Shown one piece after another: positions 1 through 64,000 of a stretch of DNA of 64,000 nucleotides. Numbering within the stretch: the first letter of the stretch is position 1; each line of letters starts with the position of its first letter. The translations under genes were made by a program, and so were the position numbers. The notes beneath the pieces were generated by a model, which did not search any database, was not told where the DNA came from, and saw only the letters and a program-made list of their open reading frames with translations. This DNA comes from Pseudoclavibacter terrae. Its GTDB lineage: Bacteria > Actinomycetota > Actinomycetes > Actinomycetales > Microbacteriaceae. The DNA is taken from positions 816,515 to 880,514 of the forward strand of contig NZ_WBJX01000001.1 of the NCBI RefSeq assembly GCF_008831075.1, written 5' to 3'.

Positions 1-118
1 GGGCCCCGGGCGCTGTATGGGACTGCCCCGCCCCCCGCGCATGTCGACCGGGGGGCGGCACCCCCGGGCGCCGCCCGCTTCGTCGTACCCGGCGCCACGC
101 GCGCGGGGCCCGGTCGAA
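1..118. other. Left-edge sequence without a recognisable gene
   Basis: Very GC-rich DNA downstream of the WXG100 gene. It contains runs of G and C that could form GC hairpins but no T-tract. The plus-strand frame open here runs antisense through the WXG100 gene and looks like a shadow. Confidence 0.4.
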
Positions 119-409
119 TCAGACGCTGAAGAGCCGCCGCACGTCACCCTCGACGGTGCCATAGCTCGCGCTCGCGCTGCCGAGCGCGCCGTTGATCGCG
201 GAGATGCTCGACTCAACCTGCGCCTGCGTGGCCCGCCACTGCTGCACGAGTCCCTGGAAGGCGGTGGCCGCCTCGCCGCTCCACGAGCTTTCCAGGGCAG
301 TCAGGTTGCCGAGCAGGGCGGCCACCTCCGCCTGGACTCGGCCGATGGATGCGTGCGTGTTCGTCACCGTGAGTTGCAGCTGCTCGCTGTCGACCATGTA
401 GACGGCCAT
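119..409 (-). CDS. WXG100 (ESAT-6-like) family protein
   Basis: A 96-residue helical-hairpin protein of the WXG100 type. The central W-S-G turn lies near residues 42-44, between two amphipathic helices rich in Gln, Ala and Val. Family members are small proteins exported by type VII (ESX) secretion, usually as dimers. The ATG follows a good ribosome-binding site (AAGGGGG, 7 nt upstream on the minus strand). The protein lacks the C-terminal YxxxD/E signal, so it may need a partner. No second WXG100 gene or ESX machinery gene is visible, although a partner could lie beyond the left edge. The family call is firm; the cargo role is inferred. Confidence 0.85.
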   Translation of the reverse strand: MAVYMVDSEQLQLTVTNTHASIGRVQAEVAALLGNLTALESSWSGEAATAFQGLVQQWRATQAQVESSISAINGALGSASASYGTVEGDVRRLFSV

Positions 410-491
410 GGATGTTCCCCCTTCGTCGGCCGCCGGGCGGTTCCGGCGGCACCTCGCGAGAAGGCTACGGGGGAGGAGCGCGGCGCCGACT

Positions 492-2225
492 TCAGGAGTT
501 CGGGGCTGTGGACGAGGCGCTGTCCACAGGCGCGGACATGAGGAGTGGGAATTTGAGACGGAAGGTTGCTCCGCCGCCCGGAGTCTCGAAGACGTCGACC
601 TCGCCGTCGTGCGCCTTCATGATCGCGGAGACGATCGAGAGGCCGAGTCCGGATCCGCCGGTCTCGCGCGCTCGCGAGGTGTCCGCGCGCCAGAACCGCT
701 CGAAGATCTTCTCCCTGATCTGGGGCGGGATGCCCTCGCCGTGGTCGATGATGTCGACGATCGCGAGCTGATTCGGCAGGTCGACGGTGACGCCGACTTC
801 CAACGGTGAGCCCTCGGGCGTGTACCGCATGGCGTTGCCGAGCAGGTTCGAGATCGCCTGACGCACCTTGTCCTCGTTCGCGTGCACCATGGCAGGCACG
901 TCGCCGTAGTCGTCCTCGGCCTCCGGGGCCTCGTCCGTGCTCGGCTCGATGCCTCGGCGGCGGATGGGGAAGCCGCGGAGGGCAGGGCGTGGCAGCGGTC
1001 GCCTGCGCCAGATGGCGCGCCTCGCTGCGGCGGCTTCCGGGGCAGCGGCATCACCGACGGGGACCACGTCCGCGTCGATCGGCGCTGGCAGCTCGCCCGT
1101 CGTCGCCGTTCCCGGGACATCAGGCTCATCTCGGGGCTCCTGGATGATGCGGACTGGGAGCGCTCGGACGACGCGGTCCTTCGAAGTCGCGTGCGCGTCC
1201 ATGGCGGCGTCTTCTGCGATGGGCTCGAGGTCGATGACATCCTTGACGAGCTCACGCGTCTCATCGAGTCGTGCGAGCTGCAGGAGGTCCTCGACAAGAC
1301 CGCCCATTCTGAGCGCTTCCTTCTCGATGCGCTCCATGGCCTGCCCGACCTTCTCGGGGTCGTTCAGGGCGCCCATGCGGTAGAGCTCGGCGTAGCCGCG
1401 CACCGTGACGAGCGGGGTGCGCAACTCGTGGCTCGCGTCGCCGACGAAGCGGCGCATCTGGGCGATGGTGCGGGTGCGCTCATCGAAGGCGTGATCGATC
1501 CGCACGAGCATCGTGTTGAGGGAGCGCGACAGGCGCCCGACCTCGGTGTTCGGCGTGCCGGCGGGCAGTCGCTGCGAGTAGTCGCCTGAGGCGAACTGCA
1601 TGGCCGTCGCCTCGACCTGGCGCAGCGGCAGCAGGGTGGCGGAGACGAGGACTCGTGTGAGGGCCGCGCCGAAGATCACGACGGTCAGCCCGAACCCGAA
1701 GAAGATCGCCAGGAAGTTGACCATCGTCGCGTTGACGCTCGTCAGGGGGGCGGCGATGAGCAGCGTGCCACGCACCTGGTCGGCGGCGTACTCGCCCTCC
1801 GGCACGGTGATCGTCCGCCACGTCGCGCCGAGCGGGTCCTCAATGTCGAAGAGCGTCTGGCTTCCTCGGGTGGCGGCGTCGGAGGGCACCTCGGGCGCGA
1901 TCGCCTGCGGGCGCTGCCACTGCCCCCAGTTGTCGACGACGACATTCCCTTCGGCGTCGAGCACGGCGACGTACAGCGTCGAGGGCGCGATGCGGATCGC
2001 ATCGTAGGTGATCAGCCGGGACGAGGGGTCGGCGGCGAGGAACTGGGTGGGATCGCTCGCGTAGACGCTCAGCTGCGAGTCGGTCTGCGACACGAGCGTC
2101 GGCCGCAGCAGCAACGTCGTGCCGATGCCGGCCACGACGATGCCGAACGTCAACAGGGTGATGTTGACGATCGTCAGCTTGTTGCGAAGCGAGAGCCGAT
2201 CCCAGCGCCAGGCCTTGAACGGCAC
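492..2225 (-). CDS. HAMP-domain sensor histidine kinase
   Basis: Membrane sensor kinase of 577 residues. Transmembrane segment 1 is at about 17-40, an extracytoplasmic sensor region at 41-165, segment 2 at about 168-195, then HAMP at about 195-248. The HisKA helix carries the phospho-acceptor in S-H-E-L-R (His266), followed by the ATPase domain with N box (N460, N464), D-H-G-E-G (494-498) and G-G-S-G-L-G-L (523-529). It should phosphorylate the response regulator encoded 38 bp upstream. The GTG start has a GAGGGGAAG ribosome-binding site. About 85 residues rich in Pro, Arg and Ala (roughly 354-440) separate the dimerisation domain from the ATPase domain, where most relatives have a short linker. 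The signal sensed is unknown. Confidence 0.9.
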   Translation of the reverse strand: MPFKAWRWDRLSLRNKLTIVNITLLTFGIVVAGIGTTLLLRPTLVSQTDSQLSVYASDPTQFLAADPSSRLITYDAIRIAPSTLYVAVLDAEGNVVVDNWGQWQRPQAIAPEVPSDAATRGSQTLFDIEDPLGATWRTITVPEGEYAADQVRGTLLIAAPLTSVNATMVNFLAIFFGFGLTVVIFGAALTRVLVSATLLPLRQVEATAMQFASGDYSQRLPAGTPNTEVGRLSRSLNTMLVRIDHAFDERTRTIAQMRRFVGDASHELRTPLVTVRGYAELYRMGALNDPEKVGQAMERIEKEALRMGGLVEDLLQLARLDETRELVKDVIDLEPIAEDAAMDAHATSKDRVVRALPVRIIQEPRDEPDVPGTATTGELPAPIDADVVPVGDAAAPEAAAARRAIWRRRPLPRPALRGFPIRRRGIEPSTDEAPEAEDDYGDVPAMVHANEDKVRQAISNLLGNAMRYTPEGSPLEVGVTVDLPNQLAIVDIIDHGEGIPPQIREKIFERFWRADTSRARETGGSGLGLSIVSAIMKAHDGEVDVFETPGGGATFRLKFPLLMSAPVDSASSTAPNS

Positions 2226-2263
2226 CGCCTACTTCCCCTCGTGACCGGGCCTGGTCACCTCTG

Positions 2264-2962
2264 TCAGGCCTTGGCCCCGGAGACCTTCAGCATGTAGCCG
2301 AAGCCGCGCTTGGTCTGGATGAGGGGCTCCTCGGTGAACTGGTCGAGCTTGCGACGCAGGTAGGAGATGTACGACTCGACGATTCCGGCGTCGCCGTTGA
2401 AGTCGTACTCCCAGACGTGGTCGAGGATCTGTGCCTTGGAGAGCACGCGGTTCGGGTTGAGCATGAGGTAGCGCAGGAGCTTGAACTCCGTGGGGGAGAG
2501 CTCGATGGGCTCGTCGCCGATGAACACCTCGTGGGTGTCCTGGTCCATGGTGAGCTCGCCCGTGCGGATGACCGCTTCCTCCTCGGCCTGCATGGTGCGG
2601 CGGAGGATCGCCTTGATGCGGGCGACGATCTCGTCGAGGCTGAATGGCTTGGTGACGTAGTCGTCACCGCCTGCGTTGAGGCCCTCGATCTTGTCGTCGG
2701 TGTCATCCTTCGCCGTGAGGAAGAGGATCGGGCTCGTGTACCCGGATGCGCGGAGGCGCTTGGTGACGCCGAAGCCGTTCATGTCCGGGAGCATGACGTC
2801 GAGGACGATGAGGTCGGGCTCCTCTTCGATGACGGCAGAGATCGCGGCGGCGCCGTTGCCGACGGCACGCACCATGAACCCTGCGAAACGCAGGCTGGTC
2901 GACAGGAGTTCGCGGATGTTTGGCTCGTCGTCAACGACGAGAATCTTGGGGCCATCAGTCAT
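2264..2962 (-). CDS. OmpR/PhoB-family response regulator
   Basis: A 232-residue regulator. The receiver domain has acidic pocket D11-D12, phospho-acceptor D55 (V-L-D-V-M-L-P) and a conserved Thr/Lys pair; the C-terminal half is a winged helix. The motif V-W-E-Y-D-F-N-G-D with V-E-S-Y-I-S-Y-L-R-R-K resembles the actinobacterial PhoP/TrcR group rather than MtrA. It forms an operon with the kinase downstream. A GATACT -10 element ends 6 nt before the ATG, suggesting a leaderless transcript. The regulon is unknown; the 11-bp repeats before the NlpC/P60 genes at 12.8 and 14.2 kb have the layout such regulators bind, but the link is untested. Confidence 0.9.
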   Translation of the reverse strand: MTDGPKILVVDDEPNIRELLSTSLRFAGFMVRAVGNGAAAISAVIEEEPDLIVLDVMLPDMNGFGVTKRLRASGYTSPILFLTAKDDTDDKIEGLNAGGDDYVTKPFSLDEIVARIKAILRRTMQAEEEAVIRTGELTMDQDTHEVFIGDEPIELSPTEFKLLRYLMLNPNRVLSKAQILDHVWEYDFNGDAGIVESYISYLRRKLDQFTEEPLIQTKRGFGYMLKVSGAKA

Positions 2963-3092
2963 GCACTAAGTATCTTGACGCCGTCTGAGTGAAGTCTGAC
3001 GGCGCGCGGTGTCTCGGCTATGCGGGTGCGCTAATCTGCTGGGTCGCCCATGCGCGCACGGTCGGTGTGATCTGTTGCGTTACTGTGCCGAC

Positions 3093-3908
3093 ATGGAAGA
3101 CTCCCGAGTCCCGAGGTACACCCACGGCCACCACGCCAGCGTGCTCCGCTCGCACGCGCGCCGCACCGCCGAGAACTCCGCCGCCTACCTGCTTCCCGAG
3201 CTCGAAGCTGGGATGCGCGTGCTCGATGTCGGCTGCGGGCCCGGCTCCATCACCCTCGATCTTGCGGATCGAGTCGGGGGCACGGGACAGGTCACTGGCA
3301 TCGAGGTCGTCGACGAGCCCCTCGGCGTCGCTCGTGCCGCGGCAGCCGATCGCGGGGACGCGCGGACCAGGTTCCTCCTCGGCGACGTCTACGCGCTCGA
3401 CTTCGCTGACGGCGAGTTCGATGTGGTGCATGCGCATCAGGTGCTCCAGCATCTCGCCGACCCGGTGGCCGCCCTGCGGGAGATGCGCCGCGTGACGAAG
3501 CCAGGCGGGCTCATCGCGGTGCGGGACGTCGACTACGGGACCTGCGTCTGGGCTCCCCAGCTCCCGGCCCTCGACCACTGGCTCGCGATCTACGACCGTG
3601 TCGCGCGTTCGAACGACGGCGAGCCGAATGCCGGACGGTTCCTCCGGCGCTGGGCAAGGGCCGCTGGCCTCGACGAGACGCGCCTGACGGCCAGCGCCTG
3701 GATCTTCGCGACGCCCGACGAGCGCGAGTGGTGGGGATCCACCTGGGCGGAGCGTGCCACACGTTCGCGCTTCGCGGAGGACGCGCGTGCCAGGGGAATC
3801 GCCTCGGCGGGCGATCTCCAGCAGATCGCTGACGCCTGGTCCGCGTGGGCCGAGGACGGCGATGCCGAGTTCGTCATGACCCACGTGGAGCTGCTCGCCC
3901 GCGTGTGA
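3093..3908 (+). CDS. Class I SAM-dependent methyltransferase
   Basis: 271 residues. The SAM-binding motif V-L-D-V-G-C-G-P-G lies at about 43-51, the acidic end of strand 2 follows (G-I-E-V-V-D), and the post-motif region (G-D-V-Y-A-L-D-F, then F-D-V-V-H-A-H-Q-V-L-Q-H) is typical of UbiE/COQ5-like small-molecule methyltransferases. The frame is open 84 nt further upstream, but ATG 3093 is chosen because TACTGT ends 6 nt before it (leaderless promoter) and homology begins here. The substrate cannot be told. It is convergent with the XPB helicase gene, with stop codons about 20 bp apart. Confidence 0.85.
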   Translation: MEDSRVPRYTHGHHASVLRSHARRTAENSAAYLLPELEAGMRVLDVGCGPGSITLDLADRVGGTGQVTGIEVVDEPLGVARAAAADRGDARTRFLLGDVYALDFADGEFDVVHAHQVLQHLADPVAALREMRRVTKPGGLIAVRDVDYGTCVWAPQLPALDHWLAIYDRVARSNDGEPNAGRFLRRWARAAGLDETRLTASAWIFATPDEREWWGSTWAERATRSRFAEDARARGIASAGDLQQIADAWSAWAEDGDAEFVMTHVELLARV

Positions 3909-3927
3909 TCGGTGCGGACGGTAGGTG

Positions 3928-5574
3928 CTAGGCGGGGGCGAGGATCGCGTCGGCGTCCAGGATCTCGTACGAGTATCCCTGCTCTGCGAGGAAGCGCTGC
4001 CGGTTCTGCGCGAAGTCCTGGTCGACCGTCTCGCGCGAGACGAGCGTGTAGAACGACGCGGTCACGCCGCTCGAGCTCGGACGCAGCAGGCGGCCGAGGC
4101 GCTGGGCCTCCTCCTGCCTCGACCCGTACGAGCCGGAGATCTGCACGGCGACGGAGGCGTCGGGGAGATCGACAGAGAAGTTCGCCACCTTCGACACGAC
4201 CAGCACCTTCTCGCGTCCCTCGCGAAACGCCTGGAAGAGCTCCTCGCGTTCGGTGATGGGTGTCTGGCCCGTGAGCTTGGGCACGCCGAGCTCCTCGGCG
4301 ATGCTGTCGATCTGGTCGAGATACTGCGCGATGACGAGGATGTTCTCACCCTCGTGCTTGCGGATGAGGGCCTTCACGAGCTCGTGCTTTGCCGGTGCCG
4401 TCGCGGCGATGCGGTAGCGCTCGTCGTCGCTGGCCGCCGCGTATTCCATGCGGGTCTCGTACGGGAGGTCGACGCGCACCTCGTAGCACTTGGCCGGTGA
4501 GATGTAGCCCTGCGCCTCGATGTCCTTCCACGGGGCGTCGAACCGCTTGGGCCCGATGAGGCTGAACACGTCGCCTTCGCGGCCGTCCTCGCGCACGAGC
4601 GTCGCGGTGAGGCCGAGTCGTCGACGCGCCTGCAGTTCGGCGGTGAGCTTGAAGACGGGGGCAGGGAGGAGGTGCACCTCGTCGTAGACGATGAGGCCCC
4701 AGTCGAGGGCGTCGAGCAGCGACAGGTGCGTGTAGACGCCCTTCCGGCGCGCCGTGAGGATCTGGTACGTGGCGATCGTGACGGGTTTGATCTCCTTGAT
4801 CTCGCCCGAGTACTCGCCGATCTCTTCCTCTGTGAGCGTGGTTCGGCGCAGCAGCTCGTCGCGCCACTGCCTCGCGGAGACGGTGTTCGTCACGAGGATG
4901 AGGGTGCTCGTGGACGCCGTGGCCATCGCGCCGGCACCCACCAGGGTCTTGCCTGCGCCGCAGGGGAGCACGACGACCCCTGAGCCGCCCTCGAAGAAGT
5001 GGTCGACGGCGGAGCGCTGGTAGTCGCGCAGCTGCCATTCCGATTCGTCGAGCGCGATGGCGTGCGGCGTGCCAGGGGTGTACCCGGCGAGGTCCTCCGC
5101 CGGCCAGCCGAGCTTCACGAGCTGCTGCTTGAGCTCGCCGCGTGCCCACGCCTGGACGCGGAATCCTGACTCGCCGATCGGTCCTTCGAGGAGTGGCGCG
5201 ACGTGCTTGGCCTTGGAGATCTGCAGGAGCACGGCGGGGTCGTCGCTGGAGACGATGAGCTCACCGTCATCGTCTCGTGAGATGACGAGCTTGCCGTAGC
5301 GCGCCACCGTCTCGCGGATCTCCGCGGAGACCGAGGCGGGGACCGGGAACTTCGCGAAGCGCTCGAGCACATCGAGCATCTCGTCGGCCTCGTGCCCGGC
5401 GGCGCGTGCGTTCCAGAGCCCGAGGCGCGTGATGCGGTAGGTGTGGATGTGCTCGGGCGCGCGTTCCAGTTCGGCGAACACGGCCAGCGCGTGGCGGGCT
5501 GCTTCAGCGTCGGGATGCGCCACTTCGAGCAGGACAGTTCTGTCGCTCTGTACGATCAACGGTCCAAGTGCCAT
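3928..5574 (-). CDS. DNA repair helicase XPB (SF2)
   Basis: A 548-residue bacterial XPB. An N-terminal damage-recognition-like region (1-175) is followed by helicase domain 1 with Walker A P-C-G-A-G-K-T (204-210), the Walker B box D-E-V-H (298-301) and L-T-A-T (322-325). Domain 2 carries L-V-V-S-K-V-A-N-F-S-V-D-L-P and the Q-R-L-G-R-L-L-R-P arginine finger. Known bacterial XPB is a 3'-5' DNA translocase thought to act in nucleotide excision repair. Length is normal. The gene follows a helicase-associated protein gene on the same strand (73 bp gap), a pairing common in actinobacteria. TATGAT lies 8 nt before the ATG. Confidence 0.95.
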   Translation of the reverse strand: MALGPLIVQSDRTVLLEVAHPDAEAARHALAVFAELERAPEHIHTYRITRLGLWNARAAGHEADEMLDVLERFAKFPVPASVSAEIRETVARYGKLVISRDDDGELIVSSDDPAVLLQISKAKHVAPLLEGPIGESGFRVQAWARGELKQQLVKLGWPAEDLAGYTPGTPHAIALDESEWQLRDYQRSAVDHFFEGGSGVVVLPCGAGKTLVGAGAMATASTSTLILVTNTVSARQWRDELLRRTTLTEEEIGEYSGEIKEIKPVTIATYQILTARRKGVYTHLSLLDALDWGLIVYDEVHLLPAPVFKLTAELQARRRLGLTATLVREDGREGDVFSLIGPKRFDAPWKDIEAQGYISPAKCYEVRVDLPYETRMEYAAASDDERYRIAATAPAKHELVKALIRKHEGENILVIAQYLDQIDSIAEELGVPKLTGQTPITEREELFQAFREGREKVLVVSKVANFSVDLPDASVAVQISGSYGSRQEEAQRLGRLLRPSSSGVTASFYTLVSRETVDQDFAQNRQRFLAEQGYSYEILDADAILAPA

Positions 5575-5647
5575 AACGGTCGATCATACTCGTCGACATC
5601 CGTGCGCCTGAGTGCTTGTCGGTGACGCGCTGAGAATGCGTGGGCGG

Positions 5648-7306
5648 CTACTCGACGTCCGGCTGCTCGGAGAGCTGCACTTCGAGGATCGCGCGGATGG
5701 GCAGGGTTCGCTCGACGTCGGCCGCGAGGTCGCGCGCCCGCAGTCTGCCCGCCGCGACGCTCATCGGCACGAGACGGAGCGTGGTCTCCTTGCCGCCGCC
5801 GAGGTCCACGCGCACGGTGACCTCGCTCTTCGCCCGCCTGGCCACTTCCAGCTGCCGTTGCACCCACGTCTGCGCGTCGTCACCGGCATCGAGCCGGGTC
5901 GCCTCCTCGTGCAGCGCATCCGCGAAGCGCAGTGCGGCGTCGCTGGGGCCGAGCTCCCGAGCGGGGGCCGTCTCCCTCGGTCGCAGGGGAACGAGCTGAC
6001 CCTCGGCGTTCTCGGCGCTCGCCGGGTACCGGGCGTCGAGGAGCATGAGCACGACGGTGTCGCGAGACGCCGAGGAGACGAGCGCGCCTTCCCCCGACTG
6101 GCGCAACCCGAGCGGAGCGACCGCGGCATCCACCCGGAGCGCGTCCATGAGGGCGGGGTCCTGGCTCGTGACGATGGTCCCCGGCCTCACTGGATGCTCG
6201 CGAACCCGGACCCTGCCGTGCCGGTTGGAGGCCTCGCGGAGCAGGTACTCGACCGGTTGGGGGATGCCGGTGAGGGACAGCCTCGCCAGCGTCGCCTCGA
6301 TCTCGGAGATGGAGAGGCCCGTGCCGAGGGCGTGCGTCACGGACGCCTCGGAGAGGCGGTAGCTCGACGCGAGACCGCGTCGCTCCAGGGACGCCACCGC
6401 CTGCAGCGCCTGCTCGTCGACGGGGGCGAGCGGGCCGGGCGCGATGATCGAGAGGTCGGGTTGCAGATAGACGCCTGCCACCTCCTCAGGGAGCGCGGAT
6501 GCGAGGAGCTCGGCCGCGGCATGGAGGTCGTCGTGCGCGAGGAGGAGCCCGAGCTGGCTGAGCCGGCCCTCGACGGTCAGCCCGAGGAGCTCCGTCTGCG
6601 GGGTCGCGTGTCTCGCGCTGTCGCTGAGCAGTCCTGCGCGGTCTGCCACGCTGAGCTCGGCGAGCCAGCACTCCGCCAGTCGGCGCCAGCGATCGAGCGG
6701 AGCGCTCAGCCTGAACGTGCGGCCGGCGGCCGTCGGGCGCATCGCATCCGCGACCGGGCTGCAGAGGCCCAGGTCGAGCAGCCACTCGAAGAGCGGCGAG
6801 AGCACGGTCTGCTCGGTGTGCAGCTCGGCGGCGATGCGCCGGACCGTCGTAGCGCCGAATTGCAGGCCACCCCGACCGTCCCGGTAGGCGCGCGGGGCGA
6901 GGTCGAGCGAGGCGATCGCGTCCGCCGCGAGCTGGGCTGCGCCGTGGGCGCGCTCGGTGGCCTGGGGGAGCGGAGCGAGGTCGGCCTGCTCGACGTTCGC
7001 ATCGTCGCCCGACCCGGCAAGCTGTCGGGTGAGCGCGGCGGATGCGGCGGGCAGGAGCTCGGGTGCCTCCGGCGTGCCGACGGCGAGGCCTCGAAGCCGT
7101 GCGAGCTGCAGTGCCTCCACCGAGCCGGAGGCCAAGCGGGACGCATCCCGCCAGCCGAGCCTGGCCACGGCCTCGCCGATGGCGACCTCATCTGCGAGGG
7201 CCTCGGCGATGTCCATGGCCCCGTTCGAGCCGCGCATCGACAACCTGCGCCAGCTTGCGAGGGCGGCGAGGTCGGTGCGATCGAGGCTGCGGAGGAGTTG
7301 GAGCAC
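5648..7306 (-). CDS. Helicase-associated domain protein (XPB/Ssl2-like C-terminal domain)
   Basis: About 552 residues. The C-terminal half matches the Helicase_C_3 (XPB/Ssl2-like) family found beside actinobacterial XPB: D-L-S-I-I-A-P-G-P-L, then L-S-I-S-E-I-E-A-T-L. There is no Walker motif, so it is probably not an ATPase; winged-helix-like segments suggest DNA or partner binding. Partnership with XPB is inferred from co-orientation. The start is uncertain. The frame stays open far upstream because of GC bias, but the next gene ends at 7333, so translation probably begins at GTG 7306 or at a CTG overlapping that stop codon. Confidence 0.75.
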   Translation of the reverse strand: MLQLLRSLDRTDLAALASWRRLSMRGSNGAMDIAEALADEVAIGEAVARLGWRDASRLASGSVEALQLARLRGLAVGTPEAPELLPAASAALTRQLAGSGDDANVEQADLAPLPQATERAHGAAQLAADAIASLDLAPRAYRDGRGGLQFGATTVRRIAAELHTEQTVLSPLFEWLLDLGLCSPVADAMRPTAAGRTFRLSAPLDRWRRLAECWLAELSVADRAGLLSDSARHATPQTELLGLTVEGRLSQLGLLLAHDDLHAAAELLASALPEEVAGVYLQPDLSIIAPGPLAPVDEQALQAVASLERRGLASSYRLSEASVTHALGTGLSISEIEATLARLSLTGIPQPVEYLLREASNRHGRVRVREHPVRPGTIVTSQDPALMDALRVDAAVAPLGLRQSGEGALVSSASRDTVVLMLLDARYPASAENAEGQLVPLRPRETAPARELGPSDAALRFADALHEEATRLDAGDDAQTWVQRQLEVARRAKSEVTVRVDLGGGKETTLRLVPMSVAAGRLRARDLAADVERTLPIRAILEVQLSEQPDVE

Positions 7307-7332
7307 CCGCAGCGCGCTCGGGGAGGTGTCTA

Positions 7333-7602
7333 TCAGTTCTCGGACCTGCCCCGCGAACGTCGGTTCGCGACGACGCGCCAGATGATGAGCGACAGGATGA
7401 GGAGGAACGCGATCGGGAAGCCGAGGTAGGTGACGAAGAGGAGCGTCGGCCAGATCGGATTGGTGGCGTCCACTTCGATGCCGAGAAGCGGCGTCGCGAG
7501 CAGCACCAGGAGCGCGATGAACGAGATCGCCGCGATGCCGAGGGACATGAATGCGAGGATGCGTTCGCCCTTCGCGATGGGGGCGCCGTTGGAAGAGGTC
7601 AC
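7333..7602 (-). CDS. Small two-helix membrane protein
   Basis: 89 residues with two predicted membrane spans (about 16-37 and 50-72) and a basic C-terminal tail (R-R-S-R-G-R). I do not recognise a named family. It lies directly upstream of the helicase-associated gene, nearly overlapping it, so they probably share a transcript. The start is GTG 7602: TAGTCT ends 6 nt before it, the leaderless pattern seen across this window. Confidence 0.75.
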   Translation of the reverse strand: MTSSNGAPIAKGERILAFMSLGIAAISFIALLVLLATPLLGIEVDATNPIWPTLLFVTYLGFPIAFLLILSLIIWRVVANRRSRGRSEN

Positions 7603-7744
7603 CGAACCAGACTAATCGACATGCGCGCCACCGTAGACTGGTTCGGATCAGCCGCACGCCGCGGTCGACCAGGGGAGGCGAAGTTCGCCACCCCGCCTGT
7701 GAAAGTTCGATCTGGTGCTCTACGCGCCGAACAAGGAGATGGCC

Positions 7745-8128
7745 ATGCCCACCGGCAAGGTGAAGTTCTACGACGAGGACAAGGGATTCGGTTTCATTGC
7801 GGCCGACGACGGTCAGGAGATCTTCCTGCACGCGACGGCGCTGCCAGCAGGGACCTCGTCGGTGCGCCCGGGAACGAAGCTCGAGTTCGGCATCGCCGAC
7901 GGCCGACGCGGTGCGCAGGCGCTGTCGGTTCGTGTCCTCGAGGCGCCACCGAGCGTCGCGCGCATCCAGCGCAAGTCGCCTGATGACATGGCGGTCATCA
8001 TCGAGGACCTCGTGAAGCTGCTCGACACGGTTGGCGGCGCGATGCGTCGAGGCCGTTACCCAGAGAAGCCGCAGGGCGCGAAGATCGCAGCGATGCTCCG
8101 TCGCGTCGCGGACGACTTGGACGCCTGA
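7745..8128 (+). CDS. Cold-shock domain protein with C-terminal extension
   Basis: 127 residues. The N-terminal 65 residues form a cold-shock OB fold with RNP1 K-G-F-G-F-I and RNP2 E-I-F-L-H, which binds single-stranded RNA/DNA. The remaining 60 residues are helical and basic; this long form is common in actinobacteria. ATG 7745 has an AAGGAG site at 7733-7738 with ideal spacing; in-frame starts upstream do not. The roughly 100-nt region between a TAGACT-like -10 near 7638 and the start could be a regulatory leader, as in other cold-shock genes. It overlaps the DUF3027 gene by 1 nt (TGATG). Confidence 0.92.
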   Translation: MPTGKVKFYDEDKGFGFIAADDGQEIFLHATALPAGTSSVRPGTKLEFGIADGRRGAQALSVRVLEAPPSVARIQRKSPDDMAVIIEDLVKLLDTVGGAMRRGRYPEKPQGAKIAAMLRRVADDLDA

Positions 8129-9351
8129 TGACGAACGAGGCCGTGCTTCCAGCCCCGCTCGGGGTCGCCCTCGATGCGGCCGAGCTCGAACCATCGCGAC
8201 GGCTCGCGTGGGCCGCGCTGCTGGACGTGACGCCGGCCTCGGAGCTCGGCGAGCTCGTCGCCGTCGTCCCGGAGACGGATGATGGCGTCTACACCCTGCA
8301 GTACACGACGCGTCTGCCCGGATACCCGGACTGGCGCTGGAACGTCTCGCTGGTTCGGCTCGTCGACCAGGCGGAGCCGACGGTGCTCGAGGTCGAGCTG
8401 CTGCCCGGGGACGGAGCGCTGCTCGCACCCTCCTGGGTGCCGTGGTCCGACCGACTCGCCGACTACGAGGCAGCGCAGCTGCTCGAGGCCGGCGAAGCGG
8501 TCGAGGGCGGCGTCGAACCGGCCGAGGCGACGGGCGGGGAGCCTGCTCCGAAGTCGAGCAAGCGCATCCGCCGCACTCGCACGCGCCGCCGCATCGGTGC
8601 TGACGGGACCGCCGAGGTCGAGCCGACAGGTGCGGAGCCGGGTGAGGACGAGGCCACAGCCGAGCCGAGTCAGCTCTCGTCTGCCGATGCGTCTGCGGAG
8701 GACGTCGACGCGGGCGCAGCGGCTGAGAAGCCGAAGAAGAAGAAGCGCAAGAAGGACAAGTCTGCGAAGAAGGCGAAGTCTGAGGCAGGAGACGAGCTCG
8801 GGGCTGACAGCTCTGAGCGCGGCGGCACTCCCGAGGAAGCGTCCGGCGCTCCCGTCGACGAAGCACCGAGCGAGGGGAAGCCGAAGAAGTCGCGGCGCAA
8901 GCGCGTCGACCAGGCCAGCCCCGAGGCGGTCGAGCTGGCCGATGGCAAGCCGGACGAGTCGTCCGACGAGAGCCCCGCGCAGAAGCCTGAGCGTCGGAAG
9001 CGCAAGAAGGCCGTCAAGTCGGTGGACACCGCTCCCGATGTCCAAGCGGATGCGGGAGACGCGGCCGACGAGTCCGTCGACTCCGACCGGGCCGCCGTCG
9101 CTGCGGTGCAAGCCGAGCCCGCCAAGGCGAAGGCTCGTGGCAAGCGCCGCCGCGTGGTGGTCGTGCCGAGAAGCGAGGACGAGCTTCCTGCGAGGGACCC
9201 CGTCGAATTCGGCGAGGCCGCCGACATCCGCGAGTTCGCCGACGACATGGACGACGTGCTCGATGGCGTCGACTTCGAGCCAGAAGCCGCTTCCGACGAC
9301 TCGGGGGCCGCCGGCTCGACCGCCGCGGACTCAGCTCGCACGGAGGACTAG
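8128..9351 (+). CDS. DUF3027 domain protein with long charged tail
   Basis: 407 residues. The first ~115 match DUF3027: P-G-Y-P-D-W-R-W-N-V, then E-V-E-L-L-P-G-D-G-A-L-L-A-P-S-W-V-P-W. The remaining ~290 residues are low-complexity and highly charged, with Lys/Arg clusters (K-K-K-K-R-K-K-D-K) alternating with Glu/Asp/Ala-rich stretches. The tail resembles an intrinsically disordered nucleic-acid or ribosome-binding extension. Translational coupling to the cold-shock gene suggests a role around RNA, but the function of DUF3027 is not known to me. Confidence 0.85.
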   Translation: MTNEAVLPAPLGVALDAAELEPSRRLAWAALLDVTPASELGELVAVVPETDDGVYTLQYTTRLPGYPDWRWNVSLVRLVDQAEPTVLEVELLPGDGALLAPSWVPWSDRLADYEAAQLLEAGEAVEGGVEPAEATGGEPAPKSSKRIRRTRTRRRIGADGTAEVEPTGAEPGEDEATAEPSQLSSADASAEDVDAGAAAEKPKKKKRKKDKSAKKAKSEAGDELGADSSERGGTPEEASGAPVDEAPSEGKPKKSRRKRVDQASPEAVELADGKPDESSDESPAQKPERRKRKKAVKSVDTAPDVQADAGDAADESVDSDRAAVAAVQAEPAKAKARGKRRRVVVVPRSEDELPARDPVEFGEAADIREFADDMDDVLDGVDFEPEAASDDSGAAGSTAADSARTED

Positions 9352-9380
9352 CCCGACGCTGGCGCCTTCCGCGGAGCCTG

Positions 9381-9416
9381 AAGGGGCGTCACCAGCAGCT
9401 GCTGGTGACGCCCCTT
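9381..9416. terminator. Bidirectional hairpin terminator
   Basis: Perfect 18-bp inverted repeat (AAGGGGCGTCACCAGCAG and its complement) ending in TTCTTC on the plus strand. It lies between the convergent DUF3027 and serC genes, 30 bp and 38 bp from their stop codons, so it can serve both. Confidence 0.85.
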
Positions 9417-9454
9417 CTTCGTGCGTCGCTGCTCGCTCAGCGCGAGAGATCGAC

Positions 9455-10579
<1,125 letters not shown>

Positions 10580-10646
10580 CTATGCGCGCGAGTGGCCTCG
10601 CTCGCCGCTAGGCTTGGCGGACCAATGCAACGGGAGGTGGCGGGGC

Positions 10647-11384
10647 GTGACCAATCTGGTGGACACCACGGAGATGTATCTCCGCACCATTCTCGACCTC
10701 GAGGAAGAGGGCATCACCCCGCTTCGCGCTCGGATCTCCGAGCGGCTCGGCCACTCGGGGCCGACGGTGTCGCAGACGATCGCCCGCATGGAGCGCGACG
10801 GACTCGTCTCCGTCGCGAGCGACCGCAGGCTCGTGCTCACCATCGATGGTCGCGCGAAGGCCACGCGGGTGCTTCGGAAGCACCGCATCGCTGAGGGGCT
10901 GCTCGCGAACGTGATCGGCCTGGACCTCGCACAGGTGCATGAAGAGGCCTGCCGCTGGGAGCACGTCATGAGCGACGAGGCCGAGCAGCGCATCTTCGAG
11001 ATGCTCGGGCGCCCGAGCGAGTCGCCGTACGGCACGCCGATTCCAGGCCTCGACGAGTTCGGTGCCGAGCCCGCAGAGGACTTCCTGTCCGGCGTCGTGA
11101 GCGTCTCGACGCTGCTCGAGGTCGCGGCGAGCGGCGCGACGTCGACCGAGCCGGTCCTCGCGAAGGTGCGTCGCCTCGGCGAGCCGGTGCAGTCCGACCT
11201 GCAGACGCTCACGCTGCTCCGCGAGGCCGGGGTCCTCCCTGGCACCCAGGTCACGCTGCAGCGTCGCGGTGCGTGGATCGGTCTCCTGCCCGCGTCGGGC
11301 GGCATCGGTGTCGAGGTGTCGCTGGAGACCGCAGAACACGTCTACGTGGATGCGATCCTGAGCCCCGAAGGTGCGCTAGGCTGA
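10647..11384 (+). CDS. DtxR/IdeR-family metal-dependent repressor
   Basis: 245 residues. N-terminal winged helix (about 1-65), a metal-binding and dimerisation domain carrying E-E-A-C-R-W-E-H (the Cys, Glu and His ligands of site 2), and a C-terminal SH3-like FeoA domain (about 165-245). GTG 10647 is chosen because GGGAGG lies 9 nt upstream and the family N-terminus starts with V-D-T-T-E-M-Y-L. The order and ligands fit an Fe(II)-activated repressor. Two strong matches to the DtxR/IdeR operator occur in the window, at 57352-57366 and 62160-62174, both at siderophore genes, so this is their most likely regulator. A manganese sensor of the MntR type is less likely because the SH3 domain is present. 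Confidence 0.9.
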   Translation: MTNLVDTTEMYLRTILDLEEEGITPLRARISERLGHSGPTVSQTIARMERDGLVSVASDRRLVLTIDGRAKATRVLRKHRIAEGLLANVIGLDLAQVHEEACRWEHVMSDEAEQRIFEMLGRPSESPYGTPIPGLDEFGAEPAEDFLSGVVSVSTLLEVAASGATSTEPVLAKVRRLGEPVQSDLQTLTLLREAGVLPGTQVTLQRRGAWIGLLPASGGIGVEVSLETAEHVYVDAILSPEGALG

Positions 11385-11498
11385 GATCTGGTCACGGCCA
11401 GCTGAAGATCTCCTCCGCATTCTGCGGACCTCGAAGCGCCTGACTTCCGCTCTATTCCGGGCCTCGTTACCTCGGCGTTAGGGTTCTGACACCGAAGC

Positions 11499-11527
11499 GT
11501 GACAATTCACAGGTTTTCCACTAGTGT
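11499..11527 (+). promoter_or_regulatory. Promoter of NlpC/P60 gene 1
   Basis: GTGACA (11499-11504), a 17-bp spacer and TAGTGT (11522-11527). The GTGACAATT core and the spacer length are the same in front of all three NlpC/P60 genes. Flanking half-sites at 11-bp spacing are weak here, unlike in copies 2 and 3. Confidence 0.6.
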
Positions 11528-11533
11528 TGTCCG

Positions 11534-11660
11534 AGTCATGAGCTATGCAATCTGCATAGCTGGCAGGCCGAGGCGCCGCATCCCGCTCCTCGACCTAGCT
11601 TCCCCTGGTAACAGGCAAGAGCGGGATCGGCTCCCAGGAGTCAGGCGCTGGAGGAACGAC
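11534..11660 (+). ncRNA. Structured 5' leader of NlpC/P60 gene 1 (candidate cis-regulatory RNA)
   Basis: About 127 nt between the expected transcription start and the TTG codon. It contains a perfect 9-bp hairpin (AGCTATGCA at 11541-11549 with 11553-11561, loop ATC). A second 9-bp stem (ATCCCGCTC at 11580-11588 with 11619-11627) encloses a hairpin closed by the GNRA tetraloop GTAA (11604-11615). The ribosome-binding site follows at 11650. I could not match it to a riboswitch class I know; it lacks the conserved ydaO (cyclic di-AMP) core. Confidence 0.45.
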
Positions 11661-12755
11661 TTGGAAAACTTTTCGAACGCCACGGCACCGCTGACGCGAC
11701 GCCAGGCTCGTGAGATCGAGCGCCGCACGGGCCAGCGCCCGGTGGCGACCGTCGGTGTCGCGGGTGTGTCCGCGCCGGTGATCGAGGCTTCGGTCGCAGA
11801 TATCACCTCAGCGCCCTCTGCATCTGTGCACGACACCGCACACATCGAGCGCAACGAACTCGGTGCGCTCGTCTCCGTGCTTCCCACGACCACGGCACTG
11901 CCCCAGGTCGCTGGCGATGAGGCCGTCGAGACGAAGCTCGCCGAGGTCATCGAGATCCCCGAGGCATTCACCGGGCGCTCCGTGACCATCCGGGCGGCCA
12001 AGCCTGCGACGCTTGTCGCTCGACAGCGTCGCCGCACGGCAGGTGGCTTCGCCGCCGCCGCGACTGTCGCGGCAATCGCCACGGCGGGCGTCGTCGTGCC
12101 CGCGGCTGTCGCCGACGGCAATGACTCCAGCCAGGCGCAGGCCAACCTCATCGGTGCGACCACGGTCGAGACCGAGACCCCGGCCGCCGAGCCCAGCGCA
12201 ACGGCAGAGGCAACCGAGCAGGCAGCTGCTGAGCAGGTCTCCGTCGACCTCGTCGCGGCTCCCGAAGTCGCCGTCGACCGCACCGAGTCGAGCGTCGTGA
12301 CGTTCTCGAGCGACCAGGTCGCCGAAGTCGTCGCAACTCCTGAGCCCACGGCAACGGCAGACACCCGCGCCTCCACCGGCGGCACGACGTCCACCGGCGG
12401 AAGCACCTCCGGCCAGGCCACCTCGGCATCGACCGCAGGCCAGAGCGTTGACTCCTCGAGTGTCTCTGCGGCGGCCATGAGCTACGTGGGATCACACTTC
12501 GGTGCGTGCGACCTGCTCACGCAGGCCGCGTACGCGGCTGTCGGTGTCTCGCTCCCGCGCGGCGTCTCCGCGCAGGCAGCCATGGGGACGCCGACCACGA
12601 ACCCGCAGCCCGGCGACCTCGTCGTCTGGCCGGGCGAGCACATCGGCATCTACGCTGGCAACGGCATGGTCATCGATGACCCGGGTTACGGCGGGCGCTC
12701 CGTGGAGTACCGCTCTATCTCGTGGGGCAGCCCCTACTACGTGACGCTCCGCTAA
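11661..12755 (+). CDS. NlpC/P60-family secreted cell-wall hydrolase, copy 1
   Basis: 364 residues, starting at TTG 11661 (GGAGGA 6 nt upstream). The N-terminus carries L-T-R-R-Q-A-R-E-I-E-R, shared by all three copies, then about 100 variable residues. A membrane or signal segment (G-F-A-A-A-A-T-V-A-A-I-A-T-A-G-V-V) lies near 125-150, followed by a Thr/Ser/Ala-rich linker and a C-terminal NlpC/P60-like domain. The candidate catalytic Cys sits in G-A-C-D-L-L and the His in E-H-I-G-I-Y; the usual D-C-S-G and preceding Gly-Gly loop are missing. Family members cleave peptidoglycan stem peptides. The N-terminal region before the membrane segment is unusually long for a signal peptide. Confidence 0.8.
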   Translation: MENFSNATAPLTRRQAREIERRTGQRPVATVGVAGVSAPVIEASVADITSAPSASVHDTAHIERNELGALVSVLPTTTALPQVAGDEAVETKLAEVIEIPEAFTGRSVTIRAAKPATLVARQRRRTAGGFAAAATVAAIATAGVVVPAAVADGNDSSQAQANLIGATTVETETPAAEPSATAEATEQAAAEQVSVDLVAAPEVAVDRTESSVVTFSSDQVAEVVATPEPTATADTRASTGGTTSTGGSTSGQATSASTAGQSVDSSSVSAAAMSYVGSHFGACDLLTQAAYAAVGVSLPRGVSAQAAMGTPTTNPQPGDLVVWPGEHIGIYAGNGMVIDDPGYGGRSVEYRSISWGSPYYVTLR

Positions 12756-12774
12756 GCAGCGATTCACCTCGACA

Positions 12775-12805
12775 AGCGCGTCCAGCTTCTGCTGGGCGCG
12801 TTTTG
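12775..12805 (+). terminator. Intrinsic terminator after NlpC/P60 gene 1
   Basis: GCGCGTCCAGC and GCTGGGCGCG pair around TTCT, followed by TTTTGTCGTT, 20 bp after the stop codon. Confidence 0.8.
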
Positions 12806-12840
12806 TCGTTATGGCTCCGTGATTCCACGTGCATTGATTT

Positions 12841-12880
12841 GTGACCTGGCCGTGACAATTCTGTGACCTTTGTGTAGGCT
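12841..12880 (+). promoter_or_regulatory. Promoter with three GTGAC repeats, NlpC/P60 gene 2
   Basis: GTGAC occurs at 12841, 12852 and 12863, exactly 11 bp apart. The middle copy forms the -35 (GTGACA), followed by a 17-bp spacer and TAGGCT (12875-12880). One-turn spacing of direct repeats overlapping the -35 is the layout bound by OmpR-family regulators. Confidence 0.65.
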
Positions 12881-12936
12881 CGAACGCGTCGAGGATGCCG
12901 GTTCCAACGGTGTTCGAAAACACCCGAGGAGAAGTC

Positions 12937-14115
12937 TTGAGCACATCGAGCACCCCGCGCACGGACAGCACCAAGGTGCTGACCCGCCGCGAAGCCCGCG
13001 CGATCGAGCGGCAGACCGGAGTTCGGCCAGCCGCCGCTCCCGCGGCAGTCACCGGGGTCTCTGCCCCGGTCATCGACGCGTCCATCGCCGAGCTCTCGGC
13101 CACGAAGGCCTCGCGTCTTGACGCCCCAGCAGCCTCCGTGCACGACACGGCTCGCATCGAGCGCAACCAGCGCGGCTCGCTCGTCTCCGTCCTCCCTGTT
13201 GCGCCCGCGGCCGACCGCGCCGCAGTCCAGGGATCCGAGCAGGCCGACGACGCGCCCTCGGCTGACGTGACCCACATCTCGGAGGCCTTCACGGGCCGAG
13301 CGGTCAGCATCCGTGCGGCCAAGCCGGCCGCGCTCGTCGCCCGCGGTCGCCGCCGCACGGCCGCGAGCTTCGCCGCCGCCGCGACGGTCGCCGCAGCCGC
13401 CACGGCAGGCATCGTCGTCCCAGCAGCTGTCGCAGACGGCAAGAGCGAGGTGCAGTCACAGGCCAACCTGGTCGCAGCGACCGCGCCGGACGCGACTGCC
13501 GCGCCTGCCGACGCCACCACCACCACTCCCGCCGCTGAGGCCGCGCCCGCCGAGGAAGCCGCCCTCGTCGCGGCTCCCGAGGTCGCCGTCGACCGCACTG
13601 ACTCGACGGTCGTCTCCATCTCGAGCGATGACCTGGCCGCGGTCGCCGAGACCCCGACTCCGACGCCGACTCCAGAGGAGACGCAGGAGCCTGTCGCTGA
13701 GTCGTCGACCTCGTCCAGCACCTCGTCTGGCGGCGGCACGAGCAGCCAGACCTCGACGACCTCGTCGTCATCCTCATCGGGGTCATCCGCAGGGGGATCG
13801 GGCAACGTCGACACGTCGAGCCTAATCGCCGCCGCGCACAGCTACGTCGGCTCCTACTTCCCTGCCTGCACCGATCTCACCAAGGCGGTCTACGCCACGC
13901 AGGGCATCTCGCTCTCCGGATCGGTCAGCAACCAGATCGCTGGCGCCCGCCAGACCTCGAGCCCCCAGCCCGGCGACCTCGTCGTGCAGCCTGGGGCGCA
14001 CATCGGCATCTACGCCGGCGACGGCATGGTCATCGACTCGCCCGGCTACGGCGGCAAGGTCGTGCAGTACCGCTCGATCTGGTGGAGCAACCCCGTCTAC
14101 TACACGTTCAACTAG
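12937..14115 (+). CDS. NlpC/P60-family secreted cell-wall hydrolase, copy 2
   Basis: 392 residues from TTG 12937 (AGGAG 5 nt upstream); an in-frame ATG at 12895 lacks a ribosome-binding site. Same plan as copy 1: L-T-R-R-E-A-R-A-I-E-R near the start, a membrane segment at about 155-180, then Pro/Thr repeats and a long Ser/Thr/Gly tract (about 255-300), then the NlpC/P60-like domain. The Cys lies in P-A-C-T-D-L and the His in A-H-I-G-I-Y; D-C-S-G is again absent. The end (G-Y-G-G-K-V-V-Q-Y-R-S-I) closely matches copy 1, so copies 1 and 2 are each other's nearest relatives. It has its own promoter, a small hairpin before the ribosome-binding site (12909-12924) and its own terminator. Confidence 0.8.
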   Translation: MSTSSTPRTDSTKVLTRREARAIERQTGVRPAAAPAAVTGVSAPVIDASIAELSATKASRLDAPAASVHDTARIERNQRGSLVSVLPVAPAADRAAVQGSEQADDAPSADVTHISEAFTGRAVSIRAAKPAALVARGRRRTAASFAAAATVAAAATAGIVVPAAVADGKSEVQSQANLVAATAPDATAAPADATTTTPAAEAAPAEEAALVAAPEVAVDRTDSTVVSISSDDLAAVAETPTPTPTPEETQEPVAESSTSSSTSSGGGTSSQTSTTSSSSSSGSSAGGSGNVDTSSLIAAAHSYVGSYFPACTDLTKAVYATQGISLSGSVSNQIAGARQTSSPQPGDLVVQPGAHIGIYAGDGMVIDSPGYGGKVVQYRSIWWSNPVYYTFN

Positions 14116-14146
14116 AGCTGTCCAGCGAGCTCTGGCCCGCTGGACC

Positions 14147-14184
14147 ACGACGCCGCGCGCAGCATCTGCTGTGCGCGGCGTCGT
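14147..14184 (+). terminator. Hairpin terminator after NlpC/P60 gene 2
   Basis: Near-perfect 18-bp inverted repeat (one wobble pair) with loop TC, followed by TCGTCGTT. A smaller 8-bp hairpin (GTCCAGCG, 14120-14145) precedes it. The sequence after both the copy 1 and copy 2 hairpins includes GTCGTTATG, so terminator and promoter were probably duplicated together with the gene. Confidence 0.75.
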
Positions 14185-14220
14185 TCGTCGTTATGCAAAC
14201 GTGTCTTTTGGGATGCTTCT

Positions 14221-14260
14221 GTGATCCCAGCGTGACAATTTCGTTATAAACCGATACGCT
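14221..14260 (+). promoter_or_regulatory. Promoter with GTGAT-GTGAC-GTTAT repeats, NlpC/P60 gene 3
   Basis: Half-sites at 14221 (GTGAT), 14232 (GTGAC) and 14243 (GTTAT), again 11 bp apart. GTGACA serves as -35, with a 17-bp spacer to TACGCT (14255-14260). A 6-bp hairpin (GCACCG at 14275-14280) lies in the short leader. Confidence 0.6.
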
Positions 14261-14311
14261 CTTCGGAGTCCAGGGCACCGGTCGGTGCTCAGCTCCACCC
14301 GAAGGAAATCC

Positions 14312-15352
14312 ATGAGCACCACGCTGACTCGTCGCGAGGCACGCGCCATCGAACGCCAGACCGGTGTGCGCCCCGTCGCGGATGCCACGACGTCGCTGAG
14401 CGCATCGGCGTTCGCCTCTGTCGCAAGCCCGCAGCCCACCGCATCCGCTCAGGCCGAAGAGACCGGTCGCATCGAGCGCAACGCGATCACCTCGCTGCTC
14501 TCGGTCGTCCCCGCCGAGCAGGTACCCGCCGCGCCCGCCGGAACGACCACCGCCGGATCCGTGGTGCCAGCATCGTTCGCTGGTGAGCGTGCCATGACGA
14601 TCCGTGCCCCACGCCCCAAGCAGCTCGTCGCCCGGCGTCGCGTGGCAGGCGGCCTCGCTGTCGCGGCTTCGCTCGCCGCGGTCACGACCGCAGGTGCCAT
14701 CGTGCCGAGCACGATGGCCGCTCCGGCCAGCGAGGCGAGCCTCTCCAGCGCCGTCGCAGCCCAGGACGGCACCTCCGACGACACCAACGCAGACGCGCAG
14801 AACGACCAGGCGTCCGTCGAGGCGGCCATCGCCGATGCGGTCGCCGACGCGACCCCCGCCGTCCCGGCGCCCGAGACCGTCACCGACCGCACCGAGACAT
14901 CGGTCGTCAGCTTCAGTGCAGACCAGGTCGCCGCCGTGGCGACGCCCGAGCCGACAGCCGAGGCGACTTCGGCAGACGCGACGAGGGCTGACGCCAGCGG
15001 TGCGACCGGACAGAGCACTGTCGGCGCGAGCGTCGTCGAGACTGCCTCGCAGTTCATCGGCGTCTCGCCGTACGTGTTCGGGGGAGCGACGCCAGACGGG
15101 TTCGACTGCTCCGGACTCGTGAAGTACGTCTTCGGCCTCCACGGTGTGGATGTCGCGCACGGCGTGAGCGCGCAGGCAGCCGCCGGTACGCGAGTCTCGG
15201 ACCCGCAGCCGGGCGACCTCGTCATCTTCCCGAACTTCCACGTGGGCATCTACGCCGGCAACGGACAGATGATCGACGCCCCGACCGAGGGCCGCATGGT
15301 CGAGCTCGGCGGCCTCGACGCAGGCGGCAGCTACTACTTCGTGCGCCTCTGA
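14312..15352 (+). CDS. NlpC/P60-family secreted cell-wall hydrolase, copy 3
   Basis: 346 residues, ATG 14312 after AAGGAA. It shares L-T-R-R-E-A-R-A-I-E-R-Q-T-G with copy 2, has a membrane or signal segment at about 110-135, a disordered acidic linker, and a canonical NlpC/P60 domain with V-F-G-G-A-T-P-D-G-F-D-C-S-G-L-V (catalytic Cys in D-C-S-G) and His in F-H-V-G-I-Y. It is therefore expected to be an active D-L or L-D peptidoglycan endopeptidase. Of the three copies only this one keeps the full catalytic signature. Confidence 0.88.
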   Translation: MSTTLTRREARAIERQTGVRPVADATTSLSASAFASVASPQPTASAQAEETGRIERNAITSLLSVVPAEQVPAAPAGTTTAGSVVPASFAGERAMTIRAPRPKQLVARRRVAGGLAVAASLAAVTTAGAIVPSTMAAPASEASLSSAVAAQDGTSDDTNADAQNDQASVEAAIADAVADATPAVPAPETVTDRTETSVVSFSADQVAAVATPEPTAEATSADATRADASGATGQSTVGASVVETASQFIGVSPYVFGGATPDGFDCSGLVKYVFGLHGVDVAHGVSAQAAAGTRVSDPQPGDLVIFPNFHVGIYAGNGQMIDAPTEGRMVELGGLDAGGSYYFVRL

Positions 15353-15368
15353 CCCCACGGTCCTCCTC

Positions 15369-15438
15369 ATGCGGGAGGGGCAGCTTCCTGTCTCGGGCCT
15401 TTCCGGCCCGTGAACAAGCGAAGATGCCCCTCCCGCAT
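15369..15438. terminator. Nested inverted repeat after NlpC/P60 gene 3
   Basis: Perfect 14-bp arms (ATGCGGGAGGGGCA at 15369-15382 and its complement at 15425-15438) enclose a smaller hairpin CGGGCC/GGCCCG (15394-15410). It begins 17 bp after the stop codon. There is no T-tract, so it may be a transcript-end structure or processing site rather than a classical terminator. Confidence 0.5.
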
Positions 15439-15465
15439 TCTGCATGCGTGGTCTACGCTGATGCC

Positions 15466-15661
15466 AGATCGACGACACTCGGGAGCGTCAATGAGGGCAC
15501 GCAGCAGCATCCACGCCACGGATGCGCGCGCGTGCTCAGCCCTCGACGTCTACCAGAGCGGTGAAGCCTGTCAGACCATGCGAATACAGGCCGGCGAGTC
15601 TCGTCAGTCCATCTACCTACTCGATTCAAGGGTGCCGCCGATCCGGGCGGTGCCCTTTTTT
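15466..15661 (+). ncRNA. Candidate small RNA with strong intrinsic terminator
   Basis: A stretch of more than 200 bp without a convincing gene ends in a textbook terminator (15630-15661: 10-bp stem GGGTGCCGCC/GGCGGTGCCC including two wobble pairs, then six T). A TACGCT -10-like element at 15454-15459 could start a transcript near 15466, but its -35 is poor. A frame opening at ATG 15491 has a GGGAG site but reads through the terminator, overlaps the HNH gene and has weaker GC-third-position bias than its neighbours, so I favour a non-coding RNA of about 195 nt. I cannot assign it to a known family. Confidence 0.4.
15630..15661 (+). terminator. Intrinsic terminator upstream of HNH gene
   Basis: Stem GGGTGCCGCC/GGCGGTGCCC with loop GATCCG and TTTTTT. 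It ends 26 bp before the HNH start codon and so insulates that gene from upstream transcription. Confidence 0.85.
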
Positions 15662-15687
15662 CGTACGGATGCGAAAGCAGGTCCGCG

Positions 15688-16182
15688 ATGCGAACTCTTG
15701 TCCTGAACGCAGGCTACGAACCACTCGGGGTGGTCTCCGACCGGCGGGCGCTCGTGCTGGTGCTCCATGGCAAGGCAAGCGTCATCGATGTGGATGAGGA
15801 GCATCCGGTGCTCGCGTCCAGCGGGGTCTGGGAGCGGCCTCGGGTCATCCTGCTGACGAGGTACGTGCGGGTGCCGATGGCGCGCATGCAGCCCGTCAGC
15901 CGGAAGGGCGTGCTGCGCCGGGACGCGAACCGGTGCGGCTACTGCGACGGGTTCGCGAACACGATCGACCACATCCTGCCCCGCTCGAGAGGAGGGCGCG
16001 ACAGCTGGGAGAACCTCGTCGCATGCTGCCTGCGGTGCAACAACGTCAAGGGCGACAAGACTCCGGGGGAGATGGGGTGGCGACTCCGCCTCACCCCACG
16101 CCCACCGCGGGCCACCGGCTGGTCGCCGCGCAGCGTCGAGCGCGAGCTGCCCGAGTGGGCGGCCTACCTCCCTGCCGCCTAG
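15688..16182 (+). CDS. HNH endonuclease
   Basis: 164 residues. The N-terminal half (V-L-N-A-G-Y-E-P-L-G-V-V) and the HNH core match a widespread actinobacterial housekeeping HNH family: C-G-Y-C then D-H-I-L-P-R-S-R-G-G and C-L-R-C-N-N-V-K-G-D-K. Two CxxC pairs should bind zinc, and the D-H and N residues form the metal nuclease site. The biological role is unknown to me. Nothing nearby suggests a mobile intron or restriction system. ATG 15688 is favoured by the family start M-R-T-L-V-L-N-A. Confidence 0.92.
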   Translation: MRTLVLNAGYEPLGVVSDRRALVLVLHGKASVIDVDEEHPVLASSGVWERPRVILLTRYVRVPMARMQPVSRKGVLRRDANRCGYCDGFANTIDHILPRSRGGRDSWENLVACCLRCNNVKGDKTPGEMGWRLRLTPRPPRATGWSPRSVERELPEWAAYLPAA

Positions 16183-16193
16183 CGGCTCAGGGG

Positions 16194-16646
16194 TCAGACG
16201 GCCGCGAGCTGCTCTGCCCTCGACGCGAACGCTTCTGCACGTTCCTGCAGTTCGCGCTCGAACACGGGCTTCGTCGCCGCTCCCAGCGTCGAGGCGAAGA
16301 CCGGGGACGCGAGCTTGTACGTGTACTTCCAGGTCGCCTTCGTGCCGCCGTCGACCGCCTCGAACCGCCAGCCCTCGCCGAACGAGGCGAGCCAGGCCGG
16401 GCCCTTGACCATCTCAGCGGAGCTCATGAGCGGTGCGTGCACAACACGCAGTTCGAGGATCATGCGCCGCCCGCTCGGCGTCTTCGTGAAGAAGTGCGCG
16501 CCGGGGGCGGGTGCGCTTGCACCGCGGATGTACTGGCTGCGGACGACGCCGGGGTCCCAGCTGCGTCCCTCGCCAACGGTGTGCGCGAGCGCGAACGCCT
16601 CGTCGGGGGAGAGTGGCACGATGACGGACGCTTCCAGCTGAGGCAT
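16194..16646 (-). CDS. SRPBCC (polyketide cyclase-like) family protein
   Basis: 150 residues forming a START/Bet v1-like fold: an N-terminal I-V-P-L-S-P-D-E-A-F-A-L-A, central strands with W-R-F-E-A-V-D-G-G-T-K-A-T-W-K-Y-T-Y, and a long C-terminal helix. Members bind small hydrophobic ligands; the ligand here is unknown. ATG 16646 is supported by TAGACT ending 7 nt before it. The same frame stays open far upstream because it runs antisense through the HerA-like gene; that part is not coding. Confidence 0.85.
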   Translation of the reverse strand: MPQLEASVIVPLSPDEAFALAHTVGEGRSWDPGVVRSQYIRGASAPAPGAHFFTKTPSGRRMILELRVVHAPLMSSAEMVKGPAWLASFGEGWRFEAVDGGTKATWKYTYKLASPVFASTLGAATKPVFERELQERAEAFASRAEQLAAV

Positions 16647-16679
16647 GGGACCAAGTCTAGGAGTGACTAGCCTGGTGCC

Positions 16680-18443
16680 ATGACTGACGCCGATGCCCGT
16701 ATCGAAGCCGCACGCAGAGCGCTCGAGGAAGCCACGGCCGCCCTCGCGGCCGCCGAGGCAGAGGCCGAGGCCTCCGCGGCCACCGAGCCCGAACCCGCCT
16801 CCGAACCCGCCACCGAACCCGCCACCGCGGCGAGCGCATCCGGTCCGCTGGACGAGCAGCAGCTCGAGGCCGTGCGTGCCGGGTACGCGTTCGAGGCGGC
16901 GGCCCTCGAGATCGGCGCCATCGTGAACGGCGAGGCCGTCCCAGGGGTGCCCGTGCGCATCCCGCTTGCGATGACGAATCGACACGGGCTCGTCGCTGGG
17001 GCCACAGGCACCGGCAAGACCAAGACCCTGCAGGTCCTCGCAGAACAGCTCTCGGCGGCGGGGGTCCCCGTGTTCGCGGCCGACATCAAGGGAGACCTGT
17101 CCGGCATCGCCACCCCGGGCGAGCCGAACGACAAGCTGCTCGCGCGCACGCGGGGCATCGGCCAGGACTGGGTGCCCGCAGCCGCGCCGACCGAGGTGTT
17201 CTCCCTCGGCGGGCGCGGCCTCGGCGTTCCCATCCGCGCGACCGTGTCGAGCTTCGGACCGCTCATGCTCTCCAAGGTGCTCGGCCTCAACAAGACGCAG
17301 GAGTCGAGCCTCGGCCTGGTCTTCCACTTCGCGGACGAGCACGGGCTCGCACTCGTCGACCTGTCGGACCTGCGCACCGTGCTCCAGTACCTCACGAGCG
17401 CCGAGGGCAAAACCGAGCTCGAGGGGATCGGCGGCCTCTCGAAGCAGACCGCAGGCGTGATCCTGCGGGAACTCGTGAACTTCTCCGAGCAGGGCGCAGA
17501 CATCTTCTTCGGCGAGACCGAGATCGACACCCGTGAGTTCCTGCGTGTGACGGACGACGGGCGCGGGGTCGTCAGCCTGCTCGAGCTGCCCGGCGTGGCC
17601 AGCAACCCGGCGCTCTTCTCGACGTTCCTCATGTGGCTCCTCGCGGACCTGTTCAACGAGCTCCCCGAGGTCGGCGACCTCGACAAGCCGAAGCTCGTGT
17701 TCTTCTTCGACGAGGCGCACCTGCTCTTCTCTGGAGCGTCGAAGGCGTTCATCGAGCAGATCACGCAGACCGTTCGGCTGATCCGTTCCAAGGGCGTCGG
17801 CATCTTCTTCGTCACGCAGACGCCCAAGGACGTGCCGGATGACGTGCTCGCCCAGCTCGGCTCGCGCATCCAGCACCAGCTGCGCGCGCACACGCCGGAC
17901 GATGCGACCGCCCTGCGGCAGACGGTGCGCACGTACCCCAGGAGCGGGTACGACCTCGAAGCGGTGCTCACGCAGCTCGCCACCGGTGAGGCGATCGTCA
18001 CGGTCATGAACGAGAAGGGCGCGCCCTCGCCGGTCGCCTGGACTCGGCTGCGGGCCCCGCAGGCCTCCATGTCGCCGACCCCGGACGAGGGCCTCCGCCA
18101 GCTGGTCGCCTCGTCGTCCCTGTACCCGCGGTATTCGCCGGTACTCGACCCGCAGTCGGCGCACGAGGTGCTCACGGCGAAGATGAACGCCGCGGCAGAA
18201 CGGGAGCGCGCGGAAGCTGCGGCCGCCGAGGCTGAGAAGCAGGCGGCGAAGGATGCGAAGGAGCGGGAGCGCGCAGAGAAGGCCGCGCGCTCGCGCACGC
18301 AGACCCGGACCACCACCAGGGCGAGGCCGGACACGGGCGGCGGGAATGTCGTGAGCGATATCCTCGGCTCCCGCACCGGCCAGACGATCGTGCGCGAGGT
18401 CGTGCGCGGCGTGTTCGGCACGCTCTTCAAGAAGCGCCGCTGA
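16680..18443 (+). CDS. HerA-like helicase, DUF853 family
   Basis: 587 residues. An Ala/Glu/Pro-rich N-terminus (to about 60) precedes the P-loop G-A-T-G-T-G-K-T (about 104-111) and Walker B F-F-F-D-E-A-H-L-L-F (about 342-351), with Q-T-P-K-D-V-P and R-I-Q-H-Q-L-R-A in the C-terminal motor half. It matches the DUF853 family (E. coli YjgR-like), HerA/FtsK-fold ATPases of unclear role. The end is Ala/Glu/Lys/Arg-rich and likely coiled. TAGCCT ends 6 nt before the ATG. Divergent from the SRPBCC gene. Confidence 0.92.
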   Translation: MTDADARIEAARRALEEATAALAAAEAEAEASAATEPEPASEPATEPATAASASGPLDEQQLEAVRAGYAFEAAALEIGAIVNGEAVPGVPVRIPLAMTNRHGLVAGATGTGKTKTLQVLAEQLSAAGVPVFAADIKGDLSGIATPGEPNDKLLARTRGIGQDWVPAAAPTEVFSLGGRGLGVPIRATVSSFGPLMLSKVLGLNKTQESSLGLVFHFADEHGLALVDLSDLRTVLQYLTSAEGKTELEGIGGLSKQTAGVILRELVNFSEQGADIFFGETEIDTREFLRVTDDGRGVVSLLELPGVASNPALFSTFLMWLLADLFNELPEVGDLDKPKLVFFFDEAHLLFSGASKAFIEQITQTVRLIRSKGVGIFFVTQTPKDVPDDVLAQLGSRIQHQLRAHTPDDATALRQTVRTYPRSGYDLEAVLTQLATGEAIVTVMNEKGAPSPVAWTRLRAPQASMSPTPDEGLRQLVASSSLYPRYSPVLDPQSAHEVLTAKMNAAAERERAEAAAAEAEKQAAKDAKERERAEKAARSRTQTRTTTRARPDTGGGNVVSDILGSRTGQTIVREVVRGVFGTLFKKRR

Positions 18444-18470
18444 CCGGCCGAGCGCGCACCGGCCGAGCAC

Positions 18471-18517
18471 GACGGAGGCGGGTGGCGGATCTCCTCGATC
18501 CGCCACCCGCCTCCGTC
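18471..18517. terminator. Bidirectional hairpin terminator
   Basis: Perfect 20-bp inverted repeat (GACGGAGGCGGGTGGCGGAT with complement, loop CTCCTCG) between the convergent HerA-like and AIM24 genes. No long T-tract on either strand. Confidence 0.75.
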
Positions 18518-18607
18518 ATGCTGCCGCGTCGTTCAGCTCAGTGCGCTCGAACCGACGTCGACGACGAACTCGGTGCCGCCCTTCAGCGCCGAACCGGCCC
18601 GGTCTCC

Positions 18608-19282
18608 TCAGGCGGTGGCGACGATCGGCATGCCCTCGCTCGGCTGCACGACCACGAACCCGGGTCCGTGGAATGCCAGCTGGAACGACTCGCCGGAGCC
18701 GCGGCCGATGAGCGAGCCCATCTTGAAGTCGTTCTTGATGGTCGGCTGCAGGTTCTGCGACCAGCAGATCGCCGCCTGCGGGTCGACGAAGGTGGGCTGC
18801 ACGGAGCAGTCGAGCACCATGGGGGGTCCGTCGCTCGAGACGGCGACGGTGCCGTGCCCGCCGACCTCGAGGTTGAAGAGGCCGCCCGTCATCATGCCCG
18901 CATTCGCGAGCATCTTGATGTCCCACTGCAGGTTCGCGTCGAACGCGAGCAGGTTGGCCGTGTTGATGGTGATGCCCTCGCCCTCGAGCGTGAGCGTGAA
19001 GACGTCGGCGCCCTGGCGGGCGAAGAAGACCTCGCCCTGACCCCCGACGCGCATGAGCGAGCCGCCTTCGCCCGAGACCATCTTCTTCATGAACTTGCCG
19101 AGGCCGCCGGAGCCCTCGTGCTTGAAGTCGAACTGACCCTGGTAGGCGACCATCGCGCCCTTGGCCGCGAGGACCTCGGGGCCGAAGCCGACGCGCAGCA
19201 TCTTCTTTGACTGCAGCACCCAACGCTCGGTGCTCTGGCTCTCCCGGTTCGCTTCCGCGAATAGCTCGCTGCGCATGCTCAT
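18608..19282 (-). CDS. AIM24 family protein
   Basis: 224 residues of beta-rich sequence matching the AIM24/TerB-associated family: M-V-A-Y-Q-G-Q-F-D-F near 42-51, Gly-rich turns, then G-P-G-F-V-V-V-Q-P-S at the end. Proteins of this family are cytoplasmic and of unclear function; the yeast member affects mitochondrial membranes. ATG 19282 has an AAGGAGA site. The following 180 bp (to 19461) contain no convincing gene. Confidence 0.85.
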   Translation of the reverse strand: MSMRSELFAEANRESQSTERWVLQSKKMLRVGFGPEVLAAKGAMVAYQGQFDFKHEGSGGLGKFMKKMVSGEGGSLMRVGGQGEVFFARQGADVFTLTLEGEGITINTANLLAFDANLQWDIKMLANAGMMTGGLFNLEVGGHGTVAVSSDGPPMVLDCSVQPTFVDPQAAICWSQNLQPTIKNDFKMGSLIGRGSGESFQLAFHGPGFVVVQPSEGMPIVATA

Positions 19283-19461
19283 TCTCCTTGTCGTCTGCTT
19301 CCCTGAAGCACGATGCCTGCAATCGCGGGGCTGAGGGCCTCGCTGTTCGGAATCATATTGCCGTTCGCTTGCGGGGCGCATGGGGAGTGCTCCCCATGCG
19401 CCCCTGGCTTCACTCAGGCTGGTGCGGTACCCAGAGCCGTGAACTGCGGCGGGTGGTCGCT

Positions 19462-20649
19462 CTAGCTCAGCGCGATCTCGTTCGGCACTCCGGGGAGCGT
19501 CTCAGAGGTGGTGATCTCCTCGGTCTCGAGGTCGACCGCGTGGATGGTGCTCGTGGCCGGGTCGGTGACGTACGCGATGCCGTCCTGCACCTTCAGCGCG
19601 GGGTGAGCGTCCTGCCACTCGGCCGGCCCCTCCCACGCGTCGATGACCGGGATCGAGGTGATGAGCGAGCCGTCCGCCTCAGCGAAGAGGTGCAGCGAGC
19701 CGTCGGAGCCGAGGACGATCGCCTCGTTGTCCGAGCCGCGACCGAGGTCGCGGAAGGTGTAGCCGACCCCCTCGGGCAGATCGTGCACGGAGATGGCGCC
19801 GGCCGCCGTGTCGACGAGGCTGAAGGCCTGGAGCAGGTAGCCCTCGGCGTCCGGATCCGACTTGTAGTCGCCGAGCGCGATGGCCGATTCCTCGGTCGTG
19901 AACATGTTGCCGATTCGGCCGAAGTCGTCCGGCGACGAGAGCTTGGTGATCTCGCCGTTCGCGTAGGCCAGCGCACCGTTCTCGCAGCCCACGATGACGA
20001 CCTCATCCTTCACTGTGCCCTCGCCGTGCACGCCGGGGCAGTCGGTCGAGCGGGCGAGCTCGTTGCCGTCGGCGTCGGTCGCGACGATGCCGGTGCGGTC
20101 GCTGAGCGTCGTGACGAAGGTGCCGTCGGAGAGCTCGATCGAGACGCCGTGGTGTGCGGCGTCGCTCGCGACCGTCGTGGTCTCGGGCAGTGTCGTGTTG
20201 TCGGCGAGGAGCGCATCCGTGTCGAAGATGACGGAGTCGCCAGTGCCGTCGAAGAACAGCACGGTCTTGCCGGCGTGCGGCACGGCGTGGCCGGCCTTGG
20301 AGCCTTCGAACGTCAGGCCGGTGAGGGCCGGTTCCCGGGTGTCGAGCACCTGGAATCCGGTCTCCGTCGTCACCAGCACGTTCTGGCCGTCGCCGACGGG
20401 GTTGACGCGAGTGAATCCGTCGATGGGGACGTCGCCGACCACCTCGAGGGTGGCGGCGTCGAGAACGACGAGCCCGCCGTCGTAGGTGAGCGTGACCGTC
20501 TCCGATGCTGGAGCGGAGGCGGACCCGGGGGTTGCCGCCGCTTCGCTGGGGGCGGCCGGGGTGGTCTGCGCGCAGCCTGTCAGGGCGAGGATGCCAAGTG
20601 CGGAGACGGCGATGGCGCCGCGCGTCTTCGATGGTGATGCGATGGTCAT
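19462..20649 (-). CDS. aztD: AztD-like zinc metallochaperone lipoprotein
   Basis: 395 residues. Signal peptide ends in the lipobox L-A-L-T-G-C. The rest is a beta-propeller-like chain with His-rich turns (H-A-V-P-H-A-G, A-A-H-H-G-V, C-P-G-V-H-G-E-G). It matches AztD, a periplasmic/extracytoplasmic zinc chaperone that hands zinc to the binding protein AztC. It lies downstream of the zinc-binding protein gene on the same strand, as expected for aztABCD. The ATG follows a plausible ribosome-binding site (GAAAGGTCTCC). A second AztD-like gene lies two genes upstream. Confidence 0.85.
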   Translation of the reverse strand: MTIASPSKTRGAIAVSALGILALTGCAQTTPAAPSEAAATPGSASAPASETVTLTYDGGLVVLDAATLEVVGDVPIDGFTRVNPVGDGQNVLVTTETGFQVLDTREPALTGLTFEGSKAGHAVPHAGKTVLFFDGTGDSVIFDTDALLADNTTLPETTTVASDAAHHGVSIELSDGTFVTTLSDRTGIVATDADGNELARSTDCPGVHGEGTVKDEVVIVGCENGALAYANGEITKLSSPDDFGRIGNMFTTEESAIALGDYKSDPDAEGYLLQAFSLVDTAAGAISVHDLPEGVGYTFRDLGRGSDNEAIVLGSDGSLHLFAEADGSLITSIPVIDAWEGPAEWQDAHPALKVQDGIAYVTDPATSTIHAVDLETEEITTSETLPGVPNEIALS

Positions 20650-20714
20650 GGAGACCTTTCTGTGTGCGGACTTGCTTCTGGGATGGGGGATCGTGGTCGG
20701 GGCCGGTCGGAGAG

Positions 20715-21656
20715 TCAGGGTGCGAGGCCCGAGGTGATGCGCTCCGTGTTGGCGCGCATCATCTCGAGGTAGGTCTCGGCGCCGCCGCCGGCTGGCGTGA
20801 GCGATTCGGTGAACAGCGGCTCGACGCGCACGTCGATGCCCGCCTCGTTCGCGAGGGCGCGGGCGAGGTCGTCCGGGCTCGATGCATCGGCGAAGATCGT
20901 GGAGACGCCGGCGGTCGTGATGTCCGCGCTGAGCTCGGCGAAGTCGGCGGCGCTCGGCGCTGCCAGCGTCGTCCCGCCGGGGATGACGGTGCCGACGACG
21001 GTGAAGCCGAATCGGTCTGCCAGGTAGCCGAACACGTGGTGGTTGGTGACGAGGCTCTTGGATGCGCTCGGGATGGTGTCGAACTGGTCCTGCATCCACG
21101 CGTCGAGCTCGTCGAGCTGACCGGCGTAGTCGGCGACAGAGGCGTCGAGCGCCGCCCGGTCGAGGCCGGCGACGTCGGTCGCGAGCTGGCTGCTCAGGGC
21201 GTCGACGACCGCCGACATCCTGGCGGGGTCGGTCCAGAAGTGGGGGTCGTCCATCCCTTCCGCGTCCCCTTCCGTGTAGGCGAGTGGCTCGAAGGCGTCG
21301 CTCGCGACGAAGTGGGGGATGCCTGCGGCGTCGACCTGCGTGAGGTGCTGCGCGACTCCCTCCTCCAGGCCGAGCCCGTTGGAGACGACGAAGTCGGCGT
21401 TCTCGATGGATGCGGCCTCCTGCGCGGAGAGGCTGAAGGAGTGCGGGTCGGCGCCGGGTTTCATGAGGGTCGTGACGGTTGCCTGGTCGCCGACGAGCTC
21501 GGTGACGACGTCGCCGAGGATGTTCGTGGTCACGACGATCTCGGGCCGGCCGTCGGTTCCCGTCGCGCTGCAGGACGCGAGACTCGCCGTGATGGTCACG
21601 GCGGCGAACGCGGCGGCGATCGTGCGGACGGCCGGGAGCTGGACGCGGTTGCTCAT
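20715..21656 (-). CDS. aztC: Zinc ABC transporter substrate-binding protein
   Basis: 313 residues, cluster A-I (ZnuA/AztC) binding protein with a lipobox-like L-A-S-C near residue 29. Zinc ligands are visible: His in G-A-D-P-H-S-F, His in D-D-P-H-F-W, His in T-N-H-H-V-F-G-Y, and Asp in I-F-A-D-A-S-S. It lacks the long His-rich loop of ZnuA, as AztC does. Its gene starts 2 bp after the second AztD-like gene ends, implying one operon with the permease. Confidence 0.92.
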   Translation of the reverse strand: MSNRVQLPAVRTIAAAFAAVTITASLASCSATGTDGRPEIVVTTNILGDVVTELVGDQATVTTLMKPGADPHSFSLSAQEAASIENADFVVSNGLGLEEGVAQHLTQVDAAGIPHFVASDAFEPLAYTEGDAEGMDDPHFWTDPARMSAVVDALSSQLATDVAGLDRAALDASVADYAGQLDELDAWMQDQFDTIPSASKSLVTNHHVFGYLADRFGFTVVGTVIPGGTTLAAPSAADFAELSADITTAGVSTIFADASSPDDLARALANEAGIDVRVEPLFTESLTPAGGGAETYLEMMRANTERITSGLAP

Positions 21657-21658
21657 GG

Positions 21659-22933
21659 TCAGTTCCCCGTCTCGAACGCGAAGGCCGGGGCGGACGGGAG
21701 GTCGAGGGTGCGGGCGATGCGGGCGCCGTCCTTGTAGTCGATCTCGTGCACATCGGCGGAGGCCGGTGTGCTCAGGTAGGCGCGGCTCGTGTCGACGGAG
21801 AGGTGGATGCTCATCGCGGAGTCCGGGGTGCCGATGAGCCCGGCCTGCGTGCCGGTCACCTCGCCGGTCGCTCCGTCGATGACCAGCAGCGTGCCTTGGT
21901 GGTCGACGGCGACGACGCGGCTGCTGTCGTCGGCGACTGCCACGGCGGTGAGGATCGGGGTCGCGGTTGGGATGAAGCTCAGCTCCTGCGTTCTGGAGGA
22001 GGCGAGCCAGATGCCTGCGTCCCCGGCGGGGCCTGCGACGGCGGGCCGGTGCGGGCGGTTGTCGAGGGAGCTCGCCGGGCCGACGGGTGCTGCGCCCTGG
22101 CCTGCCGTCGCACCGGCATCCGGATAGGCGACCTTGGTGAGGGCGGGGGCCGCCGACGTGGCGCCTGCCTCCGCGGCCTGTGCGAACACGAGGCCGTCAG
22201 AGCACGAGAAGGTCGCGCCGAGGCTCGTCTGCTGGACGTCGCCCAGGCCGGGGCACTCGACGCCGACGCCCAGGTCCTGGCCGTCGAGCGAGTATGCGCT
22301 CAGCGTCGGCGTTCCGCCTGGCGACTCGACGCTGCTGGCGACGACCGCATCGCCGACCGGAGCTGCGGCTCCGACGTGGGCGGTGGACTCGACCCGAGCG
22401 AGCTCGACCACCTCACCCTGCCCCAGTGCGTGACGGTCGAGGATGACGGTTGTCCCGGAGTCCTGGAAGCTGAGGGCGGCGACAGCCTCGTCCGAGGAGA
22501 CGCGGGCGGGTCCTGCCTCCGCGAGCTCACCTGTGACCCCCGGCGCCGTGCGGTAGTAGTGCACGTGGTCGCCGTGCGGCACCGTCCACACGCCCGTGTC
22601 GATCACCTGCGTGATGCCGTCGCCGTCGGCTCCGGACCCCGTGAAGACGAATCGCCCGTCGCTCACCGCCCAGGCGGGTTCCGCGACGGAGTCGAGCGTG
22701 GTGGTCTCACCCGTGAGGAGGTTGAGCACGTTCACGGAGCCGTCCGCTCCGATGCTCGCGATGCTCGACTGGGCTTCCGTGAGCTCCTCGGCGCCGGCGA
22801 CGAAGCCGTGTGGCTGTTCTTCGGGCGCCTGGCTTTCTGTGGACGCCGCGGTCCCCTCGACGGGGGAGGCGCACCCGGCGAGGGTGAGCATCCCGACCGC
22901 CGCCAGGGCGGCGACGACGGGGCGTCGACGCAT
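21659..22933 (-). CDS. Second AztD-like lipoprotein in the zinc cluster
   Basis: 424 residues with signal peptide and lipobox L-T-L-A-G-C (about 17-22). It is a beta-propeller-like protein with the metal-candidate motif V-P-H-G-D-H-V-H-Y-Y and quinoprotein-style repeats (V-V-A-V-D-H-Q-G-T-L-L-V-I-D). It is related in plan to the AztD gene at 19.5 kb but clearly diverged. It sits between permease and binding-protein genes with gaps of 23 and 2 bp. The role is presumably zinc chaperoning at the cell surface. The start is ATG 22933 although the ribosome-binding site is weak. Confidence 0.8.
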   Translation of the reverse strand: MRRRPVVAALAAVGMLTLAGCASPVEGTAASTESQAPEEQPHGFVAGAEELTEAQSSIASIGADGSVNVLNLLTGETTTLDSVAEPAWAVSDGRFVFTGSGADGDGITQVIDTGVWTVPHGDHVHYYRTAPGVTGELAEAGPARVSSDEAVAALSFQDSGTTVILDRHALGQGEVVELARVESTAHVGAAAPVGDAVVASSVESPGGTPTLSAYSLDGQDLGVGVECPGLGDVQQTSLGATFSCSDGLVFAQAAEAGATSAAPALTKVAYPDAGATAGQGAAPVGPASSLDNRPHRPAVAGPAGDAGIWLASSRTQELSFIPTATPILTAVAVADDSSRVVAVDHQGTLLVIDGATGEVTGTQAGLIGTPDSAMSIHLSVDTSRAYLSTPASADVHEIDYKDGARIARTLDLPSAPAFAFETGN

Positions 22934-22956
22934 GGATCCGGAGAGAAGGGGGAGGG

Positions 22957-23862
22957 CTACGCGTGTGCGGGGCAAGATGTGACGCTTTCTGCTGGAGCGG
23001 TGGATGCGGAGGACGTGCGGGCGCGCGCGCCACGGAGCCGGGCCGGGTGCACGAGTGCGGCCACGGCGACGGACAGCACGGCGGCAAGCGCGATGGCGGG
23101 GCCCGCGGCGATCGAGAGGTGCCAGGAGGCGTAGAGGCCGACGACCACAGCGGCGACGCCGATGGCGCTGCCGAAGGCCATGATGCCGACGACGCTCTTG
23201 CGTGTGAGGGATGCGGCGGCGGGGGGAGCCAGGAGGAGCGCGGTGACGAGCAGGGTGCCGACGGCCTGGTACGACGCGATCACGGCGAGCGCGACGAGTC
23301 CGATGAGGGCGAGGCTCGCGCGCTCCGGTCGCAGGCCGAGGGTGTGGGCCTTGCGCTCGTCGAAGGCGAGGGCCGTGAAGCCGCGGTGGAAGAACGCGAG
23401 TCCGGCGATCGCGAGCACGAGCGCTGCGCCGATGAGCAGGAGTTCTGCCGGGCCGATGGCCAGCACGTCGCCGAAGAGCATGGCCGTGACGTCGACCGCG
23501 AAGCTCCCCGATCTGGAGACGATCGCGATGCCGAGCGCGAGCATCCCGACGAAGAGGATGCCGATGGCGGTGTCGTTGGAGAGGCGGGTGCGCTTCGTGA
23601 GGGTGCGCACGCCGACGGCCATGACGGCGGCAGAGGCGGCGGCGCCGGCGACGGGCGGGAAGCCGAGGAGCACCGAGAGCGCGACTCCGGGCAGGATGCC
23701 GTGGGCAAGCGCCTCGCCGAGGAAGGCCATACCGCGGAGCACGACCCAGGTGCCGACGCAGGCGCACAGGACGGCGGCGAGGGAGCCGCCGATGAGGGCT
23801 CTGGCGAAGAAGCTCGCTTCGAGGGGATCGGTGAGGAAGGGCACGAGGAAGGACCGTAGCAT
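22957..23862 (-). CDS. aztB: Zinc ABC transporter permease
   Basis: 301 residues with eight or nine hydrophobic segments; ZnuB/AztB (ABC-3) family. Signature G-T-W-V-V-L-R-G-M-A-F-L-G-E-A-L-A-H-G-I-L-P-G is at about 40-62. It forms the membrane channel for zinc with AztA. ATG 23862 is taken; an in-frame ATG at 23880 is possible. The Zur-like palindrome covers the sequence just upstream of, and touching, the start codon. Confidence 0.92.
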   Translation of the reverse strand: MLRSFLVPFLTDPLEASFFARALIGGSLAAVLCACVGTWVVLRGMAFLGEALAHGILPGVALSVLLGFPPVAGAAASAAVMAVGVRTLTKRTRLSNDTAIGILFVGMLALGIAIVSRSGSFAVDVTAMLFGDVLAIGPAELLLIGAALVLAIAGLAFFHRGFTALAFDERKAHTLGLRPERASLALIGLVALAVIASYQAVGTLLVTALLLAPPAAASLTRKSVVGIMAFGSAIGVAAVVVGLYASWHLSIAAGPAIALAAVLSVAVAALVHPARLRGARARTSSASTAPAESVTSCPAHA

Positions 23863-23882
23863 AATGAAAACGCTTCTCATTA
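23862..23882. promoter_or_regulatory. Zur-like operator in divergent aztB-aztA promoter
   Basis: Palindrome TAATGAAAA-CGC-TTCTCATTA; the arms match at 8 of 9 positions. It resembles known actinobacterial Zur boxes (AATGA...TCATT core). For aztA, TAGGGT (23887-23892) ends 6 nt before ATG 23899, giving a leaderless promoter whose -35 falls inside the palindrome, so a bound repressor would block both directions. Confidence 0.75.
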
Positions 23883-23898
23883 CCGATAGGGTTCGAGC

Positions 23899-24621
23899 AT
23901 GGCCCCCCTCACCACACTCGCGAACGCAACCGTCCGCTACGACTCCCACGAGGCGCTCGCGGGAGTCTCGCTCGAGATCGCCCGCGCCGCGATCACGGTC
24001 GTCGTCGGGCACAACGGCTCAGGCAAGAGCACGCTGCTCGGCATCCTCGCCGGGACCACGCCGCTCACCTCCGGGTCACTCGAGTGGCACGACTTCGACG
24101 CATCCCCTGGACGCATCGCCTACGTGCCGCAGCACGCCCGACTCCCAGAGGCCTTCCCGATGACCGTCGGGGCAGCGGTCGCGATGGGCAGGTGGGCCGA
24201 ACGAGCCCGAACCGGCATCCGCCTGCGCCCTCGAACGCGAGCGCATGGGCGCCGGAGCTCCGACGCCGAGCACGTGCACGAGGCCATCGAGCAACTCGGC
24301 CTCGGCCCTCTGCGCGGACGACTCCTCGGCGAGCTCTCCGGCGGCCAACGACAGCGCACGCTCATCGCGCAGGGCATCGCACAGGACACCGAGCTGCTCC
24401 TGCTCGACGAGCCGACGGCCGGCGTCGACGCCGAATCGAGCGAGCGCATCGCATCCTGCCTCGCCGCGCTCGCCGCACGCGGCACGACCATCGTCGTCGC
24501 GAGTCACGACGCCGAGGAGATCTCGGCGGCAGACGCCATCATCACGCTCAGGGACGGTCGGAGGACGGACGAAGAACTCACACCGTCGGTGGGCCAGCGG
24601 CGCACTTCGTCACTAGGATGA
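23899..24621 (+). CDS. aztA: Zinc ABC transporter ATP-binding protein
   Basis: 240 residues, complete ABC ATPase: Walker A G-H-N-G-S-G-K-S-T (36-44), Q-loop V-P-Q-H, signature L-S-G-G-Q-R-Q-R, Walker B L-L-L-L-D-E-P-T, and the switch His in A-S-H-D. It powers the AztB permease. It is transcribed divergently from the rest of the cluster under the shared Zur-like site, probably as a leaderless mRNA. Confidence 0.93.
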   Translation: MAPLTTLANATVRYDSHEALAGVSLEIARAAITVVVGHNGSGKSTLLGILAGTTPLTSGSLEWHDFDASPGRIAYVPQHARLPEAFPMTVGAAVAMGRWAERARTGIRLRPRTRAHGRRSSDAEHVHEAIEQLGLGPLRGRLLGELSGGQRQRTLIAQGIAQDTELLLLDEPTAGVDAESSERIASCLAALAARGTTIVVASHDAEEISAADAIITLRDGRRTDEELTPSVGQRRTSSLG

Positions 24622-24694
24622 CGGCAACCCCTCGCTCTCCGGACGAGGGGAGTCGACGCCGCGCGCGGCGCATCCCCCGCTAAAGGAGTCCGCA

Positions 24695-25279
24695 GTGAGC
24701 CAGTCCACCCCCATCGCGCGTTTCAACCTCAACCCGACGCTCCTGAGCCCGAAGCAGGTGACGACGCTGCGCTGGATCTTCGGCGTCGGCGGAGCCGTCG
24801 CACTCGTCCTCGGCATCGTCGCGTTGGCCTTCCCAGAGAAGGCGCTCACCGCCATCGCGTGGGTCTTCGGCATCTTCTTCGTGTTCACCGGAGTGCTGCG
24901 CCTCGTGCGCGCCATCGTCTCCAAGGGGCTCCCCACCGGGTGGCGCGTCTTCAACGCAGTGGTGGGCCTGCTGCTGATCGCCGGTGGAGTCGTCGCGCTC
25001 GTGCAGCCCGCGGCGCTCATCGACGCGCTCGGCATCCTCATCGCCATCACCTGGATCATCGAGGGCATCGCATCCCTCGCGGATGCGTCCCCCGACCAGT
25101 CGCGCTGGTTCGCGATCATCTCGGGCGTGCTCAGCATCGTCGCCGGCCTGCTGATCCTGCTGTGGCCAGCTGGGATCGTCGTCGTGATGCTGTGGATCGT
25201 CGCGTTCATCCTCATCATCGGCGGCGTCACGCAGCTCGTGATGGCCTTCCGGTTCGGCAAGACCGCCAGGAAGGCGTGA
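24695..25279 (+). CDS. HdeD-family (DUF308) membrane protein
   Basis: 194 residues with six predicted membrane helices in three pairs and the DUF308 pattern (I-A-W-V-F-G-I-F-F-V-F-T-G, I-T-W-I-I-E-G-I, I-V-A-F-I-L-I-I-G-G). HdeD in E. coli is linked to acid resistance; the role in actinobacteria is unclear. GTG 24695 has an AAAGGAG site. It is followed 5 bp later by the DoxX-like gene. Confidence 0.88.
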   Translation: MSQSTPIARFNLNPTLLSPKQVTTLRWIFGVGGAVALVLGIVALAFPEKALTAIAWVFGIFFVFTGVLRLVRAIVSKGLPTGWRVFNAVVGLLLIAGGVVALVQPAALIDALGILIAITWIIEGIASLADASPDQSRWFAIISGVLSIVAGLLILLWPAGIVVVMLWIVAFILIIGGVTQLVMAFRFGKTARKA

Positions 25280-25284
25280 CGATC

Positions 25285-25740
25285 ATGGCGATCAAGAGCT
25301 CGGACATCCGCCTCGCCGACGAGGCACCCACCTCACGGCTTCGGACCGTCAAGCGCGTGCTCCTCGGCGGCTTCCTCGTCTTCGCGGGGGTCACGCACCT
25401 GACCGTCGCGCGCGAGGAGTTCACGGCTCAGGTGCCGAAGTCCGTCACCAGATACGCCCCCGTGACGGCCGACCAGGTGGTGCTCGCCTCCGGGGCCGCC
25501 GAGATCGCGCTTGGCCTATCGCTGCTCTTCGCCCGTCGAGCCCAGCGGCCGACCGTCGGCTGGGTTGCCGCGGCGTTCTTCGCGGCTGTGTTTCCCGGGA
25601 ACCTCGCGCAGTTCGTGCACCGCCGGGACGCGTTCGGCCTCGACACCGACAAGAAGCGCTTCCTTCGCCTCTTCTTCCAGCCAGTGCTCATCGCCTGGTC
25701 GCTGTACTCGGCCGGGGCCTGGCGCCGCCGCGTCAGGTAG
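25285..25740 (+). CDS. DoxX-like membrane protein
   Basis: 151 residues with four predicted membrane spans. F-A-G-V-T-H-L-T-V-A-R-E-E-F near 30-43 and N-L-A-Q-F-V-H-R-R-D near 110-119 resemble DoxX/MauE-type proteins (H-x5-R-x2-F). ATG 25285 fits AGGAAGG at 25268-25274; a GTG overlapping the previous stop codon would be too close to that site. Probably co-transcribed with the HdeD-like gene. Confidence 0.78.
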   Translation: MAIKSSDIRLADEAPTSRLRTVKRVLLGGFLVFAGVTHLTVAREEFTAQVPKSVTRYAPVTADQVVLASGAAEIALGLSLLFARRAQRPTVGWVAAAFFAAVFPGNLAQFVHRRDAFGLDTDKKRFLRLFFQPVLIAWSLYSAGAWRRRVR

Positions 25741-25791
25741 GAGGGCAGGCGCGCGCGAGCCGCTGCCCGTCTCGCCCCACCCGCCAGCAGA

Positions 25792-25857
25792 TTCGGGATG
25801 GGTTTCTCGCTTCCGGATGGTTTGTTTCCCATCCCGAAGCGAGAAACCCATCCCGAA
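25792..25857. repeat. Long hairpin repeat, family member A (bidirectional terminator)
   Basis: Perfect 22-bp arms (TTCGGGATGGGTTTCTCGCT at the start) that continue with one mismatch into an inner GGATGG/CCATCC stem, giving about 33 bp in all. It lies between the convergent DoxX-like and LtrA genes. A sequence-related hairpin lies at 34230-34297. Confidence 0.75.
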
Positions 25858-25883
25858 ACGCGCAGGTGTGGGGGGCAGCTGAG

Positions 25884-27175
25884 CTAGTGGGACGCGGGCG
25901 CGGACTGCTCGAGGCGGTCGAGGTGCGCCGCTGCGTGGCGGTGCCCGAGGGCCTCGTAACCGACCACGACGACAACGGGCGCGAGCATCCCGACGAGCAA
26001 GCTGACCGAGATGCTGGCACCATTCGCCGCCATGACGACACTTGCCGCGAGCACGGCGACGGATACGAGCGCGAGCCCCACGTGGAAGACATCGATCGTG
26101 CGCAGCAGGTACGCGTACAGCGTGAACACCGTGAGCAGGAAGATGAGCACGGGGATCGCGACGGAGAGCACCGCCGTGACGTCGCTCACGTGGTAGTGCT
26201 CGTCGAACGTGTACGCCACGATGTGCAGACCAGCTCCGGTTGCGGCGATCGACGCGAAGATGAAGAAGTGGCCGTACCCCCACGGGAACGAGCGCTCCGG
26301 TGGACGTGCAGCACCTCGGCCGCCGGCACCATGAAGTACACCCACCACATGCCGAAGATGAGCACCATGCCGACGATGACGAGCACGATCGCGTCGAAGC
26401 TCCAGCCGTACTCGGTCGTGATGGTCGTGACGGCGGCGATCGTGCCGAAGACCCCTTCTCCGAGCGCGATGATCGCGAGCAGCGAGTAGCGCTCGGCGAT
26501 GTGGTGCGCGTGCCAGGGCGTTGCCGAGCCGTTCCTGGCCCCGCGGCGTTCGGCGATGAGAGGGCTGGCGATCTCGACGAGGAGCGCGACGAGCCCGCCC
26601 AGCAGTGCGAAGACGAGTGTGAGCGGGAGGATCGCGATGACGATCCAGAGGATCTGCGCGATGGACACGAGGACCGCGTACGTCATGGCCGTCGTCCGGT
26701 ACCGTGAGCCGCCCCTGGCCGCGCGGAGCCACTGGCAGACGAGCGCGACGCGCATGACGACATACCCCGCGATCATGACGCGGTTGTCGAGCACCTCACC
26801 GTGATCGATGGACTCGAACATGGCCGGGAGCCCGAGGGCGAGGATGACCACGCCCGCCATCTGCACCATCGTCAGCAGCCGGAAGAGCCAATCGTCGGTG
26901 TCGAAGGCCGAGGCGAACCAGGAGAAGTTGATCCACGCCCAGACCAGCGAGAACATCGCGAAGCCGAAGCCGATGATCGCGGGCACCGTGTGGCCCTCGG
27001 CGATGCCGTGGGCGAAGAGATTCCCGGCGGTGGCGAACGACGCGGCGAACGCGAGGTCGTAGAGCAGCTCGAGCGGCGTCGCGGCGCGTCCCTGCTCGTG
27101 GGTGTCGCGGCCGAGCATCCGCTGGAGCCCGTGGTTCAACCGCCGTGGGGCGGGTGCGCGTGTTTCTGAGGTCAT
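25884..27175 (-). pseudogene. ltrA: Low temperature requirement protein A (LtrA), frameshifted
   Basis: The reading frame from ATG 27175 encodes a typical LtrA multi-span membrane protein (T-P-L-E-L-L-Y-D-L-A-F, W-A-W-I-N-F-S-W-F-A-S-A-F-D-T-D-D) up to A-E-V-L-H-V-H-R near 26300. Homology then continues in another frame with E-R-S-F-P-W-G-Y-G-H to the stop codon at 25884. One extra G at the CCGG near 26297-26300 would restore H-R-E-R-S-F and a 430-residue protein of normal length. Either the gene is recently inactivated or the assembly has a 1-base error. LtrA function is poorly known. Confidence 0.82.
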
Positions 27176-27310
27176 GACGTCGTCCGATCTGCCGAAGTGA
27201 GCGAGCTCCGGAGGTCTCGCAGACCGACGCTGATGTTCCCCCACCGGCTCCGAAGCCTGTACATGTTACGTCGTCCTCCGCGTTCCCGCGCGTCGTCTCC
27301 CGCTGAGCAC

Positions 27311-27925
27311 ATGTGCAGATGCGACACTGCGAGGGTGGATGCACACCTCCGACCATGGGTGGCCGACGATGCCCCCGCCCTAGCGAACGCGATGCGGACG
27401 TCGCCGGACCTCGCAGCGCAGTTCCCTGGAGGGGTGCCGTCGACGGAACTCGACTTCGTCTCGTACATGGCACAGCACCTCGTCTCCGGCACGGCGAAGC
27501 ACGACTTGGCGATCATCGTCGACGGGATCGCCGTGGGCAACGTGGGGCTCAGCAACATCGAGCACGTGCACCAGACGGGGTGGGCCTACTACTGGCTCGC
27601 GAAGGGGGCGCGGGGGAGGGGCCTCGCCACGCGGGGCCTCGCGACGATCGCCGACCTGGCGTTCACAGAGCTCGGCCTCTTCCGGCTCGAGCTCGGGCAT
27701 CGCACGGGCAACGCCGCGTCGTGCCGCGTCGCGAGCCGCGCCGGCTTCCGGCCTGAGGGGATCGAGCGACAGAAGCTGCGCTACGGGAAGCAGCGCTTCG
27801 ATGTGGAGACGCACGCGCGCCTGACGCTCGACCCGGTGCCGGACATCGAGCTCATCCCGCGCACGGCCTACCTGGCTGGCCCCCGCCAGCCAGATCTGAC
27901 CCGCCCGGATCTCGGGCCCGCCTGA
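27311..27925 (+). CDS. GNAT-family N-acetyltransferase
   Basis: About 204 residues, RimJ/RimL-like: L-R-P-W-V-A-D-D-A at the start, acetyl-CoA loop K-G-A-R-G-R-G-L-A-T-R-G, then L-E-L-G-H-R-T-G-N-A-A-S-C-R-V-A-S-R-A-G-F. The substrate is unknown. The start is uncertain: ATG 27311 or GTG 27335 (the latter follows GCGAGG closely). It is divergent from the LtrA gene. An extension of about 40 residues follows the usual domain end. Confidence 0.8.
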   Translation: MCRCDTARVDAHLRPWVADDAPALANAMRTSPDLAAQFPGGVPSTELDFVSYMAQHLVSGTAKHDLAIIVDGIAVGNVGLSNIEHVHQTGWAYYWLAKGARGRGLATRGLATIADLAFTELGLFRLELGHRTGNAASCRVASRAGFRPEGIERQKLRYGKQRFDVETHARLTLDPVPDIELIPRTAYLAGPRQPDLTRPDLGPA

Positions 27926-28064
27926 CCGAGCGCGCACGACGCAGGACACATGTCCCGGTGAGGGGCGTCGAGTTCATGCGGGGTAACGCAATTGCACGCG
28001 GCCGCGCCGGTGGTGGCAGTTTGGTATCTGATCTCGCCCGAACTCCACTGCTGAGGACCCCCAC

Positions 28065-29213
28065 GTGCGCATCTCTCCGACAGTTCCCGAGTCGATCGCC
28101 TCGCTGACGGCCGCGAAGCCCGAGGTCATCGAGCAGACGCTCGCGGCCTACTCGGCGCTCTACGAGGCACCCCAGGCGCTCGATGCGACGCTCCTGCACG
28201 GGTTCGCCCGCACGGTGGCACGCTGGCAGGGCAACGCGCAGCTCGCGGAGTGGCACCTCTCTCAAGGCGCGGACGCGCGCCTCGTCGGCGACGAGCTGCC
28301 CGCCGACCCGAAGCTCCGTGCGCTTGTCGAGCACGTCGACCTCATCACGGTGTCGCCGGCGCTGGCGACGCACGAGGACCAGCACGTGCTGCCGCTCGCC
28401 GGCATCACGCCGGACGAGATCGTGCTCCTGAGCCAGCTCGTCGCGTTCGAGAGCTACCTCGCCCGCATGCTCGACGGCGACGCGCTCCTCGCTGGTCGGT
28501 CGCCGGAGCGGGTGGATGCGCCTGCGCGCTCGACGGTCGCGGCCGGTCGCTCGAAGGACCTCAGCGGACGCACGATCTCCGGCCTGCAGAAGCCGACCTC
28601 GTACACCCAGGAGCAGCTCGAGTGGTCGCCGTGGATCGCCGCTCCCGCGGAGGACGAGCTCACCCCCGAGCAGGTCGATTCCTTCGCCGCGAAGGCGACC
28701 ACCAACAGCGTCTACTTCCGGCTCCTGTCTCGTGTACCCGCCGTGCTGAAGGCGCGCAGCGCGATCGACAACGCCGTCTTCCTGAGCAAGGACGGGCTGC
28801 CGCGTGCCGAGCGCGAGCTCGCGGCGGCGGTCGCCAGCAAGGTCAACGACTGCATCTACTGCGCGTCCGTGCACTCACGGAAGGCGACCTTCCAGTCGAA
28901 GCGTCACGATGACGTCCAGCGGGTCATCGACGCGAGCCTGCCGAGGGACGCGAACTGGCAGCCGACCGCGCTCGAGGCGCTGAGTGCGGGTCAGGATGCA
29001 CGCTGGTCCGCCATCATCCGCTTCGCGGCGAACCTCTCGACGCTGCGCCCGAGCGCGACGCCGAGCCAGATCGAGGAGCTCCGCGAGCTCGGCCTCGACG
29101 ACGCGGAGCTGTTCGACCTCGTCGGTTCGACCGCGTTCTTCGCGTGGGCGAACCGGCTCATGCTCAGCCTCGGCGAACCGAACTGGCCCGCGTCCGCCCC
29201 GTCCGCCGGCTGA
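28065..29213 (+). CDS. Fused CMD-domain / alkylhydroperoxidase-domain protein
   Basis: 382 residues, two AhpD-like halves. The N-terminal ~145 residues resemble the CMD-domain Avi_7170 family. After a linker (150-180) the C-terminal half matches the Avi_7169 alkylhydroperoxidase family, with the redox motif D-C-I-Y-C-A-S-V-H (C263, C266, H270) and A-F-F-A-W-A-N-R-L-M-L-S-L-G-E-P at the end. In other genomes, as I recall, the two families are separate neighbouring genes. Only the second half has CxxC. It starts a five-gene operon with an ABC importer and a FAD protein, suggesting a redox step on an imported compound. GTG 28065 start. Confidence 0.82.
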   Translation: MRISPTVPESIASLTAAKPEVIEQTLAAYSALYEAPQALDATLLHGFARTVARWQGNAQLAEWHLSQGADARLVGDELPADPKLRALVEHVDLITVSPALATHEDQHVLPLAGITPDEIVLLSQLVAFESYLARMLDGDALLAGRSPERVDAPARSTVAAGRSKDLSGRTISGLQKPTSYTQEQLEWSPWIAAPAEDELTPEQVDSFAAKATTNSVYFRLLSRVPAVLKARSAIDNAVFLSKDGLPRAERELAAAVASKVNDCIYCASVHSRKATFQSKRHDDVQRVIDASLPRDANWQPTALEALSAGQDARWSAIIRFAANLSTLRPSATPSQIEELRELGLDDAELFDLVGSTAFFAWANRLMLSLGEPNWPASAPSAG

Positions 29214-29272
29214 GCATCCCGGCCCGCTTTCTCGCACCTTCTTCTGCACCCCAGCCACCGAGAGGTTCCCCT

Positions 29273-30346
29273 ATGCCCATCGCACGTCGACTTCCCGCCG
29301 CCATCGCGGCCCTCGTCGCCAGCACGCTGCTGCTCACCGGCTGCGGCACCGTCACCCCCGAGGGCGGGGCCGACGCCGAGACGATCACCGTCGTCGACGA
29401 CCAGGACCGCGAGGTCACCATCGACGGACCCGTCGAGCGCGCGGTCGTGCTCAACAGCTACGGCAACGAGTTCGTGCGGGCGATCGGCGCGGGCGACACG
29501 GTCGTCGGCGTCGACCGCGCCTCCATCAACCGCCTCCCGTACCTGCCGGTCGACGAGGCAGACGTCATCGCCGAGGGCCTCGACCAGATCAACTACGAGG
29601 CGGTCGCCGAACTCGACCCCGACGTCGTCATCATGCCCCGCAACGCCGTCTGGCGTGAGGCCGCAGAGCAGCTCGAGTCGTTCGGCATCCCCGTCGTCGT
29701 CGCGACCGCGTGGGACTACGCGGTCTTCGACGAGACCGTGAGCCTCCTCGGACAGGTCTTCCAGAAGGAAGAGGGCGCGCAGGCGGTCACCGACTTCTCG
29801 AGCGAGATCCTCGACGTCGTCGCGGACCGCACCGAGGGCGTCGAGCCCGTGCCCGTGTACTGGGAGACGGTCGACCCGTACCTGACGGTGCTCCCCGGCT
29901 CCGGCTTCCACGCCATCATCGAGGCGGCTGGCGGCACCAACGTGTTCGAGAACGCCGCGGGCGGCGGTGACGAGCAGGAGGAGATCACGGTCGACCCCGC
30001 CGAGGTCGTCACCCGCAACCCTGCCGTCATCGTGCACGAGTTCGAACCCAGCGCCACGCCGACCGGCCAGGAGCGCTTCGACTCGCTCGGCGCGGAGATC
30101 ACGGCCCGACCGGGCTGGTCGAACGTCGACGCCATCAAGAACGGTGAGGTGTACCTCGCGAACGGATGGGCGACCAGCGCCGTCGCGAAGTCCATCGGCG
30201 CCCTGTACCTGGCCAAGTGGCTGCACCCGGAAGAGTTCTCCGACGTCAACCCGGACGAGTTCCTCGAGCGCTGGGTCGTCGACTTCCAGGACACCGACTT
30301 CCCCGGCGCGAACGAGTACATCCAGCAGTACCAGGCGGGCGCGTAG
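29273..30346 (+). CDS. Iron/cobalamin-type ABC transporter substrate-binding lipoprotein
   Basis: 357 residues, lipobox L-L-L-T-G-C at about 19-24, then a class III binding protein (FepB/BtuF fold): two alpha/beta lobes joined by a long helix, with W-S-N-V-D-A-I-K-N-G-E-V-Y near the end. It delivers ligand to the permease encoded immediately downstream. No IdeR-like box was seen before this operon, so the ligand could be a siderophore, another metal complex or a corrinoid. ATG 29273 follows GAGAGG. Confidence 0.88.
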   Translation: MPIARRLPAAIAALVASTLLLTGCGTVTPEGGADAETITVVDDQDREVTIDGPVERAVVLNSYGNEFVRAIGAGDTVVGVDRASINRLPYLPVDEADVIAEGLDQINYEAVAELDPDVVIMPRNAVWREAAEQLESFGIPVVVATAWDYAVFDETVSLLGQVFQKEEGAQAVTDFSSEILDVVADRTEGVEPVPVYWETVDPYLTVLPGSGFHAIIEAAGGTNVFENAAGGGDEQEEITVDPAEVVTRNPAVIVHEFEPSATPTGQERFDSLGAEITARPGWSNVDAIKNGEVYLANGWATSAVAKSIGALYLAKWLHPEEFSDVNPDEFLERWVVDFQDTDFPGANEYIQQYQAGA

Positions 30347-31446
30347 TGACGGTCGCGACACCAGAGGCCGGCACGGGCTCGGCCGGCGAGCAGAACGCGG
30401 TCGCGTCGAGCGAGCGCAAGCGCGCCAACATCAAACGGCTCGCGATCATCGGCGGCCTCATCGTGAGCGCGCTCGCGATCATCGCCGCCGTCACGATCGG
30501 CACGGCCGGCGTCACCTTCGGGGACGTCTGGGCCGCGGTCGTGCTGTCGATCTTCGGCGGCACGCTCGAGAACGACTTCGCGCAGAAGTTCTCGATCGTG
30601 ACGGAGCTGCGCCTGCCGCGAGTGCTGCTGGCCTTCGCGGCCGGCGCGGGACTCTCGCTCTCCGGTGTGCTCATGCAGGGGCTGCTGCGCAACCCGCTGG
30701 TCAGCCCCTTCACCCTCGGCGTCTCGCCCGCGGCCGCCTTCGGCGCAGCCCTCGCGATCACCATCGCCGGCGGCACGACCCTCCCGTCGTGGGCGATCAT
30801 CGCGAGCGCGCTGGTCGTCTCCCTCGCCGTGTCCGCGCTTGTTCTCGGCCTGGCATCCGCCAAGGGCATGGCGATCGCCACCCTGCTGCTGCTCGGAATC
30901 GCCATCACGCAGCTCTTCGAGGCGCTCACCGCCGCCCTGCAGTTCACGGCCAACGAGAACACGCTGCAGGCCATCGTGCGGTGGACCTTTGGCTCCGTGA
31001 ACGACGCGACCTGGGGTGACGTGCAGACGGTCGGCATCCTCGTGCTCGCGACGATCCCGTTCGTGCTCTGGTTCGCGAAGGACCTCAACGCCGTCGCGTT
31101 CGCCGGCGACGACGCTGCCAAGAGCCTCGGCGTCAACGTGCAGGCACTCCGCGTGGGGCTCATCATCGTGGCGGTCGTGCTCGCCGCGGTCATCGTGAGC
31201 TTCTGCGGCGTCATCGGGTTCGTGGGCCTCGTCGGGCCGCACATCGCGCGCCTCATCATCGGCGCGGACCACCGCTACCTGATCCCGTTCTCGGTGGTCA
31301 CCGGCGGCCTCCTGCTGCTGGTCGCCGACACGGTCGGGCGCACGATCCTCGCGCCCGCCGTCATCCCCGTGGGCATCGTCGTCGCCTTCATCGGCGCGCC
31401 CATCTTCATCCAGCTCATCCTCACGAGGAAGACGGCCCTCAAATGA
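30346..31446 (+). CDS. FecCD-family ABC transporter permease
   Basis: 366 residues. About 55 polar residues precede the first of roughly ten membrane helices. Typical FecCD motifs include E-L-R-L-P-R-V-L-L-A-F-A-A-G-A-G-L-S-L-S-G and G-F-V-G-L-V-G-P-H-I-A-R. The GTG overlaps the stop codon of the binding-protein gene (TAGTGA), which sets the start. A single permease gene, so it probably forms a homodimer. Confidence 0.92.
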   Translation: MTVATPEAGTGSAGEQNAVASSERKRANIKRLAIIGGLIVSALAIIAAVTIGTAGVTFGDVWAAVVLSIFGGTLENDFAQKFSIVTELRLPRVLLAFAAGAGLSLSGVLMQGLLRNPLVSPFTLGVSPAAAFGAALAITIAGGTTLPSWAIIASALVVSLAVSALVLGLASAKGMAIATLLLLGIAITQLFEALTAALQFTANENTLQAIVRWTFGSVNDATWGDVQTVGILVLATIPFVLWFAKDLNAVAFAGDDAAKSLGVNVQALRVGLIIVAVVLAAVIVSFCGVIGFVGLVGPHIARLIIGADHRYLIPFSVVTGGLLLLVADTVGRTILAPAVIPVGIVVAFIGAPIFIQLILTRKTALK

Positions 31447-32228
31447 GCCTGACGATCGACGGCATCGAGTTCGCCTACGGCAAGCACAAGGTGCTGAAGG
31501 GCGTGAGCCTCGAGGTGCAGGACGGAACGTTCTGCGCGCTCCTCGGCCCCAACGGCTCCGGCAAGTCGACGCTGACGAAGGTCATCGCCCGCGTGCACAA
31601 GCCGAGCGAGGGCACCGTGACGTTCGACGGCACGGACGTGCTGAGCCTCGGCAGGCGCGAGCACGCCAGGACGGTGGCCTACGTGCCGCAGTCCGGCGAA
31701 GCTCCGTTCGACCTGACCGTCCGGGAGGCGGTGCTCCTCGGCCGGACCCCCCACTACGGCATGGCCCCCGGCGCCGAGGACTGGCGCCACGTGCAGGACG
31801 CCATCACGCTGCTCAACCTCGACGGGCTCGTCGACCGCAACATGTCGGAGCTGTCCGGCGGGCAGGCGCAGCGTGTGCTCGTCGCCAGGGCGCTCGCGCA
31901 GGACCCGAAGGTGCTGCTGCTCGACGAGCCGACCAGCGCCCTCGACCTGCGCTACCAGATCGAGACGCTGCAGATCGTGCGCCGCATCACCCGCACGAAG
32001 GGCATCACCGCGCTCATCGCCATCCACGACCTGAACCACGCCGGTCGCTTCTGCGACCAGATCGTCATGCTCGACCAGGGCACGATCATCAAGAGCGGCA
32101 CGCCAGCCGAGGCGCTGCAGGAGGACACGCTCAAGCAGGTCTACGGACTGCGCGTGACCGTCGAGGAGCGCGAGGGCTTCGTCGAGGTGCGCCCCGTCGT
32201 CGAGGACGACCTGGAGTACCGCATCTGA
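31443..32228 (+). CDS. FepC-type ABC transporter ATP-binding protein
   Basis: 261 residues. Walker A G-P-N-G-S-G-K-S-T (36-44), Q-loop V-P-Q-S-G, signature L-S-G-G-Q-A-Q-R, Walker B L-L-L-D-E-P-T, switch His I-H-D-L-N. ATGA overlap with the permease gene and TGATG overlap with the FAD gene show tight translational coupling. Confidence 0.93.
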   Translation: MSLTIDGIEFAYGKHKVLKGVSLEVQDGTFCALLGPNGSGKSTLTKVIARVHKPSEGTVTFDGTDVLSLGRREHARTVAYVPQSGEAPFDLTVREAVLLGRTPHYGMAPGAEDWRHVQDAITLLNLDGLVDRNMSELSGGQAQRVLVARALAQDPKVLLLDEPTSALDLRYQIETLQIVRRITRTKGITALIAIHDLNHAGRFCDQIVMLDQGTIIKSGTPAEALQEDTLKQVYGLRVTVEEREGFVEVRPVVEDDLEYRI

Positions 32229-34171
32229 TGTTCGACGCCGTCATCGTCGGGGGAGGGCCGCGCGCCGTCGCCACGGCGCTCCGGGTGGCGGCTCGCCGGC
32301 CCGCGACGCGCATCCGCATCGCCATCGTCGACGCCATCGACGTGGGCGCCGGGGCGACCTGGCGCATCGACCAGCCGGCCGAGTTCCTCAACAACACGAC
32401 GTCCGGCTCGACGACCATCCACGCCGACGAGTCGACCAGAATGTCCGGGCCGGTCGTGCCCGGCCCAGACCTCGTCGACTGGGCGGCGGCGATCGTGGAG
32501 CGCGGTGCGCACCCCACCCCATGGGTACTCGAGGAGGCCCGGGCCGTCCGGCCGGGGAGCATCCCTTCGAGACGCCTGCAGGGCGTCTACTTCCGCGAGC
32601 AGCTGGACGCCGCCGAAGCGAGCGGAGACGTCAGCGTCACCCGCATCGACGGGACGGCCGTGGATCTGCGAGCCGATGGGGCCGAGACGCGCACCGTGGT
32701 CCTCGCCGACGGCACCGAGCTGACGGCATCGGTCGTGGTGCTCGCCCAGGGCATGGTGCAGGCGCTGCCGAGCGAGGAGACGGAGCGGTTCGAGCGAGCC
32801 GCTCGCGACCGGGGCCTCGTCTACATTGCACCGGGGATGCCGGCCGAGCAGGACTGGTCGGCCGTCCCCGAGGGCGAGCACGTCATCGTCCGCGGCCTCG
32901 GCGCGAACTTCTTCGATGTCGTCGCCGTGCTCACGGCGGGTCGCGGCGGCAGGTTCGAACCCATCGCGGGCGACACGAGGGGCAGACTGCGGTACCTGCC
33001 CTCCGGCCGGGAGCCGATCCTGCACGCCGGCTCGCGCCGCGGCGTGCCCTATCGCGCGAAGGCCGACGGCTGGGCGGAAGCGACGCCCTTCTCCGCCCGC
33101 ACAGCTGACCGCGCCTGGTTCGACGCGCTCGCAGCGACGGAACCCGCGTCGCTCGACTTCCGCCGAGACGTGTGGCCCGGGATCGCCCGAGAGCTCGCCG
33201 TCGCGTACCTGACGGCACTCGCCGGGTGGGCCCCGGAAGCGATGCTGGTGCAGCTGGAGGCCGCCCTCAAGGAACTCGACGGTGCGCAGGACGTGGCCGC
33301 TCTCGACGCGGTGCTCACCGCATCGATCGACCACGACCTGGACGATGGAGCGCACGCCTTCACGATCGACTCCCTCCGCCGGCCCACGCGAGGCGAGCAG
33401 GTCACGGCAGAGCAGTGGGCGCGGCAGGTCGCGCAGCTCGTCGAGGCGGAACTCGGCTCGATGTCATCCCCGGACACGCACCCGCGCGCCGCCGTCAACC
33501 GCGCGATGGGCGCCCTTCGAGGCCAGGCCGGACGCCTCTCCGCCGCCGGCGTCCTCGAGGGGCGATCGGCAGTCCTGGACTTCGAGGGGTGGTTCAACGC
33601 CGACGGCCTGTTCCTCGCATCCGGTCCGCCCTCCGGGCGCACCCGCGAGGTCCTCTCGCTCATCGACGCCGGGATCCTCCACCTCACCGGACCCGAGACC
33701 GAGGTCTGGCTCGACGAGGCGGCTGGCGAGTTCGTGGCCCGCTCGGCGATCACCGGCATCGTCGTCCGGGCACGTGCGCTCATCGAGCCCCGCATGTCGA
33801 AGGGCAAGGTGCCGGCGACCAACGACCCGCTGCTCCGGGCACTGCTCGACTCGGGCCGCGCCCGCGTGCACACGCGGCGCTCGCGGGACGGCGTCGACGT
33901 GGAGACCGACAGCATGGAGGCAACCGGGGCAGCGCTGGACGATCAAGCGCCAGGCCTCAACCTCGTGGGTCGCGACGGCTCCGTGGACGAGCGTGTCGTC
34001 GTGCTCGGGATACCGGCGCTCAGCACGCAACCTGGCAGCGCGATCGGGGCGACCCCGGGCAAGCCGTCGCCACTCCTTGCGGGCGCGGACGTCGCGGCCA
34101 GGCAGATCATCGCGGCCGCGCAGTCGCAGTCGCAGTCGCAGTCGCAGGATGTGGGACAGCTGCGGGCCTGA
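32228..34171 (+). CDS. Large FAD/NAD(P)-binding protein
   Basis: 647 residues. N-terminal dinucleotide-binding motif V-I-V-G-G-G-P-R-A-V (4-13) and a second Rossmann-like region typical of the FAD/NAD(P)-binding NAD_binding_9 family, which relates to lysine/ornithine hydroxylases and other flavin monooxygenases. Coupled to the ABC importer genes, it may oxidise or reduce the imported compound. The C-terminus ends in repeated Ser-Gln pairs encoded by a CAGTCG hexamer array (34121-34147), probably slippage-prone and unstructured. Confidence 0.82.
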   Translation: MFDAVIVGGGPRAVATALRVAARRPATRIRIAIVDAIDVGAGATWRIDQPAEFLNNTTSGSTTIHADESTRMSGPVVPGPDLVDWAAAIVERGAHPTPWVLEEARAVRPGSIPSRRLQGVYFREQLDAAEASGDVSVTRIDGTAVDLRADGAETRTVVLADGTELTASVVVLAQGMVQALPSEETERFERAARDRGLVYIAPGMPAEQDWSAVPEGEHVIVRGLGANFFDVVAVLTAGRGGRFEPIAGDTRGRLRYLPSGREPILHAGSRRGVPYRAKADGWAEATPFSARTADRAWFDALAATEPASLDFRRDVWPGIARELAVAYLTALAGWAPEAMLVQLEAALKELDGAQDVAALDAVLTASIDHDLDDGAHAFTIDSLRRPTRGEQVTAEQWARQVAQLVEAELGSMSSPDTHPRAAVNRAMGALRGQAGRLSAAGVLEGRSAVLDFEGWFNADGLFLASGPPSGRTREVLSLIDAGILHLTGPETEVWLDEAAGEFVARSAITGIVVRARALIEPRMSKGKVPATNDPLLRALLDSGRARVHTRRSRDGVDVETDSMEATGAALDDQAPGLNLVGRDGSVDERVVVLGIPALSTQPGSAIGATPGKPSPLLAGADVAARQIIAAAQSQSQSQSQDVGQLRA

Positions 34172-34229
34172 GACGGGCCCAGCCGCGCCGCGCCGCGCAT
34201 CCACCCCTCCCTCTCGGGATGGGCCCCTC

Positions 34230-34336
<107 letters not shown>

Positions 34337-34349
34337 AGCCCGGCGCGGC

Positions 34350-35582
34350 TCAGACCTGGACGGGCTCCGGGCGTCGATCGTGCGCGCCCCGACCGGCCCA
34401 GGTCAGTGCGGCGATGACCGTCGCGACAAGACTCAGCCCGCCGAGTACCGCGGCGGTCGGCGCGAGTCCGAGCCAGGCGCCGAGGAGTCCCGCCGCCGGA
34501 TAGCAGAGGATGTAGCAGGCATGCGAGAGCGAGAACTGGGCCGCGAAGACGGCCGGCCGCTCATCGCTCGTCGCCGCTCGGCGCAGCAGGCGAGACGACG
34601 GGGTCAGCACGAGTGAAGTGGCCGCGCCAAGGAGCCCCCACACCGGGAGGGAGAGCATCCACCCCAGCTCGCTCGACGTCGAGAGGGTGCCAGCCGCAGC
34701 GAGGAGCCCGACGGGGACCAACGCGGCTCCTGTGAGCATCACGCTGCGGTCGGAGACCCGCTCGAGCACGCGAGGCAGGCCGAGGGCGACGAGCATGGAC
34801 CCCGCGCCCGAGCACGCGAGGAGCACGGCGAGGTCGGACTGCGGCCGCCCGAGCTGCGCCTGCACGAACACGACGGAGTTAACGATGACCATCGCCGTCC
34901 CCGCGGCGACCGCGAGGTTCAGAGCCAGGAGCGCCCTGAGATCTCGGGTGCGCCAGAAGACCCGGATGCCCGAGGTCAGGCGAGCGAGGAAGGGGCTCGG
35001 CGCGGCGAGCGCGACGCTCGGGAACCTGGTCGCGGCGACGAGCGTCGCCGAGATGAGGAAGCCGACGACAGTGCCGACGAACAGCGAGTTGTAGGTGACG
35101 ACCGTCAGCAGCACGGCAGCGAGGACTGGGCTCGCGAGCGCCTCGAGGTCGTACGCGAGGCGGGAGAGCGAGAGCGCTCGTGTGTAGCGGCGCTCGTCCG
35201 GGAGCACGTCGGGGATCACTGCCTGGAACGTCGGCGTGAAGGTCGCCGACGCCGCCTGCAGCACGATGATCAGCAGGTAGACCTGCCAGACCTCGCCGAC
35301 GAACGGCAGCCCGAGGGCGATGGTTGCGCGGATGAGGTCGGCTGAGATGAGAACTCGCTTCCTCGACCACCGGCTCGTCACTGCGGCCATGACTGGAGAG
35401 ACCACGACGTAGGCGATCATCTTGATCGTGAGGGCCGTGCCGAGCACGATGCCGGCGTCGCCGCCCGCGAGGTCGAAGGCGAGGAGGCCGAGCGCGACCG
35501 TGAGGAGGCCCGTCCCGACGAGGGCGACGACCTGCGCCCCGAAGAGGTGCCGGAACGCCCGGTTCGAGAGCAGCTCACGCAT
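34350..35582 (-). CDS. MFS transporter, probable metal efflux pump
   Basis: 410 residues with about 12 membrane helices; major facilitator family, with F-R-H-L-F-G-A-Q at the N-terminus and a basic loop R-W-S-R-K-R-V between helices 2 and 3. The start overlaps the end of the ArsR gene by 8 nt (ATG 35582; ATG 35594 also possible), so the two are co-translated. Because the repressor keeps all KmtR-type nickel/cobalt ligands, the pump may export Ni or Co, but this rests only on context. Confidence 0.85.
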   Translation of the reverse strand: MRELLSNRAFRHLFGAQVVALVGTGLLTVALGLLAFDLAGGDAGIVLGTALTIKMIAYVVVSPVMAAVTSRWSRKRVLISADLIRATIALGLPFVGEVWQVYLLIIVLQAASATFTPTFQAVIPDVLPDERRYTRALSLSRLAYDLEALASPVLAAVLLTVVTYNSLFVGTVVGFLISATLVAATRFPSVALAAPSPFLARLTSGIRVFWRTRDLRALLALNLAVAAGTAMVIVNSVVFVQAQLGRPQSDLAVLLACSGAGSMLVALGLPRVLERVSDRSVMLTGAALVPVGLLAAAGTLSTSSELGWMLSLPVWGLLGAATSLVLTPSSRLLRRAATSDERPAVFAAQFSLSHACYILCYPAAGLLGAWLGLAPTAAVLGGLSLVATVIAALTWAGRGAHDRRPEPVQV

Positions 35583-36018
35583 CGGAGTCCCCATCGGCGA
35601 CCAGGCCGCGCGCGGCGTCGTTCCGGTGGTGCGGCGGGATGGCGTCCGCGCCGCCGACTCCGGCGACGGAGTGCTCGGCCTGGAAGATGGCGTCTGCGAC
35701 GAGACGCCTGGCGTGCCCGTTGATGAGCCGGTAGAAGACGCGTGTCCCCTCCTGTCTGGTGGCGACGATCCTCGCGAGCCGCAGCTTCGCGAGGTGCTGC
35801 GAGACGCTCGCCGGCGTCTTCCCGACGGCTTCGGCGAGGTCGTTGACCGCGTGCTCACCGGTGTCCAGGATCAGCACGATGCGCACGCGGGTCGCGTCGG
35901 CGAGCATCCCGAAGACCTCGGCCGCGAGTTCGACGGTGGGGCTGTCCAGCTCGACGAGCGGTGAGGTGTCGGCGGGACCAAGCGATGCGCTCGGCCCTGT
36001 CTGCTTATCTGCATGCAT
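35575..36018 (-). CDS. ArsR/SmtB-family metal sensor, KmtR-like
   Basis: 147 residues, winged helix with M-L-A-D-A-T-R-V (38-45) and recognition helix S-V-S-Q-H-L-A-K-L-R (71-80). Helix alpha-5 and the tail hold His102, Glu115-His116 and His130-His131 in the arrangement recalled for the Ni/Co sensor KmtR of M. tuberculosis (G-H-A-R-R-L-V, A-E-H, P-H-H-R). It probably represses its own operon with the MFS pump until Ni or Co binds. A palindrome covers its start codon. Confidence 0.88.
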   Translation of the reverse strand: MHADKQTGPSASLGPADTSPLVELDSPTVELAAEVFGMLADATRVRIVLILDTGEHAVNDLAEAVGKTPASVSQHLAKLRLARIVATRQEGTRVFYRLINGHARRLVADAIFQAEHSVAGVGGADAIPPHHRNDAARGLVADGDSDA

Positions 36019-36027
36019 ACGCAGATA
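36006..36027. promoter_or_regulatory. Probable ArsR/KmtR operator
   Basis: TATCTGC-ATGCATAC-GCAGATA: 7-bp perfect arms with an 8-bp centre. It spans the ArsR start codon (36016-36018), so binding would cover the transcription start of a short or leaderless transcript. Confidence 0.7.
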
Positions 36028-36141
36028 GTGTCACACGATCTGTGCTTGGTTCAACGCCACAGCGGCACCGGCGCGAGATCCGGCTCGCCGCGCCAGAACG
36101 TGCTCAGGAGCCGCGCGCCGCGCGGGACCTACGCTGGAGGC

Positions 36142-37467
36142 ATGTCTGCAGTTGAAGATTTCACGCGTTTCCCGATCGACGAGACCTCAAGGGCGAAGCT
36201 CGCCGAATCCGGCCTGCGCTACGAGACGCTGGAGGCGAGCGACGCGGCTGGCTTCGCGGCCTGGGCGCGGGCGGACGTGCGCGGGTTCCTCGCCGCAGAG
36301 CCGAGCGAGAAGTACCTCGAGGGCATGCGGGCATCGCTCGGCTACCGGCGCACGACTGGCGTCTGGGACGATTCCGCTCCCCAAGCGGATGAGCCCGTCG
36401 CGACCACGAGCTCGTGGCCGGCCGAGCTCACACTGCCCGGCTGCACCCAGCTTCGGGTGTGGGCCATCAGCTCGGTCACTGTCTCGCAGGCGCGCCGCAG
36501 GCGGGGGATCGCCAGGAACCTGCTCGAGGGCGAGCTGCGCACGGCGGCTGCGCTCGGCATCCCGCTCGCGGCGCTCACCGTCTCCGAGTCGACGATCTAC
36601 GGGCGCTTCGGGTTCGGGCCCGCGACCTTCGCGGCGAATCTCACCGTGGACACCCGTCGTGTGCGATGGAGCGGCCCCACGCCGAGCGGCCGCATCGACT
36701 ACGTGAGCCGCGAGCAGTGGGCGGGTCAGATCGCGGGCCTCTTCGACAGCGCCCGCACGTCGACGGTCGGCGAGATCGAGGGCTGGGATGGCATGTGGCC
36801 GCGCCTGGCAGGTACCGTGCACGACGAGGAGGGTGAGGGCAAGAAGCTTCGAGCCGTCACCTACACCTCGGAGTCCGGCGAGCTGCAGGGGGCGGCGCTC
36901 TTCAAGTACGAGGGCGGCGACCACGACTACGCGAGCCACACGCTCAGCGTCGAGTTCCTCCGCACGGTGAGCGACGACGCGTACGCGGCAATCTGGCGCT
37001 TCTTCCTCGAAGCCGACCTCGTCTCCACCGTCAAGGCGGAGCACGTCGCCGTCGACGAGCCGGTCAGGTGGATGCTCGGCGACCAGCGGGCGGCGACCGT
37101 CACGACGACGGATCACCAGTGGCTGCGCATCCTCGACGCCAAGGCGGCGCTCGAGGCCAGAGGCTACGCGTCGCCAGGAGTGCTCGGCCTCGAGGTCGAG
37201 GATGCGCTCGGATTCGCGGACGGGGCGTTCCTCCTCACGGTCGCCTCGGACGGGGTGGGACGCGTCGAAGCGGTCGAGCGCCTCCCGGAGGAGGTGCCCG
37301 CCGTGCGCCTGCGAGTGGATGCTCTCTCGTCGCTCCTGCTCGGTGGGGTCGCGCCCGCCGCGCTTCGCGCAGCTGGTGTGCTCAGCGAGCTCACGGAGGG
37401 GGCGAGCGCTCAGGTCGCGCGCCTGCTGCGGGTCTCGCCGGAACCGGCTCCCGGCATCTGGTATTGA
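36142..37467 (+). CDS. Eis-like GNAT acetyltransferase
   Basis: 441 residues in the three-part Eis plan: N-terminal GNAT domain with V-W-A-I-S-S-V-T-V and acetyl-CoA loop R-R-R-R-G-I-A-R-N-L-L-E (about 122-133), Y-G-R-F-G-F-G, a second GNAT-like domain, and a C-terminal SCP2-like domain ending in W-Y. In Eis the terminal carboxylate takes part in catalysis. Homologues acetylate aminoglycosides or protein lysines; the substrate here is unknown. TACGCT ends 6 nt before ATG 36142. Confidence 0.87.
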   Translation: MSAVEDFTRFPIDETSRAKLAESGLRYETLEASDAAGFAAWARADVRGFLAAEPSEKYLEGMRASLGYRRTTGVWDDSAPQADEPVATTSSWPAELTLPGCTQLRVWAISSVTVSQARRRRGIARNLLEGELRTAAALGIPLAALTVSESTIYGRFGFGPATFAANLTVDTRRVRWSGPTPSGRIDYVSREQWAGQIAGLFDSARTSTVGEIEGWDGMWPRLAGTVHDEEGEGKKLRAVTYTSESGELQGAALFKYEGGDHDYASHTLSVEFLRTVSDDAYAAIWRFFLEADLVSTVKAEHVAVDEPVRWMLGDQRAATVTTTDHQWLRILDAKAALEARGYASPGVLGLEVEDALGFADGAFLLTVASDGVGRVEAVERLPEEVPAVRLRVDALSSLLLGGVAPAALRAAGVLSELTEGASAQVARLLRVSPEPAPGIWY

Positions 37468-37542
37468 GCCGAGCCGCCGGGCGCTCCGCCGGCGGTGAAC
37501 ATCGCCAGCTTCCCCCGGTGACGCGCAACTAGAATCTGCGGC

Positions 37543-38916
37543 ATGGCATCTGGATTCTGGGGGCGCGCTCGCCGCGCGAAGCAAGCGCAGCAGGCCGAGA
37601 TCGACGCTCACGACAAGGACCTGGCGATGAAGGCGGGAGTGGCGCTGGTCGACGCCGACGAGCGCATCCGCCTCATGAACGACGAGCTGTCGTTCGCGGA
37701 GGCCGAGCTCGGCTCTGGTGCCACGCAGGATCTCAGGGACACGCTCGTCAACGTGCGGAAGTACATGGGCGAGGCGTTCCATCTGAACCAGCTCAACGTC
37801 GACGACATCCCGGACACGCCAGAGGAGCTGCGCACCAGGAACGCGCGCATCGTGCAGATCTGCGAGTGGGCGATGGGCCTGCTCGAGGAGAAGTCGTCTG
37901 TGCTCGAAGAGGCCGTCGCGGTGGTTCGCCAGACCCCGGCCGTGCTGGAGGGCGTCAAGCGCGACTCGGAGCGCCTCCGTGCCCGCATCCCTGACGCGCA
38001 GGCCAGCATCGATCGGCTGGCGCTCCGGTACTCGGATGCCGCACTCCACCAGGTCGGCGACAACCCCGCTGAGGCGGCGCAGCTGCTCACCTTCGCCGAG
38101 CACAGTGCCGACGTGTCGCTGCGCCGACGCGAGGCGGGGCAGAACGAGCAGTCCCGGCTCGCGCTCGAGGCGGCGACGGAGGCCGTGCGCCGAGTGCACA
38201 CGCTGCTCGACGCCGTCGAGAACTATGAGATCGAGGCGCTTCGTGCCGAGTCGACGCTCGCAGCGGTCATCGCCGACTCCCGCGGCGACCTCGTCGCGGC
38301 GCGCGACGTGCCGCGCAGTCGCGAGGTCGAGGAAGCCGCCGAGCGGCTCACCGAGGCGCTCGCGTCGCTCCCTCCGGCGGGGGAGCGCACCGACCCGTTC
38401 GCGTCGCTCTCGCGACTCCGAGCTGCGAACACGGCGCTCGACGAGGCGGTTGCGAAGGCAAGAGATCGAGCGGCGCGCCCCATCCCGTCGCAGACGCAGG
38501 TTGCGACGGCGATCGATGACGCGGACCGGCAGATCGCCGTCGCGAACGACGTGATCTCCGGGCACCGAGGGTGGATCGGCTCCGCGCCGCGCACGCGCCT
38601 GGCGGAGGCCGAGCGCATCCGGAACGAGCTCGTCAGCTACCGGGGCGGGGAGGACGAGCGTGAGCAGGCCCTCTCGCTGGCACGTCGCGCGGGTTCGCTC
38701 GCGAGTGAGGCGCTGCAGCTCGCGCAGCGCGACATCGACCAGTCGCGCCCGCAACAGCAGCAGGGGTACGACGAGTGGGGGCAGCCGCGCGGTGGCGGAT
38801 ACCAAGGCGGGTACGGCGGTCGTGGGGGTCGGCGTGGGGGCGACATGGGGGATGTCGTCGGCGGTGTGCTCGGCGGTCTCATGATCGGCGGCCTGCTCGA
38901 CGGGATGTTCGACTAG
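37543..38916 (+). CDS. Coiled-coil protein resembling the TPM-protein C-terminal region
   Basis: 457 residues, mostly alpha-helical and Glu/Ala/Arg-rich, with a Gly-rich C-terminus (about 425-448) ending in a short hydrophobic patch (V-G-G-V-L-G-G-L-M-I-G-G-L-L). The helical part resembles the cytoplasmic half of actinobacterial TPM-domain proteins (A-L-V-D-A-D-E-R-I-R, E-A-E-L-G), but the extracytoplasmic TPM domain and signal peptide are missing. TAGAAT ends 7 nt before the ATG, supporting the start. The function is unknown. Confidence 0.7.
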   Translation: MASGFWGRARRAKQAQQAEIDAHDKDLAMKAGVALVDADERIRLMNDELSFAEAELGSGATQDLRDTLVNVRKYMGEAFHLNQLNVDDIPDTPEELRTRNARIVQICEWAMGLLEEKSSVLEEAVAVVRQTPAVLEGVKRDSERLRARIPDAQASIDRLALRYSDAALHQVGDNPAEAAQLLTFAEHSADVSLRRREAGQNEQSRLALEAATEAVRRVHTLLDAVENYEIEALRAESTLAAVIADSRGDLVAARDVPRSREVEEAAERLTEALASLPPAGERTDPFASLSRLRAANTALDEAVAKARDRAARPIPSQTQVATAIDDADRQIAVANDVISGHRGWIGSAPRTRLAEAERIRNELVSYRGGEDEREQALSLARRAGSLASEALQLAQRDIDQSRPQQQQGYDEWGQPRGGGYQGGYGGRGGRRGGDMGDVVGGVLGGLMIGGLLDGMFD

Positions 38917-39134
38917 AGCGCTTGTGCAGGTCGCTCACCGTTCGGTTGGTTGAGATGGGTGAATATCCGGGTGAATCACCCCGTTTGACGCGAGTATTCG
39001 GATCAAGGTCCAGGAGGCTGTGCTAGTGCGCTATCTTCTTGTCCTAGCGCGTGATTTCGGAGTCGAAGTACCCAGCGTCTCCGACGCACGTGGTCCCACT
39101 GCCGTTCGTTCCCCCAGCGAAAGAGTGCCGCCGC

Positions 39135-40685
39135 ATGCCAAGCACATCTCAAGAATCATCTGCCCAGACCCCACCGGTACCGAGTACCTCCACGGCGCCA
39201 CGTACTGGAACCGTTACACGTCGCTCCATCGTTGCGGGTGCCGCATGGACGGCGCCGCTGGTCGTTGCGGCCGCATCCGCACCTTTTGCCAGCGCTTCCC
39301 CTGCCTGCGTCCCCGCCGGCACGCTGTTCAATGTGGATGCCTCGGGTCGTCTCCTGAGTGGGTCGCTCCTGAACACGAACCTGAACTCCATCGCCGGTGT
39401 AGCTGGCGCCAATGTGTCGGTTGCTCCCGGGACACCTGGCAACGCAGCGACCACCAGCAGCCCCCTCAACGTCGACCTCCTGGCCGCAACGCTGCTGAGT
39501 CTTGGGCTTCGTCTTCCCGTCCCCGGTGCAGCAGTTGGTCTCGTCAACCAGTTCGCCGCGGCGGCCGCGGCGGGAACGTTCACGGGGGCGAGCGGCGCCG
39601 TTGCGGACAACAGTGGCGCTATCTCCACCACCGCCGGCGTTGCGGGTGCGCCCCAGCTGGCAACCGTCGATCTGAGCACGATCCTCAGCGGAGTGACCGG
39701 TTCGCCTGCGCTGACCGCCCTGGTCGGAGCCATCTCGAATCTGAGTCTCTCTGTCGGAGCGGTCGGCAATCGTCTGAACGTTGACGCGCGCTGCACGGAG
39801 AACAGCGTGCCGACCGTTCGACAGCACGAGTACGTGCTGTCCTACCTGCGAGCAGTGGTGAACACCCCGATCGTGGGGACGCTCTTCTCCGCGTTGAACG
39901 GCAACCTCTCGATCGACACGGCCGCTCTCCTCACGGCTTTGCGCGCGATTCCGGTGCTCGGACCGGCCCTGAACGGCCTTGTCGGTGGCCTCCTCTCGCT
40001 GTCGGCAACTGTGACGGTCTCCAACGGGCCCCTCACCAACCAGCGCATCCCCAACGGAGTCAACGACCCCGTCTCGATCGACTTCGGCGCTGGGAACATC
40101 GTCGTCGACCTTGCGCCGCTCGTCGGTCTGCCCTATGACGGAGCCGGGAACAGCGGGCTCAACGGACGCCCCGCGAACACGCGCCTGTTCGCCGCTCCGT
40201 ACCTCCCGACGGTGTCCACTGCTTTGTTCGTGGATGCACTCGCTCAGGCACTCGTGACTGCGCTGCTCAACACGATCACCGTCGACATCGGGATCAGCCT
40301 CCTTGGTCTGCGTGTGCTTCGCATCCAGGGCACTCTGGCCGCGGTCGTGAACGGGACCGCGACGATCACGCTGGCCGGCGGGTTGCTGGGTCTCAACCTC
40401 GGGCCTGTTCTCGGAGAGATCGGCACGGCGGTGCGCAACTCCGTTGTCGGTGCAGTTGTCGGACTCCTCGGCACCACGAACGTGCTCCTGGACAATCTGT
40501 TCCTGGTTCTTCGAGACGTGGTGGCTATCACTGTCAACGCTCAGGAAGTGTCACAGACGCCGACGAACACGAGCACAGATGCGTCCGCGCTGCGGCTCAG
40601 TATCGTGCCAGGTGCTGCTGCGGCCGGGCTGCTCGACCTTCGCCTGGCCCGCGGCTCCGGCACGACAGCCCGTCGCACGCCGTAG
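39135..40685 (+). CDS. Tat-exported choice-of-anchor G family protein
   Basis: 516 residues. The N-terminus has a twin-arginine signal: T-R-R-S-I-V-A-G-A-A-W followed by a hydrophobic stretch ending A-S-A near residue 55. The mature part has repeated Leu/Gly/Ala/Val-rich beta segments (L-L-S-G-S-L-L-N, D-L-A-P-L-V-G-L) like choice-of-anchor-G surface proteins. No C-terminal LPXTG or membrane anchor is visible, so it may be released or bound otherwise. It is less GC-biased than neighbouring genes. ATG 39135 is chosen for the signal peptide; 218 bp upstream hold no other gene. Confidence 0.75.
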   Translation: MPSTSQESSAQTPPVPSTSTAPRTGTVTRRSIVAGAAWTAPLVVAAASAPFASASPACVPAGTLFNVDASGRLLSGSLLNTNLNSIAGVAGANVSVAPGTPGNAATTSSPLNVDLLAATLLSLGLRLPVPGAAVGLVNQFAAAAAAGTFTGASGAVADNSGAISTTAGVAGAPQLATVDLSTILSGVTGSPALTALVGAISNLSLSVGAVGNRLNVDARCTENSVPTVRQHEYVLSYLRAVVNTPIVGTLFSALNGNLSIDTAALLTALRAIPVLGPALNGLVGGLLSLSATVTVSNGPLTNQRIPNGVNDPVSIDFGAGNIVVDLAPLVGLPYDGAGNSGLNGRPANTRLFAAPYLPTVSTALFVDALAQALVTALLNTITVDIGISLLGLRVLRIQGTLAAVVNGTATITLAGGLLGLNLGPVLGEIGTAVRNSVVGAVVGLLGTTNVLLDNLFLVLRDVVAITVNAQEVSQTPTNTSTDASALRLSIVPGAAAAGLLDLRLARGSGTTARRTP

Positions 40686-40703
40686 CGTCTCTCCGGACGT
40701 CAA

Positions 40704-40757
40704 GGGCCTCCGTGCCGCAACTGGACTTCAGTCCGTTCCGGCACGGAGGCCCCTTTT
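40704..40757 (+). terminator. Intrinsic terminator
   Basis: GGGCCTCCGTGCCG pairs with CGGCACGGAGGCCC, an inner GGACT/AGTCC stem lies in the loop, and CTTTT follows. It lies 18 bp after the choice-of-anchor-G gene and can also serve the convergent small gene. Confidence 0.85.
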
Positions 40758-40780
40758 CGACGAGGGGTCGTGATGCGCGC

Positions 40781-40924
40781 CTACTTCGTCGAGCGGACCG
40801 AGAGCAGCTCGTACCCCTCCGGCACCATGGCCTCGATCTTCGACTTGGCCTCTTCGTAGGAGTCGGCTTCCGCCTCGATCGTCTCGCTCGCGACGGGACG
40901 GATGACTGCAATGACCTTGACCAT
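40781..40924 (-). CDS. Small conserved-looking 47-residue protein
   Basis: Starts M-V-K-V-I-A-V-I-R-P-V-A-S and ends Y-E-L-L-S-V-R-S-T-K; beta-alpha-beta pattern with an acidic helix (S-Y-E-E-A-K-S-K-I-E-A). TATGAT lies exactly 6 nt before the ATG, a leaderless promoter, which supports a real gene. The family is unknown to me. Confidence 0.7.
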   Translation of the reverse strand: MVKVIAVIRPVASETIEAEADSYEEAKSKIEAMVPEGYELLSVRSTK

Positions 40925-40977
40925 CCGCTGATCATACGGCTGGCGGTCGCTGCTTTCGGAGAAGGACGCGACCGCCC

Positions 40978-41343
40978 CTAGCGCGCGTCGGCGTCGGCGT
41001 CGGTGTCGGTGTCGGCGTCGCGGAGGATGCGCTTCGTCGCCCTCGCCCGCCACGCCTCCTGCAGGACTTCGCCCAGTCTCGCCTCCGTCACCTCCTCGAG
41101 CCGCACGAGCACGCTCGGGTGGCCGTCGTAGTGCGGGGTGGTGAAGAACGCGTCCGGCTCGCCCTGCAGGAGCGCCTCGCGCTCACCCAGGTCGGCCCGC
41201 CAGCAGACCAGCACCCCAGGCTCGTCATGGAGGCGCGCGAACATCTTCGTCCCGACGTAGAACGCCGGAGTGCCGTAGGCGGTGCGCTCTTCCGTCTCAG
41301 GGAGCGCGAGCGCCAGTCGTCGAACATCGTCGTCGCTGCTCAT
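40978..41343 (-). CDS. MmcQ/YjbR-like protein
   Basis: 121 residues of the MmcQ/YjbR (CyaY-like fold) family: A-L-A-L-P-E-T-E-E-R-T-A-Y-G-T-P-A-F-Y-V, then H-Y-D-G-H-P-S-V-L-V-R-L. Sometimes called DNA-binding; the role is uncertain. The C-terminus is an Asp-Thr/Asp-Ala tandem tail from a hexamer repeat (about 40982-41022), which may vary between strains. Confidence 0.82.
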   Translation of the reverse strand: MSSDDDVRRLALALPETEERTAYGTPAFYVGTKMFARLHDEPGVLVCWRADLGEREALLQGEPDAFFTTPHYDGHPSVLVRLEEVTEARLGEVLQEAWRARATKRILRDADTDTDADADAR

Positions 41344-41454
41344 GACGCCATCGTGTCACTGCTGCTGTCCCGGAACCAGGCCGTGCGCGGAACTCGGCGG
41401 CGTGGGCGCGCCGAGCAGGGAATACCTCGCGGCTTGCTCGTGCTGGACCTTGGT

Positions 41455-42486
41455 ATGAAGGCAATCGTCTACGCATCCACCGGTCCGTCCGACGTCCTCT
41501 CCCTGGTCGAGCGCGAAGTCGCGCAGCCGGGGCCAGGGGAGGTGCGCGTCAGGGTCGTCGCCTCGGGCGTGAACCCGACGGACTGGAAGGCGCGAGAGGG
41601 AGGCGGAGCCGGAAGCGCGCTCGGCTTCGACGAGGTCGTCCCGAACCAGGACGGCGCCGGGGTCGTGGATGCGCTGGGCGAGGGGGTCACGGGCCTGACA
41701 GTCGGCGACCGCGTCTGGCTGTACCTCGCGGCGCACCAGCGTCCGACGGGAACCGCGCAGGAGTTCACGGTGCTGCCTGCCGATCGCGTCGTCGCCCTTC
41801 CAGATGGCATCGACTTCGATGTGGCCGCCAGCCTCGGCGTGCCGGCCATGACGGCGCACCGGGCGCTGACCGTGCACGAGCACGGGCCGGCCCGCCTCTC
41901 GCCTGGGGCGCTCGCTGGCCGCACGGTGCTCGTGCACGGTGGCGCCGGCGCGGTGGGTCACGCGGCGATCCAACTCTCGGCGTGGGCAGGTGCGACGGTC
42001 ATCACCTCGGTCAGCAGTGACGAGAAGGAGGCACTGGCCCGTGCTGCCGGAGCCCACCACGTGGTGCGCTACCCCGACTCGTCGCTCGCCGAGCGCATCC
42101 AGGAACTCGCGCCGAACGGCGTCGACCACATCGTGGAGGTCTCGCCGACGCAGAACGCGGCGCTCGACGTCGAGGTCATCGCCAATCACGGCAGCATCGC
42201 CTACTACGCGAACAACAACGGTGACGACTTCACGGTGCCCATCATCGCGAGCTTCGCGAAGAACGTCCGCTGGCAGGGGCTGCTGCTCTACACGGTGGGG
42301 CCGGATGCGCTGCACGCGGCCGCCGAGGACGTGACGGCGGCGCTTGTCGACGGTGCACTGCCGGTGGGGGAGTCTGCAGGTCTGCCCATCACGTGGTTCC
42401 CGCTGGAAGAGACCGCGAACGCACATGACGCGGTCGAGGGAGGCGCGGTCGGCAAGGTGCTGATCCGCGTGGCTGACGGGGTGTGA
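41455..42486 (+). CDS. Quinone oxidoreductase-like zinc-free alcohol dehydrogenase
   Basis: 343 residues, MDR superfamily. GroES-like N-terminal domain (G-V-N-P-T-D-W-K), then the NADPH-binding V-L-V-H-G-G-A-G-A-V-G-H-A-A-I-Q-L. Zinc ligands of true alcohol dehydrogenases are absent, fitting an NADPH:quinone reductase. The substrate is not determinable. ATG 41455 starts the family consensus M-K-A-I-V-Y. Confidence 0.9.
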   Translation: MKAIVYASTGPSDVLSLVEREVAQPGPGEVRVRVVASGVNPTDWKAREGGGAGSALGFDEVVPNQDGAGVVDALGEGVTGLTVGDRVWLYLAAHQRPTGTAQEFTVLPADRVVALPDGIDFDVAASLGVPAMTAHRALTVHEHGPARLSPGALAGRTVLVHGGAGAVGHAAIQLSAWAGATVITSVSSDEKEALARAAGAHHVVRYPDSSLAERIQELAPNGVDHIVEVSPTQNAALDVEVIANHGSIAYYANNNGDDFTVPIIASFAKNVRWQGLLLYTVGPDALHAAAEDVTAALVDGALPVGESAGLPITWFPLEETANAHDAVEGGAVGKVLIRVADGV

Positions 42487-42522
42487 TCCCGGCGCCTCGG
42501 TGCGGCCTCGTCCTCGGGGCCG

Positions 42523-43356
42523 TCACCGCGGGAAGCGGGGGTCGCGGCGATACTCGTCGAGCCTCGCGCTCAAGGCGGCGTGCACCTGTGGTGGGGCGTC
42601 GTCGCCGATGAGCAGTCGCACCCTCGTGTCATCCGGGTCGGCGACGTGAGCGATGATCTCCGCGGCGGCGTCTGCGGGCGAGGTGCCACTGGCCTGCTGC
42701 TCGTCTGCGCCCGGCGCGGACGGCCATGGCACGTCTGGTGTCCCGAAGAGGCTCGTGCGCAGCTCGTCGTAGGCGGTCAGCGGCTCGCTGAATCGCATGC
42801 TGCCGCCCGCCCAGTCCGTGCGGAGCTCGCCGGGTTCGACGATCGTGACGCGAACCCCGAAGCTGGCGACCTCGGCGGCCATGGCCTCGCTGAACCCCTC
42901 GAGGCCCCACTTGGCCGCGTTGTAGAGGCCCAGCGTCGGCATGGTGCCAACCGCACCGACCGTCGAGATCTGCACGATGTGCCCTGATTCCTGCGCGCGC
43001 ATCCCGGGCAGCACCGCCTGGCTGAGCCAGAGCGGTCCGAGCAGGTCGGTGTTCAGGATGCCCCGCGCGTCCTCCTCGGAGACCTCCTCGGCCGTGCCGA
43101 TCAGCCCGTAGCCAGCATTGTTCACCAGCACGTCGATCGCCCCGAACCGGGCCGTCGCCCGGTCGACCGCGGCGAAGGCAGCGGCTCGGTCGCGCACGTC
43201 GAGCGGAAGAACCAGGAGTCGTCCGTGCGACGGAAGCGAATCGGCGCCACGCACGGTGGCGGCGACGCGGTGGCCAGCCTGCAGGGCGCCCAGGGCTAGG
43301 GCGCGCCCGAGCCCTCGGTTCGCACCAGTGATCAGCCAGGTCTGCGATGAGGTCAT
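42523..43356 (-). CDS. Short-chain dehydrogenase/reductase
   Basis: 277 residues, classical SDR: cofactor loop T-G-A-N-R-G-L-G (13-20), N-N-A-G-Y-G, catalytic Y-N-A-A-K and the Ser of Q-I-S-T-V-G. A specific substrate cannot be named. TACCCT ends 7 nt before the ATG. Convergent with the quinone oxidoreductase gene across 36 bp containing a weak GC hairpin. Confidence 0.92.
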   Translation of the reverse strand: MTSSQTWLITGANRGLGRALALGALQAGHRVAATVRGADSLPSHGRLLVLPLDVRDRAAAFAAVDRATARFGAIDVLVNNAGYGLIGTAEEVSEEDARGILNTDLLGPLWLSQAVLPGMRAQESGHIVQISTVGAVGTMPTLGLYNAAKWGLEGFSEAMAAEVASFGVRVTIVEPGELRTDWAGGSMRFSEPLTAYDELRTSLFGTPDVPWPSAPGADEQQASGTSPADAAAEIIAHVADPDDTRVRLLIGDDAPPQVHAALSARLDEYRRDPRFPR

Positions 43357-43416
43357 GCCCGCAAGGGTAGGAGACGATGTTCGCCGAGACGTGTGTGCTG
43401 CAGGGAGCCGGGTCGT

Positions 43417-43959
43417 CTACTCGCCGACGCTTCCGTCGATGCCCTGGCGAAGCAGATCGGCGTGCCCGTTGTGCCGCGAGTACTCCTCCACCATGTGGAT
43501 GAGGATCCACCGCAGCCGCGGGATGCGCCCGTCCGAGAAGCCGCTCGCCGCGGGGTGCTCGAGGCCGCCGAGTCGGAAGGCGCGCTCGGCCGCGGCTCGT
43601 GCTCGCGACACGGCGGCCTCCCACGCTGCGAGGAGCTCGGAGGGCTCGCTGTCTCGCGCGGTGTCCCATTCCCAGTCGGGCGTGGCCTTCCAGTCGATCG
43701 AGGCCCACGGTTCGCGCGGCTCCTCCCCGAGGAGGACGACGCCGAACCAGTCGTCCTCGACGTACGTGAGGTGCTTGACGAGGCCACCGAGGGTCATGGT
43801 GCTGGGTGGCAGCGTCTTCGCAAGGTCATCCGCGGTGAGCCCTGACACCTTCCAGGCGAGTGTGGCCCGGTGGAAGTCGAGGAAGCCGTTCAGCGTCGAC
43901 CACTCATCCTCACCGAGCGGCGGCTCCGGGCGATGCTGCTCGTCGAAGATCGTCGTCAT
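43417..43959 (-). CDS. DinB-family (DUF664) protein
   Basis: 180 residues, four-helix bundle. DUF664/DinB pattern with His in L-V-K-H-L-T-Y-V-E-D-D-W-F and H-M-V-E-E-Y-S-R-H-N-G-H-A-D-L-L-R near the end, supplying the usual three-His metal site. Related enzymes are mycothiol- or bacillithiol-dependent transferases. TAGGAT ends 6 nt before the ATG. Confidence 0.9.
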   Translation of the reverse strand: MTTIFDEQHRPEPPLGEDEWSTLNGFLDFHRATLAWKVSGLTADDLAKTLPPSTMTLGGLVKHLTYVEDDWFGVVLLGEEPREPWASIDWKATPDWEWDTARDSEPSELLAAWEAAVSRARAAAERAFRLGGLEHPAASGFSDGRIPRLRWILIHMVEEYSRHNGHADLLRQGIDGSVGE

Positions 43960-44024
43960 GGTCCGATCCTACGGACCAACTCGTGCCGACACGGGATGGC
44001 GACCGCTGCGATGCACCCAAGAAC

Positions 44025-44099
44025 TGGTGCCCCTGGAGGGACTCGAACCCCCAACCGTTTGCTTAGGACGCAACTGCTCTTCCATTGAGCTACAGAGGC
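44025..44099 (-). tRNA. tRNA-Arg(CCT)
   Basis: 75 nt including an encoded CCA. Acceptor GCCTCTG pairs with CAGGGGC; D arm AGCTC; anticodon arm GTTGC-gtCCTaa-GCAAA-like; T arm with GGTTCGAGTCC. Reads AGG codons. Transcribed opposite to the helicase gene, which starts about 205 bp away; that interval shows no other gene. Confidence 0.95.
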
Positions 44100-44303
44100 T
44101 GGCGCGACAATGCTACCGGTGCTCGCGGACTTCCGCGCGCACCGCGAGTCCCTGCAGCCTGGGAGCAGCCGCAAGTTCATCGGCAGCCGGACAGGTACCG
44201 CCGTCCGGCATCGACCACGAGTCCCGCGAAAACTAGGCCAAGCTCGACGCAACCCACGCGCGCCTCCACCCTCCGACCGGCCGAGACACTTACAGTGTCA
44301 CGC

Positions 44304-47300
44304 GTGTGGGGTCTGTTTCGTAAACGAGGTTCAGAGCCGGGCGACGCGAAGAGCGACGATCACGGCTCCGGCAAGGGTGCGCCCACAAACAATGAGACGG
44401 AGCCGATTCCCGACCTGAGTCCGGTGCGGGATCGCCTCGAGCGCGAGCGTGCCGAGCGTGAGGGCGACCGCGAGGACCGCGACGACGGCCAGTCCCTCGA
44501 CCTCGGACGCGACCACGAAGACGGGGTGCGCGCACGAAACGCCGACGGTCCGAGTCTCACTCGCGGCCGTTCCTGGGTTGCGGATGCGGTAGCGCACGAA
44601 CGCAAGACCCACCCGGTGCCATCCGCGGACGAGCAGGCGCTCACCGCGCTGGACCTCGAACGCGCCGAGCAGGCGCGGGCGCTCGAAGCGGCCGTCGACG
44701 CGGCTCAAGACGCCTGGCTGCACGAGCTCGCGCAACTCGGCGGACCATCCCCGCTCCTCGACTTCGCTGACGAGCCCGGCACCTCCGTCGAGCTCACCAG
44801 CGCGCACCCCGGCGGGATCGCACCATTCGCCGCGGGCAAGACCGTGCTGCTGTCGGCGCTCGTGCGCGAGAACTCCTCGTTCCGTGGCGCTCGGGACGCC
44901 GCCGACCTCATCGCGCAGAAGGGCACCGAGCTGCTCGCCGGCCGTGGCATGAGCACGATCCAGCTCGCCACGGGCTTCGCCGAGTGGACGCAGGACGGGA
45001 AGCACTTCCGCGCGCCCATCCTCACCCGCACGGTCGACCTGCGCCGCGCGGGTCGCGACTACGAGTTCACGCTCAAGGGCCCGAGTCGCGTGAACGCCTC
45101 CCTCGTGCGTCACCTCGCGCAGCACTTCGGCGTGCGCCTCCCGGTGGCCGAGCTGCTCGAGCTCGCGAAGTCCAACGACGCCTTCCTGCCGCAGCAGGTC
45201 TTCGACCGCATGCGAGCGCTCGGCGCGTCCATTCCGCAGTTCACGGTCTCGGCCCGCGCCGTCATCTCGAGCTTCGGCGAGGTGGCGAGCGCCATGCTCC
45301 GCGACACGAACGAGCTCACCCACCCCGTGCTTCGCGCCCTCGCGGGCGACGAGGAAGCACGCCGCCAGGTCGCCGCGCCGCGGCCCGCCACGCAGCGACC
45401 CAGCCCGGACCGTCGTGACCCGGTCGGGGACCGGTTCCTGCTGGACGCGGACACCGAGCAGGAGCGCGTCGTCGACGCGATCGCGGCCGGCAACTCAGCC
45501 GTCATCAACACGATGCCGGGCACCGGGCTCACGCAGACCGTCATCAACGCGCTCGGTCTGCTCGTCGCCGACGGCAAGCGCGTCCTCGTCGTCACGCCAC
45601 GCTCAGCGAGCATCCGCGCCATCAGGGCTCGCCTCAAGAGCGTGGGACTCGAGGGCCTCGCCGTGACGCCTCGAACCCTCCGCCGGGACGCGATCGCATC
45701 CATCTCGCGCAACGAGAAGGCCCGCAAGCCCGCGATGCACGAGCTCGACGACGCCCTCGTCCGTCTCCGCCACGTGCTCGCCGACTACCGGGACGCACTC
45801 GTGCACCCTGACCCGGCACTCGGCGTCTCCGCGCTCGACGCCCTCGAAGAGCTCTCCCGCCTCGAACTGCGAGAGCACCCACCCATCACGACGGCACGCC
45901 TCGACCGCGACGCCATCGAGGCGATCGCCACGGGCCGCGACGCCATCGCGCGCCAGCTTCGGGCCGCCGGGGAGCTCGGCCAGTTCAAGTATGGCCCGGA
46001 CGACTCGCCCTGGTACGGCGTCTCGTTCGAGTCGACCGACGAAGCGAACCGCGCGCAAGAGGCCGCGGTCGAGCTCGACGCGGGAGTGCTGGTCGAGGTC
46101 ATCGACCGGGCGCAGGAGCTCGTCGGCCGAACCCGGATGCGCCCCGCCGAGACGTACGGCGAGCTGGGCATCTACCTCCGACTGCTGCTCGACCTGCGCG
46201 AGACGCTCGACCGGTTCCGCCCGGCGGTCTTCGACCACTCGCTGACGGACGTCATCCACGCCACTAACCCCAAGCGGGAGGGCAGCGACCTGACGTCCGC
46301 GCGCCGCCGCCAGCTGCGGCAGCTCGCGAAGGACTACGTGCGGCCCGGCGTCGTCGTGGAGGACCTCCACGAGTCGCTCAAGCTGGCCCAGCGCCAGCGC
46401 ATCCTCTGGCACCGCTACGTCACCGATGGCTCAACCCCCACCGTCCCCACCGGCATCTCCGACGTCAGGAAGTTCCACCGCGAGGTCGCCGAGAAGCTGC
46501 GCCTCCTCGACGAGCCGCTCGTCGACGCCGGTGCCGTCTCGCTGAGCGAGCTGCCCCTGGCCGACCTCCCGGCCCGCATCACGGAGCTCGCGGCCGACAG
46601 CGAGGTGCTGCACAACATCGTCGAGCGCCTCACCATCATCGAGCGCCTCGAGAACCTCGGCCTCACCCCACTGCTCGAAGACCTCTCCGAGCGTCACGTC
46701 GAGGCGGATGCGCTCGGCGACGAGCTCGAGCTGGCCTGGTGGCAGTCGGTCCTGGAGGACCTCCTCGACCGCGACAAGGCCCTCCTCAACGCCAACACCC
46801 GCGTCGTGACGCGACTCGAGAGCGACTTCAGGGTCGTCGACCAGGCGCACACCGATCACTCGGCCGCGCAGCTCGCCTGGCAGCTCGCCGAGGCGTGGAA
46901 GGTCGCGATCGTCGACTACAGCGAGCAGGCGGATGCGCTGCGGCAGCTGCTGCGACGCCCTGGCGTGCCCTCCACAAAGCTCGCCCTCGAAGCGGGCGAC
47001 GTCTCGAAGAGCATCGCTCAGCTGTGGCTCACGACTCCGTACGATGTGCCGCTCGTCAGCGAGCGCATCCACTTCGACACCGTCGTCCTGGTGGATGCGG
47101 GAACGATGTCGATCGCCGAGAGCATCGGGGCGATCCGTCGAGGCGACCAGGTCGTCGCCTTCGGAGACCCGGTCACCCAGTACCCGACTCCGTTCACGGT
47201 CGCCGTGACGCGACCCTCGGCGGACAGCACGGACACGTGGGGCCTTCGGCACACCGACCAGGTCGGCGAGTCCGTGTACTCGCGGCTCGCCGAGTTCCTG

Positions 47301-48548
47301 CCGGAGCACGCGCTCACGCGCAGCTACCGCGCGGGCGGCGAAGACCTCGCTGAACTCGTCAACCGGCGCTTCTACAAGGGCCGCATCCGCTCTATGCCCT
47401 GGGCCGGCACGTTGCTCGGCCACTCGAGCCTCAGCTTCTCGTTCGTGGAGAACGGAACGGGGCTGCCCGACCCGATCACCGGTGGCGTCGAATCGACGGA
47501 CGCCGAGGTGAGCCGCGTCGTCGAGCTGGTCGTCGACCACGCCGTGCACCGGCCCCGCGAATCGCTCATGGTCGTCACCGCGTCAGCCCTCCACGCCCGC
47601 CGAGTCGAGCAGGCCGTCTACTCCGCTGCTTCCCGACGGAGCGACATCGCCGAGTTCTTCACGGCAGCCCGCGGCGAGCCGTTCACCGTCACGACGATCG
47701 AGCTGGCCACCGCCCAGTCGCGCGACCGCGTGATCTTCTCGATCGGCTTCGGCCGAACACCGCACGGCCGCGTCCTCGCGAACTTCGGAGTGCTCGGCAC
47801 CGAGCTCGGCGAGCGGGCGCTTGCCGTCGCCATGACCCGTGCCCGCCGGTCGCTCGTGGTGGTCTCCTGCATCCGGCCAGGCGAGCTCGACCCGTCGCGC
47901 ATGTCGCGGGGCGTTCTCGGCCTGGCGCAGATCCTCGGTGAAGCCGACCCGGACGCGGCGAAGGCTGGCACGCCCGCTGACGCCCCCGCACCGTCCGAGC
48001 CCACGGCAGGAGACCCCGCGCCCGACGAGGAGGGTGACGGCGAGGCACGCGACGTCGAGGCGCCGCCCATGCTGCTCGACCTCGCGAACCGTCTCGAGTC
48101 GTTCGGCATGACCGTCGAGCTGTTCCACCGCGGACGCATCCCACTGGCCGCCGCCTACCGCGGCCGGGCGATCGCGATCGACACGGACGGCCTCGACCTG
48201 CGTATCGCCGGCTCAGCGGATGCCACACTGCGCGAGACCCTGCGCCTGCGCCCAGAACTCCTCAAGCGCCTCGGCTGGTACTACCTCCGCGTGCACTCCT
48301 TCGAGCTGTTCGCGCACCCGGAGGCCGTCGCGCGTCGCATCGGCAAGGCCCTGAAGGTGCCGCTGCCTGCGGAGTCGGCCGGGATCGCGGCCGGCTCGAT
48401 GCAGGGAGAGCTGGGGGAGCTGACCTCAGGTCGGTCGACGACGGATGCGGGCGCCGCGGCAAGCGCGAGCCTCGCGTCGGTCACGCTGCCGGATGGCAAT
48501 CAGCAGATCGCGATCGCTCGCCCGGGCGAGCCCGGCGGTGCGAGCTGA
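44304..48548 (+). CDS. SF1 helicase-like protein with degenerate ATPase motifs and C-terminal nuclease-like domain
   Basis: 1414 residues. A charged N-terminus (to about 100) is followed by a helical region. A P-loop-like site M-P-G-T-G-L-T-Q-T (404-412) has Leu409 where the catalytic Lys belongs, and motif II reads L-V-D-A (D931-A932) rather than D-E. Motif III (F-G-D-P-V-T-Q), Y-R-A-G-G-E-D-L and motif VI (A-M-T-R-A-R-R, Arg1179) are kept. The last ~150 residues resemble a Vsr/REase_MTES-like fold (A-I-D-T-D-G near 1291-1296; L-G-W-Y-Y-L-R-V-H). GTG 44304 is chosen because TACAGT ends 7 nt earlier; GTG 44295 is possible. ATP hydrolysis is doubtful. Confidence 0.75.
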   Translation: MWGLFRKRGSEPGDAKSDDHGSGKGAPTNNETEPIPDLSPVRDRLERERAEREGDREDRDDGQSLDLGRDHEDGVRARNADGPSLTRGRSWVADAVAHERKTHPVPSADEQALTALDLERAEQARALEAAVDAAQDAWLHELAQLGGPSPLLDFADEPGTSVELTSAHPGGIAPFAAGKTVLLSALVRENSSFRGARDAADLIAQKGTELLAGRGMSTIQLATGFAEWTQDGKHFRAPILTRTVDLRRAGRDYEFTLKGPSRVNASLVRHLAQHFGVRLPVAELLELAKSNDAFLPQQVFDRMRALGASIPQFTVSARAVISSFGEVASAMLRDTNELTHPVLRALAGDEEARRQVAAPRPATQRPSPDRRDPVGDRFLLDADTEQERVVDAIAAGNSAVINTMPGTGLTQTVINALGLLVADGKRVLVVTPRSASIRAIRARLKSVGLEGLAVTPRTLRRDAIASISRNEKARKPAMHELDDALVRLRHVLADYRDALVHPDPALGVSALDALEELSRLELREHPPITTARLDRDAIEAIATGRDAIARQLRAAGELGQFKYGPDDSPWYGVSFESTDEANRAQEAAVELDAGVLVEVIDRAQELVGRTRMRPAETYGELGIYLRLLLDLRETLDRFRPAVFDHSLTDVIHATNPKREGSDLTSARRRQLRQLAKDYVRPGVVVEDLHESLKLAQRQRILWHRYVTDGSTPTVPTGISDVRKFHREVAEKLRLLDEPLVDAGAVSLSELPLADLPARITELAADSEVLHNIVERLTIIERLENLGLTPLLEDLSERHVEADALGDELELAWWQSVLEDLLDRDKALLNANTRVVTRLESDFRVVDQAHTDHSAAQLAWQLAEAWKVAIVDYSEQADALRQLLRRPGVPSTKLALEAGDVSKSIAQLWLTTPYDVPLVSERIHFDTVVLVDAGTMSIAESIGAIRRGDQVVAFGDPVTQYPTPFTVAVTRPSADSTDTWGLRHTDQVGESVYSRLAEFLPEHALTRSYRAGGEDLAELVNRRFYKGRIRSMPWAGTLLGHSSLSFSFVENGTGLPDPITGGVESTDAEVSRVVELVVDHAVHRPRESLMVVTASALHARRVEQAVYSAASRRSDIAEFFTAARGEPFTVTTIELATAQSRDRVIFSIGFGRTPHGRVLANFGVLGTELGERALAVAMTRARRSLVVVSCIRPGELDPSRMSRGVLGLAQILGEADPDAAKAGTPADAPAPSEPTAGDPAPDEEGDGEARDVEAPPMLLDLANRLESFGMTVELFHRGRIPLAAAYRGRAIAIDTDGLDLRIAGSADATLRETLRLRPELLKRLGWYYLRVHSFELFAHPEAVARRIGKALKVPLPAESAGIAAGSMQGELGELTSGRSTTDAGAAASASLASVTLPDGNQQIAIARPGEPGGAS

Positions 48549-48550
48549 GC

Positions 48551-48817
48551 GTGACCCACTCGAACGACCAGGACGAGACGGCAGGAACTCGCATCGGGCG
48601 CAAGCCGCGCCGCCGCGTGACGACGGCGCCGCCGCCCGGCAGCGACCCAGCACCACAGTCGGCCGACGGCAGGCGCGAGCCCGCCGTGCTCGCCGGCGAG
48701 GACTCTCCGAGCGCCTGGGGCGACACCGACGTGCGCTACGCGGACGACCGTGCTGCGAGCCCCAGGGGGCCGAACGACGACCGGCTGCGCGCCGACAGGC
48801 CACCGCACTATGGCTGA
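48551..48817 (+). CDS. Small disordered protein downstream of the helicase gene
   Basis: 88 residues, Arg/Asp/Pro-rich, with a C-terminal segment S-A-W-G-D-T-D followed by N-D-D-R-L-R-A-D-R-P-P-H-Y-G, a pattern I associate with short conserved actinobacterial proteins. It starts at GTG 2 bp after the helicase stop codon and overlaps the MFS start by 8 nt, so it is probably translated as part of one operon. The function is unknown. Confidence 0.7.
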   Translation: MTHSNDQDETAGTRIGRKPRRRVTTAPPPGSDPAPQSADGRREPAVLAGEDSPSAWGDTDVRYADDRAASPRGPNDDRLRADRPPHYG

Positions 48818-50138
48818 GCGGGCCATCGAACCGAACGACCCCAATGTGCCTGGTTCGGATCCCGAGCATCCCACCACCGGGCAGACCCCCGTCATCTCGA
48901 GCGTGGATGGGCCCAGGCCTCCGATCCCCGCAGAGATCTGGGTGCTGCTCGTCGCCACCTTCTTCATCGCGATCGGCTTCGCGCTCATCGTGCCGGTGCT
49001 GCCGCAGTACGCCCTGAGCTTTGGGGTCGGCGCAACGCTGGTCTCGGTCGTTGTGAGCGCGTTCGCGTTCATGAGGCTCGTGTTCGCGCCCGGTGCGGGC
49101 GCCCTCATCAACAAGCTGGGGGAGCGGCGCATCTACGTCGCGGGACTCCTCATCGTCGCGGCGTCGACGGCCGCCGTGGCGTTCGCTCAGGACTACTGGC
49201 AGCTGCTCGTCTTCCGGGGGCTCGGCGGCGTCGGGTCCGTGATGTTCACGATCTCCGCCGCCGGCATGATCGCCCGCTACTCGCCGCCGCAGATCCGCGG
49301 GCGCATCTCGGCCCTCTGGGGCGGCATCTTCCTCGTCGGCAACATCGCCGGCCCCGCGGTCGGCGGGGCGCTCGCGCAGTTCGGCATCGGCGTGCCGTTC
49401 CTCGTCTACTCTGGCACCCTCGTCATCGCCGCGGCCATCGTCGGGGTCATGATGGGGCGCGCACACCGCGTCACCGCAAGGAAGGCGGCCGAGGAGGCCG
49501 GACTGCACGACGCCGGCGACGACCGAGCCCCCGGCATGAGGAAGCTCGAGCCGAAGTCCCTGCGCGAGGCGCTCCAGGACTCCGCCTATCGTGCCTCGCT
49601 CGTGTTCGGCTTCGCGAACGGATGGGCGAACTTCGGGGTGCGGACGGCGATCCTTCCGTTGTTCGTCGCGACCAGCATCAGCCAGGAGCCGTGGGTGATC
49701 GGGGTCGTCATCGCCGTCGGCGCGGTCGGCAACGTCGTCTCGCTGCAGTATGCCGGGCGGAAGACTGACCGTGTCGGGCGTCGCCCGTTCATCCTCATCG
49801 GCCTCGGCGTCTCGGCCGTGGCGATGTTCGCGACGGCGTTCGCCAGCGACATCGTCACGATGCTCGCGCTGAGCTTCGTGCTCGGACTGGGCTCGGGGCT
49901 CGCGGCCCCGGCGGAGCAGGCCGTGATCTCCGACATCATCGGCTACGGACGCAGCGGCGGCCAGGTGCTCTCCACGTACCAGATGACGCAGGACGGCGGG
50001 AGCATCCTCGGGCCCATCGTGGCCGGCGTCATCGCCGACCTCTTCGGCTTCACCTGGGCGATCATCGTCTCGTCGCTCATGCTCGCCATCGCGTGTCTCT
50101 CCTGGGTGTGGGGCCGCGAGACGTTCCGTTCGTCCTGA
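48810..50138 (+). CDS. MFS transporter
   Basis: 442 residues with 12 predicted helices after a 40-residue polar N-terminus. MFS signature between helices 2 and 3 (G-A-L-I-N-K-L-G-E-R-R) and a long central loop; resembles multidrug-type transporters (D-Y-W-Q-L-L-V-F-R-G-L-G-G). The substrate is unknown. The ATG overlaps the small gene upstream. Confidence 0.9.
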   Translation: MAERAIEPNDPNVPGSDPEHPTTGQTPVISSVDGPRPPIPAEIWVLLVATFFIAIGFALIVPVLPQYALSFGVGATLVSVVVSAFAFMRLVFAPGAGALINKLGERRIYVAGLLIVAASTAAVAFAQDYWQLLVFRGLGGVGSVMFTISAAGMIARYSPPQIRGRISALWGGIFLVGNIAGPAVGGALAQFGIGVPFLVYSGTLVIAAAIVGVMMGRAHRVTARKAAEEAGLHDAGDDRAPGMRKLEPKSLREALQDSAYRASLVFGFANGWANFGVRTAILPLFVATSISQEPWVIGVVIAVGAVGNVVSLQYAGRKTDRVGRRPFILIGLGVSAVAMFATAFASDIVTMLALSFVLGLGSGLAAPAEQAVISDIIGYGRSGGQVLSTYQMTQDGGSILGPIVAGVIADLFGFTWAIIVSSLMLAIACLSWVWGRETFRSS

Positions 50139-50179
50139 TCGGCCGATCGCCTGCCCCGACACGGTGCGGAGACGCAAGA

Positions 50180-50204
50180 ACGCCGCCGGGGTGACCGGCG
50201 GCGT
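50180..50204. terminator. GC hairpin terminator
   Basis: ACGCCGCCGG-ggtga-CCGGCGGCGT, 10-bp perfect stem between the convergent MFS and mscL genes, without a T-tract. Confidence 0.65.
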
Positions 50205-50247
50205 CCTCGTGCAGCGCTTGCGACTGCGGTGCTGTGGCGCTTCTTGC

Positions 50248-50685
50248 CTAGGCTCGCGTCTCGGGGCCTTCGCCCTGGAGCTTCGCGGGCGACTCCTGCT
50301 GCGCCTTGAGGAGGTCGCGGATCTCCTCGAGGATGTCCTTCTCGGTGACGGCGGCCTCGACGGCGGGCTTCGGCTTGCCGTGGATGAGGCGGTAGCTCAT
50401 GTCGTTGAGCTTGTTGATCGGCACGATGATCGCGAAGTACACGACCGCGGCGATCAGGACGAACTGGATGATCGCGGCGATGACCGCGCCGAAGCCGATC
50501 TGTGCCCCGGCGATGTTGACAGTCGCGGCCGCGATGTCGTCAGCCTGGAAGATGGTGGCGATGATCGGGTTGAAAATGCCATCGACGATGGCGGTGACGA
50601 TGCCGGTGAACGCGGCACCGATGATGACGGCGACGGCAAGCTCGATGACGTTGCCACGCATGATGAATTCGCGGAATCCCTTCAC
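50248..50685 (-). CDS. mscL: Large-conductance mechanosensitive channel
   Basis: 145 residues. N-terminal helix K-G-F-R-E-F-I-M-R-G-N-V-I-E-L-A-V-A, pore helix with V-I-I-G-A-A-F, second membrane helix at about 75-97, and cytoplasmic helix bundle (E-E-I-R-D-L-L). It releases solutes on hypo-osmotic shock. Length and motifs are normal. Confidence 0.96.
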   Translation of the reverse strand: MKGFREFIMRGNVIELAVAVIIGAAFTGIVTAIVDGIFNPIIATIFQADDIAAATVNIAGAQIGFGAVIAAIIQFVLIAAVVYFAIIVPINKLNDMSYRLIHGKPKPAVEAAVTEKDILEEIRDLLKAQQESPAKLQGEGPETRA

Positions 50686-50729
50686 GGGTCCCCTTTCGTT
50701 GTGTACTCGCGTACGGACAAGTCGTCAGT

Positions 50730-51038
50730 TCAGGAAGAAGCTGAAGTGCTGCTGCTGCTGCTGGATGCCGCAGCTGGTGCCGGGTCCTTCTTGGCGGGTG
50801 CGGGCTTCGACTCCGAGGTGGCTCCCGAGGAGGAAGCGGAGCCGGAGCTCTTCTTGGCGCTGGCCGCGGAGTCGGTCCGGTAGAAGCCGGATCCCTTGAA
50901 GGAGACGCCGACGGCACCGAAGACCTTGCGCAGCTTGCCTCCGCACGCGTCGCAGACCGTGAGGCTCGCGTCGGCGAACCCCTGCTGGATGTCGAAGGCG
51001 TTGTCACATTCGGTGCAACGGTAGGAATAGGTAGGCAT
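50730..51038 (-). CDS. FmdB-type zinc-ribbon protein, Ruc-like chaperone
   Basis: 102 residues. M-P-T-Y-S-Y-R-C-T-E-C, then C-D-A-C form a zinc ribbon with two CxxC pairs, followed by V-S-F-K-G-S-G-F-Y-R-T-D and a Ser/Ala/Lys-rich disordered tail. It closely resembles mycobacterial Rv0991c (Ruc), a redox-regulated chaperone, both in sequence as recalled and in lying next to the formyl-THF cyclo-ligase gene. The chaperone role is inferred from that match. Confidence 0.85.
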   Translation of the reverse strand: MPTYSYRCTECDNAFDIQQGFADASLTVCDACGGKLRKVFGAVGVSFKGSGFYRTDSAASAKKSSGSASSSGATSESKPAPAKKDPAPAAASSSSSSTSASS

Positions 51039-51098
51039 AATCTCGCTTTCGGGGACCAGGACAGCATAAACGCGCCGGAGAGCCCGCGGGGTAATGCG

Positions 51099-51677
51099 TC
51101 AGAAACGTGTGATCCCTGACGGCGTGACGACGCCATCCACCCGTTCGTCGTGCACCTCGCGGGGGACGGCGCCGACGAGTTCGTCGTCGAAGACCACGGC
51201 GAAGACGGGCGGCCTGTCGGCCATCGAGCCGAGCGTCCGGTCGTAGTAGCCGCGCCCCCAGCCCATCCGGTAGCCCTCCAGGTCGATGGATGCGGCGGGC
51301 ACGATGAGCAGGTCCGCGTCGCCGAGCGCGATGGGCCCGAGGAGCTCGCCGATGGCTTCTGGGAAGCCGAGTTCGTGCGGGTGCTCCGACTCGCCGTCGG
51401 AGACGACCCAGTCGAGGAGTCCGTCTTCACGTGTGACGGGGAGCAGCACGGTGATGCCTGCGTCGCTTGCCCAGCTGAGGAACGGTCTCGTGCTCGGCTC
51501 GAACTCGCCGGAGAGGTAGCAGGAGATGCGAGTCGCGCCGTGGGCGACGACGAGCTCTCGCAGGTGGTGCGAGAGGTGTTCGGCGTGCTCCGAGAGCTGC
51601 AGCTCTCCGTGGCTGCGTCGTCGCTGTCGGATCTCCGCGCGGAGGGCGCGCTTCTCGGTCTTCGCGTCGGTCGCCAT
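51099..51677 (-). CDS. 5-formyltetrahydrofolate cyclo-ligase
   Basis: 192 residues. ATP-binding basic N-terminus (K-R-A-L-R-A-E-I-R-Q-R-R) and the conserved G-Y-R-M-G-W-G-R-G-Y-Y-D-R-T-L near 143-157. Converts 5-formyl-THF to 5,10-methenyl-THF with ATP. ATG 51677 is taken; the frame remains open far upstream only as antisense to galU and later genes. Divergent from galU. Confidence 0.93.
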   Translation of the reverse strand: MATDAKTEKRALRAEIRQRRRSHGELQLSEHAEHLSHHLRELVVAHGATRISCYLSGEFEPSTRPFLSWASDAGITVLLPVTREDGLLDWVVSDGESEHPHELGFPEAIGELLGPIALGDADLLIVPAASIDLEGYRMGWGRGYYDRTLGSMADRPPVFAVVFDDELVGAVPREVHDERVDGVVTPSGITRF

Positions 51678-51809
51678 GGCAGGGAGCCTAGCGAAACGCC
51701 CTGGAGCCGCTTGTGCAGAGCTGGGGCGGGAACCCGCAGATAGGCCCCAACCCGCGCGCCTTCGGCCCTCCGTTTCTCCAGAACACGCGGGGGCCATACG
51801 ATACGGCCT

Positions 51810-52733
51810 ATGTCCTCGCGCATCACAAAGGCCGTTATTCCTGCTGCGGGTCTCGGGACGAGGTTCCTGCCTGCGACGAAAGCCATACCGAAGGAGATGC
51901 TGCCGGTGGTCGACCGGCCGGCGATCCAGTACGTGGTCGAGGAAGCAGTCGACGCGGGGCTGACCGACGTGCTCATGATCACGGGACGCAACAAGACGAC
52001 CCTCGAGAACCACTTCGACCGGGTCGCCGAGATCGAGGCGCTGCTCGAGGCGCGGGGCGAGACTGAGAAGCTCGCGAGGGTGCGGGCTGCGACGAATCTC
52101 GCCGACGTGCACTATCTGCGTCAGGGGGACCCGCTCGGGCTGGGGCACGCGGTGCTGCGCGCGCGTCAGCACGTCGGTGACGAGGCGTTCGCCGTGCTGC
52201 TCGGTGACGACATCATGGCGGGTGGCGGTTCGCTGCTCTCGCGCATGGTCCAGGTCCACGAGGCGACGGGCGCGAGCGTCGTCGCCCTGCAGGAGGTCGA
52301 CCCGGCGATGATCTCCTCCTACGGCGTCGTCGCCTACGATGCGGCCTCGAGTGTCGCGGAGGGTGTGCCTGGCGCCGGTCCGGACACGATTCAGATCGCG
52401 GGTCTCGTCGAGAAGCCGTCTCTCGAGGACGCGCCCTCGAACTTCGCGGTCATCGGCCGGTACCTGCTTCGCCCCGAGGTCTTCGCCGTGCTCGAGCAGA
52501 CGAAGCCGGGCGCCGGGGGAGAGATCCAGCTCACCGACGCCCTCCAGGTGCTCGCCGCGAACCGCGAGGAGCTCGGCGGTGTCGTGGGCGTGATCTACCG
52601 CGAGCGTCGCTTCGACACGGGCAACAAGCTCGACTACATCAAGGCGATCGTCGAGCTCGCCATCGACGACCCCAAGCTGGGGCCGGCGCTCAGCCCGTGG
52701 CTGCAGCAGTTCGCGAAGTCGCTCGCAGAGTAG
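51810..52733 (+). CDS. galU: UTP-glucose-1-phosphate uridylyltransferase
   Basis: 307 residues. Nucleotide-binding A-A-G-L-G-T-R-F-L-P-A-T-K-A-I-P-K-E-M near the start and V-E-K-P in the middle. Makes UDP-glucose for cell-envelope and glycogen-related pathways. TACGAT ends 7 nt before the ATG, a leaderless promoter. Confidence 0.96.
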   Translation: MSSRITKAVIPAAGLGTRFLPATKAIPKEMLPVVDRPAIQYVVEEAVDAGLTDVLMITGRNKTTLENHFDRVAEIEALLEARGETEKLARVRAATNLADVHYLRQGDPLGLGHAVLRARQHVGDEAFAVLLGDDIMAGGGSLLSRMVQVHEATGASVVALQEVDPAMISSYGVVAYDAASSVAEGVPGAGPDTIQIAGLVEKPSLEDAPSNFAVIGRYLLRPEVFAVLEQTKPGAGGEIQLTDALQVLAANREELGGVVGVIYRERRFDTGNKLDYIKAIVELAIDDPKLGPALSPWLQQFAKSLAE

Positions 52734-52745
52734 ACTCCGCTTCCT

Positions 52746-53393
52746 ATGAGCGCTTCCGTTCCCACGCTGACGCACGGCCCGGTGTCGCTGCGTCCCATCA
52801 GGGTCAGGGATGCGCGTGAGCTCGAGTCGGTGCTGCTCGCGAACCGCGAGTGGCTGCAGCCGTGGGAGGCGACGAGCCCGGGTGGTGGCGGTCGCTGGGA
52901 CGTGCGCGGCGGCATCCGTTCTCTGCTGTCCCAGGCCTCGGCGCACACCGCCCTGCCGTTCGTGATCACGTACGAGGGTCGCTTCGCCGGCCAGCTGACG
53001 GTGTCGGGCATCAGCTACGGCGCCCTCTCCTCGGCGACGCTCGGCTACTGGGTCGCCCGCGACTTCGCGGGGAAGGGGCTCGCGACGATCGCGACGGCGA
53101 TGGCCACCGACCACTGCCTGCAGGGGCTCGGGCTGCACCGCATGGAAGTGTGCATCAGGCCGGAGAACGCGAAGTCGCTGCGGGTTGTCGAGAAGCTGGG
53201 CTTCCGATACGAAGGACTGCGTCGTCGGTACATCCACATCGACGGCGACTGGCGCGACCACTTCTGCTTCGCCGTCGTGCGCGAGGAGGTGCCGCAGGGC
53301 GTGTTGCGACGGTGGCGCGAGGGTGGCGCCGACGAGCGCGAGGCGCAGGTGCCAGAGGCTGATTGGGAGCGGACGTCGCAGCCTCTTCGCTGA
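52746..53393 (+). CDS. rimJ: RimJ/RimL-like GNAT acetyltransferase
   Basis: 215 residues. L-R-P-I-R-V-R-D-A-R-E-L near the start, L-G-Y-W-V-A-R-D-F-A-G-K-G-L-A-T (acetyl-CoA loop) and H-R-M-E-V-C-I-R-P-E-N-A-K-S-L-R. Its position after galU matches the mycobacterial order. The likely substrate is a protein N-terminus. TAGACT overlaps the galU stop codon 9 nt before the ATG, so it may have its own promoter. Confidence 0.88.
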   Translation: MSASVPTLTHGPVSLRPIRVRDARELESVLLANREWLQPWEATSPGGGGRWDVRGGIRSLLSQASAHTALPFVITYEGRFAGQLTVSGISYGALSSATLGYWVARDFAGKGLATIATAMATDHCLQGLGLHRMEVCIRPENAKSLRVVEKLGFRYEGLRRRYIHIDGDWRDHFCFAVVREEVPQGVLRRWREGGADEREAQVPEADWERTSQPLR

Positions 53394-53489
53394 GGTTCCG
53401 CCTGAGCGTCGCAAGAAGTTCCGATTCCCGAATCTGACACTCCGCAGCAATCGGCGGCCGCGGGTGCGTCCGCGCTTAATGTTGACGCC

Positions 53490-54611
53490 ATGCAGTTCGG
53501 CAGCAGTCTCGTCCTCGCCCTGGCGGTGACGCTCTGGCTTGCCTATTTCGTGCCGACGTGGGTGCGCCGCCGCAACTACCTCGCCACCGAGCAGAACGCC
53601 ATTCGCATGCAGCAGGCGCTGCATTCGCTCGCGACCACGAGCGATCTCAGTGGGGCTCGCGTGCGGGCCGACGGGCGTGGCGTGAGCGAGCAGGAGCGTC
53701 GCATCAAGCGTGCGAGGGCCGAGGCCGAGCGCGCGGAACGTGAACGCGATGAGGCAGCTCGTCGGGCCCTGCCCGCCGTGACCGTGCCTCGCTCTGCGGA
53801 AGACCGCCAGCGCGCCGCGCGTGCGACCCGGCGCGGTCGTCTCGTCACCTCGCTGGTGACGCTCCTGGGCATTGTCGCGGTTGGAGTGGGCATCTCGCTC
53901 GGCGCGACCGCCGGGGTCTGGTGGGTGCTGGTCGCCGGTGTCGTGACGGTGCTTGCCGGCGTCGCGGGCCTGCAGCGCCTCGCTCGCATCGCGAACGCGC
54001 AGCGTCTCGCGGCTCGGGTCGCGGTTGGTGCCGAGCGCCAGCCGCGGGCTGAACGACGCGCGGACGCAACGATCGACTTCTCGGTGAGCGACGCGGCCCG
54101 TCCCGCAGCTCAGCCGACCGCCGAGGTCCAGGTCACTGAGTCGTTCGATGGCTGGGTACCCGTTCCGGTGCCGAAGCCCCTGTATCTCGAGCGTTCGTCC
54201 TCGGAGTCGCTGACTGCCCTTGGAGAGGAGTCTGGGACGCCCGGGCGACCCGGCCCGGACGGTCCTGGAGGTGGGGTGGACGTCGAGAAGGTCAACCATC
54301 TCGAGCTGCTTCGCGAGGCGGCCCGCCGGTCCGAGCAGAAGATCCGGGATGCGCACGCGCAGCCAGGGATCGCAACGTTCTCGACCCGCGCGTCCGCAGC
54401 GATGCAGGGAGTGCCCCTCGCGCAGACCGCAGCAACTCGTGCCGGGCTGGCCCAGTCGTCGCCGCAACTGAGCGAAGCCGTGCTGAACCCCATCGTGGTG
54501 GCCCCGGTCGAGAAGCGGCCGAGCCGCTGGGCCAGCATGGGCGTCCTGGACGAGGTCGAGCCCGGCATGGGTGATCTCGACGCTGCGCTTCGGCGTCGCC
54601 GCGTCGGCTAG
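53490..54611 (+). CDS. Membrane protein with coiled-coil (Rv0996-like position)
   Basis: 373 residues. One N-terminal membrane span (about 5-24) with basic W-V-R-R-R-N after it, an Arg/Glu/Ala coiled coil (about 65-100), two more spans (about 118-160), then a long cytoplasmic disordered region. Its position after galU-rimJ matches a conserved actinobacterial membrane-protein gene (Rv0996 in M. tuberculosis). The function is unknown. TAATGT ends 7 nt before the ATG. Confidence 0.78.
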   Translation: MQFGSSLVLALAVTLWLAYFVPTWVRRRNYLATEQNAIRMQQALHSLATTSDLSGARVRADGRGVSEQERRIKRARAEAERAERERDEAARRALPAVTVPRSAEDRQRAARATRRGRLVTSLVTLLGIVAVGVGISLGATAGVWWVLVAGVVTVLAGVAGLQRLARIANAQRLAARVAVGAERQPRAERRADATIDFSVSDAARPAAQPTAEVQVTESFDGWVPVPVPKPLYLERSSSESLTALGEESGTPGRPGPDGPGGGVDVEKVNHLELLREAARRSEQKIRDAHAQPGIATFSTRASAAMQGVPLAQTAATRAGLAQSSPQLSEAVLNPIVVAPVEKRPSRWASMGVLDEVEPGMGDLDAALRRRRVG

Positions 54612-54654
54612 TCGCCGCCGGGTGGTGCGGGCGATCCACTAGTGTGGTCGGATC

Positions 54655-55587
54655 ATGGCAACACCAGTAGACGGCGACCCGTTCGCGAAGACCGACGACT
54701 CATCGATCGATGTGCCGAACGGGATCTTCGCGGCCGGAGACGAGACGCTCGACCGCACCGGCGCGACGAACGCTCGCCTGCTCCTCGGCGGTCCTTTCGC
54801 GCGGTTCCGCGCCGCTCCGGCTGCTGCTCGGGTGAGCTGGTTCGTGGCCGCCGTCGCACTTGTGGTCGTCGTCGTGGTGATCCCCGTCTCGATCGGCTCA
54901 TTCGCCGCGGTTCGCAAGGAGTCGCTGGCGGCGTCCACGGCTGCGCCCGCGCAGCCGGCTGTCGTCGTCCTGAGTCCGGAGACGCTCGCCGTGAGCGCAC
55001 AGGTGGACGCGATCGAGCCGGCGTACGTCATGTCGAACGGTCTTGTGACGGACGAGTCGAAGACCAAGATGGGCGACCTGCTCGCCACGGCTCGGGATCA
55101 GATCGACGCGAACGACGCGGCCGGTGCCACTTCGACGATGCAATCCGCCGTGCCGTACTTCGTCGCGGAGTACTCGCAGCGTGTTGCGACCGCCGCGGAG
55201 ACCGAGGTCGAAGAGTACGACCAGTCCGAGTGGGAGACGGATGAGCGGCTCGCTGAGCTCATCGAGATCGTACGCGCGAATGCGCAGGGTCAGGACCTGA
55301 CGGCGCTGGTCGCGGCGGTCATCGAGATCCCGCAGGTGGTGGGCGATGCCCGAGCCGAGCACTTCGGCAACCGTCGCACGTATGTCCCGCCTGCTCCGAC
55401 GACCGCTGCGCCTGCACCGTCCGCGCCGGCAGCGACGCAGCCGCCGGCGACCGAGGCACCGCAGATGACGCAGGCGCCTGCGCCGTCTCAGGCTCCGGAG
55501 CCGGAAGAGACGAAGCCCCCGGAGCCGAAGCCCGAGCCGCAGCCCAGCGGCGGCCCCAACTTCACGTCAGCCCCCAACGGCGACTGA
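54655..55587 (+). CDS. Single-pass membrane protein with Pro-rich tail
   Basis: 310 residues. One membrane span at about 60-85 (W-F-V-A-A-V-A-L-V-V-V), an extracytoplasmic domain of about 150 residues, and a C-terminal tail of Ala/Pro/Thr/Glu repeats (about 243-305) typical of cell-wall-spanning linkers. I do not recognise the domain. TAGTGT lies 9 nt upstream of the ATG. Convergent with the siderophore-interacting protein gene. Confidence 0.72.
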   Translation: MATPVDGDPFAKTDDSSIDVPNGIFAAGDETLDRTGATNARLLLGGPFARFRAAPAAARVSWFVAAVALVVVVVVIPVSIGSFAAVRKESLAASTAAPAQPAVVVLSPETLAVSAQVDAIEPAYVMSNGLVTDESKTKMGDLLATARDQIDANDAAGATSTMQSAVPYFVAEYSQRVATAAETEVEEYDQSEWETDERLAELIEIVRANAQGQDLTALVAAVIEIPQVVGDARAEHFGNRRTYVPPAPTTAAPAPSAPAATQPPATEAPQMTQAPAPSQAPEPEETKPPEPKPEPQPSGGPNFTSAPNGD

Positions 55588-55599
55588 CGCGACAGGGCC

Positions 55600-56436
55600 T
55601 CAGTTCTCTGCGCGGCCGATCTTCCAGTACCCGGAGAAGGTGATCGAGCTCGGCGGCAGGTCGCATTGGCGGACGAGGTGCCGGCGGATGACCTTCACCG
55701 TCGACGATTCGCCGGCCAGCCACGCGTAGAACGAACCGGAGATCTCCGTTGCGACGGCCCAGGCATCCACGGCTTGCGTGAGCCGCTCGCCGTATGGGTG
55801 CTCTCCTCGTACGAGCCAGGTGACGACGACGTCCGCGTTGCCGGTGGGGAGGGGGACGCAGTCGGCTGCTGACGGGACTTCGAGGAACACGCTCGCCGCG
55901 GTGGTCTTCGGGAGGCGCTGCAGGATGTTGCGCACGGCTGGCAGCCCCGTCTCGTCGGCGGCGAGCAGGAGGCGCCGCGCCCCGTGTGGTTGGAAGTCCA
56001 TGCCGCCGGTCGAATCCTCCGCCCGGATGTCGGGGCCGACGACGATGAGCTCGTCCCCGGGCCTGGCGTTCGCCGCCCACGCGGTGGCGGGGCCGGCTGG
56101 CTGGTGGAGGACGAAGTCGATGTCGATCTCCCGGAGTGACGGGCGCGTCGCACTGGGCGTGTAGGTGCGGATGGGGTTGCGCTGCTCGTCTGACAGCGTG
56201 CGCCACTTCGAGTACCAGTCGGTGAGCGCGGGCGCTGGTGAGTCCGTGATGCCGAAGTCGCCATAGGTGCCATCGGCGTGCTGGAAGACGAGCTTGATCC
56301 GGTGGTCGTTGCCGTGCGGCGCGAAGTGCTCGAGGCTGTCGGCGCCGAGCGTGATCCGGACGTAGCTGGGGGAGACGCGGGTCACCCGCTTGACCTGGGT
56401 GACGAACGGCGGGAATGGCGTGTATGCCTCGGTCAT
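55600..56436 (-). CDS. Siderophore-interacting protein (FAD-dependent ferric reductase)
   Basis: 278 residues of the SIP/ViuB family: ferredoxin-reductase-like FAD domain with Y-V-R-I-T-L-G and R-T-Y-T-P, then an NAD(P)H-binding part with A-A-D-E-T-G-L-P-A and F-Y-A-W-L-A-G-E-S-S. Reduces ferric siderophores in the cytoplasm to release iron. It overlaps the ATPase gene by 4 nt, so the two are coupled and should share the IdeR-like control site. Confidence 0.93.
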   Translation of the reverse strand: MTEAYTPFPPFVTQVKRVTRVSPSYVRITLGADSLEHFAPHGNDHRIKLVFQHADGTYGDFGITDSPAPALTDWYSKWRTLSDEQRNPIRTYTPSATRPSLREIDIDFVLHQPAGPATAWAANARPGDELIVVGPDIRAEDSTGGMDFQPHGARRLLLAADETGLPAVRNILQRLPKTTAASVFLEVPSAADCVPLPTGNADVVVTWLVRGEHPYGERLTQAVDAWAVATEISGSFYAWLAGESSTVKVIRRHLVRQCDLPPSSITFSGYWKIGRAEN

Positions 56437-57251
56437 GCAGGCGTCGTCGTGGGGGAGCGTTGCACGATGGCGGAGTGCGCGAGCGGAACGACGAGCGGTG
56501 TGCCCGTCTCGGGGTCCGGGACGATTCGTGCTCGGACGCCGAAGACGTCAGCGACGAGCTCCTCGGTGACCACGTCTGCCGGCGGCCCTTCGGCGATGAG
56601 CTCGCCTGCCTTCAACGCGATGAGGTGCGTCGCGTAGCGTGCCGCCTGATTGAGGTCGTGCAGGACGGCGATGAGGGTCTTGCCTTGGCGGTGCAGCTCG
56701 GCGCAGAGTTCGAGGACGTCGATCTGGTGCGCCAGGTCGAGGTACGTGGTCGGCTCGTCGAGGAGCACGACGGGGGTGTCCTGTGCCAGCACCATGGCGA
56801 TCCACACGCGCTGGCGCTGACCGCCGGACAGTTCGTCGACGCTGCGGTCCGCGAGGTCGGTGAGGCCGGTCCGCACGAGGGCTTCCTCGACGGCCTCGTC
56901 GTCGTCGTGAGACCACCGCTGGAGGATGCCCTGGTGCGGGTGGCGGCCGCGCGACACGAGGTCGGCGACGGTGATCGTGTCGGGGGCGATCGAGGACTGG
57001 GGGAGCAGGCCTATGCGCTTGGCGAGCTCCTTGGCCTTGAGGGTTCGGATGTCGGTGGAGTCGAGAAGCACGCTGCCGCCGGCCGCGGGGAGCAGGCGGG
57101 CGAGCGAGCGCAAGAGAGTGGATTTGCCGCACGCGTTGGGCCCGACGATGACGGTGAAGGAGTTCGCGGGGATGGTGACGTCGAACCCATCGAGGATGGT
57201 GCGCTGGTCGTAGGCGACCGTGAGGTCTGCGGCGCGGAGCTCTCCGCTCAC
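56433..57251 (-). CDS. Ferric siderophore ABC transporter ATP-binding protein
   Basis: 272 residues from GTG 57251: Walker A G-P-N-A-C-G-K-S-T, Q-loop L-P-Q-S, signature L-S-G-G-Q-R-Q-R, Walker B V-V-L-L-D-E-P-T. FepC type; presumably partners the permeases at 62-64 kb. The open frame continues upstream to ATG 57419, but that would place the IdeR-like box inside the gene. The GTG overlaps the stop codon of a 24-codon leader ORF, so translation may depend on it. Confidence 0.88.
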   Translation of the reverse strand: MSGELRAADLTVAYDQRTILDGFDVTIPANSFTVIVGPNACGKSTLLRSLARLLPAAGGSVLLDSTDIRTLKAKELAKRIGLLPQSSIAPDTITVADLVSRGRHPHQGILQRWSHDDDEAVEEALVRTGLTDLADRSVDELSGGQRQRVWIAMVLAQDTPVVLLDEPTTYLDLAHQIDVLELCAELHRQGKTLIAVLHDLNQAARYATHLIALKAGELIAEGPPADVVTEELVADVFGVRARIVPDPETGTPLVVPLAHSAIVQRSPTTTPA

Positions 57252-57322
57252 GCGCGGCTGCGTCTGCGGGCGTCGGCGATCGGTGATCGACTCGCGAGGG
57301 CGAGCTCGGTGGGGTGTCGCAT
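57248..57322 (-). CDS. Possible 24-residue leader ORF coupled to the siderophore ATPase
   Basis: ATG 57322 is preceded at exactly 6 nt by TAGGTC, so it sits where a leaderless mRNA would begin. The 24 codons (M-R-H-P-T-E-L-A-L-A-S-R...) are Arg/Ala-rich, and the stop TGA overlaps the ATPase start (GTGA). Translation of the ATPase probably requires ribosomes that finish this leader. Alternatively it is the true N-terminus shifted by a sequencing error. Confidence 0.45.
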   Translation of the reverse strand: MRHPTELALASRSPIADARRRSRA

Positions 57323-57351
57323 GTTGTGGACCTACTTCGTCTGGCGGGCAC

Positions 57352-57366
57352 AGGCTAGGCTTGCCT
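57352..57366. promoter_or_regulatory. DtxR/IdeR-like iron box 1
   Basis: AGGCTAGGCTTGCCT agrees with the core of the DtxR/IdeR consensus (AGGTTAGSCTAACCT) at about 12 of 15 positions. It overlaps the -35 region of the promoter inferred for the siderophore ATPase/SIP operon. Confidence 0.75.
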
Positions 57367-57443
57367 TGCTGCCAAGTATCCCACGGTTCCGCCGCGATAG
57401 GTGCGGAGGCGACGGTCATGTGCCTCTCGGAACTCCTCGCCGC

Positions 57444-58265
57444 TCAGGACATGAGCGCGTGCGCGCGGTACTGGCCCGGGGTCATCGCGAGCACCCGCCT
57501 GAAGGCGTCAATGAACGTGCTGGTCTGCGCGTATCCCAGCGATCGCGCGACGAGCGCCACGCTCTGCCCGTGCGAGAGCTGCTCAAGCGCCGATTGCACG
57601 CGGACCAGCTGGCGCCAGCTGTGGAACGAGACGCCCGTCTCGTTCTGGAAGATCCTGGCGAGCGTCTTGCTGCTCACCTCGAGCGATGCCGCCCATTCGT
57701 CGAGCGATCGGCGGTCGCCCGGGTCTGCGCTCAGCACGTCGGCGATGGGCAGGATGCGCTGGTCGCGTGGCATGCGCACGCGGAGGTCGTGCGACGTGGG
57801 GGTGAGGTTGTCGAACAGGACCCGCTCGATGTTGCGGCGCTGCATCTGCGTGAGGTCGGCGGCCTGGAGGCGGGACAGGAGCTCCTGCAGCAGTGGAGTG
57901 ACCGTCACTCCGTAGGCGTCTCGGGGGCGGAGGAACGACTCCCGCTCCGAGAAGAACGTCGCCTGGAACTCGCAGTCCGCGGAGATGCGACTCGTGTGGA
58001 CGATGCCTGCAGGGACCCAGACGGCGAAGTGAGGCGGCACCACCCAGATGCTTCGTTCCACCACGAGCTTCATGATCCCGCGTTGCACGGAGAGGAGCTG
58101 GCTCACGGGATGCGAGTGCGGCTCCCACTGGACGGCGTGGCCCTGCTCTTGCCTCGGCAGGGTTCTCGCGGCGGGAAGCAGGGCGAGAGGTGGGGAGACG
58201 TCCGGCTCGATCACGGCGGTGTTCGAGTCACGTTGCCACGTAGGTGGTAGTCCAGCGGTGCGCAT
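57444..58265 (-). CDS. AraC-family regulator
   Basis: 273 residues. N-terminal cupin-like sensing domain (H-S-H-P-V-S-Q-L-L, W-V-P-A-G-I-V-H) and a C-terminal double helix-turn-helix (L-E-V-S-S-K-T-L-A-R-I-F; Y-A-Q-T-S-T-F-I-D-A-F-R-R). AraC regulators of this kind next to siderophore genes often act as activators that sense the ferric siderophore. It lies upstream of the ATPase on the same strand with 193 bp between, so it is a separate transcript. Confidence 0.88.
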   Translation of the reverse strand: MRTAGLPPTWQRDSNTAVIEPDVSPPLALLPAARTLPRQEQGHAVQWEPHSHPVSQLLSVQRGIMKLVVERSIWVVPPHFAVWVPAGIVHTSRISADCEFQATFFSERESFLRPRDAYGVTVTPLLQELLSRLQAADLTQMQRRNIERVLFDNLTPTSHDLRVRMPRDQRILPIADVLSADPGDRRSLDEWAASLEVSSKTLARIFQNETGVSFHSWRQLVRVQSALEQLSHGQSVALVARSLGYAQTSTFIDAFRRVLAMTPGQYRAHALMS

Positions 58266-58427
58266 ATCTCGAGATGGTACACACTGTAGGACCGTTCCAA
58301 AGTATCCGTATGAGTAGTCAAGAAGCTCATAGGGATTCCTCCAACGTCAGTGTCCGGAAGCCAGGATTTCAGAACCTCATGCGGGATGCGCGGCGGCCCC
58401 CGTCGGCGACGGCTCGCGCGGGTCGCG

Positions 58428-58457
58428 TTGGCAGTCGGCGTTGCCCGGTGGTAATGT
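58428..58457 (+). promoter_or_regulatory. Promoter of tRNA-Ala
   Basis: TTGGCA, 18-bp spacer, TAATGT, ending 12 bp before the tRNA. The rest of the 58266-58469 interval shows no gene. Confidence 0.6.
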
Positions 58458-58469
58458 TTCCTCCCGTCA

Positions 58470-58542
58470 GGGCCTATGGCGCAGTTGGTAGCGCGCCTCG
58501 TTCGCATCGAGGAGGTCAGGAGTTCGAATCTCCTTAGGTCCA
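58470..58542 (+). tRNA. tRNA-Ala(CGC)
   Basis: 73 nt, CCA not encoded. Acceptor GGGCCTA pairs with TAGGTCC; anticodon arm CCTCG-ttCGCat-CGAGG; T arm AGGAG-TTCGAAT-CTCCT. Reads GCG codons. Confidence 0.95.
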
Positions 58543-58548
58543 CAGCGC

Positions 58549-58585
58549 TGAGGGCCCGATCACTCGATCGGGCCCTCATTTCTTT
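58549..58585 (+). terminator. Intrinsic terminator after tRNA-Ala
   Basis: TGAGGGCCCGATC pairs with GATCGGGCCCTCA (13 bp, loop ACTC), followed by TTTCTTT. Confidence 0.9.
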
Positions 58586-58607
58586 CGCGGAAGTGGCGTT
58601 GCTGGTA

Positions 58608-59258
58608 TCAGCTGAGGTCGCGGTATCGCTTGGCCTCGGCGAGCGCCGCCACCAGCTGGGGTTTCGTGGCGTGGGCGCCGTATCCCGGGGAGTCGCGTTG
58701 GATGCGCCATCCCTCGGCGAGCGGTGTCACCTCGACCGTGTCGAAGCCGAACTGGTTGTAGAGGCCGCGGACGACGTCGAGGGCATCCTGGCTGTCACTG
58801 GCGGCGACCAGCGCGCGCCGATCGGCGGCCCCTGCGGGGCGACCATCCGAGGTGATGTCGGCGGCTCCGATGTGATTGAACGCCTTGACGACCCGGGACT
58901 TTGGGAGGTGCTGCTGGAGCAGCTCGGATGTGGTGGTCGTCTCGTCGTCGAGCTCGGCGATGGCACCGTCGCGTTGCGGGTAGTAGTTGTTGGTGTCGAG
59001 CACGATCTTGCCGGCGAGCGCCTCGACGGGCACGGAGTCGTAGGCGTGCAGGGGAATGGTCACGACGGCCACATCTGCGGCTTCGGCGGCCTCGATGGCC
59101 GTCGCCGCGCGGGCCGTCGGTCCGAGTTCCGCGACGAGCGACGCGAGCGTCGCCGGGCCGCGAGAGTTGCTGATGACGACGTCGTACCCCGCCTCCACCG
59201 CCTTCCGAGCGATCTGGCTGCCGATATTGCCTGCACCGATGATTCCGAGAGTTGTCAT
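58608..59258 (-). CDS. NAD(P)-binding reductase, F420-dependent-reductase-like
   Basis: 216 residues. Rossmann motif G-I-I-G-A-G-N-I-G-S-Q-I-A (5-17), S-N-S-R-G-P (30-35), L-D-T-N-N-Y-Y-P, and V-K-A-F-N-H-I-G. This pattern belongs to NADPH:F420 reductase-like proteins with NADP-binding S-N-S-R. Whether it uses F420 cannot be told. ATG 59258 is chosen because homology starts M-T-T-L-G-I-I-G-A-G. Confidence 0.88.
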   Translation of the reverse strand: MTTLGIIGAGNIGSQIARKAVEAGYDVVISNSRGPATLASLVAELGPTARAATAIEAAEAADVAVVTIPLHAYDSVPVEALAGKIVLDTNNYYPQRDGAIAELDDETTTTSELLQQHLPKSRVVKAFNHIGAADITSDGRPAGAADRRALVAASDSQDALDVVRGLYNQFGFDTVEVTPLAEGWRIQRDSPGYGAHATKPQLVAALAEAKRYRDLS

Positions 59259-59355
59259 GCTCGAGCCAACCCCGGAAGGGTGCGGGATCTTCCGATGTGA
59301 CAGCACGTGACGGCAGGTGACGTCGCTAGAATCTGCACAACACGAGGGAGCTGAC

Positions 59356-59706
59356 ATGGCAGGCCATCGCATCTACGGGACGGCGTTCGCGGACGTCTAT
59401 CCGCACTACGTCACGAAGGCGGAGCGGAAGGGGCGCACGAAGGCCGAGGTCGATGAGATCATCCGCTGGCTCACCGGGTACTCCGACGAGCAGCTCGACG
59501 GGACCATCGAGCGTCGCGTCGACTTCGAGAGCTTCTTCGGGGATGCGCCGCTCATGCAGCCGAACCGCGCTCTCATCAAGGGCGTCGTCTGCGGCATCCG
59601 GGTGGAGGAGATCGAAGAGCCCCTCATGCAGGAGATCCGATACCTCGACAAGCTCGTCGACGAGCTCGCGAAGGGCAAAGCGATGGAGAAGATCCTCCGG
59701 AGCTGA
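59356..59706 (+). CDS. DUF2200 family protein
   Basis: 116 residues, [15 protein letters not shown] near the start and E-I-I-R-W-L-T-G-Y, typical of DUF2200. Mostly helical; cytoplasmic; function unknown. The ATG follows GAGGGAG; TAGAAT lies further upstream as a possible -10. Confidence 0.88.
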
Positions 59707-59761
59707 CGCGGCCCTGCGCTGGGACGTGCGCGTCGGCGCGCCGTGACGGTAGCGTGAATGC

Positions 59762-61045
59762 GTGAGCGCCCAGAGCATGCCAGGCAAGCCGGCCGCACCC
59801 CTCGAAAAGAGTGGGCCTGCGGGCGAGGGTGCCCGGCGCGCGGGACGCATCACGGGGCTCGACCTCGCACGGTTCCTGGCGCTCATCGGCATGATGGCGA
59901 CGCACGTGTGGGTCACCAACTCGGATGGATCCACGCCTGCGCTCGCCGCGTTCCTCGGCGGCAAGGCGGCTGCACTCTTCGCCGTGCTCGCCGGGATCGG
60001 CGTCGTGCTCACCACGACGAAGCAGCGGGACCGCCGCGCCTTCGGAGCGGCCGCTCTCAACGTCTTCGGGCGAGGCCTGGCCCTCATGGTGATCGGAATG
60101 ACGCTGGGTCTCGTGCCCGGGCCGATCGCCGTGATCCTGGTCTACTACGGGCTCGTGTTCTGGCTCGTCACGCCGCTCCTCCGGCTCTCGAACGTGTCGC
60201 TGCTCATGGTCGCGACCGCCTGGGCCGGGCTGTGGCCATTCCTTTCCATGCTCCTGCGCGCGCCCCTCAACGTCGGCTCCGAGCTCGGCACGCCCAGCTG
60301 GCTCGACCTCGCGCATCCGCTCGAGCTGCTCCGTGGGCTCTTCGTCACGGGCACCTACCCGGTGCTGACCTGGGTGGTCTACGCGATCGTCGGCATGGTG
60401 GTGGGGCGGATGCTCCTCGTCGCTCGCGAGCGAGGCACCATCCTGCAGCTGAGCCTCGGACTCACGGCCGTGGGCTCAGTGCTCGCGCTCCTGGGTGTCG
60501 GCATCAGCATGCTGCTCGCCGGGCCGTTCGGCGGCCTCAGCTCGATCAGCGCCTCGACGGGTGCCGGAGATCGAGCGTCCGAGCTCTTCTACACCGCCGC
60601 CTTCGGCACCACCCCGACGCAGAGCGGTTGGTTCCTGGCCTCGCCCGCCCCCCACTCCGGGACGACGTTCGACCTCGCGATCACGGCGGGCACCTCGCTC
60701 ATCGCCATCGGCCTCTGCCTGGCCGTCTGCCTGCGACTCGGCGACGCGACGCTCCGCGTGCTCGGACCGGCTCTCGGCGCGGGGGCGACACCGCTGACGA
60801 TCTACACCCTGCACGTGATCGTGGCAGGGGTCACCTATACGGCGCTCGTCAACGGCGGTGCGCTCGCGGATGCCCCGGAGCTGTTCTGGCTCGTCTCGAG
60901 CGCCCCGATCTGGCTCATCCATGTCGCGTGCGCGCTCGCCGTCGGCGCCGTCTTCTTCTGGTGGCGGCGCCGCGGACCGCTCGAAGCGGCCGTGACCTGG
61001 ACAGGGCAGCGGTTCGCGTCCCTCGCCGAGGCGCGTCGCGAGTGA
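59762..61045 (+). CDS. Membrane acyltransferase (DUF1624/heparan-glucosaminide acetyltransferase-like)
   Basis: 427 residues with 9-10 membrane helices. The first carries G-L-D-L-A-R-F-L-A-L-I-G-M-M-A-T-H-V-W, the hallmark of DUF1624/acyltransferase-3-like proteins with the catalytic-type His, and the C-terminal half has D-L-A-I-T-A-G-T. It probably acylates a cell-envelope glycan or lipid. GTG 59762 starts the gene; upstream codons lack a ribosome-binding site. Confidence 0.85.
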   Translation: MSAQSMPGKPAAPLEKSGPAGEGARRAGRITGLDLARFLALIGMMATHVWVTNSDGSTPALAAFLGGKAAALFAVLAGIGVVLTTTKQRDRRAFGAAALNVFGRGLALMVIGMTLGLVPGPIAVILVYYGLVFWLVTPLLRLSNVSLLMVATAWAGLWPFLSMLLRAPLNVGSELGTPSWLDLAHPLELLRGLFVTGTYPVLTWVVYAIVGMVVGRMLLVARERGTILQLSLGLTAVGSVLALLGVGISMLLAGPFGGLSSISASTGAGDRASELFYTAAFGTTPTQSGWFLASPAPHSGTTFDLAITAGTSLIAIGLCLAVCLRLGDATLRVLGPALGAGATPLTIYTLHVIVAGVTYTALVNGGALADAPELFWLVSSAPIWLIHVACALAVGAVFFWWRRRGPLEAAVTWTGQRFASLAEARRE

Positions 61046-61070
61046 GCGTGCCATTCGTGCGCAGACGGAG

Positions 61071-61108
61071 ACGGCGCCCGCCACCGGGACTCGGTGGACG
61101 GGCGCCGT
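61071..61108. terminator. Bidirectional hairpin terminator
   Basis: ACGGCGCCCGCCACCG and CGGTGGACGGGCGCCGT pair with one bulged A, between the convergent acyltransferase and siderophore binding-protein genes. Confidence 0.8.
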
Positions 61109-61128
61109 GTGCGTCAGGCGGCGCGGGG

Positions 61129-62124
61129 CTACTTGCCGGCGAGTGCCGTCTCGATCTGCGGTGCGACCTGGTCGATGGCATACTGCACTGCGAGCGTCGT
61201 GCCGAGCGAGTACGCCGAGGCGACGTCGCCGTCGATGACGACGGCACGGCCGTCTGCGACTGCGGGAATCTGCTGCCACTGCGCGTCATCGGTGATGGCC
61301 GACTTCTCGATGAAGATCGGGAACGCGACGATCAGGTCTGCGTCGAGCAGGTCGAGCTGCTCGTTGGAGACGGTCGAGGTGAAGCCGGACTCGGCGACGG
61401 GGAGCTCAGCGATCTTCGGGCTCTGCGCGAAGCCGAGGTTCTCGAGGAACGCGACGCGCTCGCTGCCGTCGATGTACGCACCCCAGCCCTCTGACGTCTT
61501 CGTGGCGGCGGTTGCCGTCTTGCCAGCCCACTCCGGGTTGGCGTCTGCGACAGCCGCGAAAGCCGCGTCGACGCCCGCGAGCAGCTCGTCACCCTTCTCG
61601 GGAACGCCCAGTGCGCTCGAGATGAGCTCCATCTGCTGCTCGGTCGATGTCAGGTAGCTGTCTCCTCCCTCTGGCACACCCACCGTGGTGGTGATCGAGG
61701 AGAGACGGTCGTAGCGGTCCTGGTCCCCGGAGCTCTTCGTGTCGAGGATGAGGTCCGGTTCGAGGGCAGCGATCGCCTCGTAGTCGGGCTCCATGGTCTC
61801 GATGATGACGGGAGCCGTGTCGTACAGACCCTCAGCCCAGGGGCCGACGCCTTCGCCGCCGAACGCCAGCCAGTCCGACGCGCCGACAGGCTGGACGCCA
61901 AGCGCGAGCGCCGTCTCTGCATCGCCCCATCCGAGGGCGACGATGCGGGTCGGCGCCTCCTCGATCGTGACCTCGCCGAATTTGGTGTCGACGACCGCTG
62001 GGAACGTGCCATCGGCTGCCGGGGCGGCCGTCTCTTCGGCATCCGTGTCGGCGGTCGCGGAGCATCCCGTCAGCAGGAGCGCGGCTGCGGAGGCGAGGGC
62101 GAGGCCCTTGGCGAGGTGTTTCAT
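61129..62124 (-). CDS. Iron-siderophore ABC transporter binding lipoprotein
   Basis: 331 residues. Signal peptide and lipobox A-L-L-L-T-G-C (about 16-22), then FepB-type binding protein with R-I-V-A-L-G-W-G-D-A-E-T-A-L-A-L-G and conserved Glu residues on both lobes. ATG 62124 follows an AAGG site. The IdeR-like box at 62160 lies in its promoter region, shared with the divergent permease genes. Confidence 0.93.
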   Translation of the reverse strand: MKHLAKGLALASAAALLLTGCSATADTDAEETAAPAADGTFPAVVDTKFGEVTIEEAPTRIVALGWGDAETALALGVQPVGASDWLAFGGEGVGPWAEGLYDTAPVIIETMEPDYEAIAALEPDLILDTKSSGDQDRYDRLSSITTTVGVPEGGDSYLTSTEQQMELISSALGVPEKGDELLAGVDAAFAAVADANPEWAGKTATAATKTSEGWGAYIDGSERVAFLENLGFAQSPKIAELPVAESGFTSTVSNEQLDLLDADLIVAFPIFIEKSAITDDAQWQQIPAVADGRAVVIDGDVASAYSLGTTLAVQYAIDQVAPQIETALAGK

Positions 62125-62159
62125 GGAGACCTTCTGTCTGGGTGAACGGCAGTCGATGT

Positions 62160-62174
62160 AGGTTAGCCTAAACT
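62160..62174. promoter_or_regulatory. DtxR/IdeR-like iron box 2
   Basis: AGGTTAGCCTAAACT matches the DtxR/IdeR core at 14 of 15 positions. It lies between the divergent binding-protein and permease genes (58 bp apart) and overlaps TAAACT, the likely -10 of the permease promoter, so one bound repressor would silence both sides. Confidence 0.9.
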
Positions 62175-62182
62175 CGGTTCTC

Positions 62183-63250
62183 GTGACGACAGAAGTGAAA
62201 GCCGGGCCACCCGGCGGCGTGGTGCGTTCCGCCGCAAGCTCGGCCAGGCACGTCTCGGGGGCGCGGCGAAGCCTGATGCTCCTGATCTCGACGCTCCTGC
62301 TCGCCGTCACCTGCGCCCTCAGCATCGCGATCGGCTCGCGGGAAGTGCCGCTCGACCAGGTCTGGGCCGCGGTCACCGGGGGAGACGTCGACCAGGCCAC
62401 GCGCACGGCGATTCTCGACCTTCGCGTCACACGAACCATCATCGGCCTGCTGGTGGGCGCCGGCCTCGCCGTCGCTGGAGCGATCATCCAATCCGTCACC
62501 AGGAACCCCCTCGCGGACCCCGGCATCCTCGGCGTCACCTCGGGCGCGTCCTTCGCCGTCGCGCTCGCCGTGGCGGTGCTCGGTGTGACCAACCCGAACG
62601 GCTACGTGTGGTTCGCGTTCCTGGGTGCCGCGGCGACGACCGTGCTCGTCTACTTCCTCGGCAGCGGAAAAGGCGGGCCGAACCCGCTCAGGCTCACGCT
62701 CGCAGGCATGGCCTTCGGAGCCGTGCTGAGCGGCATCATCGCCGCGATCCGATTCAGCGACCCGCAGCGGTTCAACGCCCTGCTCGTGTGGGAGTCCGGC
62801 TCCTTCCAGCTGCGAACGCTGGACACGACTCTGCCGGTCGCGCCGTTCGTCGTCGCTGGAGTGGTGCTGGCGCTCGCGCTGGGCCGCTCGCTCAACGCGC
62901 TCGCGCTCGGAGACGACCTCGCCCACTCGCTCGGCTCCTCGGTCGCACGCACCAGGGTGCTGTCCATCGTCGCCGTCACGCTGCTCGCGGGAGGGGCCAC
63001 GGCGATCGCCGGCCCGATCGCGTTCGTCGGCCTCATGGTGCCGCACCTCGCACGCGCCATGGTCGGTCAGGACCAGCGCTGGATCCTCGGACTCAGCGTC
63101 CTCCTCGGTCCCTCGCTCATGCTCGTCGCAGACGTGCTCGGCCGGGTCGTGCTCCGGCCAGGCGAGCTCCCGGTGGGCATCGTCACGGCGTTCATCGGCG
63201 CCCCTGTGCTGGTTGCGCTGGCACGCCGGAAGAAGGTGAGCGGCCTGTGA
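62183..63250 (+). CDS. FecCD-family siderophore permease (FepD type)
   Basis: 355 residues with about nine or ten membrane helices. L-R-V-T-R-T-I-I-G-L-L-V-G-A-G-L-A-V-A-G, T-R-N-P-L-A-D-P-G-I-L-G, and F-V-G-L-M-V-P-H-L-A-R are FecCD hallmarks. Starts at GTG 62183, 8 nt after TAAACT, so the mRNA is nearly leaderless. GTGA overlap with the next permease gene. Confidence 0.93.
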   Translation: MTTEVKAGPPGGVVRSAASSARHVSGARRSLMLLISTLLLAVTCALSIAIGSREVPLDQVWAAVTGGDVDQATRTAILDLRVTRTIIGLLVGAGLAVAGAIIQSVTRNPLADPGILGVTSGASFAVALAVAVLGVTNPNGYVWFAFLGAAATTVLVYFLGSGKGGPNPLRLTLAGMAFGAVLSGIIAAIRFSDPQRFNALLVWESGSFQLRTLDTTLPVAPFVVAGVVLALALGRSLNALALGDDLAHSLGSSVARTRVLSIVAVTLLAGGATAIAGPIAFVGLMVPHLARAMVGQDQRWILGLSVLLGPSLMLVADVLGRVVLRPGELPVGIVTAFIGAPVLVALARRKKVSGL

Positions 63251-64000
63251 CCGGACAGGACGTCACGGCGCGGCGCGGTCATCGAACGGCGCCGTCCGGG
63301 CCCGGAGGTCCTGCGAGGGTCGCGCGCGAGCTCCGACTGCGGCGCACCGTCGTGGTCACGCTCATCCTCAGCGGCATCGCCATCGTGCTTGCCGTCGTGG
63401 CGCTCGGACTCGGCAAGTACCCGCTCACCCCCATCGAAGTGCTCGAGGCGGTCTTCGTCCCCGACGGCGGCTTCGCAACGACCGTCGTGCTCGAGTGGCG
63501 GGCACCGCGAGTCGTCGCGGCGCTCGTGTTCGGGGCAGCGCTCGCCGTCTCCGGCGCGCTCTTCCAGTCGCTCACGAGGAATCCGCTCGGCTCGCCGGAC
63601 GTCATCGGGTTCTCGACCGGCGCCTACACGGGCGCCGTCATCGTCATCATCGCCGGCGCTGGCACCTTCGTCGGGACGGCACTCGGAGCACTCGCCGGCG
63701 GCCTGCTCACGGCCATCCTCGTCTACGCGCTCGCACGTCGCGGAGGCGTCAGCAGCTTCCGCCTCATCGTGGTCGGCATCGGCGTGACGGCCTTCCTGCA
63801 CGCCCTCAACACGTGGATGCTCCTGCGCGCACAGACGGAGGTCGCGATGACGGCGTCCATCTGGGGTGCCGGGTCGCTTGCCCTCGCCCAGTGGTCGCAG
63901 CTCGTGCCTGCCGCGGTCATCCTGATCCTCCTCGTGCCCGCGGTCGCCCTGCTCGCCGGCCCGCTCCGACAGCTCGAACTCGGCGACGAGACCGCGAGGA
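63247..64000 (+). CDS. FecCD-family siderophore permease (FepG type), partial
   Basis: At least 251 codons, running off the window end without a stop codon. A 40-residue Arg-rich N-terminus is followed by membrane helices with E-W-R-A-P-R-V-V-A-A-L-V-F-G-A-A-L-A-V-S-G and T-R-N-P-L-G-S-P-D-V-I-G. It is the second half of the permease heterodimer with the preceding gene. Start GTG 63247 overlaps its stop codon. The cognate ATPase may be the one at 56.4 kb or another gene beyond the window. Confidence 0.92.
   Translation, partial: MTGQDVTARRGHRTAPSGPGGPARVARELRLRRTVVVTLILSGIAIVLAVVALGLGKYPLTPIEVLEAVFVPDGGFATTVVLEWRAPRVVAALVFGAALAVSGALFQSLTRNPLGSPDVIGFSTGAYTGAVIVIIAGAGTFVGTALGALAGGLLTAILVYALARRGGVSSFRLIVVGIGVTAFLHALNTWMLLRAQTEVAMTASIWGAGSLALAQWSQLVPAAVILILLVPAVALLAGPLRQLELGDETAR

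Follow-up and report, generated by a model that had tools for sequence, protein, structure and literature searches.

Three tandem genes in the window, the whole 64,000-nucleotide stretch of Pseudoclavibacter terrae DNA that we analyzed, probably encode peptidoglycan hydrolases that are anchored in the membrane and share a single duplicated chassis, which to judge from sequence comprises an MtrA-array promoter, a leader (in copy 1), an anchor and exchanged domains (Table 1). Each unit would have a sigma-70-type promoter whose -35 element lies inside an 11-bp-phased array of MtrA half-sites, and would encode a conserved cytoplasmic tail and membrane anchor followed by an outward catalytic domain.

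Table 1. Coordinates of the features discussed, within the window.
Feature	Position	Strand	Description
Sensor histidine kinase	492-2225	-	Adjoins the PhoP-like regulator
PhoP-like response regulator	2264-2962	-	Judged less likely as the regulator
Copy 1 promoter	11466-11527	+	In-phase half-sites GTTAC 11466, GTTAG 11477, GACAC 11488, GTGAC 11499
Copy 1 core promoter	11499-11504; 11522-11527	+	-35 GTGACA (overlaps the GTGAC half-site); -10 TAGTGT
Copy 1 leader (structured 5' RNA)	11534-11660	+	Model match 11562-11656
Leader PX	11566-11571 / 11589-11595	+	Limits by eye; 5' hairpin also present
Leader P1	11572-11577 / 11644-11649	+	Limits by eye
Leader P2	11582-11588 / 11619-11625	+	Limits by eye
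Leader P3	11629-11633 / 11638-11642	+	Limits by eye
Copy 1 gene	11661-12755	+	N-terminus in the cytoplasm (LTRRQAREIERRTG...), then a single hydrophobic segment, a linker and a variant NlpC/P60 domain; TTG start codon assumed from the GGAGG position
Copy 2 promoter	12808-12880	+	In-phase half-sites GTTAT 12808, GTGAT 12819, GTGAC 12841, 12852 and 12863
Copy 2 core promoter	12852-12857; 12875-12880	+	-35 GTGACA; -10 TAGGCT
Copy 2 gene	12937-14115	+	Architecture as copy 1; variant NlpC/P60 domain (PACTDLTKAVY)
Copy 3 promoter	14221-14260	+	Half-sites GTGAT 14221, GTGAC 14232, GTTAT 14243
Copy 3 core promoter	14232-14237; 14255-14260	+	-35 GTGACA; -10 TACGCT
Copy 3 gene	14312-15352	+	Architecture as copy 1; canonical NlpC/P60 domain (GGATPDGFDCSGL)

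A profile search bore out the initial annotation of the three genes as tandem NlpC/P60 paralogs: they score 37.9, 31.7 and 70.7 bits against PF00877, all above the cut-off of 23. They are the only three PF00877 matches in the 3.91-Mb genome, so their control unit may govern all of its NlpC/P60 activity. The catalytic Cys and His each occupy one invariant column in all 8 aligned domains. Copy 1 keeps both residues as well as the fold of known NlpC/P60 endopeptidases (8er5, RipB 3pbi, Cg1735 8auc); the predicted structure of its domain has a mean pLDDT of 87 (8 sequences), which confirms the fold only, and Foldseek matches it to 8er5 (6.6e-07, TM 0.71). Unlike those enzymes, copies 1 and 2 have no GGxxPxGFD loop ahead of the catalytic Cys; copy 3 does have it. 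When the N-terminal tail was used for a protein similarity search of its own genome, it found the three copies and nothing else; a search by codon pattern gave 5 places, one being copy 1 and another lying in a spurious frame. To our knowledge, RipA-type proteins do not have the N-terminal tail of these copies.

The sequence GTGACAATT occurs exactly three times in the window (11499, 12852 and 14232), each time before one of the three genes and each time as the -35 element; the spacer to the -10 (TAGTGT, TAGGCT or TACGCT) is always 17 bp. This is the shared element, followed by a 17-bp spacer and a TAnnnT -10, that had been proposed for every copy. With one mismatch allowed it occurs 5 times in the window against 2.9 expected, a count that 20 of 100 shuffles attain. 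By itself the 9-mer is thus unremarkable, though its three exact occurrences precede the three genes. In the whole genome, GTGACA-N17-TANNNT has 4 matches, three of them at these genes (reversed control, 1). The repeats at exactly 11 bp that had been described for copies 2 and 3 (12841/12852/12863 and 14221/14232/14243) are also there, the third half-site of copy 3 being GTTAT. To these we add the 11-bp-phased repeats of copy 1 (11466, 11477, 11488 and 11499) and two extra in-phase ones in copy 2 (12808 and 12819). The common sequence after the terminators, GTCGTTATG, contains a GTTAT half-site; in copy 2 this half-site follows the phase of the core array, and in copy 3 it is shifted from that phase by 2 bp. 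A loose search for GTGAC-N6-GTGAC (up to 2 mismatches) found no enrichment in the window (73 occurrences versus 98 expected) and we dropped it as evidence; the regulatory case therefore rests on position and conservation.

The initial annotation had staked its proposal on the repeats being conserved in relatives, and they are: 26 of 28 cluster genes (those whose LTRR start could be located in 10 genomes of the genus) retain GTGAC together with an equally spaced -10, and each of these 26 has at least one further in-phase half-site. Among 40 distinct promoters of two genera, counted with no condition on the half-sites at -11 and +11, a half-site of the form G[T/A]nA[C/T] is present in the 11-bp phase at -11 in 35, at +11 in 35 and at -33 in 24. 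An earlier count had included six sister-genus loci picked with GTGAT or GTGAC at +11; a recount without that condition gave the same 40 distinct promoters, and a slightly different rule for distinctness gave 42 (37, 37 and 26, respectively). Three loci are identical to others in cluster sequence (L032 to G073, L033 to G255 and L037 to G302), and the promoter counts exclude L032 and L037; in G302_2 there is no promoter of the form sought and the leader is reduced to its 5' half, and G301_C1 is truncated where its contig ends. The +11 half-site is missing from copy 1, its orthologs in four relatives, G274_1 and G234_3. The triple pattern was found at 19 distinct places in the 10 genomes, 16 of them within these clusters (reversed control, 3), and a pattern search across the family gave a match in 97 of 299 genomes.

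These data bear on the simplest reading of the promoters, in which GTGACA is a plain housekeeping sigma -35 and the repeats are remnants of duplication without a regulator. GTGACA with a 17-bp spacer and TANNNT does make an ordinary promoter, and the five closest genomes are alike across the whole region. We nevertheless regard this reading as very unlikely, because two genera retain the half-sites at -33, -11 and +11, with a frequency at the 40 promoters of 30% in phase compared to 2.1% out of phase (background 0.9% in the window and 2.4% in upstream regions), and because G, T/A, A and C/T are conserved in the first half-site while its third base is free.

MtrA, one of the OmpR-family candidates put forward at the outset, is the best candidate for the regulator by its half-site motif, its profile and its unchanged recognition-helix stretch. 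The genome encodes an MtrA on another contig (NF040689, 374.5 bits against a cut-off of 300). We take the stretch ADTRLVNVHVQRLRAKVE in this protein to be the recognition helix. It is identical in M. tuberculosis MtrA (PDB 2gwr), and the in-phase half-sites match the published MtrA motif, a direct repeat cG[T/A]nA[C/T]c with 4-bp spacing, including its free third base (PMC6265350, in part). By eye, there is no half-site array before mtrA itself. Outside the cluster, such sites occur at 8 places in the genome, of which three precede envelope-type genes (an M23 peptidase gene, a DivIVA-domain gene, and a gene for a small exported protein without a family above the cut-off). The sites before the M23 and DivIVA-domain genes speak for MtrA; against it, nothing evident connects 5 of the 8 places with the wall.

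Also suggested as the regulator had been the two-component pair at 0.5-3 kb, which lies about 9 kb from the cluster. The strongest PDB match of its response regulator is PhoP (265 bits to M. tuberculosis PhoP, 159 to MtrA), and M. tuberculosis PhoP binds direct repeats with an 11-bp period, made of a 7-bp motif and a 4-bp spacer (PMC4832192, in part). PhoP and its box resemble what we see here in OmpR family membership and period, but differ in half-site composition and recognition helix. The box is TCACAGC-N4-TCACAGC, where TCACAGC is GCTGTGA on the cluster strand. PhoP would need the GTGA core, which 16 of the 40 first half-sites and 25 of the 40 third ones contain, compared with 35 and 35 for G[T/A]nA[C/T]. 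Asn212, a base-contacting residue in PhoP (PMC4832192, in part), appears to be Gly in the PhoP-like regulator when we place the residue on an alignment, and no array is visible by eye before the regulator's gene. Control of the cluster by this protein through the 11-bp repeats is unlikely. It is distinctly improbable that the binder is some other OmpR-family regulator, neither MtrA nor PhoP-like: the genome has 13 PF00486 matches, of which 7 were typed, and direct repeats are general for the family (PMC4832192, in part), but the cluster has the motif that was published for MtrA from three genera (PMC6265350 and PMC3353115, both in part), its genes are the kind of target known for MtrA, and the MtrA recognition-helix stretch is unchanged. 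Motifs of the OmpR family resemble each other.

We suggest that the genome's own MtrA would bind the arrays head to tail and, when phosphorylated, would repress the three promoters, just as MtrA represses nlpC and mepA in Corynebacterium glutamicum. In that species MtrA repression goes with sites near the -10 and activation with sites upstream of the -35 (PMC3353115, in part), and the half-sites here lie between these positions. Since they cover the -35 (and also the spacer in copies 2 and 3) of a promoter with a good core, repression by phosphorylated MtrA would, by analogy, be the most likely outcome.

In copy 1, helix P1 of the leader ends directly at the ribosome-binding site GGAGG (11650-11654), whereas copies 2 and 3 have short leaders without a structured RNA. 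The proposal of a duplicated gene-plus-control unit under one common OmpR-family regulator is supported but incomplete, since the long leader of copy 1 makes the control units unequal. A structured leader precedes one or more cluster genes in most sister genomes. The copy 1 leader contains covarying helices and probably a pseudoknot. P1 and P2 were recovered by free structure prediction, and helices P1-P3 show compensatory change, although the count of further pair types on them was reached by 33/500 and 298/500 shuffles. Folded alone, the leader has an unexceptional MFE (z -0.81), and comparison was used instead. The PX pairing test gave 0/20,000 permutations. Its first run kept 16 of 19 leaders (three near-duplicates were removed), and its second kept 25 of 26 (G234_2, in which no P2 was found, was removed), several of these 25 being close relatives whose kinship the permutation ignores; the second run was made without G234_3, G302_2, G301_C1 and the copy 1 leaders of four close relatives. 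A leader's own partner was the best in just 5 of 16 cases, because the strands are similar among related leaders.

An initial MAFFT alignment of 12 leaders was dropped, as several of its rows had P1 or P2 in the wrong place. Model R1, built from 7 of those 12, recovered the copy 1 leaders of G000, G188, G299, G073 and G300, none of which had been used to build it. Model R2 was built from 17 R1 matches, so its matches in the own genus arise by construction. Pairing of the PX' strand with the Shine-Dalgarno sequence was rejected as a common mechanism; by eye, it is possible in some leaders and absent in others.

In C. glutamicum, the same kind of gene has a translational leader, a c-di-AMP (ydaO) riboswitch, behind an MtrA-controlled promoter (PMC9960051, in part), and the copy 1 leader could be a strongly diverged version of it. 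However, Rfam searches found no leader family, ydaO included, either at the gathering score (13 loci) or up to E = 10 (two leaders), and returned only tRNAs and, by chance, some miRNA or lncRNA families of animals. The layout of the leader presumably also differs from that of ydaO, which counts against a relationship that we consider highly improbable. We propose that the leader RNA, by switching, would add a second, translational layer of control to copy 1.

Sister species have NlpC/P60, M23 or CHAP domains behind the same promoter and cytoplasmic anchor. Among relatives, then, NlpC/P60 is not the only domain that goes with the unit. To judge from these comparisons, the unit is a regulated chassis with exchangeable catalytic ends; over evolution the ends have changed (canonical NlpC/P60, loop-less NlpC/P60, M23 or CHAP) and the chassis has stayed, and the hydrolases would act in daughter-cell separation. 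The leader RNA and the domain exchange were both missed by the initial annotation.

The closest known case is C. glutamicum nlpC (cg2402), an MtrA-repressed NlpC/P60 gene with a translational c-di-AMP riboswitch (PMC9960051 and PMC3353115, both in part). The two are alike in having a leader RNA and an MtrA-site promoter (predicted here) before an NlpC/P60 gene, and their repeats correspond, (A/G)TAACAAT in the C. glutamicum consensus to GTGACAAT here (same sources). They differ in that our locus has a leader without an Rfam family, a tandem array, exchangeable catalytic domains, a membrane-anchored chassis with a cytoplasmic tail, and MtrA control that is predicted. The M. tuberculosis MtrA regulon (ripA, rpf, wag31 and fbpB) similarly has a direct repeat and wall hydrolase and division targets (PMC6265350, in part), but here there are up to 5 in-phase half-sites and GTGACA doubles as the -35. 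For Microbacteriaceae, our searches of the open-licence literature yielded no paper that describes either a leader of this kind or control of these hydrolases by MtrA.

More tentatively, and with somewhat less than an even chance in our view, the leader may be a pseudoknotted cis-regulatory RNA whose class is new, so far confined to two sister genera, and it might act as a switch that senses a ligand or stress. With the MtrA arrays it would form a control unit of two layers, joined to a cytoplasmic anchor, a chassis that was duplicated while the cutting domain was swapped (NlpC/P60, M23, CHAP). If so, a new cutting specificity would arise already regulated and addressed. If our model is correct, the MtrA wall-hydrolase regulon would reach into Microbacteriaceae, where its promoter code would be sharply readable. 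The locus also exposes two testable things, a leader RNA that matches no catalogued family and a modular making of regulated wall hydrolases, in which regulation and anchoring would stay and the enzyme would change.

Exact copies of GTGACAATT lie at positions 11499, 12852 and 14232, each with TAnnnT 17 bp downstream. In our genome, G000, the window corresponds to C1:816515-880514. In a search of the whole genome, GTGACA-N17-TANNNT matched four times on the forward strand and never on the reverse strand, with one match for the reversed control; three of the four are at the tandem NlpC/P60 genes that we call copies 1–3, and the fourth is upstream of a dicarboxylate symporter gene.

NlpC/P60 genes of the tandem array, with their coordinates
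Feature	Position	Strand
Copy 1, NlpC/P60 gene	11661-12755	plus
Copy 2, NlpC/P60 gene	12937-14115	plus
Copy 3, NlpC/P60 gene	14312-15352	plus

The initial annotation described half-sites repeated every 11 bp before copies 2 and 3 and proposed comparison with relatives. These half-sites are borne out, and the array extends further than first noted: copy 2 has five in-phase half-sites, and copy 1 has three plus GTTAG. The repeats are also conserved. Among the cluster genes (the array and its counterparts) whose LTRR start was located in 10 genomes of the genus, 26 of 28 keep GTGAC and TAnnnT at the same distance, and all 26 of these promoters have at least one extra in-phase half-site, G[T/A]nA[C/T], with at least two in 22. 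We also examined 40 distinct promoters from this genus and its sister genus, selected solely for a TRR[EQ] frame downstream of GTGAC, TA and T in their promoter positions. Counted from the GTGAC overlapping the −35 element (offset 0, which is fixed by this selection), in-phase half-sites occur at −44 in 4 promoters, −33 in 24, −22 in 9, −11 in 35 and +11 in 35. Half-site frequency is 30% in phase versus 2.1% out of phase, where two offsets are high: +2 (20 promoters; within the fixed GTGACA) and +21 (21 promoters; at the −10). The triple GTNAY-N6-GTNAC-N6-GTNAY gave 24 rows in the 10 genomes, representing 19 distinct places, 16 in clusters and three elsewhere (reversed control, 3); because the cluster itself served as the template for this pattern, its weight rests on its rarity elsewhere. 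One in-cluster triple, in genome G301, precedes a second cluster gene, seen in locus L204. In the sister genus, one cluster gene (genome G100, L179:1408-1456) is preceded by GTTAT, GTGAG, GTCAC, GTGAC and GTGAT in unbroken 11-bp phase.

Judged from sequence, the half-site composition of the 40 promoters is the MtrA pattern. The motif reported for Mycobacterium tuberculosis MtrA is cG[T/A]nA[C/T]c with a repeat spacing of 4 bp, and that for Streptomyces coelicolor is nGTnACc (PMC6265350); for Corynebacterium glutamicum it is (A/G)TAACAATttn(A/G)TAACAAT (PMC3353115). The first half-site has G in 38 promoters, T/A in 37, A in 36 and C/T in 39, with a free third base (C 16, G 19, T 4, A 1) and C as the next base in 29. 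The genome's own MtrA (G000:C7, locus L005) exceeds the cut-off of 300 bits with a score of 374.5, and its stretch ADTRLVNVHVQRLRAKVE is identical to that of 2gwr. The two-component pair inside the window, offered initially as a candidate regulator, fits less well. Its regulator best matches M. tuberculosis PhoP (265 bits; MtrA, 159) and falls below the MtrA profile cut-off (208.3 versus 300); GTGA, required by the PhoP box, is present in only 16 of the 40 first half-sites, and the position of Asn212, a DNA contact of PhoP (PMC4832192), is apparently Gly. Regulator typing covered seven of the genome's 13 PF00486 matches. By eye, no half-site array was seen upstream of mtrA or the PhoP-like gene.

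In our proposal, MtrA~P would bind the array head to tail. C. glutamicum MtrA represses from sites near the −10 and activates from sites upstream of the −35 (PMC3353115), and the upstream half-sites might alternatively activate the cluster promoters. We consider repression somewhat the better bet, because the promoter has good core elements while a half-site covers the −35 and, in copies 2 and 3, another sits at −24. This repression by MtrA~P would be relieved during wall building or cell division.

A genome search for GTGAYN6GTGACAATT (≤2 mismatches) found 12 places, four in the cluster and eight outside. The suggestion that the motif be sought before other wall genes gave a mixed picture: one outside site is ~40 bp upstream of an M23 peptidase gene, whose product has an N-terminal tail like that of copies 1–3, and another ~60 bp upstream of a DivIVA-domain gene; five of the eight have no evident wall link, lying by eye within genes, at a gene start or upstream of genes without an evident wall role. 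The remaining site, GTGAC-N6-GTTAC (L028:1501-1520; C8:27362), is ~35 bp upstream of ORF 1554-2162, encoding a 202-aa exported protein for which a family search gave nothing above cut-off; by eye, its C-terminus may resemble a transglycosylase-type domain. With ≤1 mismatch, the motif is present in 97 of 299 genomes of the family, where sites outside the cluster may outline family-wide MtrA regulons.

Copy 1 has 163 nt between its −10 and the LTRR codon, near-identical in the four closest relatives; more distant leaders are dissimilar in sequence but alike in plan. From 5' to 3' this comprises a 5' hairpin, PX, P1, P2, PX', a loop, P3 and the P1 3' strand, which directly abuts the ribosome-binding site. 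P2 is mostly CCCGCYC/GRGCGGG, PX' immediately follows its 5' strand, and P3 is missing in some members. In an alignment of 16 distinct sequences, model-fitted and hence biased toward its own structure, pairing holds in 94.8% of cells, and both partners vary in 10 of 17 pairs. Neither value was reached in 500 shuffles, 33 of which reached the observed number of further pair types, and slid versions of the helices gave 42–47% pairing. Free prediction with RNAalifold on this alignment recovered P1 and P2, but not P3. All 11 leaders folded for this purpose are predicted to form the 5' hairpin (z −0.71 to −3.13, mean −1.95). Because PX crosses P1 and P2, we tested it outside the model: PX strands from the same leader pair at −15.4 kcal/mol versus −10.1 from different leaders (25 leaders; 0 of 20,000 permutations). 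The outcome was the same with 16 leaders, the own partner ranking first in 5 of 16. Full exchanges include GUCCGAG/CUCGGAC, GCUGAGG/CCUCAGC and UUGCCG/CGGCAA. PX may form together with P1 and P2 (a pseudoknot) or compete with them (a switch); the sequence fits both. In four sister-genus leaders (L179, L186, L187 and L184), a further strand preceding P2' (CUCGGU or CUCAGU) could also pair with PX, which may give PX two competing partners there.

An Rfam search of the leaders gave no match. A model built from seven leaders (R1) matched in 9 of 299 genomes and 2 of 85 genera of the family, and found the leaders of five genomes of our genus that were absent from its building set (G000, G188, G299, G073 and G300). 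A second model from 17 R1 matches (R2) matched a single genome, our own, among 396 from the order; both searches were filtered strictly, at the cost of weak matches, and the order draw was evidently poor in members of the two genera. Within our genus, R2 matches 9 of 10 genomes at E < 0.01, by construction, with G234 at only 0.05; E < 0.1 is reached by 9 of 11 sister-genus genomes, five of which (G682–G686) were outside all model building. Copies 2 and 3 have short leaders, in this genome and in the four closest relatives, and the copy 1 leader is the only R2 match in the two loci searched, L152 and L162 (for this genome). In the second cluster gene of G302 (L150/L158), the leader 5' half (PX, P1/P2 5' strands and loop) continues directly into LTRRQ codons; the 3' strands and a promoter of usual form are missing, and the leader is apparently fused into the coding region.

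Copies 1–3 are the only PF00877 matches in the 3.91-Mb genome. They share an N-terminus that starts LTRR[EQ]AR[EA]IER, one hydrophobic segment and a low-complexity linker (both identified by eye), and an NlpC/P60 domain. Among named organisms, Pseudoclavibacter sp. AY1F1 has the most similar cluster (86% identity to copy 3), so the genome is probably that of a Pseudoclavibacter-like species within the Microbacteriaceae. The NlpC domains of the clusters are of two recurrent types, DCSG/DCAG with a GGxxP-like loop versus loop-less (ACDLL, ACTDL, DCTD). Copies 1 and 2 are loop-less, and the structure predicted for the copy 1 domain (pLDDT 87) retains the fold, with 8er5 as its best structural match (E = 6.6e-07). 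This promoter type and N-terminal tail recur before M23 domains in four genomes (G274, G234, G683 and G020) and before a CHAP domain in one (G136), all above Pfam cut-offs. Their leaders match the model in G683, G020 and G136; that of G274 was recognised by eye, with PX, and that of G234 is degenerate. Compared with an NlpC neighbour in the same cluster, the first 130 residues of each such M23 or CHAP protein are 44–76% identical (53/111, 55/124, 96/126, 55/121 and 74/119), whereas the last 110 score 25–55, below the 69 reachable by shuffled N-termini. Since the N-termini are similar, the C-terminal ends unlike and the domain types different, we infer that, after duplication, the enzyme was exchanged or remodelled while its control was retained.

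A TRRExRExE stretch also occurs elsewhere in the genome, in the C-terminal tail of a MurJ-like membrane protein (L218:1501-1527; C5:281079), the N-terminus of an M23 peptidase (L219:1501-1527; C6:261351) and a tail-anchored protein (L220:1501-1527; C8:198065), the first and third named by eye. As a lead, it is perhaps a shared cytoplasmic address of this lineage's envelope proteins, and the cytoplasmic tail may bring the enzyme to a division or polar complex or keep it there. In copy 1, translation would be set by the leader as the next layer of control, because P1 abuts the ribosome-binding site. An MtrA-controlled NlpC/P60 gene with a translational riboswitch is already known in C. glutamicum nlpC (PMC9960051), which the present system resembles in its putative MtrA control and its leader RNA upstream of an NlpC/P60 gene. 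We found no earlier description of such arrays, leader or chassis in the open-licence literature and, as far as that literature shows, what is new here is the presence of long in-phase arrays in the family, together with a leader that no Rfam entry matches and a chassis with exchangeable hydrolases.
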